DNA from: Muribaculaceae bacterium
Lineage (GTDB): Bacteria; Bacteroidota; Bacteroidia; Bacteroidales; Muribaculaceae
Direction: 5' to 3'
Assembly: GCA_017621225.1 (NCBI GenBank)
Contig: JAGATN010000013.1
Coordinates: 1 to 64,000 of the forward strand
DNA: 64,000 nt
The first letter of the stretch is position 1. Every line of letters begins with the position of its first letter. This document shows positions 1-64,000 of the stretch, one piece after another. The notes beneath the pieces are model-generated. The model ran no database searches, was not told where the DNA came from, and saw only the letters and a list, made by a program, of their open reading frames with translations. The position numbers and the translations under genes are program-made.

Positions 1-20
1 ATTGGGAGAGATAGCTCTTG

Positions 21-93
21 AGCGAAAAACGGGACTCGAACCCGCGACCCCAACCTTGGCAAGGTTGTGCTCTACCAACTGAGCTATTTTCGC
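21..93 (-). tRNA. tRNA-Gly(GCC), copy 1
   Basis: On the minus strand this folds as a 73-nt tRNA. The acceptor stem is GCGAAAA/TTTTCGC with discriminator U, the D arm starts AGCTCAGTTGGTAGAGC, the anticodon loop reads TTGCCAA (anticodon GCC, glycine), and the T loop is GGTTCGAGTCC-like. No CCA is encoded. It is identical over its whole length to the next tRNA 48 nt away, so both are probably transcribed together from the promoter near position 250-280. Confidence 0.96.
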
Positions 94-141
94 ATTGATT
101 TGCTCTATCAATCAGTCGATTATATGTTCATTGTTCTCTTG

Positions 142-214
142 AGCGAAAAACGGGACTCGAACCCGCGACCCCAACCTTGGCAAGGTTGTGCTCTACCAAC
201 TGAGCTATTTTCGC
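142..214 (-). tRNA. tRNA-Gly(GCC), copy 2
   Basis: This is a second, identical copy of the glycine tRNA: the same 73 nt, the GCC anticodon and no encoded CCA. It lies upstream of copy 1 on the minus strand and is nearest to the promoter. Both copies are followed at the 3' end by the same short CAAGAG tail, which fits a tandem duplication or a conserved processing context. Confidence 0.96.
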
Positions 215-248
215 GTTGGTTGCAAAGGCGTTTTTCGCGATTGCGATG

Positions 249-278
249 CAAAGGTAGGCATTTTTTTCAAACCACCAA
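249..278 (-). promoter_or_regulatory. promoter of the tRNA-Gly pair
   Basis: Read on the minus strand, a TTGG element and a TACCTTTG box are about 19 nt apart. This matches the Bacteroidota housekeeping promoter (TTG at -33, TAnnTTTG at -7). It lies about 35 nt upstream of the first tRNA. Confidence 0.75.
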
Positions 279-640
279 AATGTTTGGCCGTTTTTTTCAA
301 ATATTTTATTCAAAAAAGCAAAAAGCGCAATAAAAAAGCAAGCAAATACGAGACGCAATCGGCCTAAAAACCGCCCGCTACTACACAAATAAAACATTAA
401 TAAACAATATATTACCCATAACGCAACGCCCATTAACCCGAATCAAAATACCGCATCCTTTAGTTTATGCGCCAACTTTCACTTATTTCAAAAAAGAGAA
501 TTCAAAAATGCCTGATGCGGCACAAACGTCAAACAAATAATGCATAGATAAACTTATCAAATTTTTTATGACAAATTCACATTTTCAAGCATCGCCATAT
601 AAACGCTTATTAGTATTTTAGCGACCTAAAGTTTATCACA
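279..640. other. gene-free AT-rich spacer
   Basis: This is the spacer between the tRNA promoter and the gene starting at 641. It is AT-rich, with A and T runs. I see no convincing short coding region, stable hairpin or repeat. It presumably carries the promoter of the downstream gene, but I cannot place one with confidence. Confidence 0.5.
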
Positions 641-1957
641 ATGCTTTTGCTTCGCATATTCTTCATAATGGCATTATGCACGCTCTCCATGCCTTACGCG
701 GCCGGACAAACGCATAATGCCATAGTGGCCGATTCGACTTCACGCTTGCCACTGCCCTGCGCATCCGTTTTCGACTGCAAAGGAAATGTAATAGGCGTAT
801 GCAGCTCGAATGGAAAAATGCCATATGTTCCAACAAACTGCTACCCCATAACGATACGTTATCTTGGATTCAAGGACAAAGTAGTACCGGCAACAAGTTC
901 CGACACCATATTTCTTCAAGAGCATTACACTGAGTTGTCGGAAATAGTGGTCGAATCGAGTCAAACAAAGGTTTTGCACATGCTTGGATATCTTCGGGAA
1001 TATTCCACCCTCACCACATACACCGACACCATTTTTCTTTTTAGGGAAAAGATGGTCGACTATATGTTGACGCCAAACAAAAAGATGCGATTCAAAGGAT
1101 GGAATACGCCAAGAATACTAAAATGCAAGTCATATTATCGATTTACCAATGCAAGCGGATTAGACAGCGTAAGCGACAATTGCAATCACCATTTTTCGTG
1201 GTCCGACTGGATTGGCATAGTGTCATCGCCCAAAATGAACCCAAAGCTACGAAAAGTAGAATTGGGCAGCGATACAATTCGTGGCAAATACAGCCCTACC
1301 GAGACATGGACAAGAAACGATTACAGAGTAAACGTCGACGTAAACGTGCTGGCCGACACCACAAGCCGTAAATGGGTGCCTAATCTGTCCACCTTCTTCC
1401 AAAATCATCTTGATTTCGAATGCTTCAAGGTTAAATTCAGCTACAACAACGTAGTTGGCGATTCCATATCGCCACTCAATTTAACCGGATATTCTTTCAA
1501 TATCGAGTCAAACGGTCGCGGCCACAATATGTTTATGTTCAATCGCATCAACGAGCCTTTTTTCGTAAGCACATACGCCGAAGCATACATCGTCGACAAA
1601 GAGTACATAACCGTAAAAGAGGCCAAAAAATGGGATAAGCTCAACCCCAATGACCATAAAATAGAGATCTACGAACCGATGGAAGCACCCGAATTGCAAC
1701 CCACCATCCTGGCACTCATTGACCGAGTCAACTCCATCGACAAAGATGAAGTACGATTGAATTATCCCATCGACCGCCGATTTGCCGGCAACAAAAGAGA
1801 AAATCGGAATTTCACAATCGGCAATCGCCTGCTATTCATGTTGAAACAACTAACAGGAATATCGCTAATAAAATCGCACAAAAGCATGGACAAGCGAATG
1901 AAGGATTTCAGAAAAGAACTAAACACCGAAAACGAACGCAACCGCAAGGACCAATAA
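641..1957 (+). CDS. secreted carboxypeptidase-regulatory-like protein
   Basis: A 438-residue protein. Residues 1-22 form a signal peptide (hydrophobic stretch ending AAGQ). Residues about 23-100 look like a carboxypeptidase-D-regulatory-like beta-sandwich, with DSTSRLPLPCASV followed by an ITIRYLGFKDK strand. This fold often sits at the N-terminus of Bacteroidota outer-membrane proteins. I do not recognise the remaining 330 residues. They lack a barrel-like C-terminus and end in a lysine/arginine-rich tail, so this is not a TonB receptor. It is probably periplasmic or outer-membrane associated, with unknown function. The gene stands alone, faces the convergent HTH pair, and a hairpin-forming repeat lies just after its stop. 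Confidence 0.8.
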   Translation: MLLLRIFFIMALCTLSMPYAAGQTHNAIVADSTSRLPLPCASVFDCKGNVIGVCSSNGKMPYVPTNCYPITIRYLGFKDKVVPATSSDTIFLQEHYTELSEIVVESSQTKVLHMLGYLREYSTLTTYTDTIFLFREKMVDYMLTPNKKMRFKGWNTPRILKCKSYYRFTNASGLDSVSDNCNHHFSWSDWIGIVSSPKMNPKLRKVELGSDTIRGKYSPTETWTRNDYRVNVDVNVLADTTSRKWVPNLSTFFQNHLDFECFKVKFSYNNVVGDSISPLNLTGYSFNIESNGRGHNMFMFNRINEPFFVSTYAEAYIVDKEYITVKEAKKWDKLNPNDHKIEIYEPMEAPELQPTILALIDRVNSIDKDEVRLNYPIDRRFAGNKRENRNFTIGNRLLFMLKQLTGISLIKSHKSMDKRMKDFRKELNTENERNRKDQ

Positions 1958-1960
1958 CAG

Positions 1961-2007
1961 CACCCGGTACGATGCCAAAACATCATACCGAGCGCAACAA
2001 TATCATC
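1961..2007. repeat. 47-nt intergenic repeat, copy A
   Basis: This starts 4 nt after the stop of the preceding gene. It matches positions 6740-6786 at roughly 85% by eye, with most differences being transitions. The core ATACCGAG-GCAACAATATCA is shared. Its left half can form a hairpin (GGTA-GATG paired with CATC-TACC, one mismatch), so it may act as a terminator between the convergent genes. Confidence 0.5.
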
Positions 2008-2047
2008 CACCTTAAGGCGATAAGAGGAATATCACTATTTCATAGAC

Positions 2048-2248
2048 CTAATCGTCTTCTTCGAGGAGAAATATCGTCTCAACCGACTTACCGAAAAACC
2101 GGCTTATCTTGATGGCAAGCGGTGTCGACGGTAAGAAACGCCCCTTTTCGATGGCTACTATGGTCTGCCTGCTTACTCCGACGGCATCAGCCAATTGTTG
2201 TTGGGTTACATCTTTTTCTGCACGCTCAACTTTAATCTTATTCTTCAT
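2048..2248 (-). CDS. XRE-family HTH regulator, small
   Basis: A 66-residue single-domain helix-turn-helix protein of the Cro/C1 (XRE) fold. The helices are at about residues 6-60, with the recognition motif TQQQLADAVGVSRQTI and then IEKGRFLPS. The length is typical of the one-domain regulators that accompany a small membrane protein in many Firmicutes and Bacteroidota. Its start overlaps the end of the upstream membrane-protein gene by 11 nt, so the two are translationally coupled. It probably binds DNA as a dimer and represses its own operon. That is inferred from family behaviour and not visible here. Confidence 0.9.
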   Translation of the reverse strand: MKNKIKVERAEKDVTQQQLADAVGVSRQTIVAIEKGRFLPSTPLAIKISRFFGKSVETIFLLEEDD

Positions 2249-2645
2249 CCCCGCTCATTTTATTGTAACGATAAATCTCAAAACGAAATACCACGAAATA
2301 TATAAGTGGCAGCAATACGAGGTTGATGGCCATAAACTGAGCGAAAGCAATGCCGTTAATGAGCAGAACCGCAACTATCAGAATAATACCATAAACGTAC
2401 AGAGCGTTAAGCAGCGATGCAAGACGGATAGACCGAATCATTTCATCTTCACATTTCTCTTTAGAGCAAACGATGAATATCGAGCCAATGGTGATGCCGA
2501 TTATGGCAGCATCGTTAAGTATCGTTTCTAATGTTCCTTCACAATCTATCATATTGTTAATAATCAGAACCCCGAGAATGAATGCCGGAACAAAAAGCAG
2601 CCATCCTAACGCTTGAAATTGTCTTGGGAAAAGTAAATTCTTCAT
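2238..2645 (-). CDS. four-helix membrane protein coupled to HTH regulator
   Basis: A 135-residue integral membrane protein with four predicted membrane segments, at about residues 10-30, 43-60, 78-98 and 102-122. The loops are short and hydrophilic, with a KEKCEDEMIRS loop between helices 2 and 3. I cannot assign a named family. First gene of a two-gene operon with the HTH regulator. Such pairs often work as a membrane sensor or partner plus a DNA-binding protein, but no ligand can be deduced. A promoter-like pair lies 45-75 nt upstream of the start. Confidence 0.8.
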   Translation of the reverse strand: MKNLLFPRQFQALGWLLFVPAFILGVLIINNMIDCEGTLETILNDAAIIGITIGSIFIVCSKEKCEDEMIRSIRLASLLNALYVYGIILIVAVLLINGIAFAQFMAINLVLLPLIYFVVFRFEIYRYNKMSGDEE

Positions 2646-2689
2646 AACTTAAAAATTTAATTAGATGATGTTATATTAATTGGACGGCT

Positions 2690-2720
2690 CAAAAGTATAT
2701 AATATTTTACATATAGACAA
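2690..2720 (-). promoter_or_regulatory. promoter of the membrane protein/HTH operon
   Basis: On the minus strand a TTG is followed after 20 nt by TACTTTTG, matching the Bacteroidota TTG/TAnnTTTG promoter. The predicted transcript starts near 2684, about 40 nt before the ATG. Confidence 0.65.
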
Positions 2721-2758
2721 GTAAACTTTACTTTTTTTTATCCACTTGAATATACAGA

Positions 2759-2784
2759 CAACCCCGACATCACTGCCGGGGTTG
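2759..2784 (-). terminator. hairpin after outer-membrane receptor gene
   Basis: A perfect 8-bp GC-rich stem (CAACCCCG/CGGGGTTG) with a 10-nt loop lies 28 nt after the receptor stop codon. There is no long T run on the minus strand, so it may be a weak terminator or a 3' end stabiliser. Confidence 0.6.
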
Positions 2785-2811
2785 CTTATCCAAATATGAT
2801 TAATCGGTTGC

Positions 2812-4914
2812 TTATTTCATGATTGCCGATCCAGACGAGGTAACAGTTTGCACCTCATCGCCCCTTTGAACTTTCTTACCAAAGCCAAACGTATAACTTG
2901 CCGTGACATTAACAAATTGGTGACTGTTTGAATTATAAACCATGCTATATTGGTCAAAATACTTGCTGTTAAGATAGGTTGTTTGGTCAATCCAACTCTT
3001 ACGGAATATATTTACCGCAGCCACGCTGATATTCCAATTTTTATTACGCCATCCAAGCTTCATCTGATATGATGATTTACCTCGATAAAAAGTATCATTC
3101 AGAGAATATTGAGTTAAACCACGGTCGGCAGTCGAATAATACAATGAAGCGTAAAATGACTTAAAGTAATAGGTAGCGCTTGTCGATACCATAAGATAAT
3201 CGTATGTATCACTGTACACTCCCGTTAGTTTGCTAAACCACATGCGAGGTTGCAGCTGCAACACAAGTGAGCGATTAAACAGACGTGCCGTAAACGATAT
3301 GCCGACATCAAAGTTCTGGCAGTCACCACTGTTTACAATTGACCGAAGCATCATGCCATTGGGTCCCGTAGGCGTAAAAAGCGGAACCGGCCTGTCAAAA
3401 TATCTGCTCCACCCTCCTGATGCCGCCACTTGAAACATATTATCGGGTAGCCAAGTATATTGCAAGTCAACCGACCCCCAGCGAGTGTTTTTCAAATCCG
3501 GGTTGCCGGTCTTGTATAACAGTTCGTTCTCCTGCTGAAGCGTCGGAGTTTTATCCGACTGATCTACGAAATTGCTATTGTAGCTCGTCGACAGATTCAA
3601 TGAATTTTTCTGATTGAAGGCATACTGCATATCAAGATTGAATAGCGGAACCACATCCGACATAACGGTATTGTCTATCTTGTTCCATTCGCCAATGAAT
3701 CCTCCTTCAAAACGTCCGTAAAAATCATCTGACCGGTAAGAATATCCGGCAAGAGCGCCATAGGCCATCTGCCTGAACCGATCGGTCGACAACGTCGTAC
3801 CGGTATACTTCACATTGTCATTGTTAATGATGTAATACCCCTTGAGATCAACTACATTTTTGTCGTTGACATTTTTATTGACCTGCAATACCACCTGACC
3901 CTGAACCGATTCATCGCGAGCGTCATTTGTTATGTCGGTCTCACCCGCACCTTGATATGAACTGTTACTTTTGGTGTGCTGATATTGTAGTTGTGCAATA
4001 GTGTTCATCTGATAACCATTTCCGAGATCGAAGTATAAAATTCCCGTCCATGTCGGATACAGCACTCTCGAATCGGATGTTGAGAAGTAATCCGACCGAC
4101 TATATATGCTTGGAGTGAACAAGACCGTGCCGGCCGTGTTCAAACGTGGACGGTTTGTAGCATCTAATGAGAATGTATTGGATATGGTCATTTTATCCGT
4201 ACCATATATGGCTCGGAATGACAATCCGAGGTTATTTTGTTGGAGACGGCTATACTTCATTACGTTTTCTCTGACAATCTCATCAAATGAGTCATCAGCA
4301 TTGGGAAAACGAAAAATCTGCTTCCTATCGGAGCCTTGGTTATGTCGGTCAGTATATTTGTCTGAAACTACAAGGTCGTACGTCATTCGTTTATACGCAA
4401 TCTTGCCATATGTGAGACCTCTGCCCGAGCCTGCCATTATGTTGCCATTGCCCGTTAGCTTTGCATAGCCTCCTACTTCATATTTGCGTAGAGTAAAGTT
4501 TACTACATACGGATTGTGTTGATACCGTGGGTCGGTAGGATAAACGAGATATTCAACCTTCTTGACATCTTCCGGACGCAATGCGTTCAGTTGTTCTTCA
4601 GATGCGGGTTGCATATCAATGTAGATGCGGACCGGCTGACCGTTAAGAGTGAGCACCGAGTTCGATACCGGATTTACGCGAATCTGCGGAATGCCCATCT
4701 GCGAAAGCAAGTCAATTGCATCCTGCGCCGATTTCTTCTGGTCGCTACCGGGATAAAAGGTAGCGACATCCGGTTTCACGCTCTGCATCTGAGCCTCGAC
4801 AACAACCGTTCCAAGGTCATTCGTCTTGATGCTGTCTCGCGCTTCCGTCTGCGCTAAGGCAGACACGGCACAGTGCAGTGCCATGATGAATGTGATTACT
4901 TGTTTCATATCCAT
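2812..4914 (-). CDS. TonB-dependent-receptor-like outer-membrane barrel protein
   Basis: A 700-residue outer-membrane protein. A signal peptide (about 1-21, ending ALAQ) is followed by a plug domain at about 30-150 with typical elements (LGTVVVEAQ, a PVRIYID strand, LRPEDVKKVEYL). A long beta-barrel with alternating aromatic residues fills the rest, resembling the OMP_b-brl_3 type of barrel. The usual N-terminal carboxypeptidase-regulatory domain is missing. There is no SusD partner next to it, so it is not a classical SusC/SusD glycan importer. A small secreted protein lies 23 nt upstream, probably in the same operon, and a membrane-anchored regulator lies just beyond. Substrate unknown. Confidence 0.85.
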   Translation of the reverse strand: MDMKQVITFIMALHCAVSALAQTEARDSIKTNDLGTVVVEAQMQSVKPDVATFYPGSDQKKSAQDAIDLLSQMGIPQIRVNPVSNSVLTLNGQPVRIYIDMQPASEEQLNALRPEDVKKVEYLVYPTDPRYQHNPYVVNFTLRKYEVGGYAKLTGNGNIMAGSGRGLTYGKIAYKRMTYDLVVSDKYTDRHNQGSDRKQIFRFPNADDSFDEIVRENVMKYSRLQQNNLGLSFRAIYGTDKMTISNTFSLDATNRPRLNTAGTVLFTPSIYSRSDYFSTSDSRVLYPTWTGILYFDLGNGYQMNTIAQLQYQHTKSNSSYQGAGETDITNDARDESVQGQVVLQVNKNVNDKNVVDLKGYYIINNDNVKYTGTTLSTDRFRQMAYGALAGYSYRSDDFYGRFEGGFIGEWNKIDNTVMSDVVPLFNLDMQYAFNQKNSLNLSTSYNSNFVDQSDKTPTLQQENELLYKTGNPDLKNTRWGSVDLQYTWLPDNMFQVAASGGWSRYFDRPVPLFTPTGPNGMMLRSIVNSGDCQNFDVGISFTARLFNRSLVLQLQPRMWFSKLTGVYSDTYDYLMVSTSATYYFKSFYASLYYSTADRGLTQYSLNDTFYRGKSSYQMKLGWRNKNWNISVAAVNIFRKSWIDQTTYLNSKYFDQYSMVYNSNSHQFVNVTASYTFGFGKKVQRGDEVQTVTSSGSAIMK

Positions 4915-4937
4915 ATTTTATTTAGCCATAATGTTTT

Positions 4938-5279
4938 TTATTTGCCTGACATTCCTTTTTGAATGTCGACCATTACTATTTTCCCATTGACGGTCAATGT
5001 GACCTTACAATTTTTGAACACCGTAAAACGCTTGAATCTTAATTTGTAGGTTGCTACTCCGTCTACTACGTTGCATCTAATTTGCTTCGCGTGATACTCC
5101 TTGTCGTTATTGTATAATACGGCATCCGTGACCTCGACCTTTTGCGATGCGTCGTTGTCAACGAGGACAATGTTGGTTCCTCTGATGTTGTCGATGCTCT
5201 GATACTTGATTTCAGCGGATGCGTTAAGCATACCAAAACAAATAAGGATCGATAAAATTACTCTTTTCATATTATCCAT
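4938..5279 (-). CDS. small secreted protein upstream of receptor
   Basis: The frame opens at 5324, but a promoter-like TAATTTTG box sits at 5298-5305. The real start is therefore probably the ATG at 5279, or 5270, which begins MKRVILSILICF, a signal peptide ending NASA. The mature protein has about 90 residues and looks all-beta with many lysines and valines. I recognise no family. It ends 23 nt before the outer-membrane receptor gene, so the two are likely co-transcribed and may form a surface complex. That is inference from position only. Confidence 0.75.
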   Translation of the reverse strand: MDNMKRVILSILICFGMLNASAEIKYQSIDNIRGTNIVLVDNDASQKVEVTDAVLYNNDKEYHAKQIRCNVVDGVATYKLRFKRFTVFKNCKVTLTVNGKIVMVDIQKGMSGK

Positions 5280-5297
5280 GTTTTTAATTCGATGCGG

Positions 5298-5328
5298 CAA
5301 AATTAGCATCAGCAAAAAGCGCAAGCAA
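5298..5328 (-). promoter_or_regulatory. promoter of the small secreted protein/receptor operon
   Basis: On the minus strand TTG and TAATTTTG are about 20 nt apart, a Bacteroidota-type promoter. Transcription would start near 5292, just upstream of the chosen ATG at 5279. This argues against the longer start at 5324. Confidence 0.6.
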
Positions 5329-5431
5329 AAAAACTGCCGGTTATATTGCCCTCATTTCAGCCTACAAACGGCTGATAATCAGCGCAAAGAATAATCAGCA
5401 ATTCCTCTCTGTAAAAATCAGCCACTTACCA

Positions 5432-6478
5432 TTACATTTTAGACACGAAATATTCCTTATCGGCGGCATCCGATGCGAGAATACGATCCTTAAGCCGACT
5501 CCTGCGGTTATAGAAATTCTTAATCTTTATATCAGTGAAAATACATATTGCACGTGGCGAGAATCCGGCATACAGATAAGTCAGAAATATCAAATCGTTT
5601 CTTTTAAGATCGGGCAATTGTTCTTTCACCTTCACCAATATATTGTCGAGAAAAGTATTTACGATGCCTTCAAGCTCCGCAATGTTTTTCGAATCGCGCA
5701 ATGCCAGGATATGTTTTTCCACCTCATTGTAAAGAGTCAGCTTCACTTTTTCAGAGTCGTTCTTTTCAAAATACTCATTACAGAGCATATTTAGAGTATC
5801 GAGACGACTGCCATAGAGAGCGTCGACTTTTGCCTCCAACTCCATGTTTCGGTCGGTGCGCTTGGATATGAGCAAGGATAGCTCCTCAATCTCTCTGCGC
5901 TTCATGATGAATCTGCGCCTTACAATTACGAGCGCCAAGCCACATACCGCAAGGACGCTCGACAATACGATGGTCAAAATCAGCCAAGCCTTATGGGAAT
6001 TTTCATTCGACCGGTCAAGCTGTTCTTCATAATCGGTCCTAAGCATGTTGATTGATTCGCTAAGCTCCCCCTCACGCGAAGTCGGACACCTTATTATACC
6101 TCTGTCAGTACTAAGAACCAATGCATCCTTTTCGTCAAACAAATCACTGAACGGAAAATCAAGAGCTATATGCCATTCGGTGCTCTTGCCGGCCACCTCG
6201 GGCGTCTGTGCTATCAGCGTAAATGGCTCCAATGGCGAATAAACGCTATCACAATTTACCCACTCAGCTTTATAGATTGTAAACGGAGCATTGGAACTTT
6301 TCAATTCAAAGGTGATTCTAACCCTATCATCATAATTTGAAATGCTCCGATACCGCATTTCAAGTTTTTCGGGCGAGGCAGTCATGCTGTCCGAAACCGT
6401 ATAGGTGACTATATTGACTGCATCAACAGAAAATACAGAGAAAAACAATATGCCAAGAATAATGATGTACCGACACAT
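5432..6478 (-). CDS. membrane-anchored HTH-type transcriptional regulator
   Basis: A 348-residue protein. An N-terminal signal or anchor (about 1-20) is followed by a periplasmic part at about 21-160, a membrane helix at about 165-187 (WLILTIVLSSVLAVCGLALV), a charged coiled coil at about 190-225, and a cytoplasmic C-terminus. The last 60 residues read like a LuxR-type helix-turn-helix (LKRNDLIFLTYLYAGFS, then IKIKNFYNRRSRLKDRI), as in single-chain membrane regulators of Bacteroidota. It could sense an envelope signal and act directly on DNA. It lies just upstream of the small secreted protein/receptor operon on the same strand and is a natural candidate for its regulator, unproven. Confidence 0.75.
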   Translation of the reverse strand: MCRYIIILGILFFSVFSVDAVNIVTYTVSDSMTASPEKLEMRYRSISNYDDRVRITFELKSSNAPFTIYKAEWVNCDSVYSPLEPFTLIAQTPEVAGKSTEWHIALDFPFSDLFDEKDALVLSTDRGIIRCPTSREGELSESINMLRTDYEEQLDRSNENSHKAWLILTIVLSSVLAVCGLALVIVRRRFIMKRREIEELSLLISKRTDRNMELEAKVDALYGSRLDTLNMLCNEYFEKNDSEKVKLTLYNEVEKHILALRDSKNIAELEGIVNTFLDNILVKVKEQLPDLKRNDLIFLTYLYAGFSPRAICIFTDIKIKNFYNRRSRLKDRILASDAADKEYFVSKM

Positions 6479-6854
6479 ATTTAGAAATAATTTAAGTTTG
6501 TTTCAAGGCTCTCATAAAAAGAGCCAAGGCATTAAAGCACAGCGCACCGTCAAAATCATTCACTATATTATGTGCGATTTGAACCATTCATAAAGAATGC
6601 CCCATATACGCTGTATTTGGCAAAGTTACAATAAAAAAAAATATTACCATATCTCTCATTACTATAAGGAGCTATTTATGGACTCCAAAAATTTGACAAC
6701 ACTAATCAACTATGACCACCACACACCCAATAATCATTGCACCCGATACAATGGCAAACCACTATACCGAGTGCAACAATATCAATCGTTCCGAGACGAC
6801 ATAGAAATTACACGGTCAGAAAAACATATCGCTCATTAGGAATTTTTCAGAGCT
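6479..6854. other. intergenic region between regulator and barrel gene
   Basis: A 376-nt gene-free stretch. An 80-codon open frame on the plus strand (6597-6839) has no signal peptide, no recognisable domain and unusual composition, so I treat it as chance. The only structure I see is the 47-nt repeat copy at 6740-6786. Confidence 0.6.
6740..6786. repeat. 47-nt intergenic repeat, copy B
   Basis: This is similar to 1961-2007 (shared CACCCG-TAC-ATG-CAAA and ATACCGAG-GCAACAATATCA). It sits about 70 nt beyond the 3' end of the outer-membrane barrel gene. Its hairpin potential is weaker than that of copy A, with two mismatches. Both copies lie downstream of genes, which fits a 3' untranslated or terminator-associated element. 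Confidence 0.5.
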
Positions 6855-7682
6855 TTAGAAAGCGTAACCTAAACGCAGTTGGAAATTGTTTGAAAAATAG
6901 TTTCCTTGCTCCCGTTTATCGCCCTTCTTTCCACCAATGGAAATTATCTCATCACCACCTTCATAGATAGGAATAAATCCACGTTGCCATGTTAAATCAA
7001 TATTGAAACGACCGAACCAATATCCAACGCCAACATTTATTCCCACATCATATTTACGCATAACGTCAATATCTCCTATTTTGACCTTGTCTTCATCTTC
7101 TTTGAAGTCATTGCGGTTGCCATATTTAGACGTAGATACTATATGGTCGGTTGTATGCGTCTTATAATTTCCTGCAAAATCATAGTTTGCATATGCCCCT
7201 ATATGGACATCTGCAGCCATACGTTGGAGGAATGTGTACTTATAACCTATCGTAATAGGTGAAAATTGCACATTATAACTTGAAAGCGTTTCTTGTATTG
7301 TCTTCTTATGGTAGTCATGACCACCTGAGACTTGACTCGTACCAGAGCGCACCCATTCAGCATTCGTTTTGTAACCTCTCATTCCGAGGTCGAGAGCCAT
7401 ACCCCAATAAAGAGGATGAGTGCCGAACGATTTGTTAAAGCCAAAAGATACAACATAGCCTGGAGTCGTTTTGAAACTTCCGTTCCAGTCACCTTTGTCC
7501 CAAATTGCCTCTTGTGTTTCTTTTGCGTTACCAGCAACACCATTAAAACCGATTCCAGCTCGTAGAATCCACACTGTTTTTCCCGAATTAAAGTTAGGGA
7601 GTTCAAGCGTTTCCCCTAATTCCCTTCCATACATTGCCGTTAACGACAATAGGAGCGATAGAAAACATACCAGTTTCTTCAT
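6855..7682 (-). CDS. outer-membrane beta-barrel protein behind structured RNA leader
   Basis: A 275-residue protein with a signal peptide (about 1-19, MKKLVCFLSLLLSLTAMYG) and a small beta-barrel typical of porin-family or outer-membrane proteins in Bacteroidota. It has repeated amphipathic strands (ITIGYKYTF, VGVGYWFGRFNIDLTW) and ends in the aromatic motif LRLGYAF expected of barrel proteins. Probably 8-10 strands. No transported ligand can be named. The ATG lies 20 nt after a long structured RNA element with its own promoter, so the gene has a 5' leader of about 250 nt. Its base composition is more AT-rich than the housekeeping genes further along. Confidence 0.85.
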   Translation of the reverse strand: MKKLVCFLSLLLSLTAMYGRELGETLELPNFNSGKTVWILRAGIGFNGVAGNAKETQEAIWDKGDWNGSFKTTPGYVVSFGFNKSFGTHPLYWGMALDLGMRGYKTNAEWVRSGTSQVSGGHDYHKKTIQETLSSYNVQFSPITIGYKYTFLQRMAADVHIGAYANYDFAGNYKTHTTDHIVSTSKYGNRNDFKEDEDKVKIGDIDVMRKYDVGINVGVGYWFGRFNIDLTWQRGFIPIYEGGDEIISIGGKKGDKREQGNYFSNNFQLRLGYAF

Positions 7683-7701
7683 AATTGATTTTCAAGGTCT
7701 C

Positions 7702-7935
7702 CAGTTCCTAAAAACCGTTTAAGATGCAGAAGCGTGGAACTGTATGCCACGTCTTAAAGTGAAGGTGCTAGGAAAACCTTTGAGAACAGATGTGGGTTAA
7801 CAGCCCCACGCTATACGTGGAAACCGTCTGCCAACTCTTGTTCTCGTGGTTAAAGTTTCCTAGGCTTTTCACTTACAAGAAGAAGACATAACGCTTCTTT
7901 TTTACTAAATGTTATGACAAGGCTTCCCTTATCAA
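7702..7935 (-). ncRNA. structured RNA leader, copy 1 (unrecognised class)
   Basis: Read on the minus strand this is about 235 nt between a consensus promoter and the barrel-gene ATG. Paired segments (plus-strand coordinates) are 7728-7734 with 7892-7898, 7757-7763 with 7868-7874, 7768-7775 with 7856-7863, and 7782-7788 with 7839-7845. There is also an apical hairpin around 7808-7821. A paralogue at 49212-49452 keeps these pairs with different bases, which is covariation. Segments conserved in both copies include ACAGATGTGG, TTAACAGCCCCACG, GCCAACTCTTGT and ACAAGAAGAAGACATAACGC. Near the coding side, CAGTTCC (7702-7708) with GGAACTG (7736-7742) and CGTGG with CCACG are mutually exclusive pairings, as in a switch. 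It could be a cis-regulator or a free small RNA. Confidence 0.8.
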
Positions 7936-7938
7936 TTG

Positions 7939-7969
7939 CAAAATTACAAAATTATAGTTACATAACAAT
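7939..7969 (-). promoter_or_regulatory. promoter of structured RNA copy 1
   Basis: On the minus strand TTG (7966-7968) and TAATTTTG (7939-7946) are separated by exactly 19 nt, a consensus Bacteroidota promoter. Transcription would begin near 7933 and run through the RNA element toward the barrel gene. Confidence 0.8.
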
Positions 7970-8103
7970 AGCCGAATCAAAATAAGGACTCATCAGACTC
8001 GTTCATCGGCATTGATTCTACTCTTTCCATATGGTAACTACGTGATTATAAACGAAAAACACCCAATTTCAACCTTTTGAGTGTAAAATTGAGCGTATAT
8101 ACA

Positions 8104-8130
8104 ATAAAAGCCTGATAATCAGGCTTTATT
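8104..8130 (-). terminator. intrinsic terminator after tRNA-Ser
   Basis: A near-perfect palindrome (AATAAAGCCTGAT/ATCAGGCTTTTATT) immediately follows the 3' end of the serine tRNA on the minus strand, with a T-rich right arm. It also insulates the tRNA from the RNA leader downstream. Confidence 0.75.
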
Positions 8131-8131
8131 G

Positions 8132-8218
8132 CGGAGGGAACGAGATTCGAACTCGTGGTAGGATTGCTCCTACGTCAGTTTAGCAAACTGGTGGTTTCAG
8201 CCACTCACCCACCCCTCC
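8132..8218 (-). tRNA. tRNA-Ser(GCT)
   Basis: An 87-nt class II tRNA on the minus strand. The acceptor stem is GGAGGGG/TCCCTCC (one G-U pair), the discriminator is G as expected for serine, and the anticodon loop is TTGCTAA, giving anticodon GCT. A long variable arm (GTAGGAGCAATCCTAC) and the T arm ACGAGTTCGAATCTCGT are present. CCA is not encoded. Confidence 0.95.
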
Positions 8219-8261
8219 GTTTTACAATGTGGTGCATATCCCTCTCTTGGGTTTTGCGGTG

Positions 8262-8292
8262 CAAAGGTAGCTGATTTTTTTTATAGTTGCAA
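8262..8292 (-). promoter_or_regulatory. promoter of tRNA-Ser
   Basis: On the minus strand TTG is followed after 20 nt by TACCTTTG, the same -7 box as in front of the tRNA-Gly genes. It is located 44 nt upstream of the tRNA. Confidence 0.65.
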
Positions 8293-8367
8293 AAGTTTTA
8301 CCATATTTTTATCAGCAAAATGATTTTTTGTAACTAATTTTGTCATCATATTAACTCTGCAATATAA

Positions 8368-9414
8368 ATGAATCGCAAAAGCAAAAAATCAAAAAAAACC
8401 TCCTGGTTTCAACGACATATTTTGGCAATCATCATTGCCACAGCATCTTTATTAGCACTGATCATATACTTTGCCACCTTCTGCTTTCAGTCGCACGACG
8501 GTGAATCAAAATGGGTTTACGTACCCGTCAACGCGACGACCGAAAGCCTTCACGATTCACTAAAATCGTCGCTCGGCAACTCCGAAGCCAACCGCATATA
8601 CGCTTTGTGGCGTTTAATGGGAGGCGAAATAGCCATTGCACACGGAGCATACAAAATTGATTCGGGCGAAAATGCCATCTCCATAGCCCGTCGATTGTCA
8701 AGAGGCATGCAGACACCCGTGAAAATATCGTTTTCAAACGCACGCACGTTAAATCAATTGGCAGAAAAAGTTACGGCCCGCGTGGAATGCAGCGACACCG
8801 AATTTTTGGAAGCATGCAACACCGTTTTGTCCGATTCGGGATTCAAATCCGCCGAATTCACGGCCGCATTCCTCCCCGACACCTATGAGGCATATTGGAC
8901 CTCCACCGGCATCGACATTGCAAAAAAATTGCTACGTCACCGAAACAACTTTTGGAACGAACAGCGTCGAAACAAGGCAAAGGCACTTGGACTGACGCCT
9001 GTCGAAGTGGCTTCTCTGGCAGCAATAGTCGAGGAAGAATCGGCCAAAAGCGATGAACGGCCTAAAATAGCTCGTCTATACCTCAATAGATTGGAAAAAG
9101 GCATGCCGCTACAAGCCGATCCGACAGTGAAATTTGCCGTAGGCGATTTCGGTCTGAGAAGAATCACCGGCAAACATCTGTCAGTAGAGTCACCATACAA
9201 CACTTACATTCACGCCGGCCTCACCCCCGGCCCCATACGCATTGCCACGGCAAAAACCATCGACCAGGTGCTTGACGCTCCTCGCCATCCTTATATATAT
9301 ATGTGTGCCAAGGAAGATTTTTCAGGATATCACAATTTTGCCGTCAATTACGCGGAGCATATGTCGAATGCACGCAAGTATCAGGCCGAATTAAACCGGC
9401 GAAACATACACTGA
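8368..9414 (+). CDS. mltG: endolytic murein transglycosylase MltG
   Basis: A 348-residue YceG/MltG family protein. It cleaves nascent peptidoglycan glycan strands at the inner membrane and sets their length. A basic cytoplasmic start is followed by one membrane helix (about residues 17-38) and a periplasmic domain. The catalytic region near residue 220 has the family motif IVEEESAKSDERPKIA and then YLNRL, followed by PLQADPTVKFAVG and SPYNTYIHAGLTPGPI, all typical. The conserved glutamate in IVEEE is the expected catalytic residue. The length matches the family. The gene is monocistronic and converges with the permease gene 15 nt away, with no obvious terminator between them. Confidence 0.95.
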   Translation: MNRKSKKSKKTSWFQRHILAIIIATASLLALIIYFATFCFQSHDGESKWVYVPVNATTESLHDSLKSSLGNSEANRIYALWRLMGGEIAIAHGAYKIDSGENAISIARRLSRGMQTPVKISFSNARTLNQLAEKVTARVECSDTEFLEACNTVLSDSGFKSAEFTAAFLPDTYEAYWTSTGIDIAKKLLRHRNNFWNEQRRNKAKALGLTPVEVASLAAIVEEESAKSDERPKIARLYLNRLEKGMPLQADPTVKFAVGDFGLRRITGKHLSVESPYNTYIHAGLTPGPIRIATAKTIDQVLDAPRHPYIYMCAKEDFSGYHNFAVNYAEHMSNARKYQAELNRRNIH

Positions 9415-9429
9415 CCGTCGAATGGCTCA

Positions 9430-10578
9430 TCAGTCAAGCGGCGTCTCCGTCATTTCATCTATCGATTTGAGGTCGTCCATTCGCTGTGAAGGCGTTTCAT
9501 TATCGTCGCGACTTATTATGTAGTGGTCGTAATACGACAATAATAATGTGGTAAGCGGCAATGCGATTATCAAGCCTATCATGCCAAGAAGGGTTCCCCA
9601 TACCGACAGCGACAGAAGTATTATGGCCGGATTAAGCCCCATGGCCTTACCCATTATCTTAGGCGTAAGTATGAAATCTTGTATGGCCTGCACTACGCAA
9701 TACACGGCTATGCACTCTCCGAAGATGGTCCAGAAATCGCCACCGCCCCCCACTGCATATATGAGGCACAACACAGCCGTAGGTATGATGGATATCAACT
9801 GGAGGTAGGGAACCATGTTCAGAAGACCGATGAACAAACCGAGCAATACGGCCATCGGCAATCCGATTATCGAAAAGCCGATGCTAAACAATATGCCCAC
9901 AATGAAAGCCACTAATGCCTGACCGCGAAAATAGTGGTTCATACTCGACTTTATGTCATTGCCTATCTTGAACACGGTTGAGCGATAACGGGGCGGAACC
10001 ATGCGGCGGAATCCCCTCGACAAGCGGTCATAGTCAATCATTATGAACACAACGTAAAGCACCACTATAAACCAGTTGAATATGCCCATTATCACCGATA
10101 TGCTGCCTGTCACTATGCTCCATGACGTTGACAATGCACTTTCGACGAGCGAAGCCCATTCCTGACGAGTAAGCAGATCGCTTATTTCATTGAAATCGAC
10201 CTGACGGCGCAAAAAGTCATGAATGGATTGCGGCAAGAACCTCACGTTCATCTCTGTAACGGCATATTTACGCATGATCACGGCCATATTGTGCATCTCA
10301 TCCATCATCATTGGCACAATGAAATAGCATATTATGGCAACGAAAAAAACAGCTTCGAAAAGTGTCACGAATATGGCCTTGGTTCGGCCTTTCAGGTTAA
10401 GCAATCGCTTGTTGTACTGCACGAACGGCTCAAACATATAAGCTATCAGACATGCCACGCAAAAAGGCAGCAACACGCCTTTAAGCAAATTTATAAGCCA
10501 TATTATGGCCAATACCACGATGGCCGATATTACAAGCCGTACCACCCGGTCGAGAGTATATGGTTGACGCGTATACAT
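9430..10578 (-). CDS. AI-2E family transporter (PerM-like)
   Basis: A 382-residue polytopic membrane protein of the AI-2E/PerM superfamily. About eight membrane segments are visible, two near the N-terminus (about 12-35 and 60-85) and the rest in the second half (from about 150 on). Family motifs include the conserved glycine/proline-rich loop GLLNMVPYLQ and LTPKIMGKAMGLNPAIILLS. Members export small molecules or ions. The autoinducer name is historical and no substrate can be deduced. The C-terminal tail is acidic. It is transcribed divergently from the MFS gene at 10688, with back-to-back -7 boxes between them. Confidence 0.9.
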   Translation of the reverse strand: MYTRQPYTLDRVVRLVISAIVVLAIIWLINLLKGVLLPFCVACLIAYMFEPFVQYNKRLLNLKGRTKAIFVTLFEAVFFVAIICYFIVPMMMDEMHNMAVIMRKYAVTEMNVRFLPQSIHDFLRRQVDFNEISDLLTRQEWASLVESALSTSWSIVTGSISVIMGIFNWFIVVLYVVFIMIDYDRLSRGFRRMVPPRYRSTVFKIGNDIKSSMNHYFRGQALVAFIVGILFSIGFSIIGLPMAVLLGLFIGLLNMVPYLQLISIIPTAVLCLIYAVGGGGDFWTIFGECIAVYCVVQAIQDFILTPKIMGKAMGLNPAIILLSLSVWGTLLGMIGLIIALPLTTLLLSYYDHYIISRDDNETPSQRMDDLKSIDEMTETPLD

Positions 10579-10640
10579 AATTTTCCTGTTTATTTTTCCA
10601 TGAAATTAAGAAATTAATCCCATCTGTATTTATTTTTGAG

Positions 10641-10658
10641 TAAATTTGTGCAAATTTA
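10641..10658. promoter_or_regulatory. back-to-back -7 boxes between divergent transporters
   Basis: The 18-bp sequence TAAATTTG-TG-CAAATTTA is an inverted repeat whose two halves each match the Bacteroidota -7 box TAnnTTTG, one for each direction. The plus-strand box would serve the MFS gene at 10688 and the minus-strand box the permease gene ending at 10578. Neither has an ideal -33 TTG. Confidence 0.55.
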
Positions 10659-10687
10659 ATTAATCAATCATTTATCATTACAAAATT

Positions 10688-12142
10688 ATGACCAAAGTAA
10701 AGCAAGCTTTGAGCGAGAAAGCATGGGCAAGATGGTTGGCATTGACATTGCTGGCTTCAGCTATGTTCTTCGGCTACATCTTCATGGATGTACTCTCGCC
10801 GCTACAAGCAGCCTTGCAGGACACCAAGGGTTGGGATCCCACCGCCTACGGACGTTTTGCCGGCTCTGAGACATTTTTGAATGTATTCGTATTTTTTCTG
10901 ATTTTCGCAGGCATAATACTCGATAAGATGGGCGTGCGTTTCACGGCCATTCTCTCGGGTTCGGTTATGGTTATCGGTGCGGCCATAAATTATTACGCGC
11001 TTACCGATTCATTTGCCGGAAGCAGTCTGGAAAACACCTTCAACAATTTCATAAATCTGCCCGACGCATGGTGGAACATCACACCGTTCTACGATGGCAT
11101 GCCCGCTTCGGCCAAGCTATCGGCCATCGGATTCATGATATTCGGCTGCGGCGTTGAGATGGCCGGCATCACCGTTTCGCGAGGCATCGTAAAATGGTTT
11201 AAAGGCAAGGAAATGGCACTCGCCATGGGTATCGAAATGGCCATTGCCCGTTGCGGCGTTGCAGTGGTGTTCATTGGTTCTCCGGCCATGGCAGCCATCA
11301 GTGGAACGATCGAAGTTTCGCGCCCCGTGGGAATGGGCGTTTTGCTCCTCTTTATAGGCTTGATAGGATTCATCGCATACTCGTTTATGGATTATGCCCT
11401 CGAACGTCAGACCGGCGAAAAGGGCGAGGAAAAAGACGATCCGTTTAAAATCAGCGACTTGAAATATATATTCTCGTCAAAGGTGTTCTGGCTCGTAGCC
11501 ATGTTGTGCGTATTGTACTACTCGGCAATATTCCCGTTCCAAAAATATGCCGCAAACATGCTGCAATGCAATCTTGGCATTACCTCCGAAGAAGCCGGAC
11601 TGACATTCTTCGTATTTCCGCTCGGAGCAGCAGCCATCACGTGGCTTCTCGGCATGTATCTCGACCACAAAGGCAAGGGAGCGACGATGCTCATACTCGG
11701 CGCCATACTCATGATACTGTGCCACCTTACGTTTGCATTCGTACTTCCGGCCACGAAATCAACGGCCGTGGCATATGCCGCCATAATAGTACTTGGCATA
11801 TCGTTCTCGCTCGTACCCGCTTCATTGTGGCCGTCAGTTCCTAAGTTGGTCGACGGTCGACTCTTGGGCTCGGCCTACGCGGTGATATTCTGGATACAAA
11901 ACATTGGTCTTTATGCATTCCCGATGATAATAGGCAGCGTATTGCAGAGCACCAATCCGGGCGTAACCGACCCGTTGCAATATGACTACACCTGGCCTAT
12001 GGTATTGTTTGCATCGCTCGGCGTACTTGCACTGTTCTTCGGCATATGGCTCAAAGCTCTCGATGCCAAGAAGCATTACGGTCTCGAAGATCCAAACATA
12101 GTGGCCGAAGATTCGAAAGTGGAATTCGACGGTATGGAATAA
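10688..12142 (+). CDS. MFS transporter
   Basis: A 484-residue major facilitator with about twelve membrane segments. The first is at about 17-37 and a DKMG-type loop (FAGIILDKMGVRF) sits between helices 2 and 3, the classical MFS motif A position. A long loop between helices 3 and 4 (about 100-140) and a cytoplasmic linker rich in Lys/Glu/Asp after helix 6 (about 240-260) are visible. The C-terminus is hydrophilic. It most resembles MFS members of the organic-anion or nitrate/nitrite-like branch, but I cannot name a substrate. It is a single gene, ended by a strong terminator. Confidence 0.85.
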   Translation: MTKVKQALSEKAWARWLALTLLASAMFFGYIFMDVLSPLQAALQDTKGWDPTAYGRFAGSETFLNVFVFFLIFAGIILDKMGVRFTAILSGSVMVIGAAINYYALTDSFAGSSLENTFNNFINLPDAWWNITPFYDGMPASAKLSAIGFMIFGCGVEMAGITVSRGIVKWFKGKEMALAMGIEMAIARCGVAVVFIGSPAMAAISGTIEVSRPVGMGVLLLFIGLIGFIAYSFMDYALERQTGEKGEEKDDPFKISDLKYIFSSKVFWLVAMLCVLYYSAIFPFQKYAANMLQCNLGITSEEAGLTFFVFPLGAAAITWLLGMYLDHKGKGATMLILGAILMILCHLTFAFVLPATKSTAVAYAAIIVLGISFSLVPASLWPSVPKLVDGRLLGSAYAVIFWIQNIGLYAFPMIIGSVLQSTNPGVTDPLQYDYTWPMVLFASLGVLALFFGIWLKALDAKKHYGLEDPNIVAEDSKVEFDGME

Positions 12143-12161
12143 ACTCCGTTTAATCACAAAA

Positions 12162-12205
12162 AATATGGGATTCGAACCTAACCCGTCCGAATCCCATATT
12201 TTTTT
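12162..12205 (+). terminator. strong intrinsic terminator after MFS gene
   Basis: A 13-bp perfect stem (AATATGGGATTCG / CGAATCCCATATT) with a 13-nt loop is followed by a run of seven T residues, 19 nt after the MFS stop codon. Confidence 0.92.
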
Positions 12206-12224
12206 GCGTTATTAATGTCACGTA

Positions 12225-12776
12225 TCAGTTTTTTGCAAACAGAACGTTCGACGATGCTGCCATCTGCTGATATGCAAATACGCCTTCCTGCGAAAGCTCT
12301 ACGGCCACTTTCGTACCGTCGGCACCTGGCATCAGCACGTGGGTATCGTCAACATAAGTCATCAAAGGATAAGTCATATCGTTAGCGGTTACGCTCCATG
12401 TGCGCGAATCGTCATCAAAGTCGAGACGTGCCACCGAGCCGTCGTTTTCGCTGGTGATGGTATACCCTTTTCCGTCGCATTCCACCAAGTAACGACCATC
12501 CTGACCTTCTATCACCTTCTTACCTTTTGCTACGGGATTGTTTCCACTCCAGAATTCGATGCTGTTAAGCACTAACAGGTCGGCAAGACCCGATACTTCA
12601 TATACGGGAAGTATCCAGAATGCGAAAAACACCAATTCGTTGGCAAATTTGCTACCTACTTGTCTATTCCAATTCAAAAGTTTGCTTGTCAATGAAAAGC
12701 TTCCTATGCATGAGCTCATTGTCATCGAGCCAACCAATGTCAGTACCAGACCGACAGTCATAAATTTTTTCTTCAT
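12225..12776 (-). CDS. DUF3332 lipoprotein
   Basis: A 183-residue protein of the DUF3332 family. The N-terminus is a lipoprotein-type signal (about 1-23, ending SMTMSSC), and the conserved FSLTSKLLNWN and YEVSGLADLLVLNSIEFWSG stretches identify the family. The second half is a predicted beta-rich region that ends in a hydrophobic tail. The family is common in Bacteroidota and some Proteobacteria with no established function. It sits after mltF on the minus strand with a 43-nt gap, so it may be last in the cdsA-purM-mltF run or have its own promoter. Confidence 0.88.
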   Translation of the reverse strand: MKKKFMTVGLVLTLVGSMTMSSCIGSFSLTSKLLNWNRQVGSKFANELVFFAFWILPVYEVSGLADLLVLNSIEFWSGNNPVAKGKKVIEGQDGRYLVECDGKGYTITSENDGSVARLDFDDDSRTWSVTANDMTYPLMTYVDDTHVLMPGADGTKVAVELSQEGVFAYQQMAASSNVLFAKN

Positions 12777-12819
12777 AGTTAAAACGATATTAATGATTAT
12801 GAGATAAATATTGATTATT

Positions 12820-14232
12820 TTATTGGGGAATTCGATCTTTTATCTGATTATATATCTCGAACACCGATTTTACATACTCACATGTCTGACGACCTCGAAA
12901 ATAGCCATATTTGCACACCGGATCATTATAATACTCGGGGTTCATCTTCATCATCAATGCCTGAGAAGCGCCATTTTCCCAGCGACCGGAGTCGAGGCCA
13001 TGCTTATTTGCCAGCGCAATGGCATCGTAGATATGGGCTATTCCTGAATTATATGCGGCAACCACAAATTTCATTCGTTCATTTTTATCGGACACATACT
13101 GGCTGAGCGATTTGTCAAGATTGCTAATGATTTTTATGGCCGTCGATATGTTTTTGTCGTTATGCGCTATTTCATCAGCCGACAATCCGAACGCGCGCGC
13201 GGTTCCCGGCATGATCTGCATTATTCCGCGCGCACCCGCCCAAGACACCTGCGTGGAGTCGAAATGGCTCTCGGCATATCCCTGCGCGGCAATCAAACGC
13301 CAATCCCATCCTATTTCTTCGGCATACGACTTAAACACATCATCGAACGGCGACACCCGTCCGCTCGACAAATCAAGGTGATATACGGCCCTGATTACGT
13401 CGTTTTTGCTCCGCTCGAAATAGCGCTTAAGTAATCGCGCGCGCGCCATCCGAGGCTTCTCCTCCACCGTCCACGAGTCGATGGAATCAGCCAGCCAAGG
13501 CTTATCGGGCGAAACTGCCCATGCCGATCGCTGCGGGAAACTTATTTCGACAGTAATGTCAAGATCGTTGAAATATGTCTTGTTCAACCGCGCTATGTCG
13601 CTATCCACTACCGTCAGCGGAATCTCGCCCTTCGACACCATATCGATCAAATCTTCCGTAATCAGCGTATCGCGGTCGATAGGCTTGATCTCTATGCCAC
13701 CTCCGAGCTCGTTGTTCAAATTGTTAAGCCGATGATGATACTTGCTGTCGCGCTCCACATATACCGTATGCCCTATGAGTTGGGTCACGTCGGTTATGCG
13801 GCTGCCGTCGCGCGATTTGGGCTGAACGAGCACCTGATTGGTTATGTTTTCCACGCCGCACGGTATGACGCGCTGCTTGTTCTCGCCCGTAACCGGAACC
13901 TCATATGCTATCAGGTCAACCATACCCGAATCGAGCATCTCGAGGGCCCGATTGAGGCTGGGGGCAACTTCAAGGTCAAGCGCCATGCCTTTGTCGGCCG
14001 CAAAACGGCTCACGAGGTCATAGTCATATCCCATACGCTCCTCACGATATATGAAAAACGACGTAGGGCTATATAACGTAACGACCTTCAGCGTGTCGGG
14101 CATACGTGACGACAAGCTGTCCGGATCGTACGAACCGGAATCGCTACCCGACCTGAAACATCCGCATACAGAGACAATCAGGCACGAAGCAATCAGCGCC
14201 AACGCAGAATAGGCCAAACGGTACTTGTTCAT
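12820..14232 (-). CDS. mltF: membrane-bound lytic murein transglycosylase F
   Basis: A 470-residue lipoprotein (lipobox SVCGC, Cys near residue 26). Residues about 45-275 form a family 3 solute-binding-like domain (DTLKVVTLYSPTSFF at its start). Residues about 290-440 form the SLT lysozyme-like domain with the catalytic glutamate in AAQGYAESHFD and the motif GARGIMQIMPGTA. MltF enzymes cleave peptidoglycan from the inner face of the outer membrane to give 1,6-anhydromuramyl products, and the binding-like domain modulates them. The architecture and length are standard. It lies 20 nt downstream of purM on the same strand, so they are probably co-transcribed. Confidence 0.93.
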   Translation of the reverse strand: MNKYRLAYSALALIASCLIVSVCGCFRSGSDSGSYDPDSLSSRMPDTLKVVTLYSPTSFFIYREERMGYDYDLVSRFAADKGMALDLEVAPSLNRALEMLDSGMVDLIAYEVPVTGENKQRVIPCGVENITNQVLVQPKSRDGSRITDVTQLIGHTVYVERDSKYHHRLNNLNNELGGGIEIKPIDRDTLITEDLIDMVSKGEIPLTVVDSDIARLNKTYFNDLDITVEISFPQRSAWAVSPDKPWLADSIDSWTVEEKPRMARARLLKRYFERSKNDVIRAVYHLDLSSGRVSPFDDVFKSYAEEIGWDWRLIAAQGYAESHFDSTQVSWAGARGIMQIMPGTARAFGLSADEIAHNDKNISTAIKIISNLDKSLSQYVSDKNERMKFVVAAYNSGIAHIYDAIALANKHGLDSGRWENGASQALMMKMNPEYYNDPVCKYGYFRGRQTCEYVKSVFEIYNQIKDRIPQ

Positions 14233-14252
14233 CCAACGAACATCAAGTACGA

Positions 14253-15419
14253 TTAATATTCGAACGTTCCCTTATCTGACTTTATTGTGAGTCGATTGGA
14301 TGGAGCGGCTTCGACACGACCTATTACGCGGCCTTCTATACCAAACGACGATGCGATGTCAATGATCTGATCGGCTTTATCGGGAGCAACGTATATTTCC
14401 ATACGGTGACCCATATTGAACACTTTGTACATCTCGGCCCAATCGGTGCCCGACTCAGCCTGTATGAGTTCAAACAACGGAGGCACGGGGAACATATTGT
14501 CCTTGATCACATACTTTCCTTCGACAAAGTGCATGACTTTAGTCTGCGCTCCACCCGAACAGTGAACCATTCCATGTATGTCGTGCCGCATTACATCGAG
14601 CACCTTCTTTATCACCGGAGCATATGTTCGCGTCGGCGAGAGCACGAGTCGTCCGGCATCGAGCGACACACCTTCAACGGCATCAAGAAGTTTTTTCGAG
14701 CCTGAGTATACCAATTCAGAAGGCACTGCGCCATCGAAACTTTCGGGATACTTAACCGCCACGTCTTTCGAGAACACGTCGTGACGAGCCGAAGTCAGGC
14801 CGTTGCTGCCCATTCCGCCATTGTATTCCTTTTCATATTTGGCCTGTCCGTACGATGCCAATCCTACTATCACGTCGCCGGCCGATATGTTGGCATTGTC
14901 GATCACGTCGCTTCGTTTCATACGGCACGTAACCGTACTGTCAACTATTATGGTGCGCACCAAATCGCCCACGTCGGCAGTTTCGCCACCGGTGCTTATT
15001 ATGTTCACACCCATTTCGCGAAGTTCGGCAAGCAATTCCTCCGTGCCATTTATTATGGCCGATATCACTTCGCCCGGAACGAGCAGCTTGTTTCGACCGA
15101 TGGTAGAACTAAGCAATATGTTATCAACGGCACCAACGCAAAGCAAATCATCGATATTCATTATCAATGCGTCCTGAGCTATGCCCTTCCACACGCTCAA
15201 ATCGCCGGTTTCGCGCCAATAAATGTAAGCCAACGACGATTTTGTGCCGGCTCCATCAGCATGCATTATGTTACAATACTCCGGATCGCCACCCAACACG
15301 TCAGGTATTATCTTACAAAAAGCCTTGGGATACAAACCCTTGTCCACATTTTTAATAGCATTGTGAACATCTTCCTTCGAGGCTGATACGCCACGCATAT
15401 TATATCGCTGATCGCTCAT
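14253..15419 (-). CDS. purM: phosphoribosylformylglycinamidine cyclo-ligase (AIR synthetase)
   Basis: A 388-residue PurM, which closes the imidazole ring in purine synthesis (FGAM plus ATP to AIR). The AIRS N-terminal domain has the motif HADGAGTKSSLAY at about residues 54-66, a conserved ALIMNIDDLLCVGA stretch and STGGETADVGD. The C-terminal domain has the HCSGGAQTK motif. The form is slightly longer than that of E. coli, as usual for Bacteroidota. The upstream neighbour is cdsA (gap 55 nt) and downstream is mltF, all on the same strand. A functional link among them is not evident. Confidence 0.95.
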   Translation of the reverse strand: MSDQRYNMRGVSASKEDVHNAIKNVDKGLYPKAFCKIIPDVLGGDPEYCNIMHADGAGTKSSLAYIYWRETGDLSVWKGIAQDALIMNIDDLLCVGAVDNILLSSTIGRNKLLVPGEVISAIINGTEELLAELREMGVNIISTGGETADVGDLVRTIIVDSTVTCRMKRSDVIDNANISAGDVIVGLASYGQAKYEKEYNGGMGSNGLTSARHDVFSKDVAVKYPESFDGAVPSELVYSGSKKLLDAVEGVSLDAGRLVLSPTRTYAPVIKKVLDVMRHDIHGMVHCSGGAQTKVMHFVEGKYVIKDNMFPVPPLFELIQAESGTDWAEMYKVFNMGHRMEIYVAPDKADQIIDIASSFGIEGRVIGRVEAAPSNRLTIKSDKGTFEY

Positions 15420-15474
15420 ATGCCTTTATTTATTTTATATTAAATATTCTATTTTCGTTCAATAAACAGTTGAA

Positions 15475-16311
15475 TCATTCCAATATGTCCAACACCTTAA
15501 TCATATATACCAATATGGCAGGCGACACGTATAGTAGCGAATCTATACGGTCAAGTACGCCTCCATGTCCGGGCAGGATGGATCCGCTATCCTTAATGTT
15601 ATGCGAACGCTTTATCATCGATTCCACCAAATCGCCTATCGTAGATGCAACACATACTACGACGGAGAATCCAAGCATCCCGACAAGCGACAACGGCGTT
15701 GCAGGAAGCCCCAACAGGAACATAACTATCGCACCACCAATGCAGAACAGCAATCCGCCAAAAAATCCTTCCCATGATTTTTTAGGCGATATGCTTTCAT
15801 ACAAACGATGCTTACCCATCGACGAACCCACTATATAAGCACCCGTATCATTGAGCCATATCAATATAAACATGGCCAATACAAGCCCATATCCATACAA
15901 CAAATAAAGCAATGCCGCCACGGTCAATGGCACCGACACATAAATCTGCGACATAAATGACGTGTATAGCATTTCAATGGGTAGCTTTTTATGGGCGAAC
16001 AGCTGAAAAGCCAATCGCACCATTACATATATCAAAAACCATGATGCCGCATCCACAAACTTATCAAAACTCATAGTGTATTCAAAACATACACCCAACA
16101 TCAATAGTACGGCGCCAAGTATATCCATGGCCATCACCCAATCGAGAAGTCGTTTGCGCACATGCATCATAGCATTAAGCTCATATATCGACAATGCGGC
16201 AAAAATGGCACAAAGAACCATAAAGCCCTTATCACCACCAAAAAGCAGCGTACAAACAATTACGGCCACATACAATATACCGGTAACAGAACGCAACAAC
16301 AGATTTTTCAT
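15475..16311 (-). CDS. cdsA: phosphatidate cytidylyltransferase
   Basis: A 278-residue integral membrane enzyme that makes CDP-diacylglycerol from phosphatidate and CTP, the branch point for all membrane phospholipids. About eight membrane helices are present. The CDS signature is clear near the C-terminus: SMIKRSHNIKDSGSILPGHG, then GVLDRIDS, with the conserved Lys, Asp and HGG. The start ATG at 16311 begins MKNLLLRSVTGILYV, typical of the family. It is the first gene of the cdsA-purM-mltF run. The 460 nt upstream hold the divergent aspD leader. Confidence 0.95.
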   Translation of the reverse strand: MKNLLLRSVTGILYVAVIVCTLLFGGDKGFMVLCAIFAALSIYELNAMMHVRKRLLDWVMAMDILGAVLLMLGVCFEYTMSFDKFVDAASWFLIYVMVRLAFQLFAHKKLPIEMLYTSFMSQIYVSVPLTVAALLYLLYGYGLVLAMFILIWLNDTGAYIVGSSMGKHRLYESISPKKSWEGFFGGLLFCIGGAIVMFLLGLPATPLSLVGMLGFSVVVCVASTIGDLVESMIKRSHNIKDSGSILPGHGGVLDRIDSLLYVSPAILVYMIKVLDILE

Positions 16312-16471
16312 TGTTAAGTAATTACTTTATTCAATTAGCAAAGATAGCATATTTTTTTCAGAGAGAGCCTGCATTTAAACGAATTTAAACCCTCTGCAAA
16401 TACGTACAAAATCATTTCAATCCAAACCGAACGCCACATATGTTAAAATTATATAAAAGCACGAATCTTCT

Positions 16472-16502
16472 ATTGCACATTTGAGAGATATACGTAACTT
16501 TG
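16472..16502 (+). promoter_or_regulatory. promoter of the aspD leader
   Basis: TTG (16473-16475) and TAACTTTG (16495-16502) are exactly 19 nt apart, a consensus Bacteroidota promoter. Transcription would begin near 16508 and meet a terminator-like hairpin after about 60 nt. Confidence 0.82.
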
Positions 16503-16514
16503 CATCAGTTTTTC

Positions 16515-16553
16515 ATGGTATTAGATTTAAGGTATGAAGATTATTCGTCGTGA
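16515..16553 (+). other. possible 12-residue leader ORF
   Basis: An ATG about 7 nt after the predicted transcript start opens a 12-codon frame (MVLDLRYEDYSS). Its stop lies within the loop region of the following terminator hairpin, so a translating ribosome would prevent that hairpin from forming. No amino acid is strongly enriched (2 Asp, 2 Tyr, 2 Leu). It may be a leader peptide or merely part of a short RNA. Confidence 0.35.
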
Positions 16554-16572
16554 TGACGAGTAATTTTTTTTT
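16540..16572 (+). terminator. intrinsic terminator/attenuator in aspD leader
   Basis: A 10-bp stem ATTATTCGTC/GACGAGTAAT (one G-U pair) with a 5-nt loop is followed by eight T residues. It lies about 35 nt after the promoter and 200 nt before aspD, so it either ends a short RNA or controls read-through. A second hairpin (TTTTGGGG/CCCCAAAA, 16592-16620) lies just beyond it. The rest of the 16312-16775 spacer shows nothing else I can identify. Confidence 0.8.
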
Positions 16573-16775
16573 GTGTATATACCATTCCTCTTTTTGGGGG
16601 CTTTCGTCAGCGCCCCAAAATCAAACAAATGCAAAAAACCATTATATTATATGACATAGAGCAACATTCCATTCGGCGGGTTGTTTATAAGTATGAATCA
16701 GTCAGGATGTAACGACATCGAAACTGCTGACAGACAAAAGAAACAAATGATTCGTACCACCCCAAAACAACAATT

Positions 16776-18422
16776 ATGGATAACCAAAATTCATGTGACA
16801 GAAACATCGAAAGCCGTAGTTGCGAAGAACAGCTATCAGCTTTAAGCCCCTTTGAACTAAAAAACAAATTGATAGAACTGGCCGAAGACGAGGCAAAGGC
16901 ATCGGCTCGTGTGTATCTCAATGCCGGACGAGGCAACCCAAACTGGATAGCCTCGACACCTCGTGCCGCATTTTTCCTGCTTGGTAAGTTTGCCATGCCC
17001 GAATGCGAGCGTGTATTTACAGATCCGTTAGGCATAGCCGGATCACCTTTAAAAAACGGCATCGGAGAACGATTCGAAAAATTTTTGGCCGACAATGCCA
17101 ACGAACCCGGAGCAAAATTACTTAAAGACACATTGGAATATCTCGTTAAAAAGGGTGCCGACCGCGAAGCAGTCATATTCGAATGGGTCGACGGAATAAT
17201 AGGCGATCACTACCCTACCCCCGATCGAATTTTGAAATTTACAGAGCTTCTGGTCCGCGATTACCTTGCACAGGAAATGGGCGACAACGCCGGCGACGCT
17301 CAGACCTACGATTTATTTGCCACCGAAGGCGGAACAGCCGGAATGTGTTACGCATTCGACTCCATACAAGCCAACCATCTCATTAAGAAAGGAGAAAAAA
17401 TGGCTCTTATGGTTCCCGCCTTCACCCCTTATATAGAGATACCGTCGCTTGACCGATTTTCATTCGACGTGGTAAACATAAGCGCCAATAAGGTAGACAG
17501 AGACGGCTATCACGAATGGCAATATCCCGACGAGGAGGTAAACAAGCTACGCGACCCGTCAATAAAATTATTGTGCATAACCAATCCGTCGAACCCGCCG
17601 TCGTACACGCTATCGCGCCACACTCTCGACTTGCTCATCGACATAGTAAAGCACGATAATCCGAACCTTATGATTGTGACTGACGACGTTTACGGCACGT
17701 TTGTAAATGACTTCCATTCGCTCATGTATGAATTGCCGCACAATACGATGTGTGTTTATTCATTCTCAAAATATTTCGGAGCTACCGGATGGCGTCTAGC
17801 AGTGATAGCGCTGAATCAGGACAACGTATTCGACAAGATGCTATCGACCTTACCCGAATCGGATAAGGCAAACTTAAACAAGCGTTATGGTTCACTGGCA
17901 GTAGAGCCCGAGAAAATCAAGTTCATCGACAGAATGGTTGCCGACAGCCGATTGGTGGCATTAAATCATACGGCAGGCCTGTCTACGCCGCAGCAAATAC
18001 AAATGTCGCTGTTCGCGGCCATGAGCCTGCTTGATACTGAGCAGAAATACAAAGCCAAAATGCAGTCCATAATCCACAAGCGCCTTGCCGCTCTGTGGAA
18101 AAACACAGGATTTACCCTGCTTCCCGACCCATTGCGCGCGGGATATTATTCAGAGATAGATTTTATGGTATGGGCCAAGAAATTCTATGGCGACGATTTT
18201 GCCAATTGGCTTGTAGACAATTACAATCCGCTTGACCTCGTAATCAAATTATCGCACAATCAAGCCGTAGTGCTCCTGAACGGCGATGGATTCGACGGTC
18301 CGGCGTGGTCGGTAAGAGCCTCGTTGGCCAACCTTGATGAAGAATCGTATCTGCAAATCGGAACGGCCATACATACTCTGCTGGAAGAATACCACGACGC
18401 ATATATGAAATCTCACAAATAA
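16776..18422 (+). CDS. aspD: bifunctional aspartate transaminase / aspartate 4-decarboxylase
   Basis: A 548-residue fold-type I PLP enzyme of the AspD family. It decarboxylates L-aspartate to L-alanine plus CO2 and also transaminates it. The large size compared with ordinary aspartate aminotransferases (about 400), the N-terminal extension with VYLNAGRGNPNW, and the ITNPSNPPSYTLS loop are typical. The PLP lysine is in VYSFSKYFGATGWR, and the aspartate binding the pyridine nitrogen is in IVTDDVYGTF. In some bacteria the enzyme works with an aspartate:alanine antiporter to make a proton gradient, but no antiporter gene is next to it. A promoter and terminator-containing leader lie upstream and a terminator follows. 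Confidence 0.93.
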   Translation: MDNQNSCDRNIESRSCEEQLSALSPFELKNKLIELAEDEAKASARVYLNAGRGNPNWIASTPRAAFFLLGKFAMPECERVFTDPLGIAGSPLKNGIGERFEKFLADNANEPGAKLLKDTLEYLVKKGADREAVIFEWVDGIIGDHYPTPDRILKFTELLVRDYLAQEMGDNAGDAQTYDLFATEGGTAGMCYAFDSIQANHLIKKGEKMALMVPAFTPYIEIPSLDRFSFDVVNISANKVDRDGYHEWQYPDEEVNKLRDPSIKLLCITNPSNPPSYTLSRHTLDLLIDIVKHDNPNLMIVTDDVYGTFVNDFHSLMYELPHNTMCVYSFSKYFGATGWRLAVIALNQDNVFDKMLSTLPESDKANLNKRYGSLAVEPEKIKFIDRMVADSRLVALNHTAGLSTPQQIQMSLFAAMSLLDTEQKYKAKMQSIIHKRLAALWKNTGFTLLPDPLRAGYYSEIDFMVWAKKFYGDDFANWLVDNYNPLDLVIKLSHNQAVVLLNGDGFDGPAWSVRASLANLDEESYLQIGTAIHTLLEEYHDAYMKSHK

Positions 18423-18451
18423 TTCATATCATTCACAACGCCTCTTATTGC

Positions 18452-18490
18452 AAGCAGGTGCGTTACTATCACGCAACGCACCTGCTTTTT
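18452..18490 (+). terminator. intrinsic terminator after aspD
   Basis: A 13-bp perfect stem (AAGCAGGTGCGTT / AACGCACCTGCTT) with a 10-nt loop and a T run, 30 nt after the aspD stop. Confidence 0.92.
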
Positions 18491-18518
18491 CACAAATTTA
18501 ATTGATAGCGTATTTCAC

Positions 18519-20120
18519 TTAATTGTCATAGTCATACTCAAGCTCATACGAACTTACATATAAGATGGCTCCATTGCCACCCGTAAAGTAATCGCCATAC
18601 TTGCTCGCCGAAGCAACTACGATTATGTAACGCGGAACGCGGTCGGTAGATACATATTCGATAGGTATGCGCACATCCATATATGAATCCATATCATATC
18701 CATATTGCACCTGGCCGTATGCAATAACGCCCGGATCGTTACGGTCGAACAGCCTACGGTCGCTACGTTTGGTCCTTATCTCATATGGCTCATCCCAGTC
18801 GCCGAGCGCGCACCAAACCACACAAGTGTCGGGTCGCCCTTTCAAGTCATCGAAACCCGACGATGCATGCGAAATGGGTGCCGTGGTGTATTTTATCTTT
18901 GCTTTCAGGGCCGTTGGGCGCATTGTAAAAGGCCGCCCGAACGACAACACACCATCCGTACCATCAGTGCGTACATAATATCCTGAGAACAAATTTCCGG
19001 AAGCAAGTTTTCCGAGCGACCCTATGCCAACGAATTTGGTCTGCAATTCGGCTCCGGCGTATCCCGTAAGCGAATTTATGTCGGAATGTGGCAAAGTATT
19101 GCTCGGGCCCAATATTGTGGCTCCTTTGTTTCCGGTACCCCAGAACGGCTCCTGATCTTTGCCCCACGGACACCATACCTTGCCATCAAGCCACCAGTTT
19201 TCGAAATTCGAGTTGGGCAATTGCACCACCTTGCCGGTGGTAAAGGTTACAATCTCGGTATGATCGTCGCCACTAAAGGCCCTAAGCTGATATTCGGTCT
19301 CAGCCGACAGATGCGATATGCAAGCCGAGAAGCTACCGCCGGCATCGGTTATCCAACCTTTCGGAACTTCCACCCAATCATTCGAACCGCTTTTACGATA
19401 TTCAAAGCCATTGTTCTTACCGGCTTCGGCCATTGCATAAGCCCAAGCCACGTTAGTCCACGCGTCAACATGGTCGATCGACACTCTCGATGACGCATGA
19501 TTGACCTCTATCGACCAGGTAGTGCTTCGCCCGAACTCCGATACCGTAATTTTAACCGGACGCGTGAAGTCAACTATCAGACCTCGCAGGTTTGGATGCA
19601 TGGTAGCAGTGGTTCCGGCCAATTTTATAGACTGGACTCTGATTTGCGATAACGAAACCGTCTCCGCCACATAGGCTTTAACCGTATGCGATTCGACATC
19701 TATCTCAGACGCGCCTACCTGATTGGCTATTTTAAAGTAACGCTCAATATCCTGAATAGCCGATACAGTCCACTTAAAATCATAATACAGGCCAAGAGTC
19801 ACTTCGTAAGGCGTAGTCAGGTCGATGCCCGATACGAACTCCATGGAATCGAGCATATATGCTCCGGGGGTTATGGCGCAATCGGTTACTTTTACATTCT
19901 TAATGTCGGCCTCCTCATTGAGAAACACCGTTACCACGCGATTTGCCGAATCGATCGACGCCACACGACTTTGGTGTGCGACTTCAAGACAAGTGAAGTT
20001 TGGCTGCGTATGAGGATATGGCAAATCATTTTCGATACATCCTGATGCCATGAAACAGATGGCCAAGGCTACGACCGACAGCCAAGGGAATCTACCCGAT
20101 ATTTTATTAAATGTGAACAC
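18519..20120 (-). CDS. PCMD-domain surface lipoprotein
   Basis: A 533-residue lipoprotein (lipobox near residues 25-28, MASGCIENDL). Residues about 40-220 hold two or three Ig-like beta domains with repeated DxANRVVTVFL-type and VESHTVKAYV strands. A fibronectin-III-like domain follows at about 225-295. The C-terminal part from about 300 (NSNFENWW) matches the PCMD domain (putative carbohydrate metabolism domain, a Bacteroidota jelly-roll type module). It is probably displayed on the cell surface and may bind glycans. That is family-level inference with no known substrate. Its start overlaps the stop of the upstream barrel gene by 14 nt. Last gene of a four-gene operon. Confidence 0.85.
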   Translation of the reverse strand: MFTFNKISGRFPWLSVVALAICFMASGCIENDLPYPHTQPNFTCLEVAHQSRVASIDSANRVVTVFLNEEADIKNVKVTDCAITPGAYMLDSMEFVSGIDLTTPYEVTLGLYYDFKWTVSAIQDIERYFKIANQVGASEIDVESHTVKAYVAETVSLSQIRVQSIKLAGTTATMHPNLRGLIVDFTRPVKITVSEFGRSTTWSIEVNHASSRVSIDHVDAWTNVAWAYAMAEAGKNNGFEYRKSGSNDWVEVPKGWITDAGGSFSACISHLSAETEYQLRAFSGDDHTEIVTFTTGKVVQLPNSNFENWWLDGKVWCPWGKDQEPFWGTGNKGATILGPSNTLPHSDINSLTGYAGAELQTKFVGIGSLGKLASGNLFSGYYVRTDGTDGVLSFGRPFTMRPTALKAKIKYTTAPISHASSGFDDLKGRPDTCVVWCALGDWDEPYEIRTKRSDRRLFDRNDPGVIAYGQVQYGYDMDSYMDVRIPIEYVSTDRVPRYIIVVASASKYGDYFTGGNGAILYVSSYELEYDYDN

Positions 20121-20973
20121 CTACTCCAAAATTTATATTAAACAAATTGAATTTAAAATTAGCTCCGCTGCTAAATCTCGACCCTTCCTCGATGTCGTTA
20201 GTACATTGCTTTTCATTACGAAGCTTTAGGCCAAACACGCCAAACGAAACATTGAAGCCCAAGTAATCGGTTATGAATATGCATACACCGGGGCTAAAAT
20301 TCAATGATGCCTCGGTTATTGTAGTGCGCGTGTCGCGAAGCACATTGTCATAATAACGCTTAAAGCGCGACGATCCCGACCCGAAGCTCAAATCCACTTC
20401 ATTGAATATGGCAAATCGTTTTTCGGTGCTGAGACCCACGTAATTGCGATAGAAAATGCCAATTGAATAGTTTGACGAATAGTAGCTTACATCTTTTATG
20501 TCGAAATTGATGTCCTCGCCTATGTCTACGGCAAGACGCCCCAAATCGGCTTCGCCTCGGGTGTAATTGAATTTCAAGCCCATTGCCTGATTGTTTCGTA
20601 TGAAATATCCGACGGTAGGCTTTATTGAATACTGCTTGCCTTTAAAATCGAAATCCTTTATTGCCGACAAAAGCTGAACATCATCGGCATCAAACTCGCC
20701 ATACGATGCAGTCAGGCCAAACACCCACGTGCGTTTAGGTATGATAAGAAAGTTGTAGAGCCCTCTGTCGAAACGCCCCAAATTACGTTCGGGAATTATC
20801 ATACTCACGGTATCATCGCCCACAATCACCTTTTCGTCAAGAATGTTGCGCGGTAATTTCGAAAACTCGGAGTATACCTCAAGAGTATCGTTATCTTGAG
20901 TCTGCGAATAAGCCACCGTGCATACGGAACCCATAATCGCCAGTATTATAATATGCAGTACATTCATAACCAT
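20107..20973 (-). CDS. outer-membrane barrel protein B of the PCMD operon
   Basis: A 288-residue protein with a signal peptide (about 1-23, ending VAYSQ), a short acidic linker and then a beta-barrel of about 220 residues that ends FNINFGVGVHI, a typical barrel C-terminus. It is paralogous to its upstream neighbour. Both share an IPK-x-TWVFGL/VPKGQWITG strand, an LLSAIKDFDFKGKQYSIKPTVGYF-like segment and a final N-F-N-L-F-x-I-x-FGV segment. It shares one base with the upstream gene (ATG over TAA region) and overlaps the downstream lipoprotein gene, so translation is tightly coupled. Function unknown, perhaps an anchor or channel for the lipoproteins. Confidence 0.78.
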   Translation of the reverse strand: MVMNVLHIIILAIMGSVCTVAYSQTQDNDTLEVYSEFSKLPRNILDEKVIVGDDTVSMIIPERNLGRFDRGLYNFLIIPKRTWVFGLTASYGEFDADDVQLLSAIKDFDFKGKQYSIKPTVGYFIRNNQAMGLKFNYTRGEADLGRLAVDIGEDINFDIKDVSYYSSNYSIGIFYRNYVGLSTEKRFAIFNEVDLSFGSGSSRFKRYYDNVLRDTRTTITEASLNFSPGVCIFITDYLGFNVSFGVFGLKLRNEKQCTNDIEEGSRFSSGANFKFNLFNINFGVGVHI

Positions 20974-21716
20974 TATAGATAAAATGCCACTCCAAATGAG
21001 ATGGAAAACAAATTGACTTTAAAATTCGCATGCTTTGAGTTTCGTTTCGACACGCTCACCTGATCGGTTATGGCTTTTGTATGAGTGTATCCAAACCCAA
21101 GCACACCCACATTTACCTCCAATGCCGAATAGTTACTCAAAAACATAATGAGGCCCGGTGACAAACCTACATTGAGGCCGAAATTACGTTCAAACGTACC
21201 GGTCAGGTTCTCATTAGTTCCATTTGAAATCTTTGATTGGCCGCCGCTCAATTCAAGCTGAAGTTCGTTAAACAAGCCGAAACGCATACTCGTGCCAAAC
21301 GACAGATAATTTCTCAAACAAGCCGTTCCGTAAAAATTGGAACTTATCGTAAAGAGATTATCGGCATCGTATGAGGTGCTTGAATCAAGTATTATCGACC
21401 CGTTCTCGACCATGGCTCTCGAACGACGATAACCGAACTTTGCACCTGCCGCAACATTATCGGCAAAACAATACATCAGCATCGGGCTTACTTTAAACGA
21501 ATAAGTATCGCCCGTAATTTTTTCAGCAATCAAAAACTGATAATTATCCTGATTACTCTGCGTATAATTGACACTTACACCCGTAATCCACTGACCTTTG
21601 GGTACAAACGAGACTCGTTGCAATCCCCTCGCAAATTTTTCCTGGGCATATGACTGCGGCACGATAAACAATGCCATCGCCAATATGCTCCAAATGATTG
21701 GCCTAAATTTTTTCAT
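20973..21716 (-). CDS. outer-membrane barrel protein A of the PCMD operon
   Basis: A 247-residue protein with a signal peptide (about 1-24, ending QSYAQ) and a compact barrel with strands such as QWITGVSVNYTQ and AGAKFGYRRSRAMV. It ends LFSISFGVAFYL. It is a paralogue of the next gene, probably from tandem duplication, with an identical layout except for the linker after the signal peptide. It lies 24 nt after the DUF4493 lipoprotein gene. I know of no assigned function for this barrel type. The co-occurrence with two PCMD lipoproteins suggests a surface assembly. Confidence 0.78.
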   Translation of the reverse strand: MKKFRPIIWSILAMALFIVPQSYAQEKFARGLQRVSFVPKGQWITGVSVNYTQSNQDNYQFLIAEKITGDTYSFKVSPMLMYCFADNVAAGAKFGYRRSRAMVENGSIILDSSTSYDADNLFTISSNFYGTACLRNYLSFGTSMRFGLFNELQLELSGGQSKISNGTNENLTGTFERNFGLNVGLSPGLIMFLSNYSALEVNVGVLGFGYTHTKAITDQVSVSKRNSKHANFKVNLFSISFGVAFYL

Positions 21717-21740
21717 TATATATGACTATGTTTCTTCCAA

Positions 21741-24266
21741 TTAATATGAGAACGACAACTGATCGACCCACAACGTGCTTCCGAACGACGAAGATACTTC
21801 CGGATCATCTACGGTTTTAACCTTGGCGGTTTCTTCTTCTATCGAACCAATCTTGGTGGTAGACGATATCATTATTTTCATTTTAGTGGCCTTAACGCCA
21901 AAATATTCATATTCAATAGGTATGCTGAATGCCGTATAACCCGAAACCGGGGTAAGAGCACCTGTCGATTCGGCTATCGTAACTTCTTCACCATCGACAA
22001 CGCCGAGTATGGCTATCCGCACAAGTCCGCAATCAGACACATCTTCAGCGCCGGCAGAGTATTTATAAAATCCATTCAGAGCCGAAGGCCGAGAAGCCAA
22101 TGCCACTCCTTCTTCGTAACTCTCGGTCATGGTTATCGGATCGAACTTATAATTTCCCAAAAACATTTTTCCGGCAGCGCGATATGATATTTCGGGAACG
22201 TTCAGACTATAATTGACATATGGCGGCGATTGCTGCTGATAAGGAGGTATCTCCTCGCCATCCAAATCCCACGCCACACTTTGCAGCTTAACGGCAAATC
22301 CGCCGCTATAAGCATCATATACGCCCTCAACCGACGGACACATGTACCACGTATTATGATTGCGCGCACTCCGGCAGAATGTTTTCTGATTGGTGTTGGC
22401 CCATACGCGAGGCGTCGTTACGTCAAACGACTTCCGGTTAACCTGGTTGAATATCCCTACGATGGTCTGAGAATACAATCCACCGCTCTGCATGTCGGAA
22501 TATTCAATCGTCTTTTTCTGATCCTCAAAATCGCCGTTGGGAATGGAGGCTACGCGCTCGGTAACCACGTTAACGCTTTTGCAGAAATCGCCTTTCGACG
22601 GATTTTCCATAACGGTAGCCCGTATGTCGTATGATTTTCCGGGAGTCAACCCTGACAAAATTATAAGTCCGCGCTCGGTATCGCGCGAAACCGACAACAA
22701 GCGCTCATCCCCGTCATACACATATGCCATCGCCGTTATTTTTTCTCGCAACGATTCATCTTCGGGATTTATACGTATTACGGCCTTTTGAGCATATGCG
22801 TCAACTTCAATTTCGAATTTAGGAGATATTCGCGGTATCTCGATATCTTTTTTCACCTCGCCACAATACAGCACACGCATCAACACGCTCGTCGTTCCGG
22901 TGCCGACCGACATCTTAACGACGAATTTCGTATCATCAACCGGCTCTACGGACTCTATTGCGACGTCGCGCCATTCGTCATTCTCAAAAATCTGAAAACC
23001 GACATTGCCTATTTCTTCCGGACGACAACATACGGTTACCTCCGTTTCGTCCACACCCACTATGGCCGGCGATATATATAGCACATCGACATCCACAGGT
23101 AGTACATCTATCTTAACAGTGGCCGGAGTCGATTCTTTGCCATCTTTATCGCGGGCAATAACGGAGAATTGTGCTTCGATGGAACTCGACACATAATGCA
23201 GGGCCGAGATTACATCAGTAATGTCAATCACCGCAAAATCAGATCCTACCGACAGCTTCAAGCCCATGCGTTCCATAAGCGCCAACGTATCTTTACTGCA
23301 CGAAAGAACGTCTACTTCAGAAGGCCATCCGGCTTCTATCAACTCAGCGGTACCGACCGACAGCACCATCGATTTCAATGTTGCCGATTCAGTCTTAAAC
23401 GCCAAACGGTTCTGTGGCTTAACGCCTTCGAACACCGACAAGCACTCACCCGAATCGAACCCCTCAGTGATCATAGTGGGAGCTGACGATGAAACAAATT
23501 CAGGAGTCAACGATATTATCACGTCATCGGTATGCATTTTTTCATCGAACGATATGGAGATTTCTGGTATGCCATCGCCCGACACCGACATATCAACGGT
23601 AGCGAGATAATAGTAACGCGCCAACGTGTTCGGTATGGTCAAAACGTATGCTTCTACCTCAGTGCCATCAGGCATGGCAAGCAACAACGAGACATCCAAA
23701 TCGCCAGGCAAAAGAAAGACGGGGCGCGTTTCGTCGGAAAAATATTCTATATACGACCCACCGTGGCTATGTAAACGCAACGCGCACTTTTTGAAATATG
23801 ACTTTATGCGATCCGAGAAGTTTACGTCGAGCATCGCATTTATAAGCTTACACTCTATCTGCGGACTAAGCGTTGCGCCATTAACCACCTCGCATTCTGC
23901 AATTCCATAAAAAAACGGACATCCTATCCCCTCTACCGGAACGCCTGCCGTAAATGCTTCGACAGTATACCGTCCGGGACGCAATGGATCGTCTGACGGA
24001 TAGTCGGCAATGGAAGGCCACAACCGTTTCAGCCCCGAAACGACATCGGTAATCTGTATGTTAAAGGCGTCTATGTCGGGCAATGAGTCGATCACGGTAG
24101 TGGTCACGACATCGGCGGCAACCACGACCTCGCTGTTCAGTTTTATCACCGGTTCAATGAACCCTGCTCCCGATTGGATGGTTTCGTGTTCATCGGAGCA
24201 TCCGGTAGCAAATATGATCAGAACAACGGATATAAAAGCATATATAAATCGACGAATAGCAATCAT
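21741..24266 (-). CDS. DUF4493 and PCMD multidomain surface lipoprotein
   Basis: An 841-residue lipoprotein (lipobox about 20-23, FATGCSDEH). The N-terminal 30-260 resembles DUF4493, a Bacteroidota module with the pattern PGRYTVEAFTAGVPVEGI and AECEVVNGATLSPQIECKLINAM, similar to fimbrillin-like adhesin domains. Residues about 270-580 contain several Ig or fibronectin-like repeats (LTPGKSYDIRATV). The last 250 residues, from IPNGDFEDQKK, form a PCMD domain like that in the last gene of the operon. First gene of the four-gene operon. Likely a surface-exposed, possibly glycan-binding protein. An adhesion role is also possible. Confidence 0.83.
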   Translation of the reverse strand: MIAIRRFIYAFISVVLIIFATGCSDEHETIQSGAGFIEPVIKLNSEVVVAADVVTTTVIDSLPDIDAFNIQITDVVSGLKRLWPSIADYPSDDPLRPGRYTVEAFTAGVPVEGIGCPFFYGIAECEVVNGATLSPQIECKLINAMLDVNFSDRIKSYFKKCALRLHSHGGSYIEYFSDETRPVFLLPGDLDVSLLLAMPDGTEVEAYVLTIPNTLARYYYLATVDMSVSGDGIPEISISFDEKMHTDDVIISLTPEFVSSSAPTMITEGFDSGECLSVFEGVKPQNRLAFKTESATLKSMVLSVGTAELIEAGWPSEVDVLSCSKDTLALMERMGLKLSVGSDFAVIDITDVISALHYVSSSIEAQFSVIARDKDGKESTPATVKIDVLPVDVDVLYISPAIVGVDETEVTVCCRPEEIGNVGFQIFENDEWRDVAIESVEPVDDTKFVVKMSVGTGTTSVLMRVLYCGEVKKDIEIPRISPKFEIEVDAYAQKAVIRINPEDESLREKITAMAYVYDGDERLLSVSRDTERGLIILSGLTPGKSYDIRATVMENPSKGDFCKSVNVVTERVASIPNGDFEDQKKTIEYSDMQSGGLYSQTIVGIFNQVNRKSFDVTTPRVWANTNQKTFCRSARNHNTWYMCPSVEGVYDAYSGGFAVKLQSVAWDLDGEEIPPYQQQSPPYVNYSLNVPEISYRAAGKMFLGNYKFDPITMTESYEEGVALASRPSALNGFYKYSAGAEDVSDCGLVRIAILGVVDGEEVTIAESTGALTPVSGYTAFSIPIEYEYFGVKATKMKIMISSTTKIGSIEEETAKVKTVDDPEVSSSFGSTLWVDQLSFSY

Positions 24267-24318
24267 TCAATCATAAATTCTTTAATAATACGCACAATTA
24301 CCTCGGCACGTTATACAA

Positions 24319-24753
24319 TTACTTGAAAGTAACAGCTCTATTAAACACGAAATTTGCAAGCGTATATATCACCATGCCAATCAGCGTAGCTACGCCATAG
24401 CCACTAAACGGCATTCCGAAAACGCTAAAATAAATATCGCCTATGGTGGTGTGTTCGGTCAGCACCCATGTGACAAACAGTTGCAATCCGTAGCACAGGA
24501 AAAATCCCACTACAAATTTAGCGGCCTCGCGAACCACTGCATTATGAGAATTAAACACCCATAATTTATTCCATAAGAAGGAGTTAACGAATCCGGCCAC
24601 GTATCCTATTGCATTAGATACCCACGGATTCATTCCCAACAGCCCCTTGCATACGTAAATGACAAATAGCGTGAGCGTGGTATTGATCACGCCTACCGCA
24701 GCGTAACGAACAAACTGCATCAAAGCTTTTCTATTGGCGTATGTCATATTCAT
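24319..24753 (-). CDS. GtrA family membrane protein
   Basis: The frame opens at 24786 inside nth, but the ATG at 24753 (MNMTYANRKALMQF) follows the nth stop (24758) and fits the family, giving about 144 residues. Four membrane helices are visible. The GtrA signature FVRYAAVGVINTTLTLFVIY lies near the N-terminus and FVFNRAVTFK at the C-terminus. Family members are thought to flip or help present polyprenyl-linked sugars for cell-surface glycans. No glycosyltransferase is adjacent. Probably co-transcribed with nth. Confidence 0.9.
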   Translation of the reverse strand: MNMTYANRKALMQFVRYAAVGVINTTLTLFVIYVCKGLLGMNPWVSNAIGYVAGFVNSFLWNKLWVFNSHNAVVREAAKFVVGFFLCYGLQLFVTWVLTEHTTIGDIYFSVFGMPFSGYGVATLIGMVIYTLANFVFNRAVTFK

Positions 24754-24757
24754 ATGT

Positions 24758-25402
24758 TCAATGGTTTTCGCTTTGATAGTATGCACAAAAATTCTTTATA
24801 CCGCAATTAAGACAGTCGGGGCGGCGAGCCTTGCATATGTAACGTCCATGCAATATCAGCCAATGATGGGCGCTCGGCACCATTTCAGGCGGTATGTTTT
24901 TTACAAGCGTACGCTCCGTTTCGAGCGGATTCTTGCTATTTTTAGTCAACCCTATCCGTTCGCTCACACGAAACACGTGAGTGTCGACGGCCATGGCCGA
25001 CTGATTGAACACGACCGAGAGTATCACATTGGCGGTTTTACGCCCCACTCCGGGCAATGACAGCAACGAGTCGATGTCGGATGGTACGATACCATTAAAA
25101 TCATCGACCAATTTTTGGGCCATGCCCACCAAATTACGGGCCTTATTGTTAGGATATGACACGGATTTGATGAACTCATAAATTTGCTCGGCCGAAGCCG
25201 CAGCCATATCATATGGCGTGGGGTATGCTTCAAGCAAAGCAGGCGTTACCATATTGACCCTCTTGTCGGTGCATTGAGCTGACAAAATCACAGCCACAAG
25301 AAGGCCGTAAGGGTCATCGTAATGCAATTCGGTTTTTGGCGTAGGCATCTCCCTCCCAAACCAATCCAACACATTCCGATAACGCTCTTTTATGGTCATC
25401 AC
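24758..25402 (-). CDS. nth: endonuclease III
   Basis: A 214-residue DNA glycosylase/AP lyase that removes oxidised pyrimidines. The helix-hairpin-helix motif LLSLPGVGRKTANVI carries the catalytic lysine of GRKTA. The conserved aspartate is in MAVDTHVFRVSER. The C-terminal iron-sulphur loop C-X6-C-X2-C-X5-C is intact (CKARRPDCLNCGIKNFC). Standard length. It lies 20 nt downstream of pheS on the same strand and just upstream of the gtrA-like gene. Confidence 0.97.
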   Translation of the reverse strand: MMTIKERYRNVLDWFGREMPTPKTELHYDDPYGLLVAVILSAQCTDKRVNMVTPALLEAYPTPYDMAAASAEQIYEFIKSVSYPNNKARNLVGMAQKLVDDFNGIVPSDIDSLLSLPGVGRKTANVILSVVFNQSAMAVDTHVFRVSERIGLTKNSKNPLETERTLVKNIPPEMVPSAHHWLILHGRYICKARRPDCLNCGIKNFCAYYQSENH

Positions 25403-25422
25403 ACAGAGGTATTATCCGGGTA

Positions 25423-26457
25423 TCATCTGGCGCTCCTGAACTCTTCGAGGAATCGTTTGTCGTTTTCAGAGAACATTCTCAAATCCTTAACCTGATATTT
25501 GAGATTGGTGATTCGCTCAACGCCCATGCCCAACGCATAGCCACTATATACCTTACTGTCTATGCCGCAAGCATCAAGCACGTTCGGGTCGACCATGCCG
25601 CAACCGAGTATCTCAACCCATCCGGTGTGCTTGCAGAACGAGCAGCCCTTTCCGCCGCAAAGATTACATGATATATCCATTTCGGCCGATGGTTCGGTAA
25701 ATGGGAAATAGCTCGGACGAAGACGTATTTTTGTCTCAGGGCCAAACATTTCACGAGCAAAGTAGAGCAACGTTTGTTTTAAATCGGCAAAAGAAACGTT
25801 TTTATCAACATACAGAGCCTCTACTTGATGGAAGAAACAGTGCGCGCGCGCCGAAATGGCCTCGTTGCGATAAACGCGACCAGGGCATATTATGCGGATG
25901 GGCGGTTGCGTTTTCTCCATCACCCTCGACTGAACAGACGAAGTATGGGTGCGCAGCAACACTTCGGGATTACGTTTGATGAAAAATGTGTCCTGCATAT
26001 CTCGCGCGGGATGATCGGCAGCAAAATTCAATGACGAGAACACGTGCCAATCATCTTCCACTTCGGGCCCTTCGGCTATGGTGAATCCCAAACGAGAGAA
26101 TATGGATATTATTTCATTTTTAACTACCGACAAGGGATGGCGCGACCCCAACGGCATGACTGCCGGAGTACGGGTCAGATCGATCGAATCGTCAACATTG
26201 TCAGCCAATTCCAACGCCTCGCGCAGCGAGTTGATTTTTTCCGTGGCAAAATCCTTAAGTTCGTTAAGAGGCTTGCCAATCTCACGTTTTTGATCAGGCG
26301 GGAGCTGTCTGAAGTCGTTGAACAATACCGATATTGTACCTTTTTTACTAAGATATTTTATTCTCAGAGTCTCTACATCTGCAATATTAGAAGCCTCAAG
26401 TGCCTCTATTTCAGATTTTAAGTTATTAATTTGGTCGATCATCGCGATATGAGTCAT
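25423..26457 (-). CDS. pheS: phenylalanyl-tRNA synthetase alpha subunit
   Basis: The frame opens at 26475, but a TAAATTTG -7 box covers 26473-26480 on this strand. The ATG at 26457, or the one at 26442 (MIDQINNLKSEIEAL), is therefore more likely, giving about 344 residues. An N-terminal coiled coil (about 1-85) binds tRNA. The class II catalytic domain follows with SRHPLSVVKNEI, RTHTSSVQSRVM, the motif 2-like HQVEALYVDKNVSF and the motif 3 GYALGMGVERITNLKY. A cysteine cluster CNLCGGKGCSFC sits near residues 265-280. The beta subunit gene is not in the window. It is divergent from tilS. Confidence 0.95.
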   Translation of the reverse strand: MTHIAMIDQINNLKSEIEALEASNIADVETLRIKYLSKKGTISVLFNDFRQLPPDQKREIGKPLNELKDFATEKINSLREALELADNVDDSIDLTRTPAVMPLGSRHPLSVVKNEIISIFSRLGFTIAEGPEVEDDWHVFSSLNFAADHPARDMQDTFFIKRNPEVLLRTHTSSVQSRVMEKTQPPIRIICPGRVYRNEAISARAHCFFHQVEALYVDKNVSFADLKQTLLYFAREMFGPETKIRLRPSYFPFTEPSAEMDISCNLCGGKGCSFCKHTGWVEILGCGMVDPNVLDACGIDSKVYSGYALGMGVERITNLKYQVKDLRMFSENDKRFLEEFRSAR

Positions 26458-26538
26458 ATTAATTTCTAACGGCAAATTTACAAAAATTTCCTTTCATACC
26501 GTTCATTGCAGCCAGAATAGTTTTAACTTTGTAATGGA

Positions 26539-27864
26539 ATGACACAAAAATCACTGTTAATGCCAATGGAACTATTAGAAACGATATCATCCGTACTCGA
26601 CGAACTGCAGATAGATCGTAACGGCACATTGATAACAGCATTAAGCGGCGGGGCCGACTCAATCGCCCTGACCCATGCACTCCTGAAACTGGGATACAGA
26701 TGCATTGCCGCCCATTGCAATTTTCATCTTCGCGGCGAAGAAAGCAACCGCGACCAACGATTGGTGGAAACGTTTTGTAGTTCAAACGACATCGCGTGCC
26801 ACATAAAGCATTTCGACGTCAATGAGTATCAGTTGGCAAACTCCGCTTCGGTGGAGATGGCCTGCCGCGATCTGCGATACGAATGGTTCGAATCGCTACG
26901 AGCCGAGACCGGCGCACAAGCCATAGCCGTGGCACACCATCAGGATGACAACATAGAGACATTCATGATAAATCTGATGCGCAAAACCGGCATCAAGGGG
27001 CTTCGCGGAATGCAGTCGAAAAACGGATTCATAATACGGCCAATGTTGCGATGCAGCCGCAAACAGATTGAGCGCTACATTGCCGAAAATGACCTGCATT
27101 ACATAGTAGACAGCACTAATCTGCAAAACGACTATACACGCAATAAGATACGAAACATAATATTGCCCTGCGTATACGACGTATTTCCAAACGCGCAAAA
27201 AAGCATTTCGGGCACGATGGAAATTCTATCGTCGGCCGATAGCTTCATTGACAGCGCGTTAAGTTCGAAATTCGCAGAATACGCCGACGGAAACAGCTTT
27301 CGCATATCAGACATGGTAAACAACGAAGGTTTTCAGAACGCCACCTTCATATTATATGAGTGGCTCCGACGTCGGCATGACGACGATTCGATATGTTCGC
27401 GAACCAACGACATTCTTGCATCCAAACAAACAGGCCGATTTTTCCCGACAAAGCAGGGCGTGTACGTAATAAACCGCGACATATTGGAATATTACGACAA
27501 TTCATCGACCGATGCGTCGTCACGACAATTTCCATTCGCGATAAGAACCATTGATGCCTGCGATTTTTCTTTTAAGGATGATGCCAACGTGGCCTACTTC
27601 GACGGGAGCATGCTCGACGGTTCGGGCCGCTTATGGAGCCGCCACTGGATTCCGGGCGACCGCATGCGCCCATATGGTATGAAAGGGTCAAAGAAACTCA
27701 GCGACCTGTTTTGCAATGCCAAAATCGCCGTAGGCAGGAAAGAGCAGATACCGTTGCTGATGCTTGACGACGACATACTGTGGGTAGCGGGAATAAGGCG
27801 CAGCAATCTATACCCAATAACCTCAAATACTGTAAAAATAATTGAAATAAAGTATTTAACGTAA
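26539..27864 (+). CDS. tilS: tRNA(Ile)-lysidine synthase
   Basis: A 441-residue TilS, which converts C34 of tRNA-Ile(CAU) to lysidine using ATP and lysine so that AUA is read as isoleucine. The PP-loop SGGADSIALTHAL is at about residues 36-48, followed by HCNFHLRGEES, HHQDDNIETF and GLRGM, all family landmarks. The C-terminal TilS domain includes WIPGDRMRPYGMKGSKKLSDLF. The start is the first ATG, which lies 7 nt after a TAACTTTG box (26524-26531). The shorter start eight codons in (MPMELL) is also possible. Essential gene in most bacteria. Confidence 0.95.
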   Translation: MTQKSLLMPMELLETISSVLDELQIDRNGTLITALSGGADSIALTHALLKLGYRCIAAHCNFHLRGEESNRDQRLVETFCSSNDIACHIKHFDVNEYQLANSASVEMACRDLRYEWFESLRAETGAQAIAVAHHQDDNIETFMINLMRKTGIKGLRGMQSKNGFIIRPMLRCSRKQIERYIAENDLHYIVDSTNLQNDYTRNKIRNIILPCVYDVFPNAQKSISGTMEILSSADSFIDSALSSKFAEYADGNSFRISDMVNNEGFQNATFILYEWLRRRHDDDSICSRTNDILASKQTGRFFPTKQGVYVINRDILEYYDNSSTDASSRQFPFAIRTIDACDFSFKDDANVAYFDGSMLDGSGRLWSRHWIPGDRMRPYGMKGSKKLSDLFCNAKIAVGRKEQIPLLMLDDDILWVAGIRRSNLYPITSNTVKIIEIKYLT

Positions 27865-27938
27865 ATAATTCAGAAATTTATTCATAAATTTGCCCTACAT
27901 ATAGTCCGTATGCTTCGGGCCATAAACACATCATAATT

Positions 27939-28580
27939 ATGAATCGAAAAGGGAAACTATATTTCCGTTATGGCACTATGGGATCGGCGAAAACTGCCCT
28001 GCTACTTACCACAGCCTATAATTTTGAAGAACGTGGTATGAAGTACATTTGCATGAAGCCGATAGTCGATACTCGTGATAGCCGAAACGTAATAAAATCG
28101 CGAATAGGCATAGAGCGCGAATGTCGATGGATATACAACGACACCGATCTATATATGTTGGCTCAAGAATTGTTTGAAGACAGCATGACCATAATCGATT
28201 GGTTTCTCATAGATGAAGCTCAGTTTCTATCTTCGGAACAAGTCGATCAGTTGTCGAGAATAGTCGACGACTTCGGCAGCAACGTAATTTGCTATGGACT
28301 GCGAACCGATTTCAGGAGTCGATTGTTCGAAGGATCGAGACGCTTGTTCGAGATAGCCGATACGATCGACGAGATTAAATCGACCTGCACCTGTGGCAGA
28401 AAGACCATCATAAACGCCCGCATCGACCATAAAGGCGATTTCATCGAAGACGGACAACAGGTAGAGATCGGAGGCGATGACAGATACATTGCCATTTGTC
28501 GAAAATGCTGGCGAAACAAGCGCATCGAGCAATCGCGCCGCGACACCCTACCATTCATAGAATTAAAGACACACAGATAA
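27939..28580 (+). CDS. tdk: thymidine kinase
   Basis: A 213-residue type II thymidine kinase. The P-loop is GTMGSAKT (residues about 12-19), a variant of the usual G-x-M-F/x-SGKS. The Walker B-like motif is IDEAQF. The lasso-domain zinc cysteines are two pairs, CTCG at about residue 150 and CRKCW near 188, and the thymidine-binding YGLRTDF stretch is present. It salvages thymidine to dTMP. A TAAATTTG promoter box is at 27885-27892. It begins a run of three plus-strand genes with gaps of 10 and 21 nt. Confidence 0.93.
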   Translation: MNRKGKLYFRYGTMGSAKTALLLTTAYNFEERGMKYICMKPIVDTRDSRNVIKSRIGIERECRWIYNDTDLYMLAQELFEDSMTIIDWFLIDEAQFLSSEQVDQLSRIVDDFGSNVICYGLRTDFRSRLFEGSRRLFEIADTIDEIKSTCTCGRKTIINARIDHKGDFIEDGQQVEIGGDDRYIAICRKCWRNKRIEQSRRDTLPFIELKTHR

Positions 28581-28590
28581 AACAGAAACT

Positions 28591-29373
28591 ATGCAAAAAC
28601 GATACGCATTAATACGCACTTTAAGCATATTGGCTCTTTTGTTCGTTGGAGCGACGTTGCATTCAGCCCAACTGCCCGACAACGAAACCCTCAACTACAA
28701 AGTATTATTTAAATGGGGGTTGATACAGAAACAAGCCGGACGGGCCACGATGAAGCTCAACAACACGCCAAACACCTTCGAAGCCACTCTGTATGCGCGC
28801 TCCGAACCGTGGGCCGACCACATATATTCGCTCCGCGACACCCTCTTATCGACGTTCAGCAGGCATGACCTCGCGCCGATAAAATATCAACGCATAGCTC
28901 ACGAAGATGGGAAATATGCCCATGACATAGTAGAATTCATCCGTACGGGCAATACGTTTGTCGGCGACTGCACCCGCTTCAGGCGCAACAAAAAGAATCA
29001 ACCAACCAACATAGCCCACACAACACTGAAAGCCGAAGGCATGACCGTCGACATGCTCAGCGTGTTTTATTTCTTACGCACGCTCGACTTCAAGTCGATG
29101 AAAGAGGGCGACTCACATTCGGTAAACATATTTTCGGGAAAACGCAAAGAGACGCTTACCATTAAATTCATCGGCAACGAGTCACTGAAGCTCGACAACG
29201 TAACATATCCCACCCACCGAATCACATTCACATTTACCACCGAAGGCAGTAAAAAGTCATCAGACGGCATCGAAACCTGGATTTGGGCAAATGAGAGCAA
29301 AATTCCCCTAAAACTCGAAGGCCGACTGAAAGTGGGCAAAATAAAATGCCTGTATATGGCCGACAAAAAGTAA
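28591..29373 (+). CDS. DUF3108 secreted protein
   Basis: A 260-residue protein with a signal peptide (about 1-25, ending LHSAQ) and a single DUF3108 domain. The opening NETLNYKVLFKWGLIQKQAG, the WADHIYSLRDTL segment and an IWANESKIPLKLEGRLKVG end are diagnostic. The family is found in periplasm-facing beta-sandwich proteins of Bacteroidota and Proteobacteria without a defined function. It starts 10 nt after tdk and ends 21 nt before the nucleotidase gene, so the three are likely co-expressed. A link to nucleotide salvage through its neighbours is possible but unproven. Confidence 0.88.
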   Translation: MQKRYALIRTLSILALLFVGATLHSAQLPDNETLNYKVLFKWGLIQKQAGRATMKLNNTPNTFEATLYARSEPWADHIYSLRDTLLSTFSRHDLAPIKYQRIAHEDGKYAHDIVEFIRTGNTFVGDCTRFRRNKKNQPTNIAHTTLKAEGMTVDMLSVFYFLRTLDFKSMKEGDSHSVNIFSGKRKETLTIKFIGNESLKLDNVTYPTHRITFTFTTEGSKKSSDGIETWIWANESKIPLKLEGRLKVGKIKCLYMADKK

Positions 29374-29394
29374 CATTTTATCGCATAGCATTTT

Positions 29395-31146
29395 ATGAAA
29401 CGCGCGGCATACATTCTCATAACCATATTATCCATTATGCATATAAAAGCATCAGGCGAAAGCCTGAACATAAAAATAGTCGAAACGTCCGATGTGCATG
29501 GAAATTTTTTTCCATACAACTTCATCACACGCCAGCCTTGGAGCGGAAGTTTGGCACGAGCGGCAACCTACATCGACTCATTGCGCAAAACCGACGGCAA
29601 CGAGAGCGTGATACTTCTCGACAACGGCGACTTCTTACAAGGGCAGCCAACCGTTTATTATTACAATTTCATTGACACCGTAACCCCACACATAGCCTCC
29701 CGGATATACGACTATCTTGGCTACGATGCCGCGACAATAGGAAATCACGACGTAGAAACCGGACACGAAGTATACGACCGCGTAATCCGCACCGCGCCAA
29801 TGCCCATGCTTGGCGCAAACATAATAGACACCGCATCGGGCAATCCGTACCTCAAACCTTATTGCATAATAGAACGTCAAGGCGTAAAAATAGCCGTGCT
29901 CGGATTGATAACGCCGGCCATACCGGCTTGGCTGCCAAATACGCTTTGGTCAGGTCTCAGGTTTGACGACATGGAACTCACCGCCCGAAAATGGATGAAT
30001 GAGATAAAACAGACCGAAAAGCCCAACATCGTAGTAGGATTATTCCATTCCGGACACGATGTCGACAAAAAGACGGCCGAATTCATAGAAAACGCCTCGT
30101 TGAGCGTGGCGCGCAACGTGCCGGGATTCGACGTGGTAATGATGGGGCACGACCATCGACGCTACAACAGCAAGTTGCTAAATGCGGCAGGCGACTCCGT
30201 GCTCGTCGTCAACCCGGCCAACAATGCCAATGCGGTAGCGCTCGCCAACATCTCAATAAAGTTCGACGATAATGGAGCCATTTCAAAATCCATAACGGGC
30301 AAGATAGTCGATATCAGCAACATTGCTCCCGACGAAAAATATCTCGCACATTTCTCAAAACAATTCGATGCCGTCGAAAAATTCGTAAGCAGAAAAATCG
30401 GGTCGGCAAACGGCACCTTTTCAACGCACGATGCATTCTTCGGTCCATCGGCATTCATCGACCTCATCCATAACCTTCAACTGGAAATAACGGGTGCCGA
30501 CATATCGATGGCCGCTCCCCTGTCGTTCGATGCCATAATATCGAAAGGCGACATTTGCGTAAGCGACATGTTCAATCTATACAAATACGAAAACCAGCTA
30601 TACACCATGGAGCTTACCGGACAGGAGATAAAAGATTATCTCGAAGAATCGTACGGCATATGGACACGACAGATGAACTCGGCCGACGAACATATGTTGC
30701 TTTTCGCCGACGAAAATCCCACTCCGAAACGCAATGCATTGGAGAATCCATCATATAGCTTCGACTCGGCCGCAGGAATCGACTATACGGTCGACCTCAC
30801 AAAGCCCAAAGGCGAGAAGGTAACGATTCTGCAAATGAGCGACGGAAAGCCATTCTTACCAGGCAAAAAATACAAAGTAGCAATAAACTCCTATCGCGGC
30901 AACGGCGGTGGCGATTTGCTGACCAAGGGCGCCGGCATACCGAGAGAACAACTTAAATCGCGAATATTGGCTTCGACCGACAAAGATTTGAGATACTACC
31001 TGATGAAAACGATAGAGTCAAAAAAGGTCATAACGCCGAAAGTCAACGGAAACTGGAAATTCATTCCCGACGATTATGTCAAAAAAGCATCCGCGCGCGA
31101 TCGCGAAATACTGTTCCCAAATCAGAATGCCCGAAACGCCAAATGA
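29395..31146 (+). CDS. secreted 5'-nucleotidase / 2',3'-cyclic phosphodiesterase family enzyme
   Basis: A 583-residue exported metallophosphoesterase of the UshA/YfkN type. After a signal peptide (about 1-20) the catalytic domain shows the metal-binding motifs TSDVHGNF, DNGDFLQG, GNHDVE, LFHSGHD and MMGHDHRR. The C-terminal substrate domain (about 330-560) has NGGGDLLTKGAGI and a Phe/Tyr-rich region. It should hydrolyse extracellular or periplasmic nucleotides to nucleosides, which fits its position in an operon with thymidine kinase. No LPxTG or lipobox is present. Confidence 0.93.
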   Translation: MKRAAYILITILSIMHIKASGESLNIKIVETSDVHGNFFPYNFITRQPWSGSLARAATYIDSLRKTDGNESVILLDNGDFLQGQPTVYYYNFIDTVTPHIASRIYDYLGYDAATIGNHDVETGHEVYDRVIRTAPMPMLGANIIDTASGNPYLKPYCIIERQGVKIAVLGLITPAIPAWLPNTLWSGLRFDDMELTARKWMNEIKQTEKPNIVVGLFHSGHDVDKKTAEFIENASLSVARNVPGFDVVMMGHDHRRYNSKLLNAAGDSVLVVNPANNANAVALANISIKFDDNGAISKSITGKIVDISNIAPDEKYLAHFSKQFDAVEKFVSRKIGSANGTFSTHDAFFGPSAFIDLIHNLQLEITGADISMAAPLSFDAIISKGDICVSDMFNLYKYENQLYTMELTGQEIKDYLEESYGIWTRQMNSADEHMLLFADENPTPKRNALENPSYSFDSAAGIDYTVDLTKPKGEKVTILQMSDGKPFLPGKKYKVAINSYRGNGGGDLLTKGAGIPREQLKSRILASTDKDLRYYLMKTIESKKVITPKVNGNWKFIPDDYVKKASARDREILFPNQNARNAK

Positions 31147-31221
31147 GGCGTAATGACACAATAATATACTTAAATAACGCATTAATTAGTTAAAAGCCAT
31201 ATTTATGTATATTACATTTTT

Positions 31222-31251
31222 TTGCACCTAAAAAAAGAATAACTATCTTTA
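31222..31251 (+). promoter_or_regulatory. promoter of the ECF sigma operon
   Basis: TTG (31222-31224) and TATCTTTA (31244-31251) are exactly 19 nt apart. The last base of the -7 box departs from the TAnnTTTG consensus. The start of transcription would be about 25 nt before the sigma-factor ATG. Confidence 0.55.
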
Positions 31252-31280
31252 CGACCTCTTTTTAAATCAATCTATCATAG

Positions 31281-31841
31281 ATGGCTGAAGATACCACATC
31301 AAATGACCAAACGCTAATAGATCAATTGCGCGATCCGTCAACATGCCGAAAAGCATTTGGCCAAGTGATAGCTATATATACCGAGCCCCTATATTGGCAG
31401 ATTAGACGTATGGTCGACAATCATGACGACGCAAACGATCTGCTACAAAACACGTTTCTCAAAGCATGGACATCTATCGAAAACTTTCGTGGCGATGCCA
31501 AGCTATCCACTTGGCTGCATAAAATAGCTATCAACGAAAGCCTATCGTTTCTTGAACGCGAACGGAAAAGACAAAATGTGTCGCTTGACGACGAAGAATC
31601 GCACTTGATACAAGTGATTGAGGCCGATACAAACATCGACGGCGACCAACTGAAGCTTAAACTGCGAAAAGCCGTGGCCACCTTACCCGAAAAGCAACGA
31701 CTCGTATTCAACATGAAATATTACGACGACATGAAATATGAGGAGATATCCGATATTTTGGGAACTTCAGTAGGTGCATTGAAAGCATCTTACCATCTCG
31801 CGGTAAAAAAAATTGAACAATATTTCGAAGATAACGATTAA
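31281..31841 (+). CDS. ECF-type RNA polymerase sigma factor
   Basis: A 186-residue sigma-70 family protein with only regions 2 and 4. Region 2 spans about residues 30-95 (DANDLLQNTFLKAW, FRGDAKLSTWLHKIAINE), and region 4 about 125-180 (LPEKQRLVFNMKYYDDMKYE, then EISDILGTSVGALKASYH). This is the extracytoplasmic function class. It begins a run of a TM-containing protein, a Spy-like protein and an alpha-2-macroglobulin, all on the same strand, which looks like an envelope-stress module. The next gene is the natural anti-sigma candidate. Confidence 0.94.
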   Translation: MAEDTTSNDQTLIDQLRDPSTCRKAFGQVIAIYTEPLYWQIRRMVDNHDDANDLLQNTFLKAWTSIENFRGDAKLSTWLHKIAINESLSFLERERKRQNVSLDDEESHLIQVIEADTNIDGDQLKLKLRKAVATLPEKQRLVFNMKYYDDMKYEEISDILGTSVGALKASYHLAVKKIEQYFEDND

Positions 31842-31905
31842 AAAATTAAACCATTTCATATACTACAAGTCTAATTAACAAAACGGATAAAATAAATTGC
31901 AACAT

Positions 31906-32310
31906 ATGAAACACGAAGATATACTCAAAACCGTAAACCGACAATCAGGAATGACCGTTCCCGATGGTTTTTTCGAGGATTTCGCCGTACGTATGGCAGC
32001 ATCTTTACCTGAACAGAAATGGGAAACTCCACAAAACGAACTTCCCCGTTCGCTATGGAATAAGGTAAGGCCATATATGTACATGGCCGCCATGTTTCTT
32101 GGCGTATGGTGCATGATGAAGATGTTTGACTTAATGCGTCCGTCAAATTCCGACCTGTCAATTGAAAACAATGCCATTTTGTCGGAGGCTGTCAGCAATG
32201 ACGATTTCATGAACGATTATTGTTTGACCGACATAGAAAATTCCGATTTACTTGAAGATCTTTATTCCGAAGGGTTCACGCCAACGGCATTAAGCATGCT
32301 CGACAATTAA
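31906..32310 (+). CDS. probable anti-sigma factor (single-pass membrane protein)
   Basis: A 134-residue protein. I chose the ATG at 31906 (MKHEDIL) over an upstream TTG. A soluble N-terminal 45 residues (VNRQSGMTVPDGFFEDFAVRMA) faces the cytoplasm. One hydrophobic segment follows at about 52-72 (YMYMAAMFLGVWCMMKMF), then an acidic C-terminal tail that would be periplasmic. No zinc-binding HxxxCxxC motif of classical anti-sigma factors is present. Assignment rests on its position 64 nt after the ECF gene and its topology, matching the anti-sigma partners commonly found there in Bacteroidales. Confidence 0.6.
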   Translation: MKHEDILKTVNRQSGMTVPDGFFEDFAVRMAASLPEQKWETPQNELPRSLWNKVRPYMYMAAMFLGVWCMMKMFDLMRPSNSDLSIENNAILSEAVSNDDFMNDYCLTDIENSDLLEDLYSEGFTPTALSMLDN

Positions 32311-32350
32311 ATCAATAGCCATTACTTCATAATCAAAACAAAAGAATAAT

Positions 32351-32845
32351 ATGAAATTCAGACATTCCACAATTTATCTTATATTGTCGATGATTCTATG
32401 CTCCATGACTGCCATGGCGCAAAAACAGATGCCTTCGAAAGAAGATCGCATTAGATGGATGAAAGAAATGCGCCAATATAAAGCGGAATACATAGCAAAG
32501 GATTTGAATTTGACTGATGAACAAAAACAGAAGTTTGTTCCCCTTTACGAGAAACTCGATGCCGAGACATCTCATTTAGGCTTCGAAACCCGTCAATTGG
32601 AGTATTCTGTAATGCATAAAGGCGATAAGGCCTCTGATTTGGAATACGAGAAAGCCGCCGAAGCCCTTTTCGAGCTAAAATCCAAGGAAAGTGCAATAGA
32701 GCTGAAATACTTTGACGACTTCAAGTCAATACTTACAAAACAGCAGTTGTTCAAACTAAAAGGCGCTGAACGTAAGTTTACTCAGGAGCTGATGAAACAC
32801 CATCGCAAATCGGCCGGACGAAAGAAGAAACGCCCCAACGATTAA
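32351..32845 (+). CDS. Spy/CpxP-like periplasmic protein
   Basis: A 164-residue exported protein with a signal peptide (about 1-24, ending AMAQ) and a highly charged helical body. The phrase LNLTDEQKQKFVPLYEKL resembles the LTxxQ motif of Spy/CpxP-type periplasmic chaperones. The C-terminus is very basic (KHHRKSAGRKKKRP). Such proteins often lie next to ECF sigma factors in Bacteroidota. They are thought to bind unfolded proteins or metals during envelope stress. Its place 41 nt after the probable anti-sigma gene supports a shared operon. Confidence 0.78.
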   Translation: MKFRHSTIYLILSMILCSMTAMAQKQMPSKEDRIRWMKEMRQYKAEYIAKDLNLTDEQKQKFVPLYEKLDAETSHLGFETRQLEYSVMHKGDKASDLEYEKAAEALFELKSKESAIELKYFDDFKSILTKQQLFKLKGAERKFTQELMKHHRKSAGRKKKRPND

Positions 32846-32984
32846 ACGATACAATAACAGCCATTTAACTGACGCCAAATTCACGATAAAATCATAACGT
32901 CGTGGATGTAAGCGTCTTTTATATTTAAACACACCGACATTAAATCCCAATGTAACCATCTTCTAATCATTTAATTATTACCTT

Positions 32985-35900
32985 ATGAAATTCTCACGTT
33001 TTATAGCATCTATTATTGTGTTAATCACATCCATACCTATGTTTTCGCAAGTTTCCAAACCCGATTTTGCATATCCACAAAAAGTGAGCCTTCAATCAAA
33101 AACGAGATTGAAATCAGCTCTCAAAACCGACAATGGTCCGCTGATAGTCAGATCATTGATCAATCTTGAGCTTGCACAAGCCGCCATCTCGTCCGATAGC
33201 ATACCTGCCGTACTCAACCTTATCGACAGCGTGTGCAGCAACGAAACGAACGAATGTACGAAAGCCTTGCTACAACTATTCATAGCTCAGACATATGCAT
33301 CTATTTACGAAAGTAACAGATACAACTACGACGCCCGACAGCAACCCTTACTGCCGTTACCCGATGATTACAATCTATGGAGCGGAGAACAGTTCAGAGC
33401 TGAAATATCACGTAGGGCCAATGAAGCCTTATCATCACCCGAATCTCTGAAACGTGAATCTCTGAAAAAATATTCGACCGTGGTGTCAGCCGATGCCATG
33501 ACGCTTATTTACTATCCCACACTCTATGATTTCGTGGCCAATTCAACCATAAGCCTGCTGCGCGAATTGAACCCTATCGGAAGTCTGTTCCCAATGTGGC
33601 GTCTGTGTGACTATGCCAAATTCATCTCAACGTCACGATTCGTCGCCGGATCAAATGTAGCTACCAATATACTCAACATATATTCCGATCTTTTGGAATT
33701 TCACAAAAACGACACGGCTCCATTTATAAATACCGACATTGAACGAATAAATTTCATATCACAATACATCTTTTCATCCGATTACGAAAAAGTCGAAACC
33801 GTAAAGCAAAATCTGCTGAAAGACCTATACAACCGATATGCCGCATCAGAGTATTCGTCCGATGCCCTAATTGCATTGTCGGGATCATCGAAAGCCGATG
33901 GCGATGCTTGGCTGTATGAAAAAGCCAAACACAACATTTCGGCATTCCCTACATACAAACGCATAAATTGCCTCAAAAACATAATAGCCAATATCGGTGA
34001 ACAGACAATTTCGCTCGACGTACCCGAAATAGTCAGTCCATCGAAAGAATTCAAGGTTAAAGTGAATGCTTCGAACTTCAAAAATGTGAAGTTAAGTGTT
34101 TATCGACTCCCCAACACCTTGTCATACGACCGTTATTATCAATTCAACCCCTTAAAGGCCACGGCCCCGATAAGTTCCAAATCAATCTCTTTTGCCGGGA
34201 AAACGCCCTTCCGCGCCGACACCACGATAAGCATATCCATCCCACAGGCCGGATATTACATCATCGTTCCGTCGTCGCCCGACAAACCGACAAGCGAAAT
34301 CAGGTCATATCCTAAAATCTATTGCTCCGATTTAGCCATATGCACTACCCGATTCAACGAGTTGAATGCTCTGGTAATAAACCCGCTTACCGGAAAACCG
34401 ATTGACGGTGCCGAAATCAAACTTATATCAAACCGATCGGCCGAATCGCCTCGAAGCCTGACACATACCGACCACAACGGATTTGCCAAACTCGACATAG
34501 CAAAAGGAGGCCGAATATTTGCAATAAAAGGGTCTGACAGATATTCACTACCCATATATGCCTACAATTACAACGACCAATACAATTTAAAACAATTCAC
34601 TTCAAAGGCATTCACCGACCTCGCCATTTACCATCCCGGCGATAGCGTGAAGTGGAGCATGGTTGCATACTCATACATCGGAAACAACCGTAATGTAGAG
34701 CCCGATAAGCTTATCAAAGCGTCGCTCCACAACGCCAACCAGCAAGTTGTCGATACAATAACCGCCACCACCGACAAGTTTGGCCGCATATCAGGCATAT
34801 TCACCATACCTCAAGGTGAGCTGACGGGGTATTATTCCATAAACTTCGAAATGACGTCGGGTGCGGAGACGCAGCACATTGGATCGACCGGATTCATGGT
34901 ATCTGACTACAAATTGCCCACATACCACGTCGACGTCGAAAACGTGTGCATGAACGACCCCACCAAGCCAATCGACATAACCGTAAAAGCGCGCGCCTAC
35001 TCGGGCATTCCAATGACCGGAGCAAGAGCGGTCATGAATCTTTCGGTAAGCCAGAGATACTGGTGGCGTATGTCGAATTCCGTTTCGATTTACACCGACA
35101 CCACTACAATTGATGCCAATGGCGTAGCCCATATATTAGTTCCTCGCGAAATCATAAATCAATCGCCGGCCCCCGACGGATTATTTACAGCTCAAATCGT
35201 CGTAACGTCATTGAACGGAGAAACGCAGCAAGGTTCCACTTCATTCAGCATAGTAAAAACCATGCGCATTTCGGCATCGATGCCAGGTGACATCAATGTG
35301 ACCAATCCGGTGAAACTTGATGTTAAAGTCATAAATCCGTCAAACGAAACGGTTGACACATCTGTAAATTACGACATAACGAAAAACGGCAAATCGGTAA
35401 TGTCCGGATCTGTAAATACGTCAAATCCGGTTGTCGACTGGAAATCAGTTCCGGGAGGAAACTACACGATCTCATTCTCGTTGCCCGACAATGGTGCCGA
35501 TACCGTATCAATCGACAACATAGGCATATATCGTCCGTCAGACAATATGCCTCCTAAGGATACGCCGGTATGGGTTCCCGTAAACTCATATAATGTCGAA
35601 TCGTCGGCCGACATTCTCTATGGCACATCAGCCGATGAAGCACACATATTATACACCTTGTGGACTGCCGACAAAATATGTGAGCAGCGCTGGATTGTCA
35701 ATTCGCCGGGCATGCATACATTGAAGGCGTCTCTGCCCGAAGGTGTCGACGAGGCCAACGTAACCCTCTTATGTACAAACAATTTCCAATCTTCAACCAA
35801 AGAGATTAAGATACATCGTAAATCATCTGAAAAAGGCATTAAAATAACCGTTTCGTCATTTAGAGACCATATTACTCCGAGCGCCGAGGAAACCTGGACA

Positions 35901-38657
35901 TTCCACGTAAAGGCTCTTGACGGATCGGGCGTTACCTCCGCCATGGTTTTAGATATGTACAATAAAGCTCTCGACAATCTCGCATATTCGTCATTTGAGT
36001 TCTCACCACGTTCCGGAGCGTCTCGCCGATTCAATGTGTCATCGGCAAGATTCAGCACCACACACGCCTATTTCTCAATTCCATATAAGCATTTAAGCTG
36101 CAAATCATCGTCGACTCCATCGTTCGACACTTACGGACAGCGATTGTTCGGTGCCCGTTTCAGGCACTTTTTAACTGCGGGATACGGCAAGGCTCTTTCG
36201 GTAAAACGGGCAGAAGCAGAATCGGAAGACGAGATAGAAGCAGTAGCCGACGAAGAAGTCTCGATGAGTGTCAATGCGGTAGCCGGATCATACGATGAGG
36301 TCTCCAATATGGCCGAACACAAAATGAGGACCGAGACCGAGGAAGCTTCGACCGATGCCGACAACGGCGAATCCGGCAATAGTGGCACATCGGGCAAAAA
36401 TGATTTTTCGTACCGCGACTCCAACGTTCCTCTCGCGTTTTTCCGTCCGATGCTTACCACTGATGCCAATGGTAATTTGACATTCACCTTTACGGTACCG
36501 AATGCAAATGCCACATGGCGATTCAATGCCACGGCATTCACAGCCGACCTGCTCACGTCGAACTATTCGGCCGACGTTCTCGCCAACAAGCCCATAATGG
36601 TGCAACCGAATATGCCTCGTTTCCTACGTTATGGCGATACCACGTCGATAGAGGCCATTGTCGCAAACAATTCCGACACACCACAAACGGTCACTACTAC
36701 GGTTGAGATATTCAATACATCAACCTTGGTAACAACCGGATTAAAAACATATACAAATGAAATATTACCCGGTGGCAACGCTACCATAAGTACAGATTTT
36801 ACCGCTCCGACCGACTGCTCTTTCGTCGGATATCGCATAAAATCATCGACCGAATCGTTTGCCGACGGCGAACAAAACATCATACCCGTATTGCCGTCAT
36901 CAAGTCCGATAATCGAAACCCGACCGTTCTATCTGCATGCCGGAAACCATTCCGCATCGGTATCGTTGCCCGAAATGCCCGAAAACGCCAGGGTTACGCT
37001 GCAATTCTGCAACAATCCGGTTTGGTATGTCGTAACGGCGCTACCCGGCCTTCAAAATAGCGAAATGCGCTCATCCATCGATGCCGCGCAGACGCTGTTT
37101 TCAACAGCCGTGGCAAAAGGAATATTAAAGAAATATCCTGCCGTCAAAGAAGCCATACGCCAATGGACATCAAGCGATAAATCCGATTCGACACTCGTAT
37201 CGATGCTAAATAGAAACTCCGACCTGAAAACGATGTTGCTCAAGTCCACGCTATGGGTCATGGATGCGGCTTCCGACAATGAACGAATGGAACGACTTGC
37301 ATTGCTGTTTGACGGCAAGGAGATGGACAATTCATTGAAAGCGTCGATAACGCTGCTGAAAAAGCTGCAACGCGAAGACGGAGGTTTGGCCTGGATCGAC
37401 GAGAGCCCGGAAGCGTCGGAATGGGCCACTTATTACTCGTTGTCAGTACTCGGACAGCTCAACAGGCTTGGATTTATGCCCGATGATTCCGATTTAAAGA
37501 CCACCGTTAACCGTTGCTTGAATTACATTGCAAAAATCGAAAAAGCTCGTTATCACAAGTATCCGAAATCTGACTTTACGTCATTCGTGAAACTAATCGA
37601 CGCATGGCCCGGATTCAAATACGACAATACGACTTCCTCAATAATCAACACAACCGTGCAACGAATCGTAAAGAATTGGAAATCATTCTCGTTAACGGGA
37701 AAATCGGATGCCGCTATGATTTTATATCGTCATTCGTACCGCAATGTGGCAAAAACAATTCTGACTTCGTTGAGAGAATATGCCATAACGTCACCTGAAG
37801 AAGGCATGACATGGCCGTCAATAAACGAATCGATCGGTGGCACCATGTCACAACTGATTGCGAGTACAAACATTCTTGAAGCATTCCGCACCATTGAGCC
37901 CGAGTCGGCCGACATTGCCAAGATAACCCAATGGCTCATTCTTCAAAAAGAAGCTCGAAATTGGGGCAATTCGTCATCGGCATCTTCCATAATAGCCTCA
38001 ATCCTCGAATCTTCGTCAGAGGCCATAGTAAATCCCGATGCCGGCGCCACATATTTCAAATTGAATGGCAAGCAAATACCCGTTCCGGCATCCGACGATC
38101 TGACCGGATATTTCCGCATGCCGTTGCAAAACGCATCAAATGCCACGCTCGAGGTCACATCCGTTGACACCCCTTCACCATCGTGGGGCGCCGTATACGG
38201 TATGTATACTAAAGATATGGAAAACGTAGCTCCCGACGGAAACGCCACCCTTTCCATCGAAAAGAATATGTATAAGAAAGATGGCACAGGATGGAGCGAT
38301 GCCGTTGGACTAAAGGTAGGAGACATTGTGATTATTGAATTGACGGTCAAATCGTCACGCGACATCCAATACGTGACCATCAACGACGAACGCCCGGCAA
38401 TGCTTGAACCGACGGAACAAACCCCTGCACCCATATACAGCGAAGGCATCTGTTTCTATCGCGAGAATCGTGATTCGTCCACCAACTTCTTCATATCAAA
38501 TCTTCCCAAAGGCGTATATAAGCTCAGATATGAAATGACGGTAAACAACGCCGGATCATATGCATCCGGCATCGCCACCATACAGAGCCAGTATGCTCCG
38601 GAACTGTCGGCGCACTCCGGCGGAACGCGAATAACTACAACAACGCTCGGACTTTAA
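32985..38657 (+). CDS. alpha-2-macroglobulin family protein without thioester
   Basis: A 1890-residue exported protein (signal peptide about 1-22, ending MFSQ, no lipobox). Family features include MG-type beta domains (a KLPTYHVDVENV segment and a macroglobulin repeat around 640-800), the A2M signature ATWRFNATAFTADLLTSNYS near residue 1180, and a C-terminal alpha-helical complement-like domain from about 1340 onwards. Between about 1075 and 1145 lies an acidic low-complexity linker. Where relatives have a C-x-E-Q thioester after ALPYL, this protein has ALPGLQNSEMRSSIDAAQ with no cysteine. It cannot form the covalent trap typical of the family. It may still act as a steric protease inhibitor or cell-surface scaffold. 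It follows the ECF module by 140 nt. Confidence 0.9.
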   Translation: MKFSRFIASIIVLITSIPMFSQVSKPDFAYPQKVSLQSKTRLKSALKTDNGPLIVRSLINLELAQAAISSDSIPAVLNLIDSVCSNETNECTKALLQLFIAQTYASIYESNRYNYDARQQPLLPLPDDYNLWSGEQFRAEISRRANEALSSPESLKRESLKKYSTVVSADAMTLIYYPTLYDFVANSTISLLRELNPIGSLFPMWRLCDYAKFISTSRFVAGSNVATNILNIYSDLLEFHKNDTAPFINTDIERINFISQYIFSSDYEKVETVKQNLLKDLYNRYAASEYSSDALIALSGSSKADGDAWLYEKAKHNISAFPTYKRINCLKNIIANIGEQTISLDVPEIVSPSKEFKVKVNASNFKNVKLSVYRLPNTLSYDRYYQFNPLKATAPISSKSISFAGKTPFRADTTISISIPQAGYYIIVPSSPDKPTSEIRSYPKIYCSDLAICTTRFNELNALVINPLTGKPIDGAEIKLISNRSAESPRSLTHTDHNGFAKLDIAKGGRIFAIKGSDRYSLPIYAYNYNDQYNLKQFTSKAFTDLAIYHPGDSVKWSMVAYSYIGNNRNVEPDKLIKASLHNANQQVVDTITATTDKFGRISGIFTIPQGELTGYYSINFEMTSGAETQHIGSTGFMVSDYKLPTYHVDVENVCMNDPTKPIDITVKARAYSGIPMTGARAVMNLSVSQRYWWRMSNSVSIYTDTTTIDANGVAHILVPREIINQSPAPDGLFTAQIVVTSLNGETQQGSTSFSIVKTMRISASMPGDINVTNPVKLDVKVINPSNETVDTSVNYDITKNGKSVMSGSVNTSNPVVDWKSVPGGNYTISFSLPDNGADTVSIDNIGIYRPSDNMPPKDTPVWVPVNSYNVESSADILYGTSADEAHILYTLWTADKICEQRWIVNSPGMHTLKASLPEGVDEANVTLLCTNNFQSSTKEIKIHRKSSEKGIKITVSSFRDHITPSAEETWTFHVKALDGSGVTSAMVLDMYNKALDNLAYSSFEFSPRSGASRRFNVSSARFSTTHAYFSIPYKHLSCKSSSTPSFDTYGQRLFGARFRHFLTAGYGKALSVKRAEAESEDEIEAVADEEVSMSVNAVAGSYDEVSNMAEHKMRTETEEASTDADNGESGNSGTSGKNDFSYRDSNVPLAFFRPMLTTDANGNLTFTFTVPNANATWRFNATAFTADLLTSNYSADVLANKPIMVQPNMPRFLRYGDTTSIEAIVANNSDTPQTVTTTVEIFNTSTLVTTGLKTYTNEILPGGNATISTDFTAPTDCSFVGYRIKSSTESFADGEQNIIPVLPSSSPIIETRPFYLHAGNHSASVSLPEMPENARVTLQFCNNPVWYVVTALPGLQNSEMRSSIDAAQTLFSTAVAKGILKKYPAVKEAIRQWTSSDKSDSTLVSMLNRNSDLKTMLLKSTLWVMDAASDNERMERLALLFDGKEMDNSLKASITLLKKLQREDGGLAWIDESPEASEWATYYSLSVLGQLNRLGFMPDDSDLKTTVNRCLNYIAKIEKARYHKYPKSDFTSFVKLIDAWPGFKYDNTTSSIINTTVQRIVKNWKSFSLTGKSDAAMILYRHSYRNVAKTILTSLREYAITSPEEGMTWPSINESIGGTMSQLIASTNILEAFRTIEPESADIAKITQWLILQKEARNWGNSSSASSIIASILESSSEAIVNPDAGATYFKLNGKQIPVPASDDLTGYFRMPLQNASNATLEVTSVDTPSPSWGAVYGMYTKDMENVAPDGNATLSIEKNMYKKDGTGWSDAVGLKVGDIVIIELTVKSSRDIQYVTINDERPAMLEPTEQTPAPIYSEGICFYRENRDSSTNFFISNLPKGVYKLRYEMTVNNAGSYASGIATIQSQYAPELSAHSGGTRITTTTLGL

Positions 38658-38670
38658 AGTCCGAGCGTTG
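38641..38670. terminator. bidirectional hairpin over the A2M stop codon
   Basis: A perfect 30-nt palindrome (CAACGCTCGGACTTT/AAAGTCCGAGCGTTG). The TAA stop of the macroglobulin gene sits in its centre, and gldN ends 27 nt further on the opposite strand. It lacks T runs, so it may be a factor-dependent terminator or a block to antisense read-through. Confidence 0.7.
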
Positions 38671-38696
38671 CCTACAATGTTAGTTTCCGGTTAAGT

Positions 38697-39803
38697 TTAT
38701 CGTTTTCGGTTTCTGACGCTTCTCAAAACGCCTCCCGACGAAGATGATGATGCGGGTTTCGAGCCTCTTTTCGATTTTATCGACCGGGATTTAGGTTTTG
38801 CGTTCGACGTTTTTTTCACCGATGCTTTAGGCTCCGACTTAACCGTACCGTTTTCGGCAATCGAGTCTGACTTAGGGTTCAGCTCGTCAAGCGACGGCAC
38901 CCAAATTCCAGTATCGAACGAAGCGAGTCTGTTGTCAATGCTATCGGCCGCCTTTTTACGATCCTTTTCATCAGGATAAAGATCAATAAGCGATTTATTG
39001 CTCAAATTGCGCGTCTTGTATATTTCGCCATCATATAGATTCATACTGAAATAATCGTCATACGTGCCGGTAAGCATATTGTTGTCATCGTCGATCGGAA
39101 CTATGTGATTCGACAGATATGGTCGCAAATCATCAAGTTTCACCCAAAACATAGGCGTGGTAAGGGTATCCGAGCCAAATTCACGCATCCTGTGCAAAAC
39201 CGGGCATAAAGCTTCGACAGTGGGGCGCAATTTGTTTATTCGCCTGTCGAAATCCCAACGTTCTATTATATAGTAGCTGAGCACTTCATCCGATGGCACA
39301 AGCTCGTCATCGACAACGAAGCGAGGCCGCTTCTCGGTGCTGCCCTTGGCATCGGAATATGCTATGTCGAATCGATCGAATATGTCGCGCATTTTCACCT
39401 TATATCGGTCGGTAAACGACTCTCGTCCATCAACGAATTCATATCCAGAAATTTTGCCTTCGCACAATAATTTCAAAATTATCCTGAACAGATCGTCGCA
39501 CCCTCCATCAGGCTCATAATAACCCAATGGCGCGTTAGCCGATTTTTCAAGATCAAGCTTACGATAAACTATTTTACGCCAAGCCAAGTCAGCATCGCTC
39601 GGATCATTGCGCTGCAATCTGTTTTGCAATCGACCCGATGCCGATTCACCGGATGCCGACTTATTATCGGAGACTTTGGCACCCGAAACTCTTGTAACGG
39701 CGGTGCTTGTACTCTGCTTTTGAGCTTTGCACACAATACTGCCCGAAAGAGATAATACGCCAAATGCCAAACAACTTATTAACGTCTTCATTATGCTGAA
39801 CAT
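38697..39803 (-). CDS. gldN: type IX secretion/gliding protein GldN (PorN)
   Basis: A 368-residue periplasmic component of the type IX secretion system. A signal peptide (about 1-25) is followed by a low-complexity Ser/Ala linker and then the conserved GldN core (about 70-300): YRKLDLEKSANAPLGYY, DLFRIILKLLCEGKISGYEF, YYIIERWDFDRRINKLRP, and PMFWVKLDDLRPYLSNHIV. The C-terminus is a basic Ser/Lys/Arg tail. It partners with the GldK ring at the outer membrane. It is the last gene of the porT-porP-gldK-L-M-N locus, 8 nt after gldM. Confidence 0.94.
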   Translation of the reverse strand: MFSIMKTLISCLAFGVLSLSGSIVCKAQKQSTSTAVTRVSGAKVSDNKSASGESASGRLQNRLQRNDPSDADLAWRKIVYRKLDLEKSANAPLGYYEPDGGCDDLFRIILKLLCEGKISGYEFVDGRESFTDRYKVKMRDIFDRFDIAYSDAKGSTEKRPRFVVDDELVPSDEVLSYYIIERWDFDRRINKLRPTVEALCPVLHRMREFGSDTLTTPMFWVKLDDLRPYLSNHIVPIDDDNNMLTGTYDDYFSMNLYDGEIYKTRNLSNKSLIDLYPDEKDRKKAADSIDNRLASFDTGIWVPSLDELNPKSDSIAENGTVKSEPKASVKKTSNAKPKSRSIKSKRGSKPASSSSSGGVLRSVRNRKR

Positions 39804-39811
39804 ATTAATTT

Positions 39812-41395
39812 CTAATTAACCATAACTTCTATCGGAGCCAACGTGCGCTCCAACCCGTCAGGCCCGATGGCCTTGACCCTTGATATATAGAATCGCTTGC
39901 CTCGTTTAATTCGTTTTATCATATCGATTTGACGAGGTGAAAAAGCTGATCCGTTCGAGACTTCAAGTATTGCATTGCCCATTGAATCAAACGACAGCGT
40001 TTCGAAACTAACCACCTTGAATGCCACGTCGATCAAATCGTCATCGATGGCAGCGCCGAGCCCATTTGACGACAACAACGTCGATTTTGCCAACGGCGTT
40101 CCACCTTTATAGCGTTGCGACACTCCATCCTTGCCGACATAGGATATGTATGGGATGGGATCGGGCAATCTGCGCACCTTGAACGACACGGTGTTTACCG
40201 GCCGTGCATTCCCGGAATCATTCACAAACACGGTAAACTCGGCCTCCACCCCTACTTTCGAAGGACGCGCCACCCATTCGCCCGATGGCACGCGACGCAA
40301 CTCCCCGTTGGTCAACTTTGCCGATATTTTGTCGGACGGTATGCCCGGTACCGAAATGCTTATCGGATTATCGATGCCGGCATAAAGCACGTTCATCATA
40401 GTAGCCGAAACGGTTGCCGTCGGTGCCATTACTTCATATTCCGATGAAAACGGATGCTTCGTAACGCTGCCATCGGCGTGTGCCACTTCAAGATGACCTA
40501 AATATGTGAATTTGCCGCTACGCGAAGTGCTGATTTCATATTTTCCGTCTGACTGCTCAAGCCTGTCGCCGTTTACATACACCAACGGCCGAGCCGTAGT
40601 GTCGACTGCGGCAAGAACTATGTTCGCCTTATAAGGCGTTCCGCTCATCACGTAGCGCGACTGAGGTATCACAAATGCATTCAATTCATTGACTCTTACA
40701 TCGCCGGCATCGATGTTGGCATATAGCGACGACAATGCCTCGCCCTCGGCATACAGTATGTCGTTTTGCATCTTCGTTAGCAATGTTATTGCGGCTACTA
40801 CGGGTTGATTTTCAAACTTCGACTCCTCCCACAGTTGCTTTATGCCCGTTCCGCCGGTTCTGAATGGCTCAGTGTTCAGAGTCTTGTTTATGATTGCTTT
40901 TTTTACGCTGTCCGACATCAACGCCTCAACTTTCGTTCGATAACGGTCGATTGATTTCCGCAAGTCAGCTCCACGGCGCGAAACCGGATTGAGCAATACT
41001 GCCGAAGCCGACCAAAGATGATCTCTGTTTTTAATGTTTTCAACGTCGGCATCATCTCCATCCGCTTCGATTGCTATGTCGAGTTTTATCGCATCGATAA
41101 GTCGGTATATGCTGTCAGTAGCTTCACGCAACGCCACCGCTGCGCCAAACGCCCGTCCGGCTTTGGCCGGATTTCCCTCGTTGGCACTCTTGATGGCGCT
41201 AAAAATCACGTCGTTGCGATTAGCCACATTCTTATTCGTATTTGCCAAGCCGTCTTCCACCTGAGTGAATCCGTCGAGCACGTCGCTCGATACGTTCAGA
41301 GCCAACATAGCCGTCAGGACAATATACATAAGATTTATCATCCTCTGTCGCGGCGACAATCGTATGTTGTTCAATGCTTGTGACATATCATTCAC
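39812..41395 (-). CDS. gldM: type IX secretion motor protein GldM (PorM)
   Basis: A 527-residue protein of the inner-membrane motor. One N-terminal membrane helix (about 20-40, LMYIVLTAMLALNVS, preceded by the conserved LSPRQRMIN) is followed by a long periplasmic part made of an alpha-helical domain (about 45-220) and several beta domains that reach across the periplasm. With GldL it uses the proton gradient to drive secretion and gliding. The C-terminus ends in an MVN-like strand. It starts 12 nt after gldL. The length agrees with the family. Confidence 0.96.
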   Translation of the reverse strand: MNDMSQALNNIRLSPRQRMINLMYIVLTAMLALNVSSDVLDGFTQVEDGLANTNKNVANRNDVIFSAIKSANEGNPAKAGRAFGAAVALREATDSIYRLIDAIKLDIAIEADGDDADVENIKNRDHLWSASAVLLNPVSRRGADLRKSIDRYRTKVEALMSDSVKKAIINKTLNTEPFRTGGTGIKQLWEESKFENQPVVAAITLLTKMQNDILYAEGEALSSLYANIDAGDVRVNELNAFVIPQSRYVMSGTPYKANIVLAAVDTTARPLVYVNGDRLEQSDGKYEISTSRSGKFTYLGHLEVAHADGSVTKHPFSSEYEVMAPTATVSATMMNVLYAGIDNPISISVPGIPSDKISAKLTNGELRRVPSGEWVARPSKVGVEAEFTVFVNDSGNARPVNTVSFKVRRLPDPIPYISYVGKDGVSQRYKGGTPLAKSTLLSSNGLGAAIDDDLIDVAFKVVSFETLSFDSMGNAILEVSNGSAFSPRQIDMIKRIKRGKRFYISRVKAIGPDGLERTLAPIEVMVN

Positions 41396-41407
41396 CTTTA
41401 TAAGAGG

Positions 41408-42277
41408 TTATCCTTCCGAAGCATTACGCCCTTCGGCCGTAGTTACGGGTCTGTTTAACGGACCATGCATGTTAACAGTCATTGCATAAAGCATATTTTC
41501 ATACACTTTGTTCAACTGCTCTATGTGTCGAGCCATCTTTTCGGTCTCCTCGCAATATTTGGTGCTCTGTGCAGCACTCTTTTCGTACATATCACGTATG
41601 TCCTTTATGCCGCAATTCACGCGTTCTATCGAGTCGAGCTGCGAAGATATGCTCTTAAGCTGTATCTCATATATGGTATTTAATCCGGCTATATTTCGCG
41701 TAAGCTGCTCCATCTGTTCTGCGTAACCCGATGAACTCGCACCTATTGAGCCCGAACGCTCTATTATGCCGCTGAAACTTTCAAGCAACGACGCGCTCAT
41801 ATCGTTTATGCGCTTCGTCGTATCTGCTATCTGCTTAAACTGTTGCGTAATTTCACTTATCGTTTCGCCATCATTAAAGTTGACGGCGGGCATCGCGCCC
41901 TGTGCTACGACATTGCCTGCAGGCATTGCGCCGGTTACCGTCGGCACGCTCCCGCGCAGTTTTCCGACAGCGGGTGAAACGGCACCCGATTCCGTCCGAT
42001 TTTCCGGGTCCTTAGAATCAAGTTCGGGGAACACATACTCCCAATTATAATCTCGGCTCGGACGGTCGAACGCATTTAAAATAAATATCAATACCTCCGT
42101 TCCCATCCCGATTATCAGCAACGTGTCGCCGCCCCTGATATAAGTGATCTTGAACAAAGCTCCAAGTATCACTATTGCCGCACCGATGCAATATGCAAAG
42201 TTAAAGAAACGCTGTCCGCGTTCGCTTGAAAAGAAGCGTTCCAGTCTGTTTTTATATTTAGTCAGATACATAATCAA
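41408..42277 (-). CDS. gldL: type IX secretion motor protein GldL (PorL)
   Basis: A 289-residue inner-membrane protein. Two membrane helices occupy about residues 25-45 and 52-70. The second carries a glutamate in IGMGTEVLIF (Glu61) that corresponds to the proton-path glutamate of the family. A proline/alanine-rich linker follows, then a cytoplasmic coiled coil (about 150-280). GldL and GldM form the 5:2 rotary-like motor in related systems. The longer C-terminal part resembles the Porphyromonas type more than the Flavobacterium type. Confidence 0.96.
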   Translation of the reverse strand: MIMYLTKYKNRLERFFSSERGQRFFNFAYCIGAAIVILGALFKITYIRGGDTLLIIGMGTEVLIFILNAFDRPSRDYNWEYVFPELDSKDPENRTESGAVSPAVGKLRGSVPTVTGAMPAGNVVAQGAMPAVNFNDGETISEITQQFKQIADTTKRINDMSASLLESFSGIIERSGSIGASSSGYAEQMEQLTRNIAGLNTIYEIQLKSISSQLDSIERVNCGIKDIRDMYEKSAAQSTKYCEETEKMARHIEQLNKVYENMLYAMTVNMHGPLNRPVTTAEGRNASEG

Positions 42278-42286
42278 CTTGTCTAT

Positions 42287-43738
42287 TTACTTCTTTACAC
42301 CTTGGCCTTTAGATTTTGAAAATCCTATCTGCGTACGCACGCAGCGGAATCCGATAAACGAACGCTGTTCATTCTGATACTCCCACATTCGTATGTCGGA
42401 GCGCACGTTATGCATCACATCTTTCCACGATCCGCCTCTAACTATTTTTCGTTTAAGCTTATATGGATCTTCTTGTGCTGCGTCGTACCTATATTCCGGA
42501 TTGAGGTCGCTCATGCGCTTGCTCACGCTCTCGGTAAATGCCGTCGACGTCCATTCGCTCACGTTGCCGGCCATGTCGTACAGGCCGAATTCGTTTGGCG
42601 AATATGTTCCCACCTTCGACGTTATCAGGTTGCCATCCTGCACGTAATTTCCCTCCTGGGGCTTGAAGTTGGCGTAATAGCACCCTTTATCTTCCGTCAT
42701 CGGCAGGTCGCCCTCCCACGGATATTTATTTTCGCTCACGCCCGCGCGCGCCGCGTATTCCCATTCCGCTTCGGTGGGCAGTCTATACGGTTCGACGTAT
42801 ATTCCTTCACGTCCGAGCGAACGTTTCAGAAATTCGGTACGCCAATTTGCAAAGGCGGTGGCCTGTTCCCAGCTCACCCCCACCACGGGATAATCGTTAT
42901 ATCCGCCATGAGAGAAATACATTCTCACGTACGGCTCGTTATATGCGTTTTCGAAGTCATTTATCCACGCCGTCGTATCGGGATATACATTGACTATGTA
43001 TGTGTTTACGAAGTCATAGTCGCCCGTAAGTCCACGCGATATGGTGCTGCGAATTATCTCGCCGTCGTCATTCACATAAGCCGTATCTTTCGATATCAAA
43101 GGAATTTCGGACGGTACGGGCTTGTCCGTATTATATTCTCTGCGCGCCGGATTCATTCGGTTTCTGCGTTTTGCCGCCTCGGTATGATTGTAAACCTCAT
43201 AACGGTAATTGAGTTGTTCGCCATCGAGCTCTTTTATGCCTGTTATCGGATTAATCCTGTACAGACTCTCTATGGCACGCATTTCATCTTCATCGGCATT
43301 ACGCCAAGGTATGGGCTTTGACCAGTTTAGGCGCGGCTCAATCGGATTGCCTTCGCGATCCTCCACTATCTTGAAATCCTCGTTTCCGCCATATGCAGGA
43401 TCAGCCAGACGTTCACGCAATATCGAATCTCGAACCCAAAACACGAATTGCTTGTATTCGGCATTCGTCACTTCCGTTTCATCCATCCAGAATGCATCAA
43501 CCGACACCCCTCGGGCGTCGGGCTTCACGCCCCATATCGAATCAGCCTCCTGAGGGCCGGCCTTAATCGACCCGCGCGACACCAAAACCATGCCGTATGG
43601 ATTGGGCTCGACCCATGACGAGGATCCGATGCCGGTAACTTCTCCGCCAAACGAATTTCGGCTTCCGGCAGCACATGATGCCAGAAAAACGACCGCCATC
43701 GAAGCTGACAATGCTTTTATTATCGATTTTTTCTCCAT
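42287..43738 (-). CDS. gldK: type IX secretion lipoprotein GldK (PorK)
   Basis: A 483-residue lipoprotein (lipobox about 18-22, FLASC) with a formylglycine-generating-enzyme-like (SUMF1) fold over residues 50-470. Visible elements include MVLVSRGSIKAG, DAFWMDETEVTNAEYKQF, PVVGVSWEQATAFANWR, RLPTEAEWEYAARAG and GLYDMAGNVSEWT, ending with RSFIGFRCVRTQIG. The fold is structural here and forms the outer-membrane ring with GldN. It lies 9 nt upstream of gldL and 3 nt after porP. Confidence 0.96.
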   Translation of the reverse strand: MEKKSIIKALSASMAVVFLASCAAGSRNSFGGEVTGIGSSSWVEPNPYGMVLVSRGSIKAGPQEADSIWGVKPDARGVSVDAFWMDETEVTNAEYKQFVFWVRDSILRERLADPAYGGNEDFKIVEDREGNPIEPRLNWSKPIPWRNADEDEMRAIESLYRINPITGIKELDGEQLNYRYEVYNHTEAAKRRNRMNPARREYNTDKPVPSEIPLISKDTAYVNDDGEIIRSTISRGLTGDYDFVNTYIVNVYPDTTAWINDFENAYNEPYVRMYFSHGGYNDYPVVGVSWEQATAFANWRTEFLKRSLGREGIYVEPYRLPTEAEWEYAARAGVSENKYPWEGDLPMTEDKGCYYANFKPQEGNYVQDGNLITSKVGTYSPNEFGLYDMAGNVSEWTSTAFTESVSKRMSDLNPEYRYDAAQEDPYKLKRKIVRGGSWKDVMHNVRSDIRMWEYQNEQRSFIGFRCVRTQIGFSKSKGQGVKK

Positions 43739-43741
43739 ATG

Positions 43742-44734
43742 TCACATTATGCGTATGCTTTTTTGCTTATGTTTGTTTTTTTCCGAAAAATCGAGCTTCA
43801 AACTGTATCCGGCAAATATTTCATGGCTACCATTCGAAGCCTTAACTATGTCGGATGTCGGGTAATCATAGCTATAACCGATGTAAACGCCCTTATATTC
43901 GACGCTAAGCAATCCAATAACGGCATCATCGTTTCGATATCCTATGCCTATCGACAGAAATCGATTGTAGCGCAAACGCCCAGTGAGCTCTATTTTCGTA
44001 AACGTAAAATCACTTTTAACCATTGTGGATGGTATCATTTCAAATAACGTATTTTTAATACGAATATTGCATCCGGCCATAAAATAAAGCGTGGGGGCGG
44101 CTTTATATTCATACGACCGCGAATGAAACTCGAGTCCGCCCGACATGTCATCGTCAGATGCAAAAGTTACCGTCGGCGAATTAAAATGCATACATGACAA
44201 TCCCGCCCAAAACGACTTTCGCTCAAAATACAATCCACCCGACAAATCCAACGTCATTCCCGAAACGTCTCTCATCGGCAAAGCCTCGTCAACACCTTGA
44301 TGGTATTCATCATCGTCGGGCAACACTATCTCCGATCCATTAAAACGCTCCTCCAACAATCCTCCTTGCAGCCCCAACGTCAACGTTCCTGACAAAAATT
44401 TCAGCTTATATCCTATCTGCGCACCCACGTTAAGATTTCGGAACAGGCCCATGCTTTCCTGTTGCAACACGGCTCCTACTCCCAAACGCCGCGTGCCCAA
44501 ACGCAACGGCATTTCAGCCACACCGATAAATGTTCGCGGAGCATTGTCAACGCCAACCCATTGCAAGCGCGAGCCACCGCGTATTTTCAACATATCGCCC
44601 GACCCCACTGCGGCCGGATTGTAATATGACGGCACATCAAAGTAATGCGACAATTGCGCATCGGTCTGCGCTCCGGCCGAAAGAGCCACCAAAATGCTCA
44701 TACACGTCAACAATAGTCGAATGGCCATAATCAT
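43742..44734 (-). CDS. porP: PorP/SprF family type IX secretion outer-membrane protein
   Basis: A 330-residue outer-membrane barrel of the PorP/SprF family. After a signal peptide (about 1-22) it begins with the diagnostic DAQLSHYFDVPSYYNPAAVG, followed by a strand-rich barrel. The C-terminus (FAGYSLKLDFSEKNKHKQ) is charged. PorP binds the type IX motor and ring, and SprF-type members help specific cargo. It overlaps the porT stop by 4 nt (ATGA), so the two are translationally coupled. Confidence 0.94.
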   Translation of the reverse strand: MIMAIRLLLTCMSILVALSAGAQTDAQLSHYFDVPSYYNPAAVGSGDMLKIRGGSRLQWVGVDNAPRTFIGVAEMPLRLGTRRLGVGAVLQQESMGLFRNLNVGAQIGYKLKFLSGTLTLGLQGGLLEERFNGSEIVLPDDDEYHQGVDEALPMRDVSGMTLDLSGGLYFERKSFWAGLSCMHFNSPTVTFASDDDMSGGLEFHSRSYEYKAAPTLYFMAGCNIRIKNTLFEMIPSTMVKSDFTFTKIELTGRLRYNRFLSIGIGYRNDDAVIGLLSVEYKGVYIGYSYDYPTSDIVKASNGSHEIFAGYSLKLDFSEKNKHKQKSIRIM

Positions 44735-45483
44735 TCAAAATAAAATGTAAGTACTATCATTTTAGACGTGGCCTTCTTCAACGACCGTGTTATCTTCATT
44801 TTATCGGGATCGTCAACCAAATCGGGTCGCTTGTGCTCTATGATATCCGACAGGCCAAAACAGAACTTCAATTCCGGGCTCAACTTAAAAAACGGCAGAT
44901 AAAAATCGCATCCCAAGCCCACCGACACATACGAATCGACATTTTTCAGTTCGAGATATTCACTTCGTTTCTTCGACACGTCGAATGCCGGCATTATTCC
45001 GGCCGTCAGATACGGACGCACATTGTGGTAACGCATGGCCGAATATTTAATGTCAACGGGCAATACCACATATGTTGATTTAATATTTTGCGAACGCTCT
45101 CTCCCATTCTTTACGTCGATCATTTTAATTTCCTTGTTGCCGAAATACATGCCGGGGGTTATGCGAAGGCTGAAATAATTGCTTAATCGGAAATTAATCA
45201 ATCCGTTCACACAAAATCCGGGTGAATACGACGGTTGCTCCATAAACCATGTCTCACCATCGTCAGTAAGCAATCCGTTGTGTACAAACGAAATGTCCTG
45301 CATATGCGTGCCAACGGAAAATCCCATGTGCCACAGGCGCATATCGCTATACGGACGATTCATCATAACGTCATTGCGTGGTTGCGCAGAAATGTCATAC
45401 CACATTGCACTTAACATGATAGAAACTATGACGCATATCGATTTCATTAGCCGTCTCATAACAATATGATAACGAACTTTCAA
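44731..45483 (-). CDS. porT: PorT-type outer-membrane protein of type IX secretion
   Basis: A 250-residue outer-membrane barrel. The frame opens at 45483, and internal ATGs at 45459 and 45447 would also give a signal peptide (MKSICVIVSIMLSAM). It resembles PorT: after a WHMGFSVGTHMQDISF start, strands such as FSLRITPGMYFGN and YVVLPVDIKYSAMR, and an end in SKMIVLTFYFE. PorT is required for sorting of type IX cargo in Porphyromonas. Its place at the head of the porP-gldKLMN locus supports the call. The exact start is uncertain. Confidence 0.82.
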   Translation of the reverse strand: MKVRYHIVMRRLMKSICVIVSIMLSAMWYDISAQPRNDVMMNRPYSDMRLWHMGFSVGTHMQDISFVHNGLLTDDGETWFMEQPSYSPGFCVNGLINFRLSNYFSLRITPGMYFGNKEIKMIDVKNGRERSQNIKSTYVVLPVDIKYSAMRYHNVRPYLTAGIMPAFDVSKKRSEYLELKNVDSYVSVGLGCDFYLPFFKLSPELKFCFGLSDIIEHKRPDLVDDPDKMKITRSLKKATSKMIVLTFYFE

Positions 45484-45538
45484 TTTTATTATTGCCCGAT
45501 AACCATATTAAATGCGTCAGACAACAAAGCTTTTTGCG

Positions 45539-45546
45539 TATCTTTG
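45539..45546 (+). promoter_or_regulatory. -7 box upstream of nitroreductase gene
   Basis: TATCTTTG matches the TAnnTTTG element. No good -33 TTG is seen at the right distance. It lies downstream of an in-frame ATG at 45512, so translation should begin at the ATG at 45575. Confidence 0.5.
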
Positions 45547-45574
45547 CACCATTCAACCGCTCAACTTTACGTTT

Positions 45575-46171
45575 ATGGATTCACAGTATTTTTCAACCTT
45601 GCGCGAATTGTTGACACGAAACAGATCGTACCGACGTTTTGATTCGTCAAAAATGGTAACGGAATGCCAACTTACCGAAATTGTAGACCTCACTCGTCTA
45701 TGCGCGTCAGGCCGCAACCTGCAACCGTTAAAATACCGCATCGTATCAACCGAAGCCGAATGCAATGCCATATTTCCGGCATTGAAATGGGCGGGATATT
45801 ATACCACTTGGGATGGCCCGTCTGAAAACGAACGTCCAACGGCATACATCGTACAATGCCTCGATACCCAATTGGCCAACGGTTGTCTGTGCGACGACGG
45901 CTTGCATCTCGAAGCCATCACGCTTGGTGCAACGGCTTTGGGATTGAACGCATGCATTATAAAATCATTCAATTCCGAAATAGTGACATCCTCGCTTTCA
46001 ATCGATGCACGATATAAACCCATATACGTCGTAGCATTAGGTTATGGAAATGAAGAAATAAAATTAGTCGATACCGATGGCTCAACAGATGCCGACATTC
46101 GTTATTATCATAACGAGAATGGCATTCACACGGTACCGAAACGTACGCTGTCAGAGATAATCATAAAATAA
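45575..46171 (+). CDS. nitroreductase family protein
   Basis: About 198 residues from the ATG at 45575 (MDSQYFSTLREL). A promoter box at 45539-45546 rules out the upstream ATG at 45512. The FMN-binding fold is indicated by NRSYRRFDSSKMV, ARYKPIYVVALGYGNEE and the GLNACIIKSF segment. Members reduce nitro compounds or quinones with NAD(P)H, but the substrate is not predictable. The stop codon overlaps the start of the next gene by 1 nt (TAATG), so the two should be translationally coupled, a pairing that may be informative for the unknown neighbour. Confidence 0.88.
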   Translation: MDSQYFSTLRELLTRNRSYRRFDSSKMVTECQLTEIVDLTRLCASGRNLQPLKYRIVSTEAECNAIFPALKWAGYYTTWDGPSENERPTAYIVQCLDTQLANGCLCDDGLHLEAITLGATALGLNACIIKSFNSEIVTSSLSIDARYKPIYVVALGYGNEEIKLVDTDGSTDADIRYYHNENGIHTVPKRTLSEIIIK

Positions 46172-47241
46172 TGGGCACAATCCATCTATTCAATCCCGAA
46201 AACGATCTTGCCCTTGCCTTTGGCAAAAAACACTTCACCGCGCCTGCCGCCGCAATGGCCCTACACCGCGCCGGTGCACTGCTACCTATGTGGTGGGCCG
46301 AATCAAACGACTTGATATTGGCTACTAACGATCAGGCCGACGACGTTGAATTTCTTAAATCAAGATTCGGACTGAACGGACAGATCGCCACATCACAAAA
46401 CATACGCTCAGTCACCAAAGCTTCGCCATGGGGATGGAGCGAAGATGCGGTAGCCCAATTAAGGGCCATCGGAACGCCCGGCGAAATACTTCCCGACAAA
46501 GATTCAATCAACATAATCCGCAATCTGAGTCATCGGCGACTGACAAGAGAAGTCCTGAAACGAATGAACGTACCGGAACGTTTATTGCCCATAGAATTTA
46601 CCGATCCCCAAAAAGCCATTGCGCACATAGCGTCAAACCCGAATTCATTTATGAAGCTCCCTTGGTCAAGTAGCGGAAGGGGCATATTACAATGCAACAA
46701 AATGCCGCGCAAACAAATCGAAAACTATGCGTCGGGCATAATAAGACGTCAAGGCAGCCTAATGATCGAACCTGAGTACGACAAGCAAAAAGATTTTGCA
46801 GCATTATTCGCATGCAATCGAGACCGCCTGCAATTCAAAGCATTATCGGCATTCGCCACAAACGATCACAATGCCTACGACGGCAACATCATAATGTCTG
46901 ACAATCGCATCATAGATTGGCTTGGAACCGATCCGATGCCATGGATCGAACGTTTGCAAAATGCACTTGAGCCACTGCTACTGAATAAATATGAAGGATG
47001 GTTAGGCATCGACATGCTTACATATACGTTGCCATCCGACGGAAAGCTCCAGATTGCGCCCTGCATCGAAATAAATCTGCGCACAACCATGGGCGTAGTA
47101 TCCTACCATCTCCGACAAAAATTAGCGCTGTCGAACCGTCCGGCCATTTTCAGAATAGGACGCACCGCACCCCCAATCGAATCGACATTAATATTACCGC
47201 CACGCGACGGATTCTTCTTCAGCATCCAGCCTATTGCCTAA
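46171..47241 (+). CDS. ATP-grasp-like protein of unknown function
   Basis: A 356-residue cytoplasmic protein that begins IHLFNPENDLALAFGKKHF, a start I associate with a Bacteroidota conserved hypothetical family. Two stretches look like an ATP-grasp fold: FMKLPWSSSGRGI at about 150-165 (lysine plus glycine-rich loop) and a late CIEINLRTTMG (about 295), which resembles the metal-binding E-x-N motif. No cofactor or substrate can be named. Possible roles include ligation of amino acids or peptides. Tight coupling to the upstream nitroreductase suggests a joint pathway. Confidence 0.75.
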   Translation: MGTIHLFNPENDLALAFGKKHFTAPAAAMALHRAGALLPMWWAESNDLILATNDQADDVEFLKSRFGLNGQIATSQNIRSVTKASPWGWSEDAVAQLRAIGTPGEILPDKDSINIIRNLSHRRLTREVLKRMNVPERLLPIEFTDPQKAIAHIASNPNSFMKLPWSSSGRGILQCNKMPRKQIENYASGIIRRQGSLMIEPEYDKQKDFAALFACNRDRLQFKALSAFATNDHNAYDGNIIMSDNRIIDWLGTDPMPWIERLQNALEPLLLNKYEGWLGIDMLTYTLPSDGKLQIAPCIEINLRTTMGVVSYHLRQKLALSNRPAIFRIGRTAPPIESTLILPPRDGFFFSIQPIA

Positions 47242-47293
47242 CCCATATCGCACAACCAAAACGGCACTGATAATATCACGAATGTACTATGGT

Positions 47294-48010
47294 TCAACCA
47301 TTGGAATCCGCATTATTTTGTTTTATCATTGCAACAAAAGAATCTAAGTCAAGTTCCAATGTTCGGTTATTTCTCAAAAACCACTCGATATAATTGGGGT
47401 CTTCCATAAATACCTCCCTAAAGGATTTTCCATAATATTTTCCAAATGTAATTAAATCATCTGCCTTTGTCTTAGGGAAAACTCGATTAATTTCATTCTC
47501 AATAATGCTTTGTCTATTAGGAAAATTGGGTGGAATGTTTAATAATTTATCAAAATCAACCCTGAAATAATAATCTTTATCCAATAGCCAAAATATGTAC
47601 TTAGGGTCTTGTTTATATATTTCTCTAATTGTTTTGCCCTTGTATTTTCCAAATTTCATAACAAATTTAGGTGGTCGATATGGGAATAGTTTATCCATAT
47701 CAACGCCCGGCACATCTATAAGAACCCATCCTCCACATCTGGCACAAGGTATTTCCCCATCCATTATTTCAGAGTCATATTGTTCACTATACTCGTCATT
47801 AGGAATTCCGTCAACTAAGCATTTACCATATGCTTTACCATACTTTCCGGAAGGGCGTATCCGTTCAACGATGAAAGTACGCCCTTTTTGGCTATACATA
47901 GTTTTTTCACGGTTCAAACTAACCATACCCAATTTACAGCGTTTTACCTGAAATGGCAATCTTCTTCCAATATTATGGTAGATATCGAAAATATTATCGT
48001 AGGTATACAC
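47294..48010 (-). CDS. protein with two ExoX C-terminal-like repeats
   Basis: A 238-residue protein. A possible zinc-ribbon fragment (CARCGGWV) lies near residue 90. Two copies of an ExoX C-terminal-like/DUF3820-type motif are at about residues 117-150 (MKFGKYKGKTIREI, then KYIFWLL) and about 186-220 (ITFGKYYGKSFREVF, then YIEWFL). Such motifs are found at the ends of some exonucleases and in small proteins thought to bind nucleic acid. No catalytic domain is visible. It is third in a minus-strand trio, 2 nt after the lipoprotein gene, and notably AT-rich compared with the flanking genes, which hints at transfer. Confidence 0.72.
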   Translation of the reverse strand: MYTYDNIFDIYHNIGRRLPFQVKRCKLGMVSLNREKTMYSQKGRTFIVERIRPSGKYGKAYGKCLVDGIPNDEYSEQYDSEIMDGEIPCARCGGWVLIDVPGVDMDKLFPYRPPKFVMKFGKYKGKTIREIYKQDPKYIFWLLDKDYYFRVDFDKLLNIPPNFPNRQSIIENEINRVFPKTKADDLITFGKYYGKSFREVFMEDPNYIEWFLRNNRTLELDLDSFVAMIKQNNADSNG

Positions 48011-48012
48011 AA

Positions 48013-48522
48013 CTACTCTTTTTTAGGGTCAAACAATGGTTTAAGTGCGCTTTGTATCGCTTCTCTGACATCATCTGCTTCAGTGGCGCCTTGGCCCTCA
48101 GCCGTACAAGTACAAATAGGCTGTTGCGTATATGCTGCCGTAAACTGAATTGTAACCTCAATTGAATATCCGAAATTCATATTCCTTCTACCGGTTTCTC
48201 CAAAATTCACAAGCATTGTTTCTTTTGCGTTTTTCGGATTCACCTCATTGACTTGAATAAATCCGTTTTTAAAAAGAATACCTGATATTAGGGTAGCCGG
48301 ATTTATGGATTTTGTGGTTCCACCATAAACGCCATACTGATTGCCATACACGCCGGAACTGGATGTATAGTCACCTGTTGGGGATATATAGAAGTACTTG
48401 TAATTGTTAATGGAGTCACCATAAATCTTAATAACAGGAGGGCGCAGAAATGAGCATCCGCCGAGCAAACATGCAACTATAAGCGACATTATTATGTAGT
48501 TGATTTTATAAATCCTCTCCAT
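48013..48522 (-). CDS. small lipoprotein of the AT-rich island
   Basis: The frame opens at 48573, but the ATG at 48522 (MERIYKINYIIMSLI) gives a proper lipoprotein signal with the lipobox LLGGCSF. The mature protein is about 145 residues with a Gly/Tyr-rich segment (GVYGNQYGVYGGT) and a beta-rich second half, reminiscent of DUF4136-like lipoproteins, though I cannot assign it. Its start overlaps the end of the upstream gene by 17 nt. It is probably tethered in the outer membrane. Confidence 0.7.
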   Translation of the reverse strand: MERIYKINYIIMSLIVACLLGGCSFLRPPVIKIYGDSINNYKYFYISPTGDYTSSSGVYGNQYGVYGGTTKSINPATLISGILFKNGFIQVNEVNPKNAKETMLVNFGETGRRNMNFGYSIEVTIQFTAAYTQQPICTCTAEGQGATEADDVREAIQSALKPLFDPKKE

Positions 48523-49186
48523 TAGCTTGATTATATTCGTTATCATAATACATCGTGATATAATATTCTCCATAACAGTCTGAAATAATAAACCATACAG
48601 GCTTCTTAGAAGATATCTCCATCATATATTCTAATGACATTTTCATTATATCTTCTTCTATTTCATAAGTTGGGTTTTTCAATTCTTCAGTTGTATATTT
48701 CTTCAAAACAATAGGCATTATTCGTTCTCGAAATAAAGTCGTATCCGACAACTCAGCGGCACGTTGAAAGAATACCGCTTCATATCGCTTGTTTTTAACG
48801 AGCATCTCGTATGAAATATCCTCATCATCCGCTATCAATTTATAACCTAATGGCATATATTTAGGATTCTTCTCAAACTGATGACATAGATTATTAAAAC
48901 GTATTCGTATGGAGCGTTCATCAACAGGGTTGGCATCACATACCATTATACGACAAACTTTATCTCCATTGGTAGCAATATGAACATTTACATTCGTACC
49001 ATTAAATACACCCGTCAAAACATCTTTATATTCAGAAGTCGGACGAAATCCTTTAGCCTTTAATTTACGAATAATCTCCGATTTGCTTCCATCTACCGGA
49101 ATACCAAGAAATTGCGTGACGTCCTTTTGAGCATATGCACATAAATTAACCCCCAATAGGACTAAGAATAAGATTAGATTTTTCAC
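48506..49186 (-). CDS. secreted protein behind structured RNA leader
   Basis: A 226-residue exported protein with a signal peptide (about 1-19, MKNLILFLVLLGVNLCAYAQ). The mature part starts with FLGIPVDGSKSEIIRKLKAKGF, resembling a small alpha-beta repeat used by other exported Bacteroidota proteins of unknown role. I recognise no named domain in the rest. First gene of a three-gene minus-strand unit. Its ATG is 26 nt from the second copy of the structured RNA element, the same arrangement as the barrel gene at 6855-7682. The codon use is AT-rich. Confidence 0.78.
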   Translation of the reverse strand: MKNLILFLVLLGVNLCAYAQKDVTQFLGIPVDGSKSEIIRKLKAKGFRPTSEYKDVLTGVFNGTNVNVHIATNGDKVCRIMVCDANPVDERSIRIRFNNLCHQFEKNPKYMPLGYKLIADDEDISYEMLVKNKRYEAVFFQRAAELSDTTLFRERIMPIVLKKYTTEELKNPTYEIEEDIMKMSLEYMMEISSKKPVWFIISDCYGEYYITMYYDNEYNQANGEDL

Positions 49187-49211
49187 ATTCTTACCATCTA
49201 TCTAAGCACTT

Positions 49212-49452
49212 CAGTTCCCATAGTGCCATTAAAACCAAGAAGCGTGGAACTGTAATGCCACGTCTTAGTGTGAAGGTGGTCGGAATACCTTTATAGACAG
49301 ATGTGGAAATTAACAGCCCCACGCATATGCGTGGAGACAGTTAAGCCAACTCTTGTCTATTAGTGAAATAGTTTCCGACGCTTTTCACACACAAGAAGAA
49401 GACATAACGCCTCTTATTTATCAAAATGTTGTGACGGGGACTCTACCCGGTC
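49212..49452 (-). ncRNA. structured RNA leader, copy 2 (unrecognised class)
   Basis: This is a paralogue of the element at 7702-7935, in the same orientation and relation to a gene for an exported protein. Long-range pairs (plus coordinates) are 49268-49274 with 49384-49390, 49279-49285 with 49373-49379, and 49293-49299 with 49354-49360. The bases differ from copy 1 but remain complementary: GAGAACA/TGTTCTC becomes ATAGACA/TGTCTAT, and CTAGGA/TCCTAG becomes GTCGGA/TCCGAC. A central perfect hairpin CCACGCATATGCGTGG and the alternative pairs CAGTTCC (49212-49218) with GGAACTG, and CGTGG with CCACG, are also shared. This covariation shows selection for RNA structure. The remaining 49489-49646 spacer shows nothing notable. 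Confidence 0.82.
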
Positions 49453-49457
49453 AACCG

Positions 49458-49488
49458 CAAAGTTACAACTTTTTATGATTCATACCAA
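49458..49488 (-). promoter_or_regulatory. promoter of structured RNA copy 2
   Basis: On the minus strand TTGG (49485-49488) and TAACTTTG (49458-49465) are exactly 19 nt apart, a perfect Bacteroidota promoter. Transcription would start near 49452. Confidence 0.85.
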
Positions 49489-49646
49489 TATGCCACTAAA
49501 AAATAAATTTGGTTTAATTCGGAGGAGAGATATAAATATTTTTGCTTTTCAATAACCACCGGTCGCCTCCACTTTCACCACACAAAAAGGAAAAACGAAA
49601 CGATGCCTGCGTTGTTTAAACTTAAACGATTGCCATTAAGGTTACG

Positions 49647-50249
49647 TCAAAATGATTTAAGCACATTATAAAGACAATGCAACGGAAGCCCCATTACGTT
49701 ATAAAAACTTCCATCGATACGCGACACGCCGATGCATCCGATCCATTCCTGAATACCGTATGCTCCGGCCTTGTCGAATGGATGGCACTTAGCGACGTAG
49801 CTATCTATTTCGGCATCCGTCAAATCAGCGAACTCAACTTTTGTCATCGCACTAAAACTCTCCGTGCGCACCTTATCAAACACCGCTACGCCCGTAACCA
49901 CAGTATGCGCGTGGCCCGAAAGGCTTCTCAGCATCCGGCGGGCATCGTCGGCATCGTGAGGCTTGCCCATAACGCATCCACGGTTTACGACCACGGTATC
50001 GGCAGTAACATACAAATCATCATTACCCATAAAAGGCTTATACGCTTCGGCCTTTTTCATAGCCACGTATTGAGCCACCTCCAGCGAATCGATTGACTTC
50101 GGATAACTCTCATCAACGTCGATCGAAGGCGCAATGTCGAATTTCACGCCAAGCATGCCGAGCAGTTCGCGGCGACGCGGCGACCCACTGGCAAGAACGA
50201 GCCTGTAACGTTTCAGATTTTCAAGCGGACCGGAAGCTACCATCACCAT
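49647..50249 (-). CDS. maf: Maf family nucleotide pyrophosphatase
   Basis: A 200-residue Maf/YhdE-type nucleoside triphosphate pyrophosphatase, a house-cleaning enzyme for non-canonical nucleotides (dTTP/UTP class by likely subtype). The motif LASGSPRRRELL is at residues 19-30, VDESYP follows near 44, and VTADTVVVNRG near 82 holds the catalytic aspartate. AGAYGIQEW and SFYNVMGLPL complete the family pattern. The start overlaps the KdsC-like gene by 7 nt (another ATG is 6 nt in). Last gene of a four-gene unit. Confidence 0.95.
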   Translation of the reverse strand: MVMVASGPLENLKRYRLVLASGSPRRRELLGMLGVKFDIAPSIDVDESYPKSIDSLEVAQYVAMKKAEAYKPFMGNDDLYVTADTVVVNRGCVMGKPHDADDARRMLRSLSGHAHTVVTGVAVFDKVRTESFSAMTKVEFADLTDAEIDSYVAKCHPFDKAGAYGIQEWIGCIGVSRIDGSFYNVMGLPLHCLYNVLKSF

Positions 50250-50767
50250 CCAAAAGCTTTTTCATCAAACATCCAAACACCCTGAGCGCGCAATATTTGC
50301 TCCAACACATCGCGTGCCACTCCATGACCGCCATCGCAAGGCGACACATAGTCGGCCAATGCCTTTATCTCGACGGCTGCGTCGCGCGGAGAAATTTTAA
50401 GCCCCACCAATTTCATTGCCTCATAATCGGGAATGTCATCGCCCACATATGCCACCTCGTCAGCCGACAAGTCATTGCTCGTCATCCATTCAGCCATCAG
50501 GGGCACTTTTCGGGAAGCCTTCAGATACACATCGTCAATGCCCAATCCGTTATATCTGACTTTAATGGCCTTGCTATCGGCTCCGGTTATTATGGCAATC
50601 TTAATACCGGCCTTCACGGCAAGCTGAAGCGCGTACCCGTCTTTTATGTTTATCATACGCATTGGCGTTCCATCCACCGCCATCGGGATGGTCGACGGCG
50701 ACAGCACGCCATCAACGTCAAACACCAGTGCACGTATTTTTTTTAAGTCGTAGTTAATTCCGCTCAT
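50243..50767 (-). CDS. KdsC-like HAD phosphatase
   Basis: A 174-residue HAD-superfamily subfamily III phosphatase without a cap domain. Motif I is VFDVDGVLSP (nucleophile and acid/base aspartates), motif II is the IITG stretch, and motif IV is VGDDIPDYEAM. It is most like 3-deoxy-D-manno-octulosonate 8-phosphate phosphatase (KdsC), an LPS core step, though substrate specificity in this group cannot be read from sequence alone. It overlaps its upstream neighbour by 14 nt and maf by 7 nt. Confidence 0.88.
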   Translation of the reverse strand: MSGINYDLKKIRALVFDVDGVLSPSTIPMAVDGTPMRMINIKDGYALQLAVKAGIKIAIITGADSKAIKVRYNGLGIDDVYLKASRKVPLMAEWMTSNDLSADEVAYVGDDIPDYEAMKLVGLKISPRDAAVEIKALADYVSPCDGGHGVARDVLEQILRAQGVWMFDEKAFGW

Positions 50768-51536
50768 TTTGGTAATATTGGCTAATCATTTCTGACAGAT
50801 ATTCATATTGTTCCCGACGCATCGGATCAAGCACGGCCTTATGGCGCTCCATCACATCTTTGTCGCCACGTCGGGCCGGACCTGTCTGTGCATCGCGCGG
50901 CGACATATCCGAGAGCTTTCGAACCGTTTCGTCTATCAACGGCTTAAGCACCGACAAGTCGGTTCCGGCCTCTCGCAATATTTCATCGGCAATGGCCCAC
51001 ATATGATTGACGAAATTACAAGCGAACACGGCTGCCGAATGCAATTTCAGACGTTGATCGCTGCCGGCCGATACCACTTTAGGCGACAAACTACCCGCCA
51101 ACGTTGAAATGACCCGGCGAGCCTCATCATTTGAGCCTTCTATGAAAAAAGGTACTTTCGAAAAATCGATGTCAACTCCCTTGGTAAATGTCTGCAACGG
51201 ATAGAGGACCCCGACGTTATTGCTCAATCGACTCAATGCATCCATACCGATTCCACCTGAAGTATGCATCCATACGGAATCATTGACCGGCAAATGCGGC
51301 ACAATGCGCGCTATGGCATCATCCGTAACCGACATTATGTATATATCGGCATCGCGCACTATCGCCGAAAGATCGTTCAGACCTTCGGCATTGCGCAACT
51401 TCGACGCCAATTCATCGGCATTGGCTTTGTTGCGGCTATACACTTGCTTTATCTCTACCGCTCCGCATTTTTCGAGGGCAGGGCCAAGCGACGATGCAAC
51501 ATTACCGGCTCCGATAAGAACCGCCGTCATTTTCAT
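50754..51536 (-). CDS. DUF2520 Rossmann-fold protein
   Basis: The frame opens at 51575, but the ATG at 51536 overlaps the nitroreductase stop in an ATGA junction and begins MKMTAVLIGAGNVASSLGPAL, a clear Rossmann nucleotide-binding start (GAGNVA). About 260 residues. The N-terminal half is an NAD(P)-binding domain and the C-terminal half the helical DUF2520 domain (about 130-250, SAAVFACNFVNHMWAIADEIL). It is related to pyrroline-5-carboxylate reductase-like and ketopantoate reductase-like enzymes, but its reaction is unknown. Member of the maf operon. Confidence 0.88.
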   Translation of the reverse strand: MKMTAVLIGAGNVASSLGPALEKCGAVEIKQVYSRNKANADELASKLRNAEGLNDLSAIVRDADIYIMSVTDDAIARIVPHLPVNDSVWMHTSGGIGMDALSRLSNNVGVLYPLQTFTKGVDIDFSKVPFFIEGSNDEARRVISTLAGSLSPKVVSAGSDQRLKLHSAAVFACNFVNHMWAIADEILREAGTDLSVLKPLIDETVRKLSDMSPRDAQTGPARRGDKDVMERHKAVLDPMRREQYEYLSEMISQYYQNERN

Positions 51537-52072
51537 TCCACGCCATTCCATGTTCCGACATGGACTTTTTCCCACAATAATTTCGAGGTATCGACAGCTT
51601 TGCGAACTTCATCTTTATGACCAAACGTCATGACGCACAACACCGGAATCGTTTCGGGAATGCCCAACAGTTCCTGAACATACTCCTCCGACGGTATATT
51701 GTCGGCCGTAAAGCGTCCGCGCACCTGAATCCAGCATGACCCCAATCCGAGATCGGCAGCCTGCAGCTGCATATAAGCGGCAGCTATCGAAGCGTCCTCG
51801 ATCCATGGATCGGTCATCGTCGGGTCGGCAGTAACCACAATGGCAAGAGCGCAACGCTCTATCGGAGCCGCTCCGGACGGTTTGCATCCGGCAAGACGCT
51901 CGAGCATCTGACGATCGTCAACGGCTATGAAATGCCACGAGCGACTGCTTTTCGACGTAGGAGCAAGCAGTCCGGCTTCAAGTATGAGCTTCACATCCTC
52001 AGCCGATATTGGCTCAGGGGTATAACGACGTATGCTGCGTCGTTCGACGAGCAGTTCATGAAAATCTTTCAT
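51533..52072 (-). CDS. nitroreductase family protein
   Basis: A 179-residue FMN-dependent nitroreductase-fold enzyme. It starts with the family motif FHELLVERRSIRRYTPEPIS and contains LLAPTSKSSRSWHFIAVDD, AAAYMQLQAADLGLGSCWIQVR and a final GIPETIPVLCVMTFGHK. The short length and single domain suggest an oxidoreductase of unknown natural substrate. First gene of the four-gene nitroreductase-DUF2520-KdsC-like-maf unit, where all junctions overlap. It is a different subtype from the nitroreductase at 45575. Confidence 0.93.
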   Translation of the reverse strand: MKDFHELLVERRSIRRYTPEPISAEDVKLILEAGLLAPTSKSSRSWHFIAVDDRQMLERLAGCKPSGAAPIERCALAIVVTADPTMTDPWIEDASIAAAYMQLQAADLGLGSCWIQVRGRFTADNIPSEEYVQELLGIPETIPVLCVMTFGHKDEVRKAVDTSKLLWEKVHVGTWNGVE

Positions 52073-52102
52073 ATCACATAATGATTATTCGGTTGTTATC
52101 AT

Positions 52103-53068
52103 TTATTTCCAGCGGCACACCCAGGCATCGGGATGTGTTGACGCAAATTCTTCGTCGACCATCAACGACCGTGCCTCCTTGACGCTCTTTCCCGTAGCCG
52201 CATATACTCTGAAACGGCCCTCATTTTCCATAATGGCCAATTTTTCATCCGGCCGGTGCGCGATGTATCGTTCAGCCTGACGGCGACTGTCAAGCGATGC
52301 AACCACGAGGAAATATCTATCCGTGGCCACCATCCTGACCGAATCGACCTGAGCAGGCGTCACCGTATCAACCACTTCGGTTGTCGACTCCCTATCGGGC
52401 ATCGATATGTACAATTCACCATCACCGGACTCTACAAACGGCAATTCAAGTATCTTTGCCTTAGTGATTGAGGGAGCAGATATGCCTGCATAATCCACTA
52501 CACCGCGATTTACCGCCACCGGAGTGGATATCACGGCGCAAAGCACAATGAGCACGGCTATCGAAGCCGCCACGCGCATCCAGTTATACAACAACGATTT
52601 GCGCGGAACGAACTCAACCACATTGGCTTCGGACTGAAGTTCTTCTTCGGCATGGGCCTCAACCTCCAATGCAGGAAGATACATATATTCCTTATTGGCG
52701 ATGCTGACAACAGGGTCGACGCCGGCAAACAGCATTGCGCCTGACGAATTGCGTTCAAAAGTGCCTATGCGGGCAAGCGTAAGCCGCCCGGAAGCTTCCA
52801 GTTGATTGCGCATCTGCTCAACGCCATTGCTTATGGCCGTCATGGCGGCATCATAGCTCACACCTTCTCGGCGAACTATGCTCGAGGCCAACAAGCCGTC
52901 GTCATGCCTTATGACCGGATTGAAGCTCAACTCCCTGTACGGGCCGACATATTTTCCGCCGCTGATAGAAGCGCTATGATAACGAACTATGAAAGCGCCC
53001 CATTCGGGCACTATCACACAATCGTTAACAGTGAGCAAGTATTGGATATGTTCTAACAGCGATATCAT
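52103..53068 (-). CDS. HU-like (CCDC81-type) protein with membrane helix and SPOR domain
   Basis: About 321 residues from the ATG at 53068 (MISLLEHIQYLLTV). An ATG six codons upstream is less likely. Residues about 1-60 and 65-140 resemble the two prokaryotic HU-CCDC81 domains (VNDCVIVPEWGAFIV, then GVSYDAAMTAISNGV and ASGRLTLARIGTFERN). A membrane helix follows at about 160-182, then a linker, and a C-terminal SPOR domain (about 240-321: YFLVVASLDSRRQAERYIAHR). SPOR domains bind denuded peptidoglycan at the division septum. The protein would link a cytoplasmic HU-like module, possibly DNA-interacting, to periplasmic cell wall. Confidence 0.85.
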   Translation of the reverse strand: MISLLEHIQYLLTVNDCVIVPEWGAFIVRYHSASISGGKYVGPYRELSFNPVIRHDDGLLASSIVRREGVSYDAAMTAISNGVEQMRNQLEASGRLTLARIGTFERNSSGAMLFAGVDPVVSIANKEYMYLPALEVEAHAEEELQSEANVVEFVPRKSLLYNWMRVAASIAVLIVLCAVISTPVAVNRGVVDYAGISAPSITKAKILELPFVESGDGELYISMPDRESTTEVVDTVTPAQVDSVRMVATDRYFLVVASLDSRRQAERYIAHRPDEKLAIMENEGRFRVYAATGKSVKEARSLMVDEEFASTHPDAWVCRWK

Positions 53069-53175
53069 AGACACAAAATTAATCAACTTTCATTAAATAC
53101 TAAAATTTTATCATGATTTTAACCATAATTTTCTAACTTTGCCAAGACAGTTTCCGAATAAACAATTATATAGCA

Positions 53176-53685
53176 ATGACTAAGAAAGAAATATACCTTG
53201 CAGGCGGGTGCTTTTGGGGCACTCAGCATTTTATGAAGCTGATAAATGGAGTGATTGACAGCGAAGTAGGCTTTGCCAACAGCATAGTGGCCAATCCGTC
53301 GTACAAAACGGTATGCACCGGATCGACCAATGCAGCCGAAACCGTAAAAGTGACTTACGATGCCGACAAAGTATCGCTAAGCACGTTGTTGAAGCTTTTC
53401 TTCATGACGATCGACCCTACTTCCGTCAACAAACAGGGTGGCGACTGCGGCACTCAATACCGCACGGGGATATACTACACATCAACCGACGACCGCGAAA
53501 CGATATCAAACGAACTCGCTGAGCTTCAAAAAAGCTACGACAAGCTATTGGCCATAGAGACGATGCCGCTAACAAATTTTTATCCGGCCGAAGATTATCA
53601 TCAAGACTATTTGGACAAGAATCCTGACGGCTATTGCCACGTATCGCCCGAATTATTCGAGTTTGTACGCAAACATCAGGGCTGA
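53176..53685 (+). CDS. msrA: peptide methionine (S)-S-oxide reductase MsrA
   Basis: A 169-residue MsrA with the catalytic motif AGGCFWGTQHF, where the GCFWG cysteine is near residue 13. Other family elements are VGFANS and VNKQGGDCGTQYRTGIYY, plus AEDYHQDYLDKNPDGYC near the C-terminus, which provides the resolving-type residues. It repairs oxidised methionines. It stands alone, ahead of a shared hairpin with rpmH. A TAACTTTG box lies at 53134-53141. Confidence 0.96.
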   Translation: MTKKEIYLAGGCFWGTQHFMKLINGVIDSEVGFANSIVANPSYKTVCTGSTNAAETVKVTYDADKVSLSTLLKLFFMTIDPTSVNKQGGDCGTQYRTGIYYTSTDDRETISNELAELQKSYDKLLAIETMPLTNFYPAEDYHQDYLDKNPDGYCHVSPELFEFVRKHQG

Positions 53686-53709
53686 TAGCAAACATCAGAA
53701 TACATAAAC

Positions 53710-53749
53710 TTGCCGCGTTTTTTCACGATATTCCGAAAAAACGCGGCAA
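53710..53749. terminator. bidirectional terminator between msrA and rpmH
   Basis: A 14-bp perfect stem TTGCCGCGTTTTTT / AAAAAACGCGGCAA with a 12-nt loop. It lies 25 nt after the msrA stop and 78 nt beyond the rpmH stop on the other strand. Confidence 0.8.
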
Positions 53750-53827
53750 AAAAATTTACGGATACAAGAGCGCCACATCAAGCGCAAATGCATCCGTATT
53801 TTTTCAGTAAGAGAGACTAATGTCCGA

Positions 53828-53983
53828 TTACTTTCCAGCGATAGATTCGCTCACAGTCAGACGAGCGCGGCCTTTGGCACGACGACGTGCAAGGACCTTA
53901 CGACCGTTTGCCGTAGACATTCTTTCACGGAATCCGTGCTTGTTAACTCTCTTTCTGTTAGAAGGTTGAAATGTTCTTTTCAT
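53828..53983 (-). CDS. rpmH: 50S ribosomal protein L34
   Basis: A 51-residue, highly basic protein reading [20 protein letters not shown], then [20 protein letters not shown] and a short RLTVSES tail. The first half is the invariant L34 signature. It is a structural protein of the large ribosomal subunit. The usual genomic partner rnpA is not adjacent, as is common in Bacteroidota. A consensus promoter lies upstream. Confidence 0.97.
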
Positions 53984-54028
53984 TGCCGTATTATATTTTC
54001 GTTTTTATATTATTCGCATTTCGAGGTG

Positions 54029-54059
54029 CAAATTTAATAATTATTTTTCATACGCCCAA
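54029..54059 (-). promoter_or_regulatory. promoter of rpmH
   Basis: On the minus strand TTGG (54056-54059) and TAAATTTG (54029-54036) are exactly 19 nt apart. The transcript would begin about 40 nt before the rpmH start. The rest of the 280-nt spacer up to 54262 shows nothing else I can identify. Confidence 0.8.
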
Positions 54060-54262
54060 CACTTTATGTCTTTTTATGAAATCAGACCGCATTTTATTGC
54101 AATATTTGATGTAATTTTGTCGCGTCATTTTATCATTATAATACTACATAATACTACGAAATCAAATCCACACACCAATCAATTAACATTAATTCACCAA
54201 TTACAATGCAAGATTTTGCCATCAACGGCATTTATTGCATCGAAAACACCTACTTATTATAA

Positions 54263-55033
54263 ATGAATATGAAATTATCCACATTTTTAATCGTACCGGG
54301 ACTACTGATAATGTCGGCATGCTCAAACGACTTCAACAAGCCGGTCATTCCATCTAAATCACTACCCAATGCAGTGGTGACAGTCAAAACCGAACCCGAC
54401 ACAAAAAGATTATATCTTCAACTCGACGACTCCACCACCCTGCTGCCGGTCAACGTAAAGGCATCGCCCTACGGCGACAAGCAGGTAAGAGCTCTTGTAA
54501 ACGTATCAGAAGCTATGGGTTTCGAAGATGGATATTCGCGACTGGTAACGCTAAATATGATGGACAGCATACTCACCAAACAGATAGTTCCGACTACCGG
54601 AAGCCAGGATGAACCAATTTTCGGCCGAGACGCGGTCGACATAGTAAACGACTGGATTACATGCGTAGAAGATGGCTACCTGACCATTGAGTTCCGTACT
54701 TTTTGGGGCGATACCGGAATAAAGCATTACGTCAACCTCATATCGGGCACCGATGCCGATTCGCCATACGTAGTTGAATTCAGACATAACGCAAACGGCG
54801 ATCAGGCACTCAAACCCGGCTTCGGCATAGTGGCGTTCGACTTGCGCTCATTGCCACCCACAAACGGAAAGACGGTAAAGCTGCGATTAAAATGGGAGTC
54901 GTACAGCGGTCCGAGAAGCATAACGTTCGACTTTAACTCCGATTCATGCACAAACACGCCGTCACATCCCGACGGACCGACAATAAACACATCAGCGACA
55001 TCGAATCGCAACTACACAAACACATTCGAATAA
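54263..55033 (+). CDS. NigD-like lipoprotein
   Basis: A 256-residue lipoprotein (lipobox LIMSACSND, Cys near 20) of the NigD-like family, first named from the nim/nig bacteriocin-related loci of Bacteroides but widespread without established function. Two beta-rich domains are expected: an N-terminal OB-type domain (about 30-120, with LVTLNMMDSILTK) and a C-terminal domain with VDIVNDWITCVEDGYLTIEF and KHYVNLISG, which identifies the family. A Ser/Thr/Asn-rich tail ends the protein. No bacteriocin or immunity gene is nearby. Confidence 0.88.
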   Translation: MNMKLSTFLIVPGLLIMSACSNDFNKPVIPSKSLPNAVVTVKTEPDTKRLYLQLDDSTTLLPVNVKASPYGDKQVRALVNVSEAMGFEDGYSRLVTLNMMDSILTKQIVPTTGSQDEPIFGRDAVDIVNDWITCVEDGYLTIEFRTFWGDTGIKHYVNLISGTDADSPYVVEFRHNANGDQALKPGFGIVAFDLRSLPPTNGKTVKLRLKWESYSGPRSITFDFNSDSCTNTPSHPDGPTINTSATSNRNYTNTFE

Positions 55034-55070
55034 CAAGCCTTTATAGCCTTTATCCAAAAACATAACCATC

Positions 55071-55113
55071 AAGGGCTGCCCCACGAAACAATTCGGGCGG
55101 CCCTTCCTTTTTT
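55071..55113 (+). terminator. intrinsic terminator after nigD-like gene
   Basis: An 11-bp stem AAGGGCTGCCC / GGGCGGCCCTT (one G-U) with a 13-nt loop is followed by TCCTTTTTT. It overlaps the end of the convergent DUF4421 gene by a few bases. Confidence 0.85.
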
Positions 55114-56215
55114 AAAAACGCACACCCACGTTAAGGGTCAACACCTGATTCGAGTTATAAAACACGTATGCATCAGATATATAGAAATGCCCCTGCATAT
55201 TTCCTTCTAAAGCGGCAAACAGCGATTTATGATTATACACTACCGAAAACATAGCCCTTATGTTGGCGGCAAACATGCTTTTGCTGCCATCGGTTGCACC
55301 CTCATACGAATGCTTATAACCGATTGAAGGCAAAATGGTAGCATTGACGAGCCATTTACGAGGTTTCAAAACCCAATTATAACCATATCCGCCAAGCAAG
55401 CTGTAATCGGCGTAATGAAAATCGTACTTTAACATCAACGACGGAAGCGACTGCCACATATCGGGATTAAGCGACTCGAAATTCAAGTCGATGTTCTGAT
55501 GCGAAAAGCCAAATCCGACAATCCAGCTGCCGGCACTTTTAAGCTGATATTTCGAATAGCAATAAGCAGCGGCCTGAGAGTAACGACGATGATTGAAAAA
55601 GTAGTATGCGTCGCCCGACAACGAGCGCGACTTAACCCCGTCAAAATCCATCGACATGTGTCGGCCCCCGTTATAATCGCCAAACTTAGTTATGCGAGCG
55701 CCTCCTTCATGCGAATTATAATGCAAGTTTGCCGAGAAAAGAGCGCAACAAAAATTGAAGTTGAATGATTTTCGAGGATTAACGACGCTATGGAACCATC
55801 TATTCGCATTGGCCGTATAGCTCACGCTTACAGCCATAAAGCACAGATTCACACCGAGGTCGCTATTTATGTCTGACCGAATGTGCAAGTCGCTATTGTC
55901 ATCAAAGTGCATGACATAAGCCTGCATCCAGTTCGTATTCTTCAATATGGCCTTCCAATTCTTGCCGGTACCAACCACATAATCAGGATCGTATGAATTG
56001 AACGTTCTATCACCCCAATTATACACATCGACACAAAACTTGGGAAAACGAGGATACTTTATTTCAGGATCGTTTATCTTAAACCCGTTTGCAACAAGCT
56101 GCTTAACCCATGCAGTGGAGCTTTGCGATGAAGCTACGCTATCGTTCTGCCCACCGCGCGACATAAACGCAACGGTGAGCAGAAAAAATAACGTCGTAAT
56201 GCTTCGTTTGCACAT
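55112..56215 (-). CDS. DUF4421 outer-membrane protein
   Basis: A 367-residue exported protein with a signal peptide (about 1-21, ending SRGGQ). The sequence matches the DUF4421 family: FPKFCVDVYNWGDRTFNSYDP, VGTGKNWKAILKNTNWM, then LGVNLCFMAVSVSYTA and a strand-rich barrel that ends VLTLNVGVRF. The family is common in Bacteroidota and probably forms an outer-membrane barrel. The role is unknown. It is 23 nt downstream of the amidase gene on the same strand, so they may be co-transcribed. Confidence 0.88.
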   Translation of the reverse strand: MCKRSITTLFFLLTVAFMSRGGQNDSVASSQSSTAWVKQLVANGFKINDPEIKYPRFPKFCVDVYNWGDRTFNSYDPDYVVGTGKNWKAILKNTNWMQAYVMHFDDNSDLHIRSDINSDLGVNLCFMAVSVSYTANANRWFHSVVNPRKSFNFNFCCALFSANLHYNSHEGGARITKFGDYNGGRHMSMDFDGVKSRSLSGDAYYFFNHRRYSQAAAYCYSKYQLKSAGSWIVGFGFSHQNIDLNFESLNPDMWQSLPSLMLKYDFHYADYSLLGGYGYNWVLKPRKWLVNATILPSIGYKHSYEGATDGSKSMFAANIRAMFSVVYNHKSLFAALEGNMQGHFYISDAYVFYNSNQVLTLNVGVRF

Positions 56216-56238
56216 TATATATTTAAATTTCCGTCAAA

Positions 56239-57297
56239 TCAATACATCGGCTTGAACGGCTCCGAACGCTCCAACTTATCAGTAACGTCGCCTACATAAT
56301 TTTTCGACTTCGAGGTATCGAGTTTCATAACCGATGCGCCTTGACGCAAATCGCATTTTTTCAAATCCACGTAATAAATGCCGTAATTGGTCACAATGTC
56401 AAAGTAGTAAAGCTTGTCGCGAATATTGGCAAACGAGCGCCACTGCGTTGACGAAACGTTGGGTTCCGTTTCAACGGCATATTTATAAGGCACCGATACA
56501 TTCATCAGAATGCTTCGGATTATCGACAAGCCCAGATCGGCATCGTTGGTACGCTCAACGTGGGTATCAAAATACGTTCCTCTTACAAACCTGTCAGGGC
56601 TTTTGACGGTTCCGGGGAGCATATTGCCGCCACCCACTTTGGTCCAATAGTCGTTGATGGCGCACATTTGCGGATACGCGGGGTCGTTGGTCATTGCCGG
56701 CATGTCTTTACCTCCATACACGTTCACCTTGCCGTGGTCAAATTCGAGTATGGCACAATTCCCCTCGGCATCGGTTATGCCCCAATGCAAAGCAGATACG
56801 GTACCGCCGTCGAACGTAGCCCCCGATATACTGAAATCGTGAGCTTTCAGCACATCTACCACCTCGGCCGTGGTAGCGTTCATATCAAGAAGCCAAGCCA
56901 CAAACACGGCAAGCGACATAGGCGGACGTTTCGAAGTTTCATCATTTTCATACACCGTTCCCTTGCAGAACAAGCCATTTATCACCAATCCTTTCTCGTT
57001 CATGCCTTCAGTCACGCCACCATCATATCCCACTGCGTAAACGGCGCCATATTTCGACGTCCACGACACCGATCCGGGCAAAACATTGCCCACCTTTTTC
57101 ATTCCGCGCGGATACACATACAAGTTGGTTGGAATGGGCGTTTTCCAGTCAAGTGATCGGCCCACTATTCTCAAAGGCTGCCCTACGGCCACGCTATCGC
57201 CTACATATAATATTCTTGAGCATGCATCGGCTTCATTGTTCAATCCCCCTACCGACATTAATGTAAGTCCTAAGAAAAACAAAGCATTTTTTTTCAT
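56239..57297 (-). CDS. choloylglycine hydrolase family (bile salt/penicillin V amidase-like)
   Basis: A 352-residue Ntn-hydrolase with a signal peptide. Cleavage before Cys26 in ADACSRILY would expose the catalytic cysteine. Conserved active-site companions are visible: GRSLDWK (Arg and Asp), GLVINGLF (Asn), TNDPAYPQM (Asn) and SPDRFVRGTYF (Arg). The family includes bile salt hydrolases that deconjugate taurine or glycine bile acids and penicillin V acylases. The exported location and gut-type organism make bile salt deconjugation plausible, but acylase or homoserine-lactone amidase activity cannot be excluded. It is followed at 23 nt by the DUF4421 gene. Confidence 0.92.
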   Translation of the reverse strand: MKKNALFFLGLTLMSVGGLNNEADACSRILYVGDSVAVGQPLRIVGRSLDWKTPIPTNLYVYPRGMKKVGNVLPGSVSWTSKYGAVYAVGYDGGVTEGMNEKGLVINGLFCKGTVYENDETSKRPPMSLAVFVAWLLDMNATTAEVVDVLKAHDFSISGATFDGGTVSALHWGITDAEGNCAILEFDHGKVNVYGGKDMPAMTNDPAYPQMCAINDYWTKVGGGNMLPGTVKSPDRFVRGTYFDTHVERTNDADLGLSIIRSILMNVSVPYKYAVETEPNVSSTQWRSFANIRDKLYYFDIVTNYGIYYVDLKKCDLRQGASVMKLDTSKSKNYVGDVTDKLERSEPFKPMY

Positions 57298-57528
57298 AAT
57301 AGTAAAAAATTAAACGTTTTAAAATCAAACGTAGCATCTGTCATGAATGTTCATAAATCCATCGTAATAAGATGATTATTTTACCGAACGGCAACAGGTC
57401 ATTTGGATATTTACCGTTGTATGGTTAATTTTGCAATCAGACAAATAGTAAGCGACACCGTTTCAACATCGGAATCGTATGACTTCGTATGATTCATAAC
57501 CTTCATAATCTTCATAACAAAACCTGTC

Positions 57529-58077
57529 ATGAAAAAGATACTTGCAATTACCGTTTTGATTTCGTCGGCTATGAATATGGCGGCCGACGTGGCCAAAGCG
57601 GCCGCCCCAGTCAACGTATATCTCCCGGCCGGAAGCAAATGGTATGATTTTTGGGACAACACGATATTCGACGGAGGAAACGACGTGCAGTTCATCGCAC
57701 CGATCGACCGCATGCCGATATATGTAAGAGCTGGCAGCATCATACCATTCGGCCCGGAAGTTCAGTATACCACCTAGAAGCCGTGGGATAACCTTGAGAT
57801 ACGAGTATACCCCGGTGACGACGGCGCGTTCATATTTTATGAAGACGACGGCAAGACCTACGACTATGAGAAAGGAGCGTTCGCCGAGATCCCCTTCACT
57901 TGGAACGACGCCGAGAAAACCCTGACAATCGGAGAGCGCAACGGCAGCTATCCCGCCATGTTGACCAAAAGGAACTTCAACATACGCCTTATGTCGCCCG
58001 ACGCTTCCGGCAACAGCGAATGCCCCGCTGTAAAGACCGTGGCCTACGACGGACACGCCATAACCGTAAAACTCTGA
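57529..58077 (+). pseudogene. GH31 glycosidase remnant with in-frame stop
   Basis: The frame begins with a signal peptide (MKKILAITVLISSAMNMAA) joined directly to the C-terminal part of a family 31 alpha-glucosidase/alpha-xylosidase: VYLPAGSKWYDFWDN, MPIYVRAGSIIPFGPEV. A TAG at 57775-57777 interrupts it. The same frame continues afterwards with LEIRVYPGDDGAFIFYEDDG, DYEKGAF and IPFTWND up to the TGA at 58075, a typical GH31 C-terminal beta domain. The catalytic barrel (about 500 residues) is missing, so this is an internally deleted, decayed gene. The SLC45-type sugar transporter about 1.1 kb downstream may be what remains of the same pathway. A minus-strand open frame across it is chance. 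Confidence 0.88.
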
Positions 58078-58109
58078 CCGCAACCCGATAGCACAGACAC
58101 ATTCGAACC

Positions 58110-58140
58110 CGAGGCTCCTCCATTCAAGGCAGGGGCCTCG
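58110..58140 (+). terminator. hairpin after the GH31 remnant
   Basis: A 10-bp stem CGAGGCTCCT / AGGGGCCTCG (one G-U) with an 11-nt loop is followed by a moderately T-rich stretch. It is probably the old terminator of the glycosidase gene. Confidence 0.6.
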
Positions 58141-58298
58141 TTCGTTTATGCATTTTTATGGCCGTTTTGCTCATCTATTTTGCTCATATTACGTTTATAA
58201 ATCAGATACAAACACAATATTATAATTGCAAAAAGTATGCACGTCAATTATTTTTTGTACATTTGCAAGAAGTACACCAAAATGCGTAAAATTTAATT

Positions 58299-59138
58299 AT
58301 GAAATATATCGGAGCCCACATATCGGTTTCGGGTGGCGTAAGCAACGCACCCATAAATGCCAATGCCATAGGAGCCAAAGCATTCGCACTATTCACGCGC
58401 AACCCTTCGAGATGGCATTCAACCGCCATATCCGACAAGGAAGCTGAGGCTTTTAAGCATAATTGTGATTTATACGGCTATACGCCGCAGCAAATATTGC
58501 CACACGACAGCTATCTTATTAATCTCGGAGCTCCCGACACTGAAAAGCTGCAAAAAAGCCGTGACGCATTTTTAGATGAAATGAATCGTTGCATACAGTT
58601 GGGGTTGACCATGCTCAACTTTCATCCCGGTAGCCATCTGAACCTGATGAATACCGATGATTGTCTCGACCTCATAGCCGATTCGATAAACTCCGTCCTC
58701 GAAAAAACCTCGGGCGTAAAGGCCGTGATTGAAAACACGGCCGGACAGGGAAGCAATCTTGGCTTCTCATTTGCTCAGATAGCACACATTATCGACCGCG
58801 TTGACGACAAATCGCGAATAGGCGTATGCATCGACTCTTGCCATGCCTTTGCCGCCGGATACGACTTGTCGACCCCTGAAGGCTACGAAGCCACCTGGAA
58901 TGAATTTTCCGACACAATCGGATTCAACTACTTGTCGGGGATGCACCTGAACGACACTAAAAAAGGACTTGCATCAAAAGTCGACCGCCATGAATCGCTC
59001 GGCAAGGGAATGCTTGGCGAGAACTTTTTCAAAATGCTGATGGCCGATCCACGTTTCGACGAGATACCGCTCATACTCGAAACTCCCAATGAAGAATTAT
59101 GGGCCGAGGAGATAAAATGGCTCTACTCCCTCACATAG
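58299..59138 (+). CDS. nfo: deoxyribonuclease IV (endonuclease IV)
   Basis: A 279-residue AP endonuclease of the Nfo family with three-zinc active site. Signature stretches are [60 protein letters not shown] and [10 protein letters not shown], and the end LILETPNEE. These provide the His, Glu and Asp zinc ligands. It incises abasic sites in base excision repair. Standard length, single gene, with a TACATTTG -7 box at 58258-58265 about 40 nt upstream of the ATG. Confidence 0.97.
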
Positions 59139-59198
59139 ACTTCGACGCACACTCCCCCGACTTACAAACAGCATACTTACATTTAAATCATACTTACA

Positions 59199-60569
59199 AT
59201 GCCATCTAACCATCTTCAAGCAAAACCGAATCTTAGCTTTTGGAGCCTATGGAACCTTAGCTTCGGCTTTTTTGGCGTACAAATCGCCTATGCGCTGCAA
59301 AGCGCCAACATTTCACGCATTTTCGCCACTCTTGGCGCCGACCCTCACAGTCTGAGCTATTTTTGGCTTCTGCCACCCTTAGCCGGACTCATCATTCAAC
59401 CCATCGTAGGCACTTTAAGCGACAAAACATGGTGTCGATTCGGACGCCGATTGCCCTATCTGATCGTTGGGGCATTGATGGCCGTGGTGGTAATGGCCCT
59501 GTTGCCAAATGCCGGCAGCTTTCACTTTGCCGTTGCCGGAGCGTTGATTTTCGGCGCAGTCGCACTGATGTTTCTCGACTTGTCGATCAACATTTCCATG
59601 CAGCCGTTCAAAATGCTCGTGGGCGATATGGTCAACGAACGTCAGAAAGGCAAAGCATATTCAATACAAAGTTTTCTTTGCAATGCCGGCTCCGTGGTAG
59701 GATTCGTATTCCCGTTCCTGTTGGCTTGGCTCGGCATAAGCAACGTGGCCGATGGCAATAAAGTGCCCGACTCCGTTTCTTACTCATTTTATCTCGGCGC
59801 CGCAATATTGATTATCTGCGTTCTATATACATTTTGGAAAGTAAAAGAAATGCCGCCGGCCGAATACGCCCGCTATCACGGCATAAACGAAGCTGAAAAA
59901 CAAGAAAAAAGCAACATCGTAAAGCTGCTCGTAAAGGCTCCGAAGGTGTTCTGGACCGTCGGACTCGTACAATTTTTCTGCTGGGCCGCATTTATGTATA
60001 TGTGGACATATTCGACAGGTGCCGTAGCTGAACAGGCTTTCGGATGGATTCCGTCGCAAGGCACCAACGTGGCCGGATATCAGGATGCCGGAAACTGGAC
60101 CGGCATACTATTTGCCGTGCAGGCCGTAGGCTCGGTGGTATGGGCGCCCATCTTGCCGCTGTTCAAAAATCGTCGTTTCGGATACGCCTTGAGCCTTCTC
60201 ATCGGCGGCATAGGTTTCATATCGGCTTTATTCATAACCAATCCGTATGCACTGTTCGTTTCGTTCTTCCTTGTCGGTACCGCATGGGCGGCCATGCTTG
60301 CCATGCCTTTCACCATCCTTACCAACTCCATTTCAGGAAAACACATGGGTGCATACCTCGGACTGTTTAACGGCACGATCACATTGCCGCAAATAATCGC
60401 GGCAGCCTTCGGCGGCATCATCTTCTCGGCTCTTGGTGGCACTCAGATCAACATGATAGTATTGGCCGGAATATTACTTATAATAGGTGCGATAGCCGTA
60501 TTCGGCATAAAAGAGACATATGCCGAAACCGGAAGTGCACTCGAGCAAGATCCGGAACCGGAGATATAA
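59199..60569 (+). CDS. SLC45-type MFS sugar transporter
   Basis: A 456-residue major facilitator with twelve membrane segments that fits the SLC45/MalT-like group: LSFGFFGVQIAYALQSANIS at the first helix, the motif VGTLSDKTWCRFGRRLPYL after helix 2, and SINISMQPFKMLVGDMV in helix 4. Members carry maltose or other disaccharides, or sucrose, with protons. The nearby GH31 remnant would fit alpha-glucoside use, though no intact catabolic enzyme is next to it. A strong terminator follows. Confidence 0.88.
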   Translation: MPSNHLQAKPNLSFWSLWNLSFGFFGVQIAYALQSANISRIFATLGADPHSLSYFWLLPPLAGLIIQPIVGTLSDKTWCRFGRRLPYLIVGALMAVVVMALLPNAGSFHFAVAGALIFGAVALMFLDLSINISMQPFKMLVGDMVNERQKGKAYSIQSFLCNAGSVVGFVFPFLLAWLGISNVADGNKVPDSVSYSFYLGAAILIICVLYTFWKVKEMPPAEYARYHGINEAEKQEKSNIVKLLVKAPKVFWTVGLVQFFCWAAFMYMWTYSTGAVAEQAFGWIPSQGTNVAGYQDAGNWTGILFAVQAVGSVVWAPILPLFKNRRFGYALSLLIGGIGFISALFITNPYALFVSFFLVGTAWAAMLAMPFTILTNSISGKHMGAYLGLFNGTITLPQIIAAAFGGIIFSALGGTQINMIVLAGILLIIGAIAVFGIKETYAETGSALEQDPEPEI

Positions 60570-60600
60570 TACACGTACACACATTTCATTTGACTATTTC

Positions 60601-60646
60601 AACTCAGCTCTTGCCGTTAACCTTTTCGGCAAGAGCTGAGTTTTTT
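60601..60646 (+). terminator. strong intrinsic terminator after SLC45-type gene
   Basis: A 16-bp perfect stem AACTCAGCTCTTGCCG / CGGCAAGAGCTGAGTT with a 10-nt loop and a T6 run, 31 nt after the stop codon. Confidence 0.95.
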
Positions 60647-60658
60647 AAATGAAATGAC

Positions 60659-60689
60659 TTGGGGATTCAAGCCATGTTTACTACCTTTG
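60659..60689 (+). promoter_or_regulatory. promoter of hisS
   Basis: TTGG (60659-60662) and TACCTTTG (60682-60689) are exactly 19 nt apart. The transcript would start near 60694, about 35 nt before the ATG. Confidence 0.82.
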
Positions 60690-60728
60690 CACATTCTTTT
60701 TTAACACAACCACAACAATTCAGCGAAA

Positions 60729-62093
60729 ATGGCACAGAAACCATCCATACCCAAAGGTACACGCGATTTCGGTCCGGCCGAAATGGCCAAACGCAACTAT
60801 ATATTCGACACCATACGCTCGGTATTCCACCTTTACGGATTCAATCAAATTGAAACTCCGGCAATGGAAAACTTGTCGACCCTTATGGGCAAATATGGTG
60901 AAGAAGGCGACAAGCTGCTTTTCAAGATCATTAATTCGGGCGACTTTTTACGTGGCATCGACCATAATTTGATAAACGACGAAGATTGTCCGAAATTAGC
61001 GGCAAAAATATGCGAAAAGGGATTGCGTTACGACCTCACGGTACCCTTCGCTCGATTTGTGGTGCAACACCGCAACGATCTCAACATGCCATTCAAACGC
61101 TTCCAAATTCAACCGGTGTGGCGCGCCGACCGTCCTCAAAAAGGTCGTTATCGCGAATTTTATCAATGTGATGCCGACGTTGTCGGATCCGACTCATTGA
61201 CCAATGAAGTGGAATTGATACAACTTATCGATGAGGTTTTTGCACGTCTCGGCATCCGCACCATCATTAAGCTCAACAACCGAAAGATTCTTGCCGGCAT
61301 AGCCGAACTTATAGGAGAGCCCGACAAAATAACCGACATAACCGTAGCCATCGACAAAATTGACAAGATAGGCATAGAAAACGTAAATGCCGAACTGCTA
61401 GAACGCGGCGTAAGCAACGAAGCCGTTGAGAAGCTACAACCGATATTGGCCATCAGCGGCACCACGGCCGAACGCCTCGAACAGCTGAAAGCCACGCTTG
61501 CCGATAGCGAAACAGGCACAAAAGGCATAGCCGAGATAGAGGAAGTGATCACCGAAACCGAACGGCTCGGGCTGCGCGCGATGCTCGACATGGACGTATC
61601 GCTTGCACGAGGACTCAATTATTATACTGGAACCATAATCGAGGTAAAAGCACGCGACGTCGAAATAGGCAGCATAACGGGTGGCGGACGATACGACAAC
61701 CTCACCGGCGTGTTCGGAATGCCCGGACTTTCGGGCGTAGGCATTTCGTTTGGTGCCGACCGAATCTACGACGTGCTCAATGCGCTCGAACTATACCCCG
61801 ACGAAACCAAAAGAACCACCCAAGTGATGTTTACTAATTTCGGGACTGAAGAAGCATCATACGCAATGGGATTGATGAAAACGATGCGCAACGCAGGCAT
61901 TGCATGCGAAATATATCCCGATGCATCGAAAATGAAGAAACAAATGTCGCGAGCCGACATTTTATCAATACCCTACGTTGCAATAGTCGGCGATGCCGAA
62001 ATAGCAACTAACTCTATGATGCTCAAAAATATGTCGACAGGCGACCAATCGCTCGTAAAAGTCGAGGATGCAATTAAAATTATTAAAGGCTGA
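60729..62093 (+). CDS. hisS: histidyl-tRNA synthetase
   Basis: A 454-residue class II synthetase. Motif elements include [16 protein letters not shown] at the start, [13 protein letters not shown] (histidyl-adenylate motif), [20 protein letters not shown] (motif 2), the HisRS-specific [12 protein letters not shown], and [13 protein letters not shown] with [11 protein letters not shown] (motif 3). The C-terminal anticodon-binding domain (about 350-454) is intact. The length is typical for Bacteroidota. Single gene with its own promoter, and no His-codon leader is seen. Confidence 0.97.
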
Positions 62094-62134
62094 TATTTTT
62101 TTCATCAAAATACATACAATATCATTTTTTTTAC

Positions 62135-62142
62135 TACTTTTG
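62135..62142 (+). promoter_or_regulatory. -7 box of the pheA leader transcript
   Basis: TACTTTTG matches TAnnTTTG. The -33 element is not clear. Transcription would begin near 62147, about 16 nt before the leader peptide start. Confidence 0.65.
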
Positions 62143-62162
62143 CATCACAAATAAGAATATAT

Positions 62163-62240
62163 ATGACTCGATTTTACGCATATTATTATTTTTCGTATTT
62201 TTATTTTTACCAGAATAAAAACGGGATTTTATGTGCGTAA
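62163..62240 (+). CDS. Phe/Tyr-rich leader peptide of the pheA operon
   Basis: A 25-codon open frame in the pheA leader, beginning MTRFYAYYYFSYFYFYQ and ending NGILCA. Of codons 4 to 16, eleven encode Phe (4) or Tyr (7), which is far beyond chance. This is the layout of aromatic amino acid attenuator peptides such as PheL, here sensing both Phe and Tyr. The stop codon is 40 nt before the terminator hairpin, and the last codons (20-23) form one arm of an antiterminator. The peptide itself probably has no other function. Confidence 0.9.
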   Translation: MTRFYAYYYFSYFYFYQNKNGILCA

Positions 62241-62317
62241 TGCTCCAACAAACATTCATTGAATAAAATAACGATATGTAAAATCCCGAAGCCAACACGT
62301 TTCGGGATTATTTTTTT
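62222..62317 (+). promoter_or_regulatory. transcription attenuator in front of pheA
   Basis: Two exclusive structures can be drawn. The terminator pairs AATCCCGAA (62282-62290) with TTCGGGATT (62301-62309), followed by ATTTTTTT and then the pheA ATG at 62327. The antiterminator pairs CGGGATTTTA (62222-62231), inside the end of the leader frame, with TAAAATCCCG (62279-62288), taking away the 5' arm of the terminator. A ribosome stalled at Phe/Tyr codons leaves 62222-62231 free and allows read-through. A ribosome that reaches the stop codon covers it and transcription ends. Confidence 0.88.
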
Positions 62318-62326
62318 AATATAAAT

Positions 62327-63175
62327 ATGAAAAAGAGAGTTACAATACAAGGCGTTGCAGGCTGCTTCCATGATGCCGCAGCCCGCAATTATTTTGCAGG
62401 CGAAGACATCGAGACCGTACCTTGCGATTCGTTTCCACAGCTGTTTGAATGCCTGGCCAACGATGCCTCACTCATAGGCATAGTGGCCATCGAGAATACC
62501 ATAGCAGGTGCCTTGCTGCAAAACCATGAGCTATTGCGTCTAAGCAACCACACCATAATCGGTGAATACAAAATGCGAATATCGCACGTATTGGCCGCTC
62601 TGCCGGGGCAAACCATCGACGACCTTACCGAAGTAAACTCCCACCCCATCGCATTGATGCAGTGCGAACAGTTTCTACGCAGGCATCCCAACCTCAAGAT
62701 GATCGAAAAATTCGACACGGCGGGAAGCGCGGCCGAAATAGCCGACCAAAATCTGCTCGGTCACGGTGCCGTATGCGGCGAATATGCTGCCAACCTTTAC
62801 GGCCTCGACATTCTTGAAAAAGGCATCGAAACCAACAAGCGCAACTTCACGCGCTTTCTGATACTTGCCGACCCTCTCATGGCCGACGAATTACGTCCTG
62901 CACCCGAACAGCTCAACAAAGCATCGATAATGCTCACCACTCCTCACACCAACGGAGCTTTGTCGAAAGTTCTGACAATATTCTCCTTCTACGACATCAA
63001 CCTGTCGAAACTGCAATCAATGCCCATCATCGGACGCGAATGGGAATACCGATTCTACGTCGACTTCACATTCAAGAGCTACGTTCGCTACCATCAGGCC
63101 CTTGATGCCGTGCGCCCACTAATCAACGACTTAAAAATTCTTGGTGAATATAAAGAATACGAATATGAAATCTGA
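62327..63175 (+). CDS. pheA: prephenate dehydratase
   Basis: A 282-residue monofunctional prephenate dehydratase that makes phenylpyruvate for phenylalanine. The PDT domain (about 1-180) has IQGVAGCFHDAAARNYF, GIVAIENTIAGALL, EVNSHPIALMQCEQF and NKRNFTRFLIL (the TRF motif). A C-terminal ACT domain (about 195-280) with NGALSKVLTIFSFYDINLSKLQS-type residues serves feedback binding of phenylalanine. There is no fused chorismate mutase. It follows the attenuator and overlaps the aminotransferase gene by 11 nt, so the two are translationally coupled. Confidence 0.96.
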   Translation: MKKRVTIQGVAGCFHDAAARNYFAGEDIETVPCDSFPQLFECLANDASLIGIVAIENTIAGALLQNHELLRLSNHTIIGEYKMRISHVLAALPGQTIDDLTEVNSHPIALMQCEQFLRRHPNLKMIEKFDTAGSAAEIADQNLLGHGAVCGEYAANLYGLDILEKGIETNKRNFTRFLILADPLMADELRPAPEQLNKASIMLTTPHTNGALSKVLTIFSFYDINLSKLQSMPIIGREWEYRFYVDFTFKSYVRYHQALDAVRPLINDLKILGEYKEYEYEI

Positions 63176-64000
63176 AATCAAGCCGGCCGACAGAGTAGCC
63201 ACCATTCAGGAATACTACTTTTCGAGAAAACTTAAGGAAGTGGCTCAGCTCAACGCAATGGGCAAAGACATAGTGTCGTTAGGCATTGGCGGCCCCGACC
63301 GCCCGCCACACGCCGACGTAATCGAGACTCTTGCCAATGAAGCCGCGCGCGCAAACGCTCACAGCTATCAGCCCTACGTCGGACTTCCGGAGCTACGAAA
63401 GGCATTTGCAAAATGGTATGCGACGTGGTATGGCGTCAAGCTCGACCCCAACACCGAAATACAACCCCTCATAGGGTCGAAAGAAGGCATACTCCATACG
63501 TCGCTTGCATTTCTCAATCCGGGCGATGGAGTGTTGGTGCCCGATCCGGGATACCCCACTTACACGTCGGTCAGCAAGCTTGCTCAAGCCGAAATTTTCA
63601 ACTACGACCTTACGGCCGAAAACGGATGGATGCCCGACTTCGAGGCATTGGAAAAACTGCCGCTCGAACGCATAAAATTGATGTGGGTCAATTATCCGCA
63701 CATGCCCACCGGAACGCCTGCCACCGTCGAGCTTTTCGAACGGCTTGTGGCGTTTGGCAAGAAGCACAACATAGTCATAGCTCACGACAATCCTTACAGC
63801 TTCATACTAAACGACAAGCCATTAAGCCTGCTGAGCGTTCCCGGCGCAAAAGATATAGCCATCGAAATGAATTCACTTAGCAAAAGTCACAATATGGCCG
63901 GGTGGCGAGTGGCCATGCTTGCGTCGAACCCCACTTTCATAAACTGGATACTGAAGGTAAAGTCAAACATCGACTCCGGGCAATTCAAACCGGTCATGCT
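63165..64000 (+). CDS. PLP-dependent aminotransferase, class I/II (truncated by window end)
   Basis: The ATG at 63165 lies within the end of pheA. The frame stays open to the window edge, 278 codons. It is a fold-type I aminotransferase: IVSLGIGGPDRPP, NAHSYQPYVGLPELRKA, then PDPGYPTYTS and a NYPHMPTG motif in place of the usual NYPNNPTG. The aspartate that binds the PLP nitrogen is in IAHDNPYS, and the PLP lysine is in SLSKSHNMAGWR. In an operon with prephenate dehydratase it most likely transaminates phenylpyruvate and hydroxyphenylpyruvate. Genes for chorismate mutase and prephenate dehydrogenase may follow beyond the window. Confidence 0.93.
   Translation, partial: MKSEIKPADRVATIQEYYFSRKLKEVAQLNAMGKDIVSLGIGGPDRPPHADVIETLANEAARANAHSYQPYVGLPELRKAFAKWYATWYGVKLDPNTEIQPLIGSKEGILHTSLAFLNPGDGVLVPDPGYPTYTSVSKLAQAEIFNYDLTAENGWMPDFEALEKLPLERIKLMWVNYPHMPTGTPATVELFERLVAFGKKHNIVIAHDNPYSFILNDKPLSLLSVPGAKDIAIEMNSLSKSHNMAGWRVAMLASNPTFINWILKVKSNIDSGQFKPVM

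What the first reader, a model, noticed from the sequence alone, without database searches (positions are those of the whole stretch)
49212..49488. Second copy of the structured RNA, with compensatory base changes, in front of another exported-protein operon
Compared with copy 1, three helices changed both strands and kept pairing (GAGAACA/TGTTCTC to ATAGACA/TGTCTAT; CTAGGA/TCCTAG to GTCGGA/TCCGAC; AGTGAA/TTCACT to TGTGAA/TTCACA). The loops ACAGATGTGG, TTAACAGCCCCACG, GCCAACTCTTGT and the 5' segment GACATAACGC stay constant. That is strong evidence for selection on RNA structure. Both copies have a perfect promoter, the same orientation and the same distance to a signal-peptide gene (20 and 26 nt). 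The two downstream genes are unrelated, which suggests a common signal controlling different envelope proteins, or a cassette that moves with its gene.
Basis: partly seen in the sequence, partly recalled or inferred. Interest (0 to 1): 0.82.

Follow-up and report, generated by a model that had tools for sequence, protein, structure and literature searches.

The report
Shared RNA leader of exported-protein genes
A large, intricately folded RNA that matches no family in the Rfam library sits in front of dozens of unrelated genes, mostly for exported proteins, in gut Bacteroidales and some relatives, and looks like a reusable switch or adaptor for their translation.

Summary
The RNA lies on the minus strand, running from about 49455 into a start codon at 49186; copy 1 likewise runs into the gene starting at 7682. 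A covariance model of the ~172-nt core matches 26 of 34 genomes of the genus, 195 of 247 of the family (apparently Muribaculaceae), 61 of 247 of the order and 8 of 295 other genomes of a phylum draw. Rfam 15 has no match. All ten helices tested, two of them pseudoknots, pair better within their own sequence than after swapping partners between sequences; four control region pairs do not. In 124 of 158 copies an ATG opening at least 60 codons lies 40-59 nt after the core. Of 142 downstream proteins, 114 pass a crude signal-peptide rule, against 136 of 462 control ORFs; the proteins fall into 85 sequence families. Best reading: a new class of cis-acting leader, with a sensor-like core and a pseudoknotted hairpin beside the start codon. 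No ligand is known and no regulation was shown. Unexpected: 76 pairs of cores at least 95% identical precede unrelated genes.

The parts
49458..49488 (-). Bacteroidota-type promoter of copy 2: TTGG (49488-49485), 19 nt, TAACTTTG (49465-49458)
   Evidence: Letters checked. TAnnTTTG lies within 110 nt upstream of 44 of 55 representatives against a mean of 4.05 in shuffles
49432..49454 (-). 5' hairpin near the inferred transcript start of copy 2
   Evidence: letters. Folding of the stretch between promoter and core: mean z -1.9 over 43 representatives, absent in the 4 class-level copies examined there
49238..49414 (-). RNA core of copy 2 (model R1, 166.1 bits)
   Evidence: fold tested
49239..49413 (-). 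Helix E1: GAGGCGU 49413-49407 with ACGCUUC 49245-49239 (one G.U); helix E2 AUGUC 49405-49401 with GGCAU 49259-49255
   Evidence: E1 0 of 5000, E2 1 of 5000 permutations as good; helices 1 and 2
49351..49396 (-). Pseudoknot helix A: UCUUGU 49396-49391 with ACAAGA 49356-49351
   Evidence: z -5.4, 0 of 5000; helix 3, 86.5% of cells paired
49268..49390 (-).
   Evidence: z -20.5 (B) and -12.5 (C); helices 4-6
49319..49334 (-). Apical hairpin D: CCACGC 49334-49329 with GCGUGG 49324-49319
   Evidence: z -7.8; also the one terminator-like site of the scan
49206..49252 (-). Proposed expression platform: CAGUUCC 49252-49246 pairs with the loop GGAACUG 49218-49212 of 3' hairpin P7 (stem GCACU 49226-49222 / AGUGC 49210-49206), helix F
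   Evidence: F z -8.8, P7 stem z -9.9; P7 ends 19 nt before the start codon here, 13 nt in copy 1 (letters)
49242..49324 (-). Possible alternative pairing G: GCGUGGGGCUGU 49324-49313 with ACAGUUCCACGC 49253-49242, competing with D, E1 and F
   Evidence: z -5.5, its variable part -5.7, 0 of 5000 each
48506..49186 (-). Downstream gene F1, exported protein of 226 aa (GTG start), start codon 51 nt after the core
   Evidence: no Pfam family
48013..48573 (-). Second gene, lipoprotein-like, relative of a gene that follows the RNA directly elsewhere (48% identity to the L081 protein)
47294..48010 (-). Third gene, ExoX-like C-terminal domains
   Evidence: PF20600, 9.4e-25
47242..49646 (-). Unit promoter-RNA-three genes between two genes that adjoin in relatives (46171-47241 + and 49647-50249 -)
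7728..7898 (-). RNA core of copy 1 (154.0 bits); F pairing 7742-7736 with 7708-7702
7939..7946 (-). Promoter -7 element TAATTTTG of copy 1
6855..7682 (-). Gene after copy 1, exported 275-aa protein, ATG 45 nt after the core
   Evidence: no Pfam family; unrelated to F1

Best explanation
It is one copy of a new, widespread class of cis-acting 5' leader RNA. Transcription starts at a Bacteroidota promoter, typically about 50 nt upstream of a ~170-nt core, and runs through the RNA into the gene. The core is a rod closed by helix E1, with an internal pseudoknot (A) and a conserved apical hairpin (D); it looks like a sensor domain. Its 3' strand (CAGUUCC) pairs with the loop of a hairpin (P7) that ends 13 and 19 nt before the start codons of copies 1 and 2; I infer that this pseudoknot masks the ribosome's landing zone. 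The same strand can instead pair with the apical hairpin (G), which would release P7. Shown: anatomy, covariation of the named helices including A, F and G, spacing to the start codon, and the exported-protein bias. Inferred: the transcript start, that F and G are alternatives in time, that translation is what is controlled, that a shared metabolite, ion or protein is the signal, and the direction of control.
For: Swap test on 55 representatives: E1, A, B, C, H, D, F, G and the P7 stem 0 of 5000 permutations as good, E2 1 of 5000, four control region pairs null. Pair counts on 16 sequences. Spacing: 124 of 158 copies have an ATG opening 60 or more codons at 40-59 nt; mirror control, opposite strand beyond the 5' end of 150 copies, 1 such ATG in that range. 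Promoter motif in 44 of 55. Exported bias with the same start rule and length limit on both sides: 114 of 142 against 136 of 462, Fisher p 2e-27. F1 homologues: 19 of 23 matches have the RNA; two of the other four are cut off by contig ends, and two keep only the CAGTTCCAC strand plus a P7-like hairpin, as if the platform can outlive the core.
Against: No expression data, no ligand, no binding or mutation test. L175 holds five tandem copies with own promoters, no P7 and no convincing genes. In this genome 2 of 10 copies (L003, L257) have no ORF of 60 codons starting within 110 nt, and two others have an unusual start distance (L025, L255). By eye several copies with good cores lack a convincing P7 (L130, L214, L084; L103, L105, L248 in the listing). 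A U-rich tract follows E1 (60% T in 12 nt against 24% and 39% further on), and the apical hairpin of copy 2 scores as terminator-like, so termination instead of translation control is open. Downstream genes show no common pathway in the family tables (first 25 of 53 and of 78 families shown), so the signal cannot be guessed from them.
Confidence: 0.62

Rival explanations
1. A mainly free-standing RNA that ends at the U-rich tract after E1 and acts in trans; the downstream gene is transcribed by read-through.
For: U-rich tract after E1; tandem array of five promoter-RNA units without convincing genes (L175); promoter motif upstream of 44 of 55.
Against: Start codon at a fixed short distance in 124 of 158 copies; P7 lies beyond the tract and its loop covaries with the core; 85 protein families, mostly exported.
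Confidence: 0.15
2. A recombination or transposition module: the core is DNA that is exchanged between loci (its ends E1 form an inverted repeat), and the fold reflects what the exchange needs rather than control of the gene.
For: 76 pairs of cores at least 95% identical with different downstream families, flanks near the level of unrelated pairs. On the 3' side identity falls from 0.97 to background within 11-15 nt. Acquired unit in this genome.
Against: On the 5' side identity falls more slowly (0.72, 0.58, 0.51, 0.41, 0.36 in steps of 5 nt) and stays above background as far as measured, 45 nt. In L175 the picture is mixed: the 45 nt after the core are more alike than the cores in 6 of 10 pairs, the 60 nt before it in 4 of 10. 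G.U pairs and promoter orientation fit a transcribed strand; spacing to the gene is kept. No recombinase or transposase was sought. Sampling favoured copies close to the consensus, and pairs are not independent.
Confidence: 0.1
3. A constitutive translation enhancer or mRNA stabiliser, with no switching, that gives accessory exported genes a steady expression level in many Bacteroidales hosts.
For: Very mixed downstream genes and near-identical cores in different genera; Bacteroidota make little use of Shine-Dalgarno sites (recalled).
Against: Two pseudoknots and a competing pairing G are more than an enhancer would seem to need.
Confidence: 0.11

Closest known systems
Riboswitches and other sensing 5' leaders (as a kind)
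   Same: Large conserved fold with pseudoknots, 5' leader position, sensor-like core plus a 3' part near the start codon, several loci per genome
   Different: No match to any Rfam 15 family beyond chance-level scores; genes share export rather than a pathway; no ligand known; near-identical cores precede unrelated genes
c-di-GMP riboswitch regulons (recalled comparison)
   Same: One RNA class in front of many unrelated, often surface-related genes
   Different: Not matched by cmscan
Bacteroidetes motifs of Weinberg et al. 2010, such as Bacteroidales-1, Flavo-1, Bacteroides-2, GUCCY-hairpin (PMC2864571, passages seen)
   Same: Same phylum
   Different: Those with an Rfam number do not match here; Bacteroides-2 (listed without one) was in only one sequenced organism; GUCCY-hairpin (also without one) could not be compared
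Integron gene cassettes with attC sites (recalled)
   Same: Small accessory genes of unknown function beside a folded conserved element
   Different: Here the element lies between promoter and gene and is on the coding strand; no integrase was sought

Membership tests
Cis-regulatory leader RNA | Lies in the 5' leader of a gene, same strand, at constrained distance | tested here: met
   124 of 158 copies with ATG at 40-59 nt; exceptions L175, L003, L257
Cis-regulatory leader RNA | Structure under selection (compensatory changes) | tested here: met
Cis-regulatory leader RNA | Changes expression of the gene | not testable with these tools
   No expression data available
Riboswitch | Binds a small molecule or ion | not testable with these tools
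   Needs in-line probing or SHAPE with ligands
Riboswitch | Two mutually exclusive structures | tested here: inconclusive
   F and G use the same strand and both covary; exclusivity not shown
Any Rfam 15 family | Score at or above the gathering cut-off | tested here: not met
   whole window; with permissive filters, best hits 15.6 and 15.9 bits against cut-offs of 70 and 86.3
Intrinsic-terminator attenuator | Stable hairpin followed at once by a U run between RNA and gene | tested here: inconclusive
   U-rich tract after E1 in many copies, but E1 is a long-range helix; the scan of copy 2 found only the apical hairpin inside the core
Integron attC cassette | Element follows the gene of each cassette | tested here: not met
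   Element lies between promoter and gene
Integron attC cassette | Associated integron integrase | not tested
   No search was made

The most novel reading that the evidence does not exclude
The core is an exchangeable RNA part: a ~170-nt module of many types, bounded by the E1 inverted repeat, that is copied or swapped between promoters and genes across genera, so that Bacteroidales keep a common pool of typed RNA control modules for horizontally acquired exported proteins. This would be a mobile regulatory RNA that spreads separately from the genes it controls.
Probability: 0.17. Interest if true: 0.95.

Novelty: new variant of a known kind. Interest (0 to 1): 0.8.

Why it matters
If right, a common gut family (Muribaculaceae; commonness recalled) carries an unrecognised regulatory RNA in 195 of 247 sampled genomes, up to ten copies in one genome, in front of a dispersed set of exported proteins, most without a known function. 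It gives a handle on what those proteins respond to, and a natural, portable control element for gut Bacteroidales. If core and gene ancestry are truly separate, it would be a new way for regulation to spread. Novelty rests on Rfam 15 and an open-access library; the RNA may exist as an unnamed candidate in lists that I could not search.

Tried and rejected
Rfam at gathering and at E up to 5: no credible match. Conserved short upstream ORF (MSSSCV and MSSSCK in copies 2 and 1): rejected by eye, since L005 and L006 read MLIL* and the class-level copies differ there. Sigma-70 promoter: none around copy 2. Pattern hits in Flagellimonas and Allomuricauda (L174, L198): set aside, as the covariance model does not see them. 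Plain travel of the RNA with its gene: contradicted in many pairs. More core-less leaders: a pattern search gave 6 places in 99 genomes, all at known cores, backward control 0, so the core-less leaders remain two cases (L279, L283). Retron, group I/II intron, 6S and T-box were considered from memory only and not tested beyond cmscan. Defence link: PADLOC gave 7 families, one member each, over 74 proteins, not pursued.

Literature: six searches aimed at this RNA listed no paper whose title or abstract start describes it; a seventh was on interbacterial-defence clusters. I saw passages of PMC8040213, PMC2864571 and PMC10994844, and only listings of the rest. The 2017 list of 224 candidate RNAs (recalled) is not held, and the candidate alignments of PMC8040213 could not be searched.

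Rows left out and biases. From I used 86 of 99 hits (left out: L077, L019, L048, L049, L050 and eight opposite-strand hits). From I left out 5 of 103 (L177, L147, L150, L216, cut at a contig end, and one opposite-strand hit). After removing duplicates 161 copies remained. Loci L228-L241 (14 of 113) were not searched with the model, and hits without a locus were not read. One search used 55 of 58 representatives (L021, L106, L003 lack the apical landmark). One search left out loci with more than one copy. In one search I passed 74 of 81 references. In one search (123 of 157) the start was the ATG nearest 49 nt where one existed, which favours that spacing and possibly the signal-peptide count; repeat both counts without that choice. 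The signal-peptide rule is a crude hydrophobicity rule. Loci shown by the searches are the best scoring, so near-consensus cores are over-sampled.

Changes after checking: the exchange reading was lowered (rival 0.12 to 0.10, novel case 0.20 to 0.17), because identity fades slowly on the 5' side and the L175 comparison is mixed.

Full report
What is there. The two copies are real. On the minus strand each has a Bacteroidota-type promoter, a short hairpin, a core of 171-177 nt and a start codon 45 or 51 nt after the core. The genome has 10 matches to a covariance model of the core; plain BLAST showed six.

How far it goes. The model R1 (16 cores) matches 26 of 34 genomes of the genus (E up to 0.01), 195 of 247 drawn from the family, in 27 of 30 genera (E up to 0.001), 61 of 247 drawn from the order (E up to 1e-4) and 9 of 296 drawn from the phylum, one being the window's own genome. 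Each draw includes the window's genome. Contig lengths and scores shared with titled records point to Paramuribaculum (Muribaculaceae) as the genus (an inference). Named carriers seen by the model include Muribaculum, Duncaniella, Bacteroides, Phocaeicola, Parabacteroides, Xylanibacter, Alistipes and Prevotella records. The eight class-level copies score only 34-51 bits but by eye keep the landmarks: closing helix in most, apical GCGTGGGCT or a near variant, and a 3' block like AGTTCCACGC. One viral contig also matched; by DNA similarity so did one unannotated phage record and four plasmid records, one over only 17% of the query.

Structure. By hand, from the alignment and the distant copies, I derived E1 (closing), E2, pseudoknot A, B, C, H, apical D, and a 3' strand F that pairs with the loop of a downstream hairpin P7. 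On 55 representatives less than 85% identical, duplex energies of own partners were compared with 5000 random re-pairings: z -4.0 E1, -3.6 E2, -5.4 A, -20.5 B, -12.5 C, -9.6 H, -7.8 D, -8.8 F, -9.9 P7 stem, -5.5 G; four control region pairs gave -0.7 to 0.1. The controls share the same ancestry, so descent alone is an unlikely explanation. Counting pairs on the 16-sequence alignment gave 15 of 43 pairs changed on both sides and 93.7% of cells paired, against 33-49% for slid partners; the structure was derived partly from those sequences, which favours it. G.U pairs occur on the minus strand (A.C on the other), which with the promoter fixes the transcribed strand. G is a second partner for the F strand: the 3' side of the apical hairpin. 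F and G cannot form together in full; that is the basis for proposing a switch, and it remains an inference.

Gene context. Of 161 non-redundant copies, 157 had an ORF call, 1 had none and 3 had too little sequence. Counting every ATG that opens 60 or more codons, 124 of 158 copies have one 40-59 nt after the core; the mirror region of 150 copies has one such ATG in that range. Some remaining copies have short ORFs at the same distance. With the first ATG and at least 100 codons, 114 of 142 proteins pass a crude signal-peptide rule, against 136 of 462 other ORFs of the named loci. The 157 proteins form 85 BLAST families, 65 with at least half the members passing. Among the family tables shown (first 25 of 53 Pfam and of 78 NCBIfam families, 74 proteins) are outer-membrane barrels, S41 and trypsin-like proteases, YccF, LemA, SPFH, DUF1266 and HxsD, with no common pathway. 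The largest family is F1, the gene after copy 2. In this genome 8 of 10 copies have an ORF of 60 codons or more starting within 110 nt; L003 and L257 have none, and L025 and L255 have unusual distances.

Movement. In at least 9 relatives a maf-like gene (name recalled) lies within -24 to 127 nt of a gene with the N-terminal motif of the window gene 46171-47241 (judged by eye from printed starts; 8 of 30 loci did not parse), and the model finds no RNA at any of 29 other maf loci. Here 2.4 kb with promoter, RNA and three genes lies between the two, so the leader most simply arrived with its operon. F1 homologues keep the RNA in 19 of 23 matches; two of the others are cut by contig ends and two retain only the 3' strand and a P7-like hairpin. 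Against simple co-travel, 76 pairs of cores at 95% or more identity precede different protein families, against 24 pairs with the same family. In the 76 pairs, identity on the 3' side falls from 0.97 to background within 11-15 nt; on the 5' side it falls gradually and stays somewhat above background to 45 nt. Gapped identity of the flanks is close to that of unrelated pairs (0.60 to 0.69 against 0.57 to 0.63). Within one such type the stems still show paired changes (by eye), so sequence constraint alone is a weak explanation, though not excluded. The L175 array gives mixed support. Pairs are not independent, and sampling by score favours near-consensus cores, so the size of the effect is uncertain.

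How it most likely works. I place most weight on a translational cis-leader: core as sensor, F-P7 beside the start codon as platform, G as the competing partner. Shown: anatomy, covariation, position, gene bias. Not shown: any effect on expression, the signal, or the direction. The tandem array, the copies without genes and the U-rich tract after E1 keep a trans-acting or terminating form open.

Known or new. No Rfam 15 family matches. Six full-text searches aimed at it found no description in the listings. Earlier appearance as an anonymous candidate in large published lists cannot be excluded, because those alignments could not be searched. As a kind it is a structured leader RNA; as a class it appears new, with an unusual breadth of unrelated exported targets.

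Noticed in passing
L175:1-1500 (Rikenellaceae MAG): Five copies of the RNA in tandem, roughly 260-305 nt apart, with promoter motifs between them and no convincing genes.
   Followed up: partly
L283 and L279, upstream of F1 homologues: Leaders that keep only the CAGTTCCAC strand and a P7-like hairpin, the rest of the core being gone.
   Followed up: partly
window 16506-16573 (+): Match to the Bacteroidetes sRNA family FopS (RF04319) just above its cut-off (56.5 against 56).
   Followed up: no
window 1953-2005 and 6732-6784: A 53-nt direct repeat, 81% identical, outside the RNA copies.
   Followed up: no
L120:2700-6200: Two RNA copies in a run of five small exported-protein genes that resemble genes following the RNA elsewhere, like a cluster of the same accessory genes.
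   Followed up: no
L260:6001-7452 (Parabacteroides distasonis replicon): The RNA-like DNA match ends 17 nt before a DUF4433 gene, an exception to the exported-protein bias.
   Followed up: no
L003:1495-1645 (G000:C35): A degenerate copy of the RNA in the window's own genome, without a gene at the usual distance.
   Followed up: partly
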